From IMG/VR virus record IMGVR_UViG_3300032087_006057, positions 1 to 20,788 of that record: a stretch of 20,788 nucleotides of DNA, one strand, 5' to 3'. The position numbers were made by a program, and so were the translations under genes. This document shows, one piece after another, positions 1 to 20,788 of this stretch. This DNA is from a virus. The stretch's first letter is position 1, and the number at the start of each line of letters is the position of its first letter. The notes beneath the pieces were generated by a model. That model was given only the letters and a program-made list of their open reading frames with translations, was not told where the DNA came from and made no database searches.

Positions 1-49
1 GGTTCGGATCCGCAAAGAGCGCCTTTAAAGCCGCTTCAAAGACCAACAT
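1..49 (-). CDS. Probable head-tail joining protein (lambda FII-like), 5' end only
   Basis: Only the first 16 codons are inside the window, reading MLVFEAALKALFADPN. The ATG shares its A with the TAA stop of the capsid gene (TAATG), so translation is probably coupled. In lambda-type head modules the gene after the capsid E gene encodes a small head completion or attachment protein. Short alphaproteobacterial versions often begin with a phrase ending in ADPN. The assignment rests on position and this short N-terminus, so it is tentative; the rest lies beyond the left edge. Confidence 0.5.
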   Translation of the reverse strand, partial: MLVFEAALKALFADPN

Positions 50-1062
50 TAGGTCCGCTTGGCTGTTCGCAACACCTGCGGGCGCGTACAGATCGGCAGC
101 GGATTACTCTCAATCTCCAAACGCACCCATTCATCGCGTTCGCGATCCGGGATCATGCGCGCATAAAGCGGCAAGCCCAGGGTGTTGACGGTTTCAAAGG
201 TATCAGCCGGCGCAAAGTAGATCTCAAACAGACCCTCAATCCCTTGCGGGTAGAAGAAGGCCTTATCGGTCGGCACCCCAATGGTGGAATTGCCGCCATA
301 TCGGCGGAAGGTAATGCCACCAAACATCACCTCATCCACAACCCGCCCCCGCAACTCACTGGCCGCAGCCGTGTTGAGATAGGTTTCTCGGATTTCCTTA
401 TGCGCTACGAGATCAGCAAAGAAAGCCGAGCCACATTCTGCACGCAGTTGCACAGGGCCAACCGCTAAGCCGCCAAGGCTTTCTTCCACGCTCTCAATCA
501 AAGCCTGACATTTCTTACGCAATACGCCCGAGGCAGGCGATTGGTTATCAAGATCAAAGTCGATCTCCGCAGCCGGCGTGATGCCAAACTCATTGGAGAA
601 GTTGATCACTTCCGATCCATCTCGCGGATCTTTCACAACACCTTGGATCGCATTGAGGAGGTGATACTCGAAAGTAGCCTCCGCATCAGATCGCAGACGC
701 CGCATACGGCGCGCCACCTCGGCCTGCGCCTGGCTCGTCACACTCTCCGTACCAAACTCTCGAATGCCCTGGATCTCAGACGCCCAGAGCACATCCTGTT
801 TCTTAAACTGTCGACACACAAAGGCCCGCACCTGGCGGCTCTCTGGGCTTTGTTGATCATAGCCCGATCCCCGTTCCGAGAAGGGAATGAGCGACAAGGT
901 CCCATCACGGCTTTCGATTACAACCGTTCTGGTGCGCACGCCGCGCTCGGCGAAGAGATCCGAACCTGACAAAGTCGCGGGCTTAAAGGGAATGTTCTCA
1001 AGCGCACGTGTCAACTCGACAACAGAGAAGGCATCGCCTTCAAAGATATCCATGGTGGCCAT
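49..1062 (-). CDS. Major capsid protein E
   Basis: A 337-residue protein resembling the lambda gpE-type major capsid family (Phage_cap_E), close to the family's usual length of about 340. It would assemble the icosahedral shell around packaged DNA. Supporting features are the N-terminal segment MDIFEGDAFSVVELTRAL, the repeated arginine/valine strand segments after it, and its place directly after the decoration protein and prohead protease. The start is set by an AGGAGG ribosome site 7 bases upstream of the ATG at 1062; an internal ATG three codons later would leave the spacing too long. The stop overlaps the next start. Translated by eye; no alignment was run. Confidence 0.9.
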   Translation of the reverse strand: MATMDIFEGDAFSVVELTRALENIPFKPATLSGSDLFAERGVRTRTVVIESRDGTLSLIPFSERGSGYDQQSPESRQVRAFVCRQFKKQDVLWASEIQGIREFGTESVTSQAQAEVARRMRRLRSDAEATFEYHLLNAIQGVVKDPRDGSEVINFSNEFGITPAAEIDFDLDNQSPASGVLRKKCQALIESVEESLGGLAVGPVQLRAECGSAFFADLVAHKEIRETYLNTAAASELRGRVVDEVMFGGITFRRYGGNSTIGVPTDKAFFYPQGIEGLFEIYFAPADTFETVNTLGLPLYARMIPDRERDEWVRLEIESNPLPICTRPQVLRTAKRT

Positions 1063-1112
1063 CAGCCAACCTCCTAAAATCTGTAAAAAAGGGGAAATAG
1101 ACAGCGCGCGCC

Positions 1113-1484
1113 TCAGCGCAGCACGATGCCAAGTGCCATGAGTGCCGTGGTCAACGAGGTCATTTGAGCCTCCGTAATCCCATCTGGAAGGGTCAACTCT
1201 GACCGGTTCAAAATCGCAGGACCACGGACAATCACCACAGCTGGTCTGTCCGCATCACTTGCATCCGCTGCCGCCCAGAGAACACCGGCTGCATTTTGAG
1301 AGCCATTGGTCGCCCCCGGCGCGAGAGCCGTATATTTGCCACCCGTCGTCACCTTCCCAAGAACAGTCCCCGGTAAAAGTTTTCCGCTGCCCGCAGCCAG
1401 GGTCACCGTCTCGCGGGTAAAGTCCCGCAAGACCTCCCAAACCAGAAAGCCACCCGCATGTTGGGTTTCAGATAAAACAGTCAT
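1113..1484 (-). CDS. Head decoration protein D
   Basis: A 123-residue protein of the lambda gpD decoration family (HDPD), close to gpD's 110 residues. Such proteins trim the expanded capsid and stabilise it against DNA pressure. The sequence starts MTVLSETQHAGGFLVWEV and continues with a core rich in Gly, Ala and Thr, ending in the hydrophobic stretch LMALGIVLR. An AAGGAG site lies 7 bases upstream of the ATG. It sits 50 bases before the capsid gene and only 2 bases after the protease gene, which is the expected order protease, decoration, capsid. Confidence 0.88.
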   Translation of the reverse strand: MTVLSETQHAGGFLVWEVLRDFTRETVTLAAGSGKLLPGTVLGKVTTGGKYTALAPGATNGSQNAAGVLWAAADASDADRPAVVIVRGPAILNRSELTLPDGITEAQMTSLTTALMALGIVLR

Positions 1485-1486
1485 TC

Positions 1487-2476
1487 TTAAACTCCTTTCT
1501 GTCGGAAGGTCCGCGCAATCACATCACCCCAAGGAGACAAACTGCTCCCAGAGCCAGGTTGCGCATGGACCGTGCTCAAACTGGTCGAGGCCTCGACCTT
1601 CAAAGACAAAAGTCGGTGCCTGACCGTCTCGATCGAGGCATCCACTTCCAAAAACGCGCCCGCCATCTGCGGAAAGCCTGCCAATTGGCAGAGATCAATC
1701 ACTGCGCTGGCATGCTCAATCGCGGCCCCGCGCACAGTCTGAGAGGTCTCCTCATCAGAGACTGCGTCAGGTTCAGTATCGGGAGTTTGTTCGGGCTCGC
1801 AGGCCTGCTCGGAGGTGGTCAGGTCTTGTTCTACACCCGCATCCGCAGATGCCTGCTCAGGTGTCTCATCTGGACCCTGCTGCACAGCCTCAACCACGGC
1901 CTCCGGGGCGTTGCGGAAGCGGCCAATATCAAAGCTGGCCACCAGTTTTACCGCCTCACTCACATGATCGACGAGACCCAAGGCCAAAGCCTCTCCAGCA
2001 TCCAGCCAGGTTTCCGCGGCCATGAGACCCGCCACGTCTATGTCAGTCTGACCAGACTTCGCCGCGTAGCCCTGAATAAGGCTTGTCTTCACTTTATCTA
2101 GGGCAGCGGCCGTAGACCGCATATCCTCTGCCGTTCCCATCACGACACCCGACGGGTCGTGGATCATCAGAAAGGCGTTTTCGGGCATGATGACCTTGTC
2201 ACCCGCCATCGCGATGTAACTCGCAGCCGAAGCCGCAATCCCATCAATCCAAACTGTGACCGTCCCACTATGTCGCTTCAAAGCATTGTAAATCGCTACC
2301 GCATCAAAGACCGATCCACCCGGACTGTTCAGACGAAGATCAATCTCCACCCCGTCCTCCAGCGCACCCAGTTCCGCTAAAAAGCCTTTGGCCGTGACGC
2401 CATAAGCACCGATCTCGTCATAGATCAGCACCTCCGCCCCCGAAGATCGGGCACGGATCGTGTACCAACTGTTCAT
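1487..2476 (-). CDS. ClpP-like prohead maturation protease with possible scaffold tail
   Basis: A 329-residue serine peptidase of the ClpP fold (S14-type phage head maturation protease). Residues 1-180 form the peptidase domain: the NSPGGSV loop at 50-56, the nucleophile Ser83 in GIAASAAS, and His106 in MIHDP, spaced as in ClpP. Residues about 195-250 are Glu/Pro/Thr/Ala-rich and probably disordered. The last 80 residues contain a predicted helical segment that could act as an internal scaffold, since no separate scaffold gene lies between protease and decoration genes. That role is inferred. An AGGAG site 7 bases upstream sets the ATG. It processes or assembles the prohead with the portal and capsid proteins. 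Confidence 0.88.
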   Translation of the reverse strand: MNSWYTIRARSSGAEVLIYDEIGAYGVTAKGFLAELGALEDGVEIDLRLNSPGGSVFDAVAIYNALKRHSGTVTVWIDGIAASAASYIAMAGDKVIMPENAFLMIHDPSGVVMGTAEDMRSTAAALDKVKTSLIQGYAAKSGQTDIDVAGLMAAETWLDAGEALALGLVDHVSEAVKLVASFDIGRFRNAPEAVVEAVQQGPDETPEQASADAGVEQDLTTSEQACEPEQTPDTEPDAVSDEETSQTVRGAAIEHASAVIDLCQLAGFPQMAGAFLEVDASIETVRHRLLSLKVEASTSLSTVHAQPGSGSSLSPWGDVIARTFRQKGV

Positions 2477-2488
2477 TTGTCTCTCCTG

Positions 2489-3991
2489 TTAAGATGAGGA
2501 GCCTTGAGACCCTGCAGACAGATCATCAGACCCCTGCGTCTCTGGCTTTGAGGCAGGCGTGACCCGCGCTCCTTGTGTTTCTCCAGGGCTCGCACGATAG
2601 CTCAGCCCCAATGCGCTCACCCGCGCCATATCGGAGGCGTTTTCGCGGTCGACCTCCTCAATGTCGTACCCCGTTGCCTCGACAACCTTCCGCCGTGAGG
2701 TCAGGCCTGCCTCCATCGCCAAGATCTGCGCTTGGATGTCTTTTAAAGGATCTACCCAATCCCAACGGGGCGGGATCCATTGGACAGGCCGCAACTGACC
2801 TGTGCTGGCAGATTTCAAAGCGCCCGATAAAACTGCTGTCTCAATCCAACGCTGCCACACAGGTCTGCACAACTGATGTGCCATCACCCCATGTTGCAGC
2901 TGCCCAATCCGCCGACGGAACTCCACAAGCTCCGCCCGCAAACTCGAATAGTTCGCCTGACGCACATCCCCCGTCACCAAATGATAGGGCAACCCGAGCG
3001 AGGCAGAGACCGCGAGTAACGTGCGATACTGAAAGGCCTCATAGCCGCCGCCCACATCCGCCGGACTGGAGAAGCGCACATCTTCTCCTGGCAATAGGAC
3101 CTGGAGTGTCCCTGGCTCAAGACTGGCCAAGGCGGCCCCCTCAGGATCCACCTCCCCTTCCCCCATCATCGGATCTTCGGGAGCCGTCTTCGTGATAAAC
3201 CCCGCAAACATCGCGGCTGTTTTCTTCCGATCCAACTCAGCGTCATCGTATTGGTCTAAGAGAAAGAGCCGCACCATAGCCGGCGCAATATGCGGCAAGC
3301 CCCGGATTTGGCCCGCATCAATGGGTCGATAGATATGCAGCACATCCTCTGCCAGCACCCGGGTGGTCCCAGTACTCCCAGGCCCCTGATCCGTTACATC
3401 CCCTGGATGGCTGCGCCGGAAGTGATAGGCCACCCGCCGTCCAATCGCATCAAACTCCACTCCACAGCGGATCCGATTTCCATTCGGCGCGGTTTCCGTT
3501 TTGTCAAAAGGCAGAAGTTCAGACTGCAACAACTGCAATTGCAGAGGAACAAGCAGCCCATCCTCCACCCGACGCGGCCGTAACCGCACAAAACATTCCC
3601 CCGCCACAAACATCTCGCGGGCAATCATCGCCTGCAGGCCATAAAAATCCGTGAGCCCATCCGCATCCGCTTCATCGGTCCAAGCCAGCCAGAGCCTTTG
3701 CACCAGATCGCGCAGATCAGGATCGGCAATGAGCGATGATGGTTTAATCCCATCCCCCACCAAATTTGCCGCAAACGCCTCGCAGGCATTGGCCGCATAA
3801 CCATTGCTCACCACCAATTCTCGAGACCGTGCCAAAAGACGTGGGCCACCACCTGCAACAAGCGCGTTGATATTCTCAAGAGGCGGGTTCCAACCCCGCA
3901 AGCGACGCTTCGCCATCGCTCCCTCAAGGCGCGCACGCATGGTGTCCGGGCCGCTCGGGCTCGGCCGGCGGAATTTGTCAAAAAATGCCAT
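2489..3991 (-). CDS. Portal protein, lambda gpB family
   Basis: A 500-residue portal protein of the lambda family (Phage_portal_2); lambda gpB is 533 residues. Twelve copies would form the ring at the capsid vertex through which the terminase pumps DNA. Family-like segments are RSRELVVSNGYAANACEA near residue 55, FVAGECFVRLRPR near 148, and VLHIYRPIDAGQIRGLPHIAP around 235-255. The C-terminus is a polar, low-complexity tail (about 465-500) with a repeated ETQG, normal for this family. It begins 5 bases after the gpW-like stop and ends 12 bases before the protease, so it lies inside the head operon. The ribosome site is weak, suggesting coupling to the upstream gene. Confidence 0.92.
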   Translation of the reverse strand: MAFFDKFRRPSPSGPDTMRARLEGAMAKRRLRGWNPPLENINALVAGGGPRLLARSRELVVSNGYAANACEAFAANLVGDGIKPSSLIADPDLRDLVQRLWLAWTDEADADGLTDFYGLQAMIAREMFVAGECFVRLRPRRVEDGLLVPLQLQLLQSELLPFDKTETAPNGNRIRCGVEFDAIGRRVAYHFRRSHPGDVTDQGPGSTGTTRVLAEDVLHIYRPIDAGQIRGLPHIAPAMVRLFLLDQYDDAELDRKKTAAMFAGFITKTAPEDPMMGEGEVDPEGAALASLEPGTLQVLLPGEDVRFSSPADVGGGYEAFQYRTLLAVSASLGLPYHLVTGDVRQANYSSLRAELVEFRRRIGQLQHGVMAHQLCRPVWQRWIETAVLSGALKSASTGQLRPVQWIPPRWDWVDPLKDIQAQILAMEAGLTSRRKVVEATGYDIEEVDRENASDMARVSALGLSYRASPGETQGARVTPASKPETQGSDDLSAGSQGSSS

Positions 3992-3996
3992 GAGAC

Positions 3997-4212
3997 TTAG
4001 AGGCCCTTGGTCGCCATCACGCGGACCTGTCGCACCATCCGCCGCCCCTCAGCGGCCGCGATGTCGCGGTCCAAACCCTCAAGCGCACGATCGATTTCAG
4101 CAACGGACCGATAGTCAATCGTTTTGCCATCATAACTTACCTTCGCCACACCAGAGGCCCGTTGCGCCAAAAGTGTCTCGCGACGTGCGCGGAGGTCTGT
4201 GAGAGAGGTCAT
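3997..4212 (-). CDS. gpW-like head-tail joining protein
   Basis: A 71-residue protein matching the size (gpW is 68) and position of lambda gpW, between the large terminase and portal genes. gpW plugs the portal after packaging and forms part of the tail attachment site. Visible features are an N-terminal helix (about 2-17), the segment VSYDGKTIDYRSVAEIDRAL, which resembles the short beta hairpin, and a second amphipathic helix. An AGGTG site 6 bases upstream supports the ATG. Its upstream side faces a divergent antitoxin locus, so it may depend on read-through from the terminase gene or on a promoter near 4215-4260. Confidence 0.8.
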   Translation of the reverse strand: MTSLTDLRARRETLLAQRASGVAKVSYDGKTIDYRSVAEIDRALEGLDRDIAAAEGRRMVRQVRVMATKGL

Positions 4213-4231
4213 AAATTACACCTGTACGCCA

Positions 4232-4260
4232 TTGACCTATGCGTCATTGACGCATAGATA
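4232..4260 (+). promoter_or_regulatory. Promoter with embedded perfect palindrome upstream of the toxin-antitoxin remnant
   Basis: TTGACC at 4232-4237 and TAGATA at 4255-4260 are separated by 17 bases, a good sigma70-like promoter reading rightward. The spacer carries a perfect inverted repeat: CTATGCGTCA at 4237-4246, a single central T, and TGACGCATAG at 4248-4257. An operator placed between the two promoter boxes fits autorepression by the HTH antitoxin encoded downstream. The expected transcription start falls at or within a base or two of the ATG at 4266, so the first ORF may be leaderless. Confidence 0.65.
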
Positions 4261-4265
4261 GAAGT

Positions 4266-4352
4266 ATGACTTTAGTTACCGTTGTAGAAATGCCGGAGTT
4301 TCAACGCCGAGCACGCGCCCTCATGTCTAAAGCCCACAGGAGCAAGCAATGA
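4266..4352 (+). pseudogene. Remnant of RelE/HigB-type toxin (28 codons)
   Basis: The ATG at 4266 opens a 28-codon frame reading MTLVTVVEMPEFQRRARALM and then eight more residues. The phrase VVEMPEFQRRARALMS resembles the N-terminus of RelE/HigB-type toxins, which usually run to about 100-115 residues and precede exactly this kind of HTH antitoxin. The body with the RNase residues is missing. Its TGA at 4350 overlaps the antitoxin ATG (ATGA), as in an intact toxin-antitoxin operon, so an internal in-frame deletion is more likely than random truncation. The toxin identity is inferred from a short match plus context. Confidence 0.6.
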
Positions 4353-4648
4353 GCGAAGCATTCGAAACAATGGGAAAAGGCTTAAAAGAAGCCCTGGCTT
4401 TTGCAAAAGGCGAGATCTCTGCCGTTGTTCATGAGATCGAAGTACCGGAGCCAGATGTTCAGAACATTCGTGCCAAAACCGGCCTATCCCAAGCCGAATT
4501 TGCCAAAAGTATCGGGGTTAAGAAAGCCACGCTCCTCAATTGGGAGCACCATCGACGGTCTCCAGATGGGCCAGCTCGCGTTCTTCTCGCCCTGATCGCA
4601 AAAGATCCCAATATTGTTCAGCGCACCCTAAGCTCCACTCGAGGTTAA
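4349..4648 (+). CDS. Orphan HigA/XRE-type antitoxin or regulator
   Basis: A 99-residue DNA-binding protein. Residues 40-75 form an XRE-type helix-turn-helix (IRAKTGLSQAEFAKSIGVKK followed by LLNWEHHRRSP). The N-terminal helix (MGKGLKEALAFAKGE) and the segment VHEIEVPEPDV are typical of HigA-like antitoxins whose toxin gene lies just upstream. Here that toxin is reduced to a stub, so the protein is an orphan antitoxin or a plain repressor. It probably binds the palindrome at 4237-4257. It reads opposite to the head genes, and its TAA overlaps the terminase stop (convergent ends). Confidence 0.85.
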   Translation: MSEAFETMGKGLKEALAFAKGEISAVVHEIEVPEPDVQNIRAKTGLSQAEFAKSIGVKKATLLNWEHHRRSPDGPARVLLALIAKDPNIVQRTLSSTRG

Positions 4649-6618
4649 TCCATATATCGCGACCGCGCGACACGGCGGATCACAGGCTTTTTTGGCTCAC
4701 TCTGTGGCTGATGCCTGCGCGGTGCAGGGACCGCCTCGACCGCAAACTGTGCGGCCAACTCATCCCAACGTGCCTCTGACCAGCGATCCGCCCCCTGCAT
4801 CCAAGCCGCCGCCCGCGCATAGATACGACAATCGAGCGCTTCATTACGTTCACGTAGCTTTTGCCATTCGAGTTTTGCAAATCCACGCTTATTCTTGACC
4901 GTGACCAACTGCTCAGCCGTCAGCTGCTTAAGCCACTCGGCATCAACCCAGCCCGGCAGATGAAGAAAGCCGGGAAGAAACTTCTCCCCTTCCGCCGGGC
5001 TGGAGATTTCCGGCGGATCAAGCCGCAGGAACCGATAGGTTTCAGCCTTGAAGGTCGATGTTGCGATGGTCCAAAGACGCGCACCACGACGCAAACGCTT
5101 GCCGCCGATTGTGGCATCAACATATGTCGGGCCTGTGACCGGACTTGCTCGATTGAACCCCTCAAGACCCTTGATAGGAGCCACTTGACCAAAGCCAACT
5201 TGGCGGGCCCAGGCGTATACGGCCGATGTCTCATAGCCGGTATCAATCGCGAGCTTTGAGACGGTCATCTGTGCGCCGCTAGCATGCTCCCAACTGCGCC
5301 CCAAAATCTCAGACAGGCCTTGCCAACAAGCCTGATCTCCTGGACCACCCTCAATCACGATGTGATCGATGAGCCAGCTTTGAAGCCCCTTCCCCCAAGC
5401 CCAGACATCAACCTCGATCCGGTCCTTCTGAACGTCTGCGCCTGCTGTCAGAAAGAGCCCGCCCGCCGGAACCATGCCCGCGCGCCAATCTTCTTTGAGC
5501 CCCTGCAAGCGTTGCCAGTCCGGCGCTTCACCGCTTTCCATCCAGGTCTCGCCAAGAGACGTGTTCACGAAGGTCTTCATCGTCTCATCCCCACCAGCAC
5601 GTGCCGACAGGAACGCCTTAGCCATGGCCTCAAGCCGCACCCAAGGGGAGTAGATTTCGTTGAGATGGAAGCCCGCCGTCCCGTTGAAGGGTGCCTCCGC
5701 GATCCAGCGACCTTTGGAGACCGCCGCCCACCGGGTCTCATCGCTCCAAGCAACCTCGCACTCGGCACAGTGATAGCGCGCGGTGTCGGGGCGGTGGCCA
5801 CCGGTCTCGTCTTTATCCCATTTGACCTGCCCCCAGGTCAGTATTTGTTCATGCCCGCAGTCCGGGCATGACACCCAGAACCGGCGCTGATCACTTTCCT
5901 CAAACGCAGCCTCGATCCGGCTGGCCCCCTTATTCGTCGGCGTCGAGACCAGAACGATCTTGCGGTTCCAGAAGGTCACCGTCCGCTTCTTAGCCAAGTT
6001 CACCGGATCGCCTTCGGCGCCGGCGCTGAATGGATAGCGATCAACCTCGTCGCAAAGGAGCAATCGGATCGGTCGGCTTGCAAGGCCAGAGGGCGCATTC
6101 GCCCCCACAATCGTTAGGTGCCCGCCTGGAAACCGCTTATGCAGGATCTTGTTGTTCCCATCCCGCGACTTCGGGTTGGCGATCTTATCCTGCAAACAGG
6201 GTGTATCCCGCGCCATCGGTGAGAAGCGGTCTTTTGACCAAGTCTCAGCGTCTCGCTCGGTGGGCATCACCACCATGATCGGCGCTGGGTCTTGGTCGAT
6301 GTGGTAGGCGACGCAATTATTTACAACTTCGGTCTTACCCACCTGTGAACTGGACATGATCACAACGGTCTCAGTGGAGGCATCCGAGATCGCCTCCATA
6401 ATGCCGCGCTGGTATTCCGCGCGGCTCGTGCGCCACTGGCCAGGCTCGGCGCTGGCCTCCGAACTCAATCGCCTGTTTTGATCCGCCCAATCACTGATCG
6501 TCAGATCGGGTGGCGGTTTCAGCACCGTGAGGGCCTTCGCCACCGTCCGCTTCAGGATCGGAGAGCCCGTCAATCTCAGGGTCGGTTTCGAAGTCAATGT
6601 CTGGCTCTGCGAGATCAT
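4645..6618 (-). CDS. Terminase large subunit, GpA family
   Basis: A 657-residue packaging motor of the lambda gpA family (lambda gpA is 641). It cuts concatemeric DNA at cos-type sites and drives it into the prohead with ATP. Motifs: P-loop variant SSSQVGKT at about 89-96, Walker B LLLCDEVD at 186-193, coupling segment STPTNKG near 226, two CxxC pairs (C251/C254, C284/C287), and a nuclease-type strand GADVQKDRIEVDVWAWG near 390. ATG 6618 is preferred over TTG 6621 because of an AGGTG site just upstream. The first 130 bases overlap the end of the small-subunit gene; a later GTG at 6543 cannot be excluded as the real start. Confidence 0.93.
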   Translation of the reverse strand: MISQSQTLTSKPTLRLTGSPILKRTVAKALTVLKPPPDLTISDWADQNRRLSSEASAEPGQWRTSRAEYQRGIMEAISDASTETVVIMSSSQVGKTEVVNNCVAYHIDQDPAPIMVVMPTERDAETWSKDRFSPMARDTPCLQDKIANPKSRDGNNKILHKRFPGGHLTIVGANAPSGLASRPIRLLLCDEVDRYPFSAGAEGDPVNLAKKRTVTFWNRKIVLVSTPTNKGASRIEAAFEESDQRRFWVSCPDCGHEQILTWGQVKWDKDETGGHRPDTARYHCAECEVAWSDETRWAAVSKGRWIAEAPFNGTAGFHLNEIYSPWVRLEAMAKAFLSARAGGDETMKTFVNTSLGETWMESGEAPDWQRLQGLKEDWRAGMVPAGGLFLTAGADVQKDRIEVDVWAWGKGLQSWLIDHIVIEGGPGDQACWQGLSEILGRSWEHASGAQMTVSKLAIDTGYETSAVYAWARQVGFGQVAPIKGLEGFNRASPVTGPTYVDATIGGKRLRRGARLWTIATSTFKAETYRFLRLDPPEISSPAEGEKFLPGFLHLPGWVDAEWLKQLTAEQLVTVKNKRGFAKLEWQKLRERNEALDCRIYARAAAWMQGADRWSEARWDELAAQFAVEAVPAPRRHQPQSEPKKPVIRRVARSRYMD

Positions 6619-7054
6619 CAAGCACCTCGCGGATGGCCGTGCGGATCAGGGTCCGAGTATCTCCGACGGTGGGTTGGTCAAAAGCTTGTGGCGCCAGCCT
6701 GTCCGGCAACGCCAGCATGCGTGTTCTAAGGAGTGCTAGGACCGCAATCCAAGCCGCTTCAATTTGGTCCGCCGCGATCAGCGCGCGACGTTTTTCTTGG
6801 GCTTCCATCTCAGCAAGATCGGCCCGCGCCCGAATGAACCGCGCACGTTCCGCAGCATAATCTGGTGCGCCCGACTGTGCCTTTTGCGCCTGGTCCCGCA
6901 AGTATCGCACGTAGCCACGCACGGACCCGATCAAGTCATACTGGCCCCGCTCCGCTTTGGGGATCACCCCTTCCCGGCTCAACTGCTGAACCCGCCGTTC
7001 CGAAAGATCCAGGAGACGCGCGATCACCCCAATCGGCTGGGTGGCTGAGGACAT
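6491..7054 (-). CDS. Terminase small subunit, Nu1-like
   Basis: A 187-residue protein comparable to lambda Nu1 (181 residues), the subunit that recognises the packaging site. Residues 7-32 (PIGVIARLLDLSERRVQQLS and on) form the winged helix-turn-helix typical of Nu1. Residues about 70-105 form a charged helix rich in Arg, Ala and Glu that could dimerise. The last 40 residues are acidic and probably bind the large subunit. It overlaps the large-subunit gene by about 130 bases. The ribosome site is weak (AAGGG, 8 bases upstream). It is the first gene of the head operon, separated from HtpX by a short oppositely oriented ORF. Confidence 0.85.
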   Translation of the reverse strand: MSSATQPIGVIARLLDLSERRVQQLSREGVIPKAERGQYDLIGSVRGYVRYLRDQAQKAQSGAPDYAAERARFIRARADLAEMEAQEKRRALIAADQIEAAWIAVLALLRTRMLALPDRLAPQAFDQPTVGDTRTLIRTAIREVLDDLAEPDIDFETDPEIDGLSDPEADGGEGPHGAETATRSDDQ

Positions 7055-7159
7055 GAGTTGACCCTTAGATACATTGAAAAAGAGGTCGAATTGACTGGAT
7101 GGCGAGCCCCTAAAGAGCGAAGCTCACATCAACACACCAACACCCCTTGGATAAAACCA

Positions 7160-7345
7160 ATGACCCTCGCCCAACGTTACAACGCAGAAGTCAGGCGCCT
7201 CCTTCCCCACTTCGCAAAAGACTTGAGTGTTGACCCAGCCCTAACGTCGGCCTCTCAGATCGACGAGTTCGTGTTTCGCCAGAGCGAGTACTTGGGCGGA
7301 ATGGCAACAGCGATCTTGGCGATGATCACTCAAGACCCTGCCTGA
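7160..7345 (+). CDS. Small hypothetical protein
   Basis: A 61-codon frame starting MTLAQRYNAEVRRLLPHF on the strand opposite to its neighbours. It fills the space between the small terminase gene and the HtpX-like gene and ends 4 bases from the HtpX stop, so the two converge. It looks like a helical soluble protein with a slightly hydrophobic end (YLGGMATAILAMI). No convincing ribosome site or promoter is visible, and no family was recognised. The open frame continues upstream to a TTG at 7058, but that start lies just outside the terminase start and is less likely. Confidence 0.4.
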   Translation: MTLAQRYNAEVRRLLPHFAKDLSVDPALTSASQIDEFVFRQSEYLGGMATAILAMITQDPA

Positions 7346-7349
7346 GGTC

Positions 7350-8261
7350 TCAGCCCCAAGGGCCCCGGTCAGCACTGTCTGTCTTACGGCTCACCCTCGG
7401 CATTGCGAATGAAGAAGGGCGCACGCCATTGCGTGCCATGTCTTCTAACGCCGCTACTCGGTTTGCTGTTTTGGGGTGGGTGGCAAAGAGGTTGTCGTGT
7501 CCATGCGCATGCAGTGGATTAATGATAAACATATGGGCCGTCGCCGGATTACGCTCCGCAATATGATTGTCTACTCGCGACGCCACAGTTTCCAACCGCC
7601 GCAGGGCCGATGCTAACCACAGAGGATTACCGCAGATTTCTGCACCAAGTCGGTCCGCTTCATATTCGCGTGTTCGGCTGATCGCCATCTGAACAAGGCT
7701 GGCCGCTAAGGGGGCCAAGATCATCATAGCCAAGGTTCCCACGATCCCCATTTGTCGATCTCGGTTGCCACCAAAGAAAAGCGCGAAGTTTGCAAGCATC
7801 GAGATCGCACCCGCGAAGGTCGCTGTGATCGTCATGATCAACGTGTCCCGATGTTTGATATGTGCCAACTCATGCGCAATCACCCCTGCCAACTCTTCAC
7901 GGGTCATGGACTTGAGCAAACCCGTCGTCACAGCAACGGCCGCATGCTCTGGATCACGGCCAGTCGCAAACGCATTTGGTTGATCCGTTGTCATCACATA
8001 AACACGCGGCACTGGCATCTGGGCACGACGTGATAAATCTTCAACGAGATCCTGTAACTCATGCGATCCAGGCGGTAGCGGTTGCGCCCCATGCATACGC
8101 AGAACCATGCGATCAGAGTTCCACCAAGTCACAAGGTTCATCACCCCAGCAGCAATCAGCGCAAAGACCGCACCCCCGGTCCCACCAAGCAAACCGCCAA
8201 GGCCAACAAACAAGGCCGTCATCGCGGCCATCAAAAGCGCTGTTCTGAAGAAAGGCGTCAT
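7350..8261 (-). CDS. htpX: HtpX-like M48 membrane zinc metalloprotease
   Basis: A 303-residue integral membrane protease; E. coli HtpX is 293. Two hydrophobic N-terminal segments (about 7-25 and 31-47) are followed by a cytoplasmic domain. The zinc site is HELAH at 130-134 with the third ligand probably Glu199 in TREYEAD. Two further hydrophobic segments lie at about 141-165 and 171-194. The end, DRGPWG, resembles tails of alphaproteobacterial HtpX proteins. In bacteria HtpX degrades misfolded inner-membrane proteins with FtsH. Here it sits between terminase and methyltransferase genes, so it is best read as phage-borne cargo. The ribosome site is weak. Confidence 0.9.
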
Positions 8262-8352
8262 GCAGGAACCCTAAGTGTTGGCGTCCTCCAAAATATGGGG
8301 AGGCTCCTCATCGCAAACAAGCCATTTTGGCCAGCTTGTCGAGGCCACAACC

Positions 8353-9576
8353 CTATCGATTGTCTTTCAAATTATTGAACCGCTCCCCAGAGGTCTCCAG
8401 CACCGCCTCCTGCCCTGTAAATTTTTGCCACCGCTCTACAGCGACATCCACGTAGGCCGGGTTTAGTTCAATACCGAGGCAGACACGTCCGGTGCTTTCG
8501 GCTGCAATAAGGGTCGTCCCCGATCCCATGAACGGCTCGTAAACAGCCTGACCCGGGTTTGAGTTGTTCAGGATCGGCCGTCGCATACACTCCACCGGCT
8601 TTTGCGTGCCGTGGACGGTCTTTTCGTCCTGGTCCTTATTGGCGATATGCCAAAGCGTTGTCTGCTTTCGATCACCCGCCCAATGGCCTTTGCCCGACTT
8701 TTTAACAGCGTACCACGCCGGTTCATGCTGCCAGTGATAATCGCCTCGGCTCAGAACCAAGCGTTCCTTGGCCCAAATGATCTGGGATCGAATGGTAAAT
8801 CCGCAGGCCTCTAAGCTCTCAGCCACCGTCGCCGCATGCAGAGCACCATGCCAAACATAAGCAACATCTCCCGGAAACAGTGCCCATGCCTCGCGCCAAT
8901 CCGCGCGGTCGTCGTTCAACACCTTGCCCGTGCGCTTGGTCTTGGCAGCGCCCATTTCGTTACGCCAACCTGGATCATACTCCACACCGTACGGTGGATC
9001 TGTTGCCATAAGGAGGGGCGTGATCCCGCCTAAAACGCGCTCGACGTCTGTGGCGACAGTACTGTCTCCACAAAGTAATCGATGGTGCCCCAAGATCCAC
9101 AAGTCGCCCGGCCGGCTCACAGGATCCTCGGGCGTATCTGGGATCTCATCTTCATTATCTTGTGGCCCCGATCCCTCCTCGATGCTTGTCATCAAGGCGC
9201 TGAGTTCATCGTCGGTGAAGCCGGTCAGCCCAAGATCAAAATCAGCCTCAAGCAGATCCGCCAATTCGAGATTCAGGAGGTCTTTGTCCCACTCAGCGTT
9301 TTCGCCAGAGCGGTTATCCATAATCCGGAACGCCCGCGCCTGATTGGCCGTCAGTCCCTTCGCGACATGGACTGGCGCGGTCTTGAACCCGAGTTTCCGA
9401 GCCGCTTCCAGTCGAGTGTGACCGGCCAAGACAATCCTGTCCTCATCGACAACAATTGGCTGACGCCAGCCGAACTCTTGGATCGAAGCCGCAACAGTGG
9501 CCACCGCCTCCGCATTATTTCGCGGGTTGCGCGCATAAGGAATGATCTGCTCAAGCGGCAGGTCGATCACATCCAT
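8353..9576 (-). CDS. ParB-like domain plus beta-class DNA methyltransferase
   Basis: A 407-residue two-domain protein. Residues 1-95 are ParB/Srx-like (PYARNPRNN, then AGHTRLEAARKLG at 51-63). Residues about 155-385 are an amino methyltransferase with motif IV DPPY at 193-196 before motif I FMGSGT at 349-354, the order of the beta class. It should methylate adenine or cytosine exocyclic amino groups using S-adenosylmethionine. No restriction enzyme is adjacent, so it is probably an orphan protecting phage DNA or regulating it; that is inference. Start ATG 9576 is chosen over an upstream TTG at 9621 because an AAGGA site precedes it and the ParB domain begins there. Confidence 0.9.
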   Translation of the reverse strand: MDVIDLPLEQIIPYARNPRNNAEAVATVAASIQEFGWRQPIVVDEDRIVLAGHTRLEAARKLGFKTAPVHVAKGLTANQARAFRIMDNRSGENAEWDKDLLNLELADLLEADFDLGLTGFTDDELSALMTSIEEGSGPQDNEDEIPDTPEDPVSRPGDLWILGHHRLLCGDSTVATDVERVLGGITPLLMATDPPYGVEYDPGWRNEMGAAKTKRTGKVLNDDRADWREAWALFPGDVAYVWHGALHAATVAESLEACGFTIRSQIIWAKERLVLSRGDYHWQHEPAWYAVKKSGKGHWAGDRKQTTLWHIANKDQDEKTVHGTQKPVECMRRPILNNSNPGQAVYEPFMGSGTTLIAAESTGRVCLGIELNPAYVDVAVERWQKFTGQEAVLETSGERFNNLKDNR

Positions 9577-9620
9577 TATTTCTTCCTTGGAGATCACAGA
9601 GCCGATCAAACGGACCGGCA

Positions 9621-9652
9621 AACCGAAATGGGGTCCGAACCCCGTTTCGGTT
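9621..9652. repeat. Long inverted repeat in the methyltransferase leader
   Basis: AACCGAAATGGGGT at 9621-9634 and ACCCCGTTTCGGTT at 9639-9652 pair over 14 bases with one mismatch around a 4-base loop. In leftward RNA this is a strong stem 45 bases before the methyltransferase ATG. Only three T residues follow on that strand, so it is a poor intrinsic terminator. It could be an operator, an RNA control element or a pause site. Confidence 0.65.
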
Positions 9653-9700
9653 CAGACAGCAAAGTCAAAGCCCTCAGGCCTTTATTTTCTTGGAGGTCGC

Positions 9701-9835
9701 GTGAAAGCGAAACGAAATGGGTATTTCTCAGGGTGTCACTGGGAAACCCTCGAGCCTCGCCCCCCCGAACCCCTTGATAAACAGGAGGGACCCGAACAAA
9801 TTCAATGGGTTAGCGTATGGCTAAAATCTAAGTGA
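9701..9835 (+). CDS. Possible small protein (44 codons, GTG start)
   Basis: A GTG at 9701 is preceded by a clean GGAGG site five bases upstream and opens a 44-codon frame beginning with residues VKAKRNGYFSGCHWETLEP. It has two short proline-rich bits and three tryptophans. No family was recognised. Its TGA overlaps a GTG at 9832 that opens a 65-codon basic frame ending against the doc stop. The good ribosome site and the coupling-like overlap argue for coding; the lack of a promoter and the isolation on the other strand argue against it. Confidence 0.28.
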   Translation: MKAKRNGYFSGCHWETLEPRPPEPLDKQEGPEQIQWVSVWLKSK

Positions 9836-10025
9836 GCCAGTTTTTTCAACTCAAGCGCCACCCATTCACACCCAAATCAAAACACACATCACGCCAATCT
9901 CACCGCGACGCAGAAAGATCATCTTATGGATTTGCTACAGCCTTGAGAGAGATCTGTCACGGACTTCAGTGTCTCACCAAAAAATGTCTCGCGAGTGCGG
10001 TACGGCTTGACAGGTCGGATCCAGT

Positions 10026-10418
10026 TTAGCCTGCGATCGATATCATCGTGTTGTACAACCAACGCGCAAAATCAGCCTCGGACAGGACATCAGATGCCAG
10101 GTCTTCCATCGCTCGAACGCCCTCAATCGGATCCGGCCGCAATCCGAACCCATTGAGGCGCAAGAACGTCGCCGCAGTCACAAAAGCCGTGCGCTTGTTG
10201 CCATCAACAAACGCATGCGCCTTGGCGATCCCATAAGCGTAAGCCGCAGCGAGTTCCTCCAAGCGCGGCTCACCGTAGTGTGCTTTATTGCGTGGCCGCT
10301 CGAGAGCGCCCTCCAGCAAGCCCATATCGCGCAAACCGGAAGCACCCCCATGACGCGCAATTTGCCTGTCATGAATGATCATTACCGCCTGCTGCGGCAC
10401 CCAAACAAACTGGCTCAT
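10026..10418 (-). CDS. doc: Doc/Fic-family toxin
   Basis: A 130-residue death-on-curing toxin, near P1 Doc's 126 residues. The Fic core motif is HAFVDGNKR at 68-76. Lys at the position where AMP-transferring Fic enzymes have Gly is the Doc hallmark, so the likely activity is phosphorylation of EF-Tu, which blocks translation. Residues 17-45 and 54-66 are the helical scaffold. Its ATG overlaps the antitoxin stop (ATGA), so the two are co-translated. The active-site motif is intact, so the toxin appears functional. It ends next to a gene-poor gap. Confidence 0.92.
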   Translation of the reverse strand: MSQFVWVPQQAVMIIHDRQIARHGGASGLRDMGLLEGALERPRNKAHYGEPRLEELAAAYAYGIAKAHAFVDGNKRTAFVTAATFLRLNGFGLRPDPIEGVRAMEDLASDVLSEADFARWLYNTMISIAG

Positions 10419-10639
10419 GCAAGGGCCTGCAGCATGTCCCGGTTTTCATCCATGACGATTTGTGCAGCAGCAAGAGCGGCCGCCAGTTCTGGGTTTTGCG
10501 GCGTCATTTTCAGACTGCCGTCATCCCCACGAACAAAATAAACCGTATCGCCCTCACGCGCATCAAGGGCTGCAAGCATCTCAGCCGATAGGGTCACAAC
10601 GGCTGAATTGCCCACTTTGCGAATCCGTGTCTCAAACAT
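10415..10639 (-). CDS. AbrB/MazE-type antitoxin of the Doc toxin
   Basis: A 74-residue SpoVT-AbrB swapped-hairpin protein: MFETRIRKVGNSAVVTLS with the typical GNSAVVTLS strand, then a helical C-terminal tail (about 45-74) that would wrap and neutralise Doc. P1 uses Phd instead, but AbrB-type partners for Doc toxins are known. The start is ATG 10639, not the in-frame ATG 10663, because a GGAGG site sits 6 bases before it. A promoter and an upstream terminator make antitoxin and toxin an independent two-gene unit, probably repressed by the antitoxin itself. Confidence 0.9.
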   Translation of the reverse strand: MFETRIRKVGNSAVVTLSAEMLAALDAREGDTVYFVRGDDGSLKMTPQNPELAAALAAAQIVMDENRDMLQALA

Positions 10640-10666
10640 GCTTGCCTCCAATTGGTTATACATCCG

Positions 10667-10696
10667 TATATACCATCATAGATTTCGATGCGTCAA
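10667..10696 (-). promoter_or_regulatory. Promoter of the AbrB-Doc operon
   Basis: Read leftward, TTGACG (10696-10691) and TATATA (10672-10667) are 18 bases apart, a good sigma70-like match about 28 bases before the antitoxin ATG. An imperfect palindrome, GGTTATAC with GTATATACC, covers 10654-10674 and overlaps the -10 box, so it may be the antitoxin operator. Confidence 0.65.
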
Positions 10697-10727
10697 GAAA
10701 AGGTGCCGTGCCACCACAGCACGGCAC
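10692..10727 (-). terminator. Intrinsic terminator after the DUF6362 gene
   Basis: Perfect 9-base arms GTGCCGTGC (10703-10711) and GCACGGCAC (10719-10727) enclose a 7-base loop. In the leftward transcript the stem is followed by CTTTTCTT. It lies just past the DUF6362 stop and just before the AbrB-Doc promoter, ending the replication operon and insulating the toxin unit. Confidence 0.75.
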
Positions 10728-10732
10728 AGAGC

Positions 10733-11158
10733 TCACGACACCTGGGCGATCACAAAATCCATCGATCGCTTTTGCGGCACAACCCGGCCATTCAGATGCA
10801 GGGCAATAACCGCGAGGCCGAACTCAAAGCGCCGATTGGCTGTTGCTCGGCTTACCCCATGCTCCCAGCAGATCCCCTTCCAAGGTTTGCGATTGGCACG
10901 TGCCCAAAGCACTTGGCCGATGTCTTTTTCCACCCACCGCAACCACAGCATTGCCTCATCGGCCTCCGTGATCATCCGCGCCGAGGGGAGAGGGCGTCGG
11001 CTGCGAGGTTCTTGGCCAACCTGATCGGCCCAGGTGCTGAGATAGACTGGCCAGGAGTTAAAATACCCCTGCGGTTTGACGTCTGGTGCGGACTTCATAA
11101 CATCGGCGGCCAGCTCAAGCCGATCAGCCACACGAGCGCGGCTCCAGGGCTTATCCAT
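10733..11158 (-). CDS. DUF6362-family HTH-like phage protein
   Basis: A 141-residue protein resembling DUF6362, common in rhodobacterial prophages. The N-terminus MDKPWSRARVADRLELAADV is followed by ADEAMLWLRWVEKDIGQVLW and the HTH-like segment WKGICWEHGVSRATANRRFE at about 95-115. It may be a sigma- or terminase-like DNA-binding protein, possibly a late-gene regulator; function unknown. The ATG at 11158 is chosen because an AGGG-type site precedes it and the conserved region begins there; the frame extends further upstream without family-like sequence. It overlaps the preceding gene by 8 bases and is followed by a terminator. Confidence 0.75.
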   Translation of the reverse strand: MDKPWSRARVADRLELAADVMKSAPDVKPQGYFNSWPVYLSTWADQVGQEPRSRRPLPSARMITEADEAMLWLRWVEKDIGQVLWARANRKPWKGICWEHGVSRATANRRFEFGLAVIALHLNGRVVPQKRSMDFVIAQVS

Positions 11159-11357
11159 GCCGACCCTCCCCACCCCCCGGCAATTTGCCGTAGAGTTTTT
11201 CTCCGAGCTGACGAACCATCTCGCGCTCAGGCCAGGTGAGACGGTGATCTTCGAGCGAGACTGCGAGAACATGTTGATCACGCCACCCATCGCGTTTGAC
11301 TTCATCCGGCGTTCGTCTGTTGCCACCGTAGCCCTTGGGAGTGAACCGCATACCCAT
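11151..11357 (-). CDS. Small hypothetical phage protein
   Basis: A 68-residue basic protein: MGMRFTPKGYGGNRRTPDEV and on to WPEREMVRQLGEKLYGKL. Its ATG shares an A with the resolvase stop (TGATG) and its end overlaps the DUF6362 start by 8 bases, so three genes are tightly coupled. The segment DHRLTWPEREMVRQLGEKLYG looks like a helix suited to protein or DNA contact. I know similar short proteins beside DUF6362 genes but no function for them. Confidence 0.65.
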   Translation of the reverse strand: MGMRFTPKGYGGNRRTPDEVKRDGWRDQHVLAVSLEDHRLTWPEREMVRQLGEKLYGKLPGGGEGRHG

Positions 11358-11845
11358 CAGCGGAGCCCTCCGCCGGTTTCCAGCGCCCAATGTAGGATCG
11401 CGATCGCATCGGCCTCGTTGTCATCCGCCGGGTTATACCCCCGCGCCTGCGCTGCAGCGATCATAGCCTCTTTGGGTGCATTTCCGCGGCCAGTGGCATG
11501 ACGTTTGATGGTTCCCACAGGGACGCCCTGATAAGGTACGCCGCGCAGCTCAGCCCAGGTCTCAAGCGTCGCCATAAGACCCCCATAGACATGGGCTGCG
11601 TCTGTCCCACGATGTCGGCGCACCTCTTCAAAATAGATCGCCTCAATTGGCCCTGAGAGCCGATCCAACTCCGTAAGCCAGTTGGTAAAGCGCAGATAAC
11701 GCATCCCACCGCCATCATAGCGTCCAGGTTTAAAGCTAACCGTGCCGCTGGTGATCAGACCATCAAAGCCGCGCAGAGCCCAGCCGGTTGTGGTGCCGAG
11801 ATCGAGCGCCAGATTGCAGCGCGGGTGTTCGTTGTATTGGGCCAT
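11357..11845 (-). CDS. RuvC-like Holliday junction resolvase
   Basis: A 162-residue RNase H-fold nuclease, the size of RuvC (about 170). Acidic residues expected at the metal site are Asp15 in LALDLGTTTG, Glu73 or Glu74 in YFEEVRRHRG, and Asp142/Asp146 in DDNEADA. It would cut branched DNA from recombination or clear branches before packaging. The start has a clean GGAGG site 6 bases upstream. It is the first gene after the AT-rich gap, so a new transcript may start there. Confidence 0.87.
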   Translation of the reverse strand: MAQYNEHPRCNLALDLGTTTGWALRGFDGLITSGTVSFKPGRYDGGGMRYLRFTNWLTELDRLSGPIEAIYFEEVRRHRGTDAAHVYGGLMATLETWAELRGVPYQGVPVGTIKRHATGRGNAPKEAMIAAAQARGYNPADDNEADAIAILHWALETGGGLR

Positions 11846-12193
11846 AGAGACCTCCTCTTCGTTGTCGCGAGCGCGGCGAGAAGGCTGGCCGATGAAGGCT
11901 GCGGTCTCGCCAGGCCCAGAAGGGTGGTCTGGTCAGGTGATATACGGGGCGAGCGTGCCGCCCGGCTGATTTTTCTAGAATTTCAATAGACGAGAATGAA
12001 GCTTTACCCAAGCTAACCCATTGGCGTGTCTGTATAATATATATAATTCATATTATTATATTATTATAGAAGGTAGTCATTCTTTTATTAAACCGCGCGC
12101 GCGTACACGCGTAGGGGAATAGGTGTCCTCTTGAAAGATTGAAGAAGGTGATCAATCTCACTTTGTCCATATTTTCCAATACATTACACCCCA
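11846..12193. other. AT-rich non-coding gap; possible replication origin
   Basis: About 350 bases without a supported gene. Bases 12031-12070 contain only three G or C in 40 (repeated TATTA and ATATA units). Directly right of it, 12094-12113 is a 20-base strictly alternating purine-pyrimidine run (CGCGCGCGCG then TACACGCGTA), able to form Z-DNA. A weak inverted repeat at 12136-12142 and 12152-12158 (loop of 9, then TTTC leftward) could be a feeble terminator for the primase gene. A possible -10 (TATAAT, 12068-12063) for the resolvase operon lies in the AT tract. The easily melted DNA beside primase and resolvase genes fits an origin, unproven. Confidence 0.4.
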
Positions 12194-14515
12194 TCAAAGT
12201 TCCTTCTGCATGATTTTACGGCCTGAAGCATCTCGCCAACGGCCACCCCAATGGGCCATGCGATAGACCATCGCCTGCCTTGTTGGTGACCCGCGCATAC
12301 CTGTGGTGATGTCCCCACTCTCGATCAGGGTGAGCAGGATCTCGTCTCGGTCACGGGATTTCAACCACTGTGAAGATCGAGTGATCTCGGATTTAGAGAT
12401 CCCCTTGGCCCCTGAGGCGCGGATGATCTCCTTGAGCCGCTTCAGATGCGCTTCCGTCTCTGTATCTGCCACATGGCGCTCGACCGCCTCCATCGTGCGC
12501 TGTGCATAGTGCCGCACGAAGGAGATAGCCCAGTCCGCCGTGAAGAGATCAATCTCGGGACTTACAGGGCTACGCCCCACCGCAACGATCAGCGCGAGCT
12601 TCAAAGCGTTTTCCCCGATGCGGGCGAGAATGGCTGTGAAGGCCGTACCAGCCGCAGCCCGCAATTCCTCCGTCAAGGCAACACTGAGCCCACGGAACCG
12701 AGCCCGAGCCTCCTCGGTCATCGGCACAATCATTGGGTTCACGGCCGTATTCTGATCCGCGGTCTTGCCCATCAGGTTGCCAGTTTTACCCCCTCCCGCC
12801 GCGGCGATGAGTTGTAGGCCATTGATCAGCGCGGTTGGCGCCTGGCGGATACCGACGGTGATATTTTCATCGGGGTAATCCTCATCGCTTGGCAAGATCA
12901 GGAAACGCGCAAGCGAGCCGTCGACAACGTTCGCCCCTTGCAGTGCGCCCCAGAAGTGCAAAGGCGTCGTGGTGCCATAGACACATAGGCAAGGCTGGTT
13001 GATGTCGCGCCTCTCGTTCGACCCATCCCGGTTTGCGTATTCGGCGCCGAGAAAGACGCCGCCCGCCGAGGTGTAGAGCTCAGTCATATTATCGAGGATT
13101 TCCGTGATGTGGCGTGGACTGCGCTTGCGATCCGCCGCAGCCGACAAAAACATTCCAAATTCGTCGATCTGAAAGAGGGTCGCGGGTTGACGATGCAGAG
13201 CGGTCAAAAGCCCGGCACCAGAGGCGATCTTGTTACCTCCAAGGTGATGGGCGAGCCCTGCCTCAAAGAAGGTCTCGTTGATAATTTCTCGGGCATGGTT
13301 TTTACCCGAGCCACTGTCGGCGATGCCCACGACATAGAGGTTCGAGCGCAGGTTGCTCTCGGTGCGATAGTTCCGCCCCATCAAAGCACCAATCGCGCAA
13401 AGGCTGGCCCCCAGTGAGAGGAGCGGCTGGGGGCGCCGGGCCGTGGCCAACATGTAGCCCGTCAAGTCGCCCACCAGACCGTCAGGAAGGGTCAAGGAGA
13501 ACGTAGTGGCATCGAGCTTGGCCTCCGTGGCGGACTGAGCATCAAGACGCGCCAGAAGTCCCGCCGCGGGGTGATCGTCACCTTCTACAAGGCTGCCGTC
13601 CAAACGCAGATCTGCCTCCGGCTGCCAGCCACGTACCATAGCAAGATGATAGATCGTGCCCGCCCCAATCCGGTCGGGCTTGAAGCTCTCCCATGCCCTC
13701 AACGTGGTGGCGGGCACATCCTTCGCCGCCTGCGCAGACCAATCGGCAAAAAGATCCGACCCCGCCGCGCCAAGTGCGCCCTTCAACGCCATACCCACCC
13801 GCATCCAGCTGTCATAATCAAGCTCTGCGTTGGGCAGCCAAGCGAGCGCCGCCTCAATGGCAGGCAAGGTACCGATCTGACTGTGGCTGCGCAGATGCTC
13901 AGCCTCGACCGCCTGACCCGCCAGCCCGCGCTGACGCAAAGATTCTGGCAGCAATGCGTAGGCCTCCTCGAGGAAGGCGCTGGCAGCCTCTGCGGTGATT
14001 TCTGGCAGGTCGGTGATGTCGATGTCCGCGAGATCCTCCTCAGGCCAGGCATAGGGTGCACCGGTGTCCGGATGATTGGCATAGGCGACGAACTGTTGCC
14101 CAAGACACAAGACCTCCAGCGGGTGGCGCTTGATGCCCCGAAACGGTGTTGCCGTGCGATAGACGAGCATACGTTTTGGCGCCCGGCCAATGCGCAACGC
14201 AGGCGTATCTCCAAGACGCTCACGGGCCAGCTGTTCGATCCGCAGAGCGAGCTCGGCATCCTCTTTGATGTCGATATCAACAGCCGCCACAGACCCGCCC
14301 ACGATGCCCACACCGCAGTCTGGCCAGCTGGCCCATGTGGTAACCTCAACCTCAGTCGTGCCGCGCTCTGCGTGGCGGTTCCATTCGGGATAATCCACCC
14401 AAACTCCACGCTGATAGCGGCCTGGCTTTTTCGTACCCGGACCGATCGGCAGGATGGCATATCCATTGGTGATGAGACGCGCGCCAAAACGCGCCATGAA
14501 GGATGTTTGGGTCAT
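12194..14515 (-). CDS. Primase-polymerase fused to DUF3987-like ATPase
   Basis: A 773-residue replication protein. Residues 8-190 resemble an archaeo-eukaryotic primase (Prim-Pol, PF09250 type) with the metal pair Asp80 and Asp82 in AAVDIDI and a later VLCLGQQFVAY strand. Residues 218-297 fit PriCT_2. From about 340 a P-loop ATPase of the DUF3987 type follows: Walker A GIADSGSGKN at 397-406 and Walker B LFQIDE at 447-452. Asn follows the Walker lysine instead of Ser/Thr, as often seen in DUF3987 proteins. It probably primes and unwinds phage DNA. It starts at a TGATG overlap with the DUF6511-like gene and has a GAGGTG site 8 bases upstream. Confidence 0.87.
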   Translation of the reverse strand: MTQTSFMARFGARLITNGYAILPIGPGTKKPGRYQRGVWVDYPEWNRHAERGTTEVEVTTWASWPDCGVGIVGGSVAAVDIDIKEDAELALRIEQLARERLGDTPALRIGRAPKRMLVYRTATPFRGIKRHPLEVLCLGQQFVAYANHPDTGAPYAWPEEDLADIDITDLPEITAEAASAFLEEAYALLPESLRQRGLAGQAVEAEHLRSHSQIGTLPAIEAALAWLPNAELDYDSWMRVGMALKGALGAAGSDLFADWSAQAAKDVPATTLRAWESFKPDRIGAGTIYHLAMVRGWQPEADLRLDGSLVEGDDHPAAGLLARLDAQSATEAKLDATTFSLTLPDGLVGDLTGYMLATARRPQPLLSLGASLCAIGALMGRNYRTESNLRSNLYVVGIADSGSGKNHAREIINETFFEAGLAHHLGGNKIASGAGLLTALHRQPATLFQIDEFGMFLSAAADRKRSPRHITEILDNMTELYTSAGGVFLGAEYANRDGSNERRDINQPCLCVYGTTTPLHFWGALQGANVVDGSLARFLILPSDEDYPDENITVGIRQAPTALINGLQLIAAAGGGKTGNLMGKTADQNTAVNPMIVPMTEEARARFRGLSVALTEELRAAAGTAFTAILARIGENALKLALIVAVGRSPVSPEIDLFTADWAISFVRHYAQRTMEAVERHVADTETEAHLKRLKEIIRASGAKGISKSEITRSSQWLKSRDRDEILLTLIESGDITTGMRGSPTRQAMVYRMAHWGGRWRDASGRKIMQKEL

Positions 14516-14901
14516 CAGAAAGTCACCTCAGGGGTCATGGGCGCAAAGCCTGTGCGGTCTTGGCCCGCCAGCGCGCGTAAGTGGTCGCAATATCCGGTGA
14601 TCACCGCGTCGAGAAAGCGATCCCACTCAGTCTCCGTCAGGGTGGCGAGATCGGATTTTCCGATCCTCTCGAGATAGTCTCCCCCCAGTTGGCCGCCGAC
14701 GGTCATCGCCTGCATTTCATTCGAAGTCGTATCAATCATGCCCGACCTCCCGTGGCAGATGTCTTGGCAGGTAAGGCTGCAGAGGTGCTGGCGACTGGTG
14801 TCGCGGCGCGGGTCGCAGACGCCAAAGGCGCGGTCGAACCACCCAAACCCACGAGGTTGCCTGTGGCAGACGGCGCAGAGGCCGGGATCGGATGAGAACA
14901 T
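14515..14901 (-). CDS. DUF6511-like zinc-finger protein
   Basis: A 128-residue protein. Residues 9-49 carry a zinc-finger-like set: C9/C12 in CAVC, then C41 and C45 in CSLTC, around GFGWFD. Residues 55-128 (MIDTTSNEMQAM, then TEWDRFLDAVITGYCDHLRA) resemble DUF6511, a family of unknown function found next to phage primases. Its first 55 codons overlap the helicase 3' end in another frame. A second in-frame ATG at 14739 overlaps the helicase stop (ATGA) and has a strong GGGAGG site 6 bases upstream, giving a 73-residue form without the zinc finger. Which start is used is unclear; both may be. Confidence 0.65.
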   Translation of the reverse strand: MFSSDPGLCAVCHRQPRGFGWFDRAFGVCDPRRDTSRQHLCSLTCQDICHGRSGMIDTTSNEMQAMTVGGQLGGDYLERIGKSDLATLTETEWDRFLDAVITGYCDHLRALAGQDRTGFAPMTPEVTF

Positions 14902-16472
14902 GGATCAAACCTATAGCCAGAGATTTCGACATAGCGGCCAATGGGCCGCAGAGAGATTGTGCTCGGCCGCATAAGCTGACCGACCTGCAAAAGAGCCTCA
15001 TCCACACTGAGCGGCACAGGACACCGCGGCGCACGCTTGCGCCACCAGTCAGCAGCCTTCCGGCGCGCATAGCCCTTGTGCTCAAGACAAACCCATTCGC
15101 TGTAAGTTTTAAGGCCGCAGCTGTAGGTCACTTTGAGCGATGGCGGCCCGCCTCGTTTGTCGTGGCGGCTGTAGGCCACACCGTGGACGGCGAGCCATTC
15201 TTGTTTTGGCGACAGGACCGGCAGCACAGCCGCCGTTGGCGCGATCTTAACCTCACGCTCTGGAAGGACATGGCCGCAATCCGGACAGTCCATGGCAGAG
15301 AGCGCTATGATGCTGTCGCACTTTGGGCAGACCTTTGTTGGCGCCTCCCCTCCACCGCCCTCTCTGGCACGTTTGGGACGCACAAGATCGATCGGACCGT
15401 GACGTTGGACATTGCCCGCAAAGTCAAGAACAAGGCAGTTCTCTTTGCCTGGCGCGAGACGCGTGCCTCGTCCCACCATTTGAACATAGAGCCCCGCAGA
15501 CTTAGTGGGGCGCAGGAGTGCAATCAGATCCACAGCCGGCGCATTAAACCCGGTGGTCAGCACACCCATTGAGGAAAGCGCGCGGATCTCTCCCCGCTTG
15601 AAGGCGGCAATAATGGCGTCCCGCTCGTCCTTCGGCGTGTCGCCAAAGATCGTACGGCAGGTGATACCCCGACGCTCAAATTCCTCGGCGACATGGCAGG
15701 CATGATCCACGCCCGAACAGAAGGCGAGCCAGGACTTACGATCACGCCCCTGTTCCATGATTTCGCTGACCGCAGCGCGGGTGATGGCGGTTTGATCGAC
15801 CGCTGCCGCCAAATCGCGCTGAATATAATCGCCCGCGCGGGTGCCAACCCTTGAGACATCTAATCGCGTGGCAGGTTGTTTTGACACGAGCGGGCACAGA
15901 TACCCAGCATCCATCAAATCCCGCACCGGCGCCTCGAAGGCGATATCCGTAAAAAGCGCGTTCTTACCTTCGTGCAACATGCCGCTGTCGACACGGAACG
16001 GCGTGGCGGTCAGGCCGATCACTTTAAGCGCCGGATTGATCTCCTTGAGCGCCTCAAGGAAGCGCCGATACATCGTGCTCGATGTGCCTGGAATGAGATG
16101 CGCCTCGTCGATCAACACCAAATCCGTGTGACCAATCTCAGCCGCGCGGCGGTGGATCGACTGGATACCTGCAAAGAGGATCTGCGCCCGCGCCTCGCGT
16201 TTGCCCAAGCCCGCTGAGTAAATACCGGCAGGTGCCTCTGGCCAGAGCCCAATCATCTCAGCATGGTTCTGGGCAATCAGCTCACGCACATGGGTCACAA
16301 CCAAAATACGCTGATCAGGCCAGGCCTTTAGAACGCTCTCAATGAAAGATGCGGCCACGAGCGATTTTCCCGCCGCTGTTGGAAGGATTACGATCGGGTT
16401 ACCTGTGTTTTCTCGGAAATAACCGTAGATCGCGCTGATCGCGGCCTGTTGATAGGGACGCAGGGTCAGCAT
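14736..16472 (-). CDS. RadD-like superfamily 2 DNA helicase
   Basis: A 578-residue SF2 helicase, near RadD's 586. Motifs: Walker A LPTAAGKS at 30-37, DEAH at 122-125, TATP at 155-158, and QMVGRGTR (motif VI) at 331-338. A C4 zinc finger follows at C382/C385/C396/C399. It likely unwinds or remodels branched DNA in replication and recombination. A GGAGG site 7 bases upstream supports the ATG. The last 55 residues (after GYRFDPCSH) are Ala/Ser/Thr/Pro-rich and lie over the DUF6511-like gene, so they are probably an overprinted extension, not a domain. Confidence 0.9.
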   Translation of the reverse strand: MLTLRPYQQAAISAIYGYFRENTGNPIVILPTAAGKSLVAASFIESVLKAWPDQRILVVTHVRELIAQNHAEMIGLWPEAPAGIYSAGLGKREARAQILFAGIQSIHRRAAEIGHTDLVLIDEAHLIPGTSSTMYRRFLEALKEINPALKVIGLTATPFRVDSGMLHEGKNALFTDIAFEAPVRDLMDAGYLCPLVSKQPATRLDVSRVGTRAGDYIQRDLAAAVDQTAITRAAVSEIMEQGRDRKSWLAFCSGVDHACHVAEEFERRGITCRTIFGDTPKDERDAIIAAFKRGEIRALSSMGVLTTGFNAPAVDLIALLRPTKSAGLYVQMVGRGTRLAPGKENCLVLDFAGNVQRHGPIDLVRPKRAREGGGGEAPTKVCPKCDSIIALSAMDCPDCGHVLPEREVKIAPTAAVLPVLSPKQEWLAVHGVAYSRHDKRGGPPSLKVTYSCGLKTYSEWVCLEHKGYARRKAADWWRKRAPRCPVPLSVDEALLQVGQLMRPSTISLRPIGRYVEISGYRFDPCSHPIPASAPSATGNLVGLGGSTAPLASATRAATPVASTSAALPAKTSATGGRA

Positions 16473-16759
16473 GGCGCAGCCTCCGAGTGGCGAGCGTCAT
16501 TTGCCCAAGTCGAGCCATCGGCCATACGGTAGGTGACAACATCGTCTTCCGCATCGATGACCTCACCCGGGACAAGATCGGGGATGAAGAGATGGCGCAT
16601 GCAGGCCGCGCGCTGTTCAAGCGCTGACAGCATCCGGTCATGGCGTGCACAATGCCATCCACCTTCAATCGGGGTGGAATGCAGACAGGATCGGCAATTG
16701 ACCGCGGCGCCACCACCTTCGTGACAGAGGGCGTGATGATTGCAGAACCGACACTCAAA
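16466..16759 (-). pseudogene. Disconnected C-terminal part of the Cas4-like nuclease
   Basis: Directly after the TGA at 16762-16760 the same frame stays open for 97 codons and ends in TGA at 16468-16466, overlapping the helicase start. It reads FECRFCNHHALCHEGGG, then NCRSCLHSTP, GWHCARH and later LFIPDLVPGE. The segment has no ATG, GTG or TTG before its cysteine cluster, so it cannot be a separate gene encoding that cluster. Three cysteines (CxxC plus one six later) are the C-terminal iron-sulfur ligands expected for Cas4-like nucleases. It is therefore the lost tail of the upstream gene, joined in ancestors through a codon for Trp. Confidence 0.75.
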
Positions 16760-17410
16760 TCAGACCGGGTCCTCGCTGATCCGCATGGGTGGCTGCTGGG
16801 CGAAGATGATGCGCCCAGCTTTCTCGAGGAGGCGTTCGGCCATTGCGCTGTCGGCCTCAATGCGCTCGATATGCAACGCATCACTGTCCTTGCAGACCGC
16901 CACATAGAGCGCGCGGGTGATGCCCGTCAGATGCATGTAGATCTGCATTTGGGCTGCGTGCTGTGGTTTGGCCACGACCACACCCTTGGCGCTCAGCTCC
17001 TTGAAGCTCTTGAGCCCATGCGTTTTGAACTCCAGCACATGCCAGGTCTTCGGCGCCTCAAGAAGGCCAGTGGCCACCCCATCGAGCGAGCCACCAAAAT
17101 GCCCGCCATGAGCCTCAACCCGGAACTGGCGACCGGTTTCAGGATCGACCTCGAGTACCGTTGCCCCGGTGGCGCGCAGATTGCGCACGAGACGGTCCTC
17201 TTCCAGCTGGCCGGTCTCAAAAAGGCGCAACAGACGGCCAGAATGGCGCGAGGGTGTCACCCAGCGGAAATCGTACCAGAGCGCACGGGCGCAAGACTTA
17301 CCAATAATCGAGGCCCCAAGGTGATCGCGGAACCCATCGCCCTGGCGGGCCTCATAATCAGCATAAATCGCGGCCAGCGTCGGTGTGGGGGCTTCGGGTA
17401 GCTCAGCCAT
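16760..17410 (-). CDS. Cas4-like PD-(D/E)XK nuclease, truncated by in-frame TGA
   Basis: A 216-residue product when read from ATG 17410 (217 from a GTG one codon upstream). It carries the nuclease core: Asp111 in GGSLDG and Glu128-x-Lys130 in VLEFKTH (numbered from the GTG). Cys41 in KSCARALWYDFRW is the single N-terminal cysteine that Cas4/AddB-type nucleases pair with three C-terminal ones. Those three lie just beyond the TGA, so the short protein should lack its cluster. Intact length would be about 314-315. The ATG overlaps the preceding stop (TGATG) and has a GGGGAGGGG site. Expected role is processing DNA ends for the Sak4/DUF669 system. Confidence 0.82.
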   Translation of the reverse strand: MAELPEAPTPTLAAIYADYEARQGDGFRDHLGASIIGKSCARALWYDFRWVTPSRHSGRLLRLFETGQLEEDRLVRNLRATGATVLEVDPETGRQFRVEAHGGHFGGSLDGVATGLLEAPKTWHVLEFKTHGLKSFKELSAKGVVVAKPQHAAQMQIYMHLTGITRALYVAVCKDSDALHIERIEADSAMAERLLEKAGRIIFAQQPPMRISEDPV

Positions 17411-17772
17411 CACAACCCCTCCCCTTTGGCTCTCTCTCGAGCCTCGGCCAAAATGTTGTCCCAGGTCTCAGGGTCATGGCGGTCGCGCAGCACGCCAATC
17501 AGCGCGTCTTTAAACGTTTCGCGTCGGCGTCGGCCTGTGCCTTGCGCCAAAAGCTCAGCCCGCTCACGGCTCAAATGCCGAAGTGCGGTACGCGCACGGT
17601 GGAACCAGTCTGGATCGATAGGCTTTTGGCCACGCTGCCGTGCCAAATCGGCCGTCGCGATCTGGGTACGGATCTTGGAAATGGCATCATCAAGTTCGAT
17701 CAATCGGCCTTGAGCATCAGACAAGCCGGGGCCGATCGCGGCCAGAGAAGCCGCGTTGGTCATGTCAGTCAT
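17410..17772 (-). CDS. Hypothetical phage protein
   Basis: A 120-residue helical, charged protein: MTDMTNAASLAAIGPGLSDA then a likely coiled helix (RLIELDDAISKIRTQIA, about 28-45). It continues with WFHRARTALRHLSRERAELL and a basic RRRRETF patch. The start at 17772 is set by a GAGG site 8 bases upstream; the open frame continues to 17967 but that part is over the DUF669 gene and Arg/Pro-rich. Its stop overlaps the nuclease ATG, so it belongs to the recombination operon. No family recognised; helical and basic character would fit a DNA-associated accessory protein. Confidence 0.7.
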   Translation of the reverse strand: MTDMTNAASLAAIGPGLSDAQGRLIELDDAISKIRTQIATADLARQRGQKPIDPDWFHRARTALRHLSRERAELLAQGTGRRRRETFKDALIGVLRDRHDPETWDNILAEARERAKGEGL

Positions 17773-17796
17773 TAAACTATCCTCAAATGGGGTCCT

Positions 17797-17830
17797 GCGC
17801 TGCCCCGTCACGCGAGGCGCAAGGCAGCGC
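17797..17830. repeat. Inverted repeat between DUF669 and the next gene
   Basis: GCGCTGCC at 17797-17804 and GGCAGCGC at 17823-17830 pair perfectly over 8 bases with an 18-base, GC-rich loop. It lies in the 64-base gap after the DUF669 stop. No T-run follows, so it is not a standard terminator; it may affect RNA stability or partial termination within the operon. Confidence 0.4.
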
Positions 17831-17836
17831 GATGGA

Positions 17837-18328
17837 TCAGCCCTTCTTGTTCCAGGGTGCCGCGGCCATTTTCGGGGGCGCTGAAGACACAGACGGTGAC
17901 GCAGCAGTGCGAGCTGCCGAGGTCGCCCCCTTGTCAGGCGGCAAATAGGCAATCGCGTTGCTCTCACCGTAGCCGTTCTTGGGTGGCCTAATTTTGACCT
18001 GGATCGTCATCGGAATGAGGTGCAGCTCCTCACTGTCACTGACATGCATCCGCCCCGTGGCATGGCAGATGGCCGAGAGCGTGCGCTGCGCGATTTCCAC
18101 AGTGGTCGGGTTCGGGTTCACCAAGTTCAGTTGATCGAAGATTTTCCGACCCTGTTGCTCCCCCTCAAGAATATCAATCATCAGCCACAAGAACTGACCC
18201 ATACCGTTCTTGGTGACGCGCATTTCACTTTCAACGATCTGGGCGCGATAGGTGCCGGCCGGCAGAAGCTCATAAGCGGTGGTGGGCTCAATGCTGGTCG
18301 CATCAAAGGACGTATCGAAACGTGCCAT
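17837..18328 (-). CDS. DUF669-family recombination accessory protein
   Basis: A 163-residue protein resembling DUF669 (PF05037), found beside phage recombinases. The core is residues 1-130: MARFDTSFDATSIEPTTAYE, LLPAGTYRAQIVESE, then QFLWLMIDILEGEQQGRKIF and IAQRTLSAICHATG. The tail (130-163) is Ala/Ser/Pro-rich and ends APWNKKG, similar in style to flexible tails of single-strand binding proteins. It may coat or handle single-stranded DNA for the Sak4 protein; that is inference. An AAAGGA site 7 bases upstream fixes the start. Confidence 0.83.
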   Translation of the reverse strand: MARFDTSFDATSIEPTTAYELLPAGTYRAQIVESEMRVTKNGMGQFLWLMIDILEGEQQGRKIFDQLNLVNPNPTTVEIAQRTLSAICHATGRMHVSDSEELHLIPMTIQVKIRPPKNGYGESNAIAYLPPDKGATSAARTAASPSVSSAPPKMAAAPWNKKG

Positions 18329-18349
18329 GGTTTTATCCTTTCAAAGTAA

Positions 18350-19096
18350 TCATTCAGGTTGGGGCATGGCTGCGAGGAACTCTGACCACTCAAGCGGCAG
18401 GGTGTCCGGCAGGCCGTAACGGTTCTTGGCAAGGTATGCGGGGCGCTCTTCGGTGTGCATGACACGCGCGCCGGACCCGAGCGCCCGAGTCACCTTCTTG
18501 TTGAAGCCAACGTCGGATTTGGCGACCGAGATCTGGTAATTGGCGAAGAGCACGACGTCCGAATGCTCCTGCAAAAGCGCCGAAGCACGGGTCTGCAGCT
18601 TGATCACATAGCGATCGTAGGGCTCGTGCTCGGGACTGTCGAAGCGCTTGATGTCGGTATGGGCGATCTGGATGACCACCATGCCTTTCTGGTCCCGAAG
18701 CGCGTTCAGCTTATCGAGATAGTCCCGCCAAACCGTCAGGGCCTCAGCATAACCCTTGCCAAACCCCGGCGCCTCGATGTTGACCCAAGAATTGCGCCGA
18801 CAAGCCTCAGCCCAGATCAGAGGCTCCAGCCAGTCAACGCTATCGATGACCACCGTGCCAAAGTCATGGTCTTCCATCAGGAGCGCATCGAGGGCTTCCG
18901 CCACTTCTGCATAGCTCGTCGCCAGCGGAAAATGCGGCACCTGAAGCTTCCCAAGGCCATCCTCGGTCATAACAAATACCGGCCGGTCAGAGGCCGCCGC
19001 AAAGGTCGACTTACCGACGCCCGCGACACCGTGGATCAAGATGCGCGGCGGGGTCAGCGTGACCGCAGAGCGCAGAGATGCGAGAGAGATCGCCAT
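18350..19096 (-). CDS. Sak4-like RecA-fold ATPase (AAA_24)
   Basis: A 248-residue P-loop ATPase of the phage nucleotide-binding family, related to Sak4 annealing/recombination proteins. Walker A is GVAGVGKST at 23-31 and Walker B TVVIDS at 81-86 with Asp85. Later hallmarks are VVIQIAHTDIKRFDSPEHEP and a Lys/Arg-rich segment near 200-225. It would pair single-stranded DNA with homologous targets, with the DUF669 protein as partner. Its ATG overlaps the preceding stop (TGATG). Length and motif order fit the family. Confidence 0.88.
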   Translation of the reverse strand: MAISLASLRSAVTLTPPRILIHGVAGVGKSTFAAASDRPVFVMTEDGLGKLQVPHFPLATSYAEVAEALDALLMEDHDFGTVVIDSVDWLEPLIWAEACRRNSWVNIEAPGFGKGYAEALTVWRDYLDKLNALRDQKGMVVIQIAHTDIKRFDSPEHEPYDRYVIKLQTRASALLQEHSDVVLFANYQISVAKSDVGFNKKVTRALGSGARVMHTEERPAYLAKNRYGLPDTLPLEWSEFLAAMPQPE

Positions 19097-19581
19097 CAGC
19101 GCACCTCACCGGATTGCAACGTGACCTTCAGCGCACCCACTTTCACCGTCCGTGCCGGCTCAAATCCCTTTCGCCAGGCCTCTGGCAGGGCACCGTATTT
19201 GCGCTCCGTAATAGACAGCTTGGTTTCAATGAACTCGGCAGGATCTTCGCCCGTCGCTGCCAAATTCTGCGCCATCAGCGCCAGTTTTTCTTGATCCCAC
19301 TCAACGCGCTTGGGCAGGTCGGCGATGACCGTGTAGTCGCCATCATCTAAGCGCACAGTGCCAGTGTCTTTGCCTAAAGCCTCACGCGCCTCTGCGGCTC
19401 GGGTAGCGTATCGCACCTCTAGGCCCGAGCCAAAGCGCGCAATTGCAGCACGAAGCTGGCTCTGCGCATGGGTCAATTCCGCTTGCAAGCTGGCCAGCAA
19501 CTCGACCGGCATCATGGCCAGTTCGCCTGCCGGCAAGTTCAACATATCATCCACACTTGGGATGTTCTTAGGGTAGGTCAT
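19096..19581 (-). CDS. Hypothetical protein preceding Sak4
   Basis: A 161-residue soluble, helical protein: MTYPKNIPSVDDMLNLPAGE, a likely coiled coil (LLASLQAELTHAQSQLRAAI, about 28-50), and a basic end with KVGALKVTLQSGEVR. An AAAGGA site 6 bases upstream sets ATG 19581; the open frame extends to 19761 over the neighbouring gene and is rejected there. The stop overlaps the Sak4 start, so the products are probably made together. I have seen similar proteins beside Sak4 genes but can give no function. Confidence 0.75.
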   Translation of the reverse strand: MTYPKNIPSVDDMLNLPAGELAMMPVELLASLQAELTHAQSQLRAAIARFGSGLEVRYATRAAEAREALGKDTGTVRLDDGDYTVIADLPKRVEWDQEKLALMAQNLAATGEDPAEFIETKLSITERKYGALPEAWRKGFEPARTVKVGALKVTLQSGEVR

Positions 19582-19591
19582 GGTCGTCCTT

Positions 19592-19921
19592 TCAGGGAAA
19601 AATCGATAGTGCGGCCTCATTGGCTCGCCTTTGGTGATGGGTAGGTTTGGAGGTCTCTGGAGGCCGGATGATGGCGCGGTACTCAAAGTGGTCCGGGCCC
19701 AAGCGGGACTGCACGAGATGAACGAGGTTCTTCTCTGACGCGCGCCAGGCCGCCTCCGCAATCAAACGCAATCGGCTTTGATCTCTCGGAAGCAGCTTTG
19801 ACACCGGTGGTGAGGTATCGACCGCCAAGAAGCCCTGGTGATAGCTGAGCACTGATCCCGGCTTGGCCATCGACAGCCACGCCAAAAACCCAAGATCGTC
19901 CTCGACCTGCGGGACCATCAT
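19592..19921 (-). CDS. Hypothetical small phage protein
   Basis: A 109-residue protein with core FLAWLSMAKPGSVLSYHQGF and later VHLVQSRLGPDHFEYRAI, followed by a short basic tail. Its first ATG overlaps the stop of the excisionase-like gene (ATGA); a second ATG follows at once. Similar small proteins occur at the start of rhodobacterial prophage early operons. Function unknown. It leads the recombination genes and is likely translated together with the HTH protein. Confidence 0.7.
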   Translation of the reverse strand: MMVPQVEDDLGFLAWLSMAKPGSVLSYHQGFLAVDTSPPVSKLLPRDQSRLRLIAEAAWRASEKNLVHLVQSRLGPDHFEYRAIIRPPETSKPTHHQRRANEAALSIFP

Positions 19922-20127
19922 GCGACCCGCGTCTCAGGATCTGCTTCGCTCGAACGCAAACAGGCCTGCTCAAAGGCCACGATATCCTCCAAGCGGTAGA
20001 TCACCCGGCCGCCGAGTTTCATGAAGGATGGGCCCTCACCCGTCCAACGCCAGCGCTCTAAAGTTCGGTGAGAAATCGCCCAGCGTCGGGCCAGCTCTTT
20101 TTGTGTAAAACAGGTCTTTCCTTGCAT
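19918..20127 (-). CDS. AlpA/excisionase-like HTH protein
   Basis: A 69-residue DNA-binding protein of the MerR/AlpA-excisionase type. Residues 6-27 (CFTQKELARRWAISHRTLER) form the helix-turn-helix, followed by the wing (SFMKLGGRVIYRLEDI) and a short helix. Such proteins direct excision or regulate the early operon. It leads the leftward gene string. The ribosome site AGAGGA, about 9 bases upstream, lies inside an inverted repeat, so translation may be controlled. Confidence 0.85.
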   Translation of the reverse strand: MQGKTCFTQKELARRWAISHRTLERWRWTGEGPSFMKLGGRVIYRLEDIVAFEQACLRSSEADPETRVA

Positions 20128-20134
20128 CGTTTAA

Positions 20135-20161
20135 ATCCTCTCGTGATGACCAGGAGAGGAT
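20135..20161 (-). promoter_or_regulatory. Hairpin that can mask the alpA-like ribosome site
   Basis: Perfect 8-base arms ATCCTCTC (20135-20142) and GAGAGGAT (20154-20161) enclose 11 bases. In the leftward RNA the second arm (GAGAGGAT) contains the ribosome site of the excisionase-like gene. It may sequester that site or act as an operator; both are inferred from sequence only. Confidence 0.5.
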
Positions 20162-20196
20162 GCGAAACTTTGCGGAGGGATGTCGTCGGGAGCGCA

Positions 20197-20306
20197 GGGG
20201 GATCCGGAGTGGGATGCGCGTCAGCGAGGTTTAAAGGGCTTTCATGCAAAGAGGGGGAGGCGCATCCCGCAGCCATCCCCCTCTCATCCCCCTGCGGATC
20301 CCGCAG
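20197..20306. repeat. GC-rich cluster of nested repeats upstream of the early operon
   Basis: Several repeats lie in the gap before the early genes. GGGGGAT...GGGATGCGC (20197-20219) pairs imperfectly with 20260-20281. AGAGGGGGA (20250-20258) pairs with TCCCCCTCT (20276-20284). CTGCGG/CCGCAG (20292-20306) forms a tight stem. The 11-base ATCCCGCAGCC occurs twice (from 20264 and 20298). No T-run follows, so these are not ordinary terminators. They could be binding sites for the HTH protein or part of an attachment region. Confidence 0.45.
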
Positions 20307-20326
20307 CCCTCAGTCAGCGCACCTCA

Positions 20327-20788
20327 TCAGCCCGCGCGCAGGCGATAATTCCCGCGACCATCCGACTGAATCAGGTCCCGCCAGCCCGGCTTGGATTTGA
20401 ACACATCCAGCATCTTTAGACTGCGCGACCCCGCTTGAGACAGGATCAGCTTACCGTTTTGCCAGGGCTGACCCACCTCTGTCGCGTGATGCAAGACCCG
20501 CACCACCTCCGCCTGGATCGGACCAAACTGAAAGTACTGACCGCAAAAGCGGATTTCTCGATAACCATTGGCCGAAATGAAGGTCCGTTCGGGCTCCTTG
20601 GGCTCCCCTGAATGAAACCCTTTGCGCACCTCAAAATGATCTCTGACCGATCGGCGCATCAGCAAATCCCCAATGACCGCGTAATGCCCCTCATGGGTAT
20701 CCGGGAGGGCCGCATACCCGTTCGCCCCCAGTCTAAACTCCTGCAAATAGGCCTCGCCCGACCGAAAGAGATGAAACACATCATCCGC
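20327..20788 (-). CDS. Hypothetical protein with C-terminal winged-helix-like region, 5' end off the window
   Basis: The frame is open to the right edge, so the true start may lie outside; 153 codons are visible. A GTG at 20779 is the only early start codon in view. The sequence FHLFRSGEAYLQEFRLGANG leads to VRDHFEVRKGFHSGEPKEP and ISANGYREIRFCGQYFQFGP. The end (about 90-150), VLHHATEVGQPWQNGKLILS followed by WRDLIQSDGRGNYRL, resembles a small winged helix ending in a GxYRL motif. It may bind DNA. Function unknown; no family named with confidence. Confidence 0.6.
   Translation of the reverse strand, partial: ADDVFHLFRSGEAYLQEFRLGANGYAALPDTHEGHYAVIGDLLMRRSVRDHFEVRKGFHSGEPKEPERTFISANGYREIRFCGQYFQFGPIQAEVVRVLHHATEVGQPWQNGKLILSQAGSRSLKMLDVFKSKPGWRDLIQSDGRGNYRLRAG

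Follow-up and report, generated by a model that had tools for sequence, protein, structure and literature searches.

The Cas4-family nuclease SSO0001 (PDB 4ic1) carries a staple of four cysteines, and replacement of any one of these by alanine rendered the protein insoluble (PMC3466216). Among cultured phages, exonucleases of PHROG group 1990 that are 40–50% identical to the protein described here are encoded by, e.g., Rhizobium phage 16-3 and Pseudoalteromonas phage C7, and relatives of up to 97% identity occur in viral contigs as well as in genomes of Rhodobacteraceae and related Alphaproteobacteria. In intact copies, the RecB-like core and an "iron staple" (Cys40 together with Cys220, Cys223 and Cys229) make up one domain, to which this subfamily adds a ribbon with four further cysteines. 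A gene of this kind, interrupted by one in-frame TGA, was identified at positions 16466–17410 on the minus strand of the 20,788-nucleotide stretch of viral DNA that was analysed (the window).

The gene comprises 314 codons from an ATG at 17410, which overlaps the stop of the upstream gene and at which alignments of homologues also begin, and is open for 216 codons (16760–17410, minus strand) before the TGA at codon 217 (16762–16760). Past this stop the same frame, reading FECRFCNHHALCH...NCRSC, runs on uninterrupted for 97 codons until a second TGA (16468–16466); the inner stop and the open frame behind it, described in an earlier note on this DNA, were both confirmed on minus-strand reading. 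The open part encodes the RecB-like PD-(D/E)XK residues H104, D110, E127, K129, Q154 and Y158, all invariant or nearly so in alignments, and the invariant Cys40 (17291–17293), the predicted N-terminal cluster ligand and the only one of the four kept in the 216-residue product. The three C-terminal ligands, Cys220, Cys223 and Cys229 (16724–16753), the first of which the TGA precedes by two codons, lie past the stop and are invariant in alignments, as is a second, zinc-ribbon-like set at residues 239, 242, 254 and 270 (16601–16696), which probably binds zinc and is missing in shorter distant homologues. The cysteine pattern was as the earlier note had described it, but the residue numbers given there (41, 221, 224 and 230 for the cysteines, 218 for the stop and 315 for the length of the joined protein) were one too high because counting had begun at a GTG (17413) one codon upstream of the ATG. 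Since the part past the stop matched homologues from end to end (up to 97% identity), with invariant cysteines, the alignments indicate that it is real coding sequence and not a chance open frame. As had been claimed, no start codon (ATG, GTG or TTG, in frame) was found between the stop and the cysteine cluster; the first in-frame ATG past the stop (RMLSALEQ) is located downstream of both CxxC pairs. That the stop falls just before the cysteines is only mildly notable, as 16 codons in this frame are one transition from a stop codon and three of them (205, 206 and 217) are situated between catalytic core and cysteines.

Membership of the read-through protein in PHROG 1990 was indicated by its match to the phrog_1990 profile ("Cas4-domain exonuclease"; E = 3.3e-105, residues 9–281) and by homologues that aligned over residues 1–314. 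In contrast, the score against Pfam Cas_Cas4 (PF01930) was 13.0 bits, below the curated cut-off of 22.7, and that against PDDEXK_1 was also below its cut-off. A search of PDB sequences returned chance matches only. A first structure model relied on close homologues alone; it was of poor quality (pLDDT 52) and was set aside. The model of the joined protein obtained with a diverse alignment (pLDDT 92) had the Cas4/lambda-exonuclease fold, with SSO0001 as the top PDB match (E = 3e-7), followed by lambda exonuclease. The read-through protein shares the four-cysteine staple of SSO0001 and is approximately 16% identical to these proteins; no cas genes were recognised among the ten window proteins scanned against Pfam, in which respect the window differs from these systems. 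From its sequence matches and model, the protein appears to be a nuclease of the Cas4/AddB "iron staple" type with predicted exonuclease activity and a predicted Fe-S cluster. The earlier note was correct in proposing a nuclease of this type that has lost its cysteine ligands.

The exonuclease belongs to the recombination module of an alphaproteobacterial (Rhodobacteraceae-type) phage or prophage. The genes around it, concerned with replication and recombination, encode an AAA_24 ATPase (18350–19096; PF13479, E = 8.7e-49) that is a candidate Sak4-like recombinase, a probable ssDNA-binding protein of the DUF669 family (17837–18328; PF05037, E = 9e-19), a primase-polymerase and, in the next gene, a superfamily 2 helicase with ResIII and Helicase_C domains (14736–16472), the three genes with coordinates being on the minus strand. 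The start of the helicase gene overlaps the normal stop of the exonuclease gene (ATGCTGA) and lies 7 bases downstream of its own GGAGG. The contig also encodes a GpA-type terminase. Elsewhere in the window, a gene for an M48 (HtpX-like) peptidase (7350–8261), 99% identical to that of the nearest relative, was noted, flanked by the small terminase gene and a ParB-methylase gene, and positions 10026–10663 encode a Fic/Doc-like protein and an overlapping small AbrB-like protein (families judged by eye; 99–100% identity to the relative), which are likely a toxin-antitoxin pair.

The private nature of the stop was evident from comparisons with homologues. Thus, the codon at this site was TGG in 159 of 160 homologous loci and consisted of Ns in the remaining one, one of the six retrieval patterns for this set having included the Trp codon. 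In a wider set of loci, Trp was present in 273 of 274 (again with one of Ns), the unanimity of loci L179–L294 being partly by construction as these were retrieved with a pattern that included the Trp codon. The alignment proposed in the earlier note therefore gave Trp at the stop in the relatives. No inner stop was found in 16 near-full-length copies (81–97% identity) from a search of 296 family genomes, which, like the read-back of distant homologues, was made without any pattern containing the Trp codon. Similarly, when 2.9 million viral contigs were scanned for a TGA ahead of codons for F-E-C-R/S-F-C, the 17 matches were due to chance and included no homologue, and no further record sharing the stop was recovered by an exact search with 27 bases of the window's allele. 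From the distant hits that had been flagged for an internal TGA or TAA, 12 places were sampled and read back, 11 of which proved to be distant homologues with stops after Cys229, flagged because the alignment ran past natural protein ends. The residue at the site may differ in remote relatives, being Ala in phage C7, and so Trp itself appears neither essential nor universal. In addition, distant homologues in same-family genomes (L300–L310) end just past Cys229, without the C-terminal four-cysteine ribbon, so that the ribbon, unlike the staple, looks as if it can be dispensed with.

The exonuclease gene was compared with that of the nearest relative, a Paradonghicola geojensis prophage, for which dS was 0.177 and dN/dS 0.076, within the range of neighbouring genes. 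Values of dN/dS were 0.25 after the stop and 0.04 before it. In a test for relaxed selection, nonsynonymous differences were present in 5 of 11 changed codons after the stop versus 4 of 30 before it, but this value was reached by 133 of 758 comparable pairs and the C-terminal part is less constrained in all relatives, so that the contrast need not reflect relaxation. The few amino-acid changes that are most readily assigned to the window's own branch (residues 216, 224 and 288) lie at or past the stop. Since the gene is otherwise conserved and the other window genes compared were full length relative to those of the prophage, the stop would be either young or an error.

Taken together, these comparisons suggest that a phage exonuclease gene of a known kind has recently acquired a nonsense mutation private to this window, a reading that is probable and in which loss of activity is deduced from relatives. 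A point mutation would have converted the Trp codon ahead of the staple to a stop, and translation would then end at residue 216. The truncated product would keep the catalytic residues but, with three of the four cluster ligands gone, could not be expected to bind the cluster, so that misfolding and loss of the exonuclease would follow; given the single remaining ligand and the insolubility of the SSO0001 cysteine mutants, the 216-residue protein is most likely unstable and inactive. With a separate ribosome-binding sequence ahead of its gene, the downstream helicase should still be made, although loss of the coupling to the normal stop of the exonuclease gene may render its synthesis less efficient. 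The significance of such a mutation is small, broken genes being common in prophages; if real, it would mean that the phage can manage without an exonuclease of its own or that the sequence comes from a decaying prophage.

That the real gene of the phage is intact and the stop in the contig stems from an error of sequencing or assembly is less likely than such a mutation but a serious alternative. An error would account for a lone private base difference in a strongly constrained gene, at a position that is invariant elsewhere, and for the failure to find the same stop in another record, and two further private G:C to A:T differences nearby (codons 216 and 224) might be due to a consensus of poor quality in this stretch. 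These two changes are, however, of tolerated kinds, and neither frameshifts nor inner stops were seen in the other window genes compared, from which the general quality of the contig looks good. Nonsense mutation and sequence error had both been offered in the earlier note and fit the data; for its third explanation, readthrough or recoding of UGA to give two nuclease forms, no support was found.

Programmed readthrough or recoding, with insertion of Trp by a near-cognate tRNA or of selenocysteine to give a short and a long nuclease, is very improbable. The 97 conserved codons of open frame past the stop would fit such a scheme, and in bacteria tRNA-Trp does read UGA at a low level. Against it, a TGA was not present in any homologue found, the window uses the standard code, and no signal was detected: there was no hairpin directly after the TGA and no stable structure beyond it (shuffle z-scores of 1.4 and 1.2, i.e., above zero and weaker than chance), and the window yielded neither a tRNA nor an Rfam match. 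Selenocysteine would be expected at a site with a conserved TGA or with Cys in relatives, but these carry Trp (273 of 274 loci, one with Ns). Moreover, the short form would be without the cluster ligands that a relative needs for solubility. A leaky UGA specific to this lineage, yielding a little full-length exonuclease by Trp insertion beside a staple-less short form, is an equally slim prospect. Still less credible is a two-gene arrangement in which the cysteine-rich part has a start codon of its own and is made as a separate chain that associates with the first part; the open frame accords with it and nothing more, whereas a start codon ahead of the cysteines is absent, no homologue was found split at this site with a separate cysteine-rich gene, a case considered in the earlier note, and the shorter distant homologues end after Cys229, never ahead of the cluster. 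Finally, a phage code in which TGA specifies Trp, as the Trp of relatives at codon 217 could suggest, has a negligible chance of being correct and is refuted by the use of TGA as the terminal stop of 17 of the 24 window genes, and by 125 TGG codons compared with one inner TGA, that of the exonuclease; the presence of near-identical relatives in Rhodobacteraceae genomes also speaks against it.

The nonsense mutation that we favour sets the window apart from otherwise similar elements. The prophage of Paradonghicola geojensis FJ12 (L082, L295 and L296) has the same gene order, a 97% identical nuclease and other genes that are mostly 91–100% identical, but differs in that its nuclease gene is intact and in that inteins, neither of which is present in the window, interrupt its helicase and probably its terminase. 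Two prophages of this type were noted in the Paradonghicola genome (G001:C17 and G001:C11; loci L082 and L089), with nucleases 97% and 89% identical to that of the window. In the helicase of the former (L082:3939-6719), the P-loop (MPTG-C...HHN-SGKS) is interrupted by a LAGLIDADG-domain intein that the window counterpart (14736–16472) lacks; a helicase gap of equal length was seen in three loci (L082, L065 and L075), and L192 also appears interrupted. Near the intein site (window 16340–16400), the window helicase (PTAAGKS versus PTGSGKS in the relative) is more divergent than elsewhere, as though this allele had been exchanged for another or could resist the intein. An apparent second intein, in the ATPase site of the terminase (L296:821-3526, ending THN-TE), is likewise lacking in the window counterpart (4645–6621). 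The first part of the L296 terminase, an 86-residue piece, meets a stop in a shifted frame ahead of the intein, and the terminase of this prophage may itself be broken. Compared with the PHROG 1990 exonucleases of cultured phages (Rhizobium phage 16-3 p085 and the Pseudoalteromonas phage C7 nuclease), the window gene is related over its whole length and alike in catalytic residues, cysteine pattern and downstream helicase, and differs in its premature TGA, at which site the C7 copy encodes Ala. Across the homologues compared, the staple cysteines were retained in every intact relative examined whereas the C-terminal ribbon was not.
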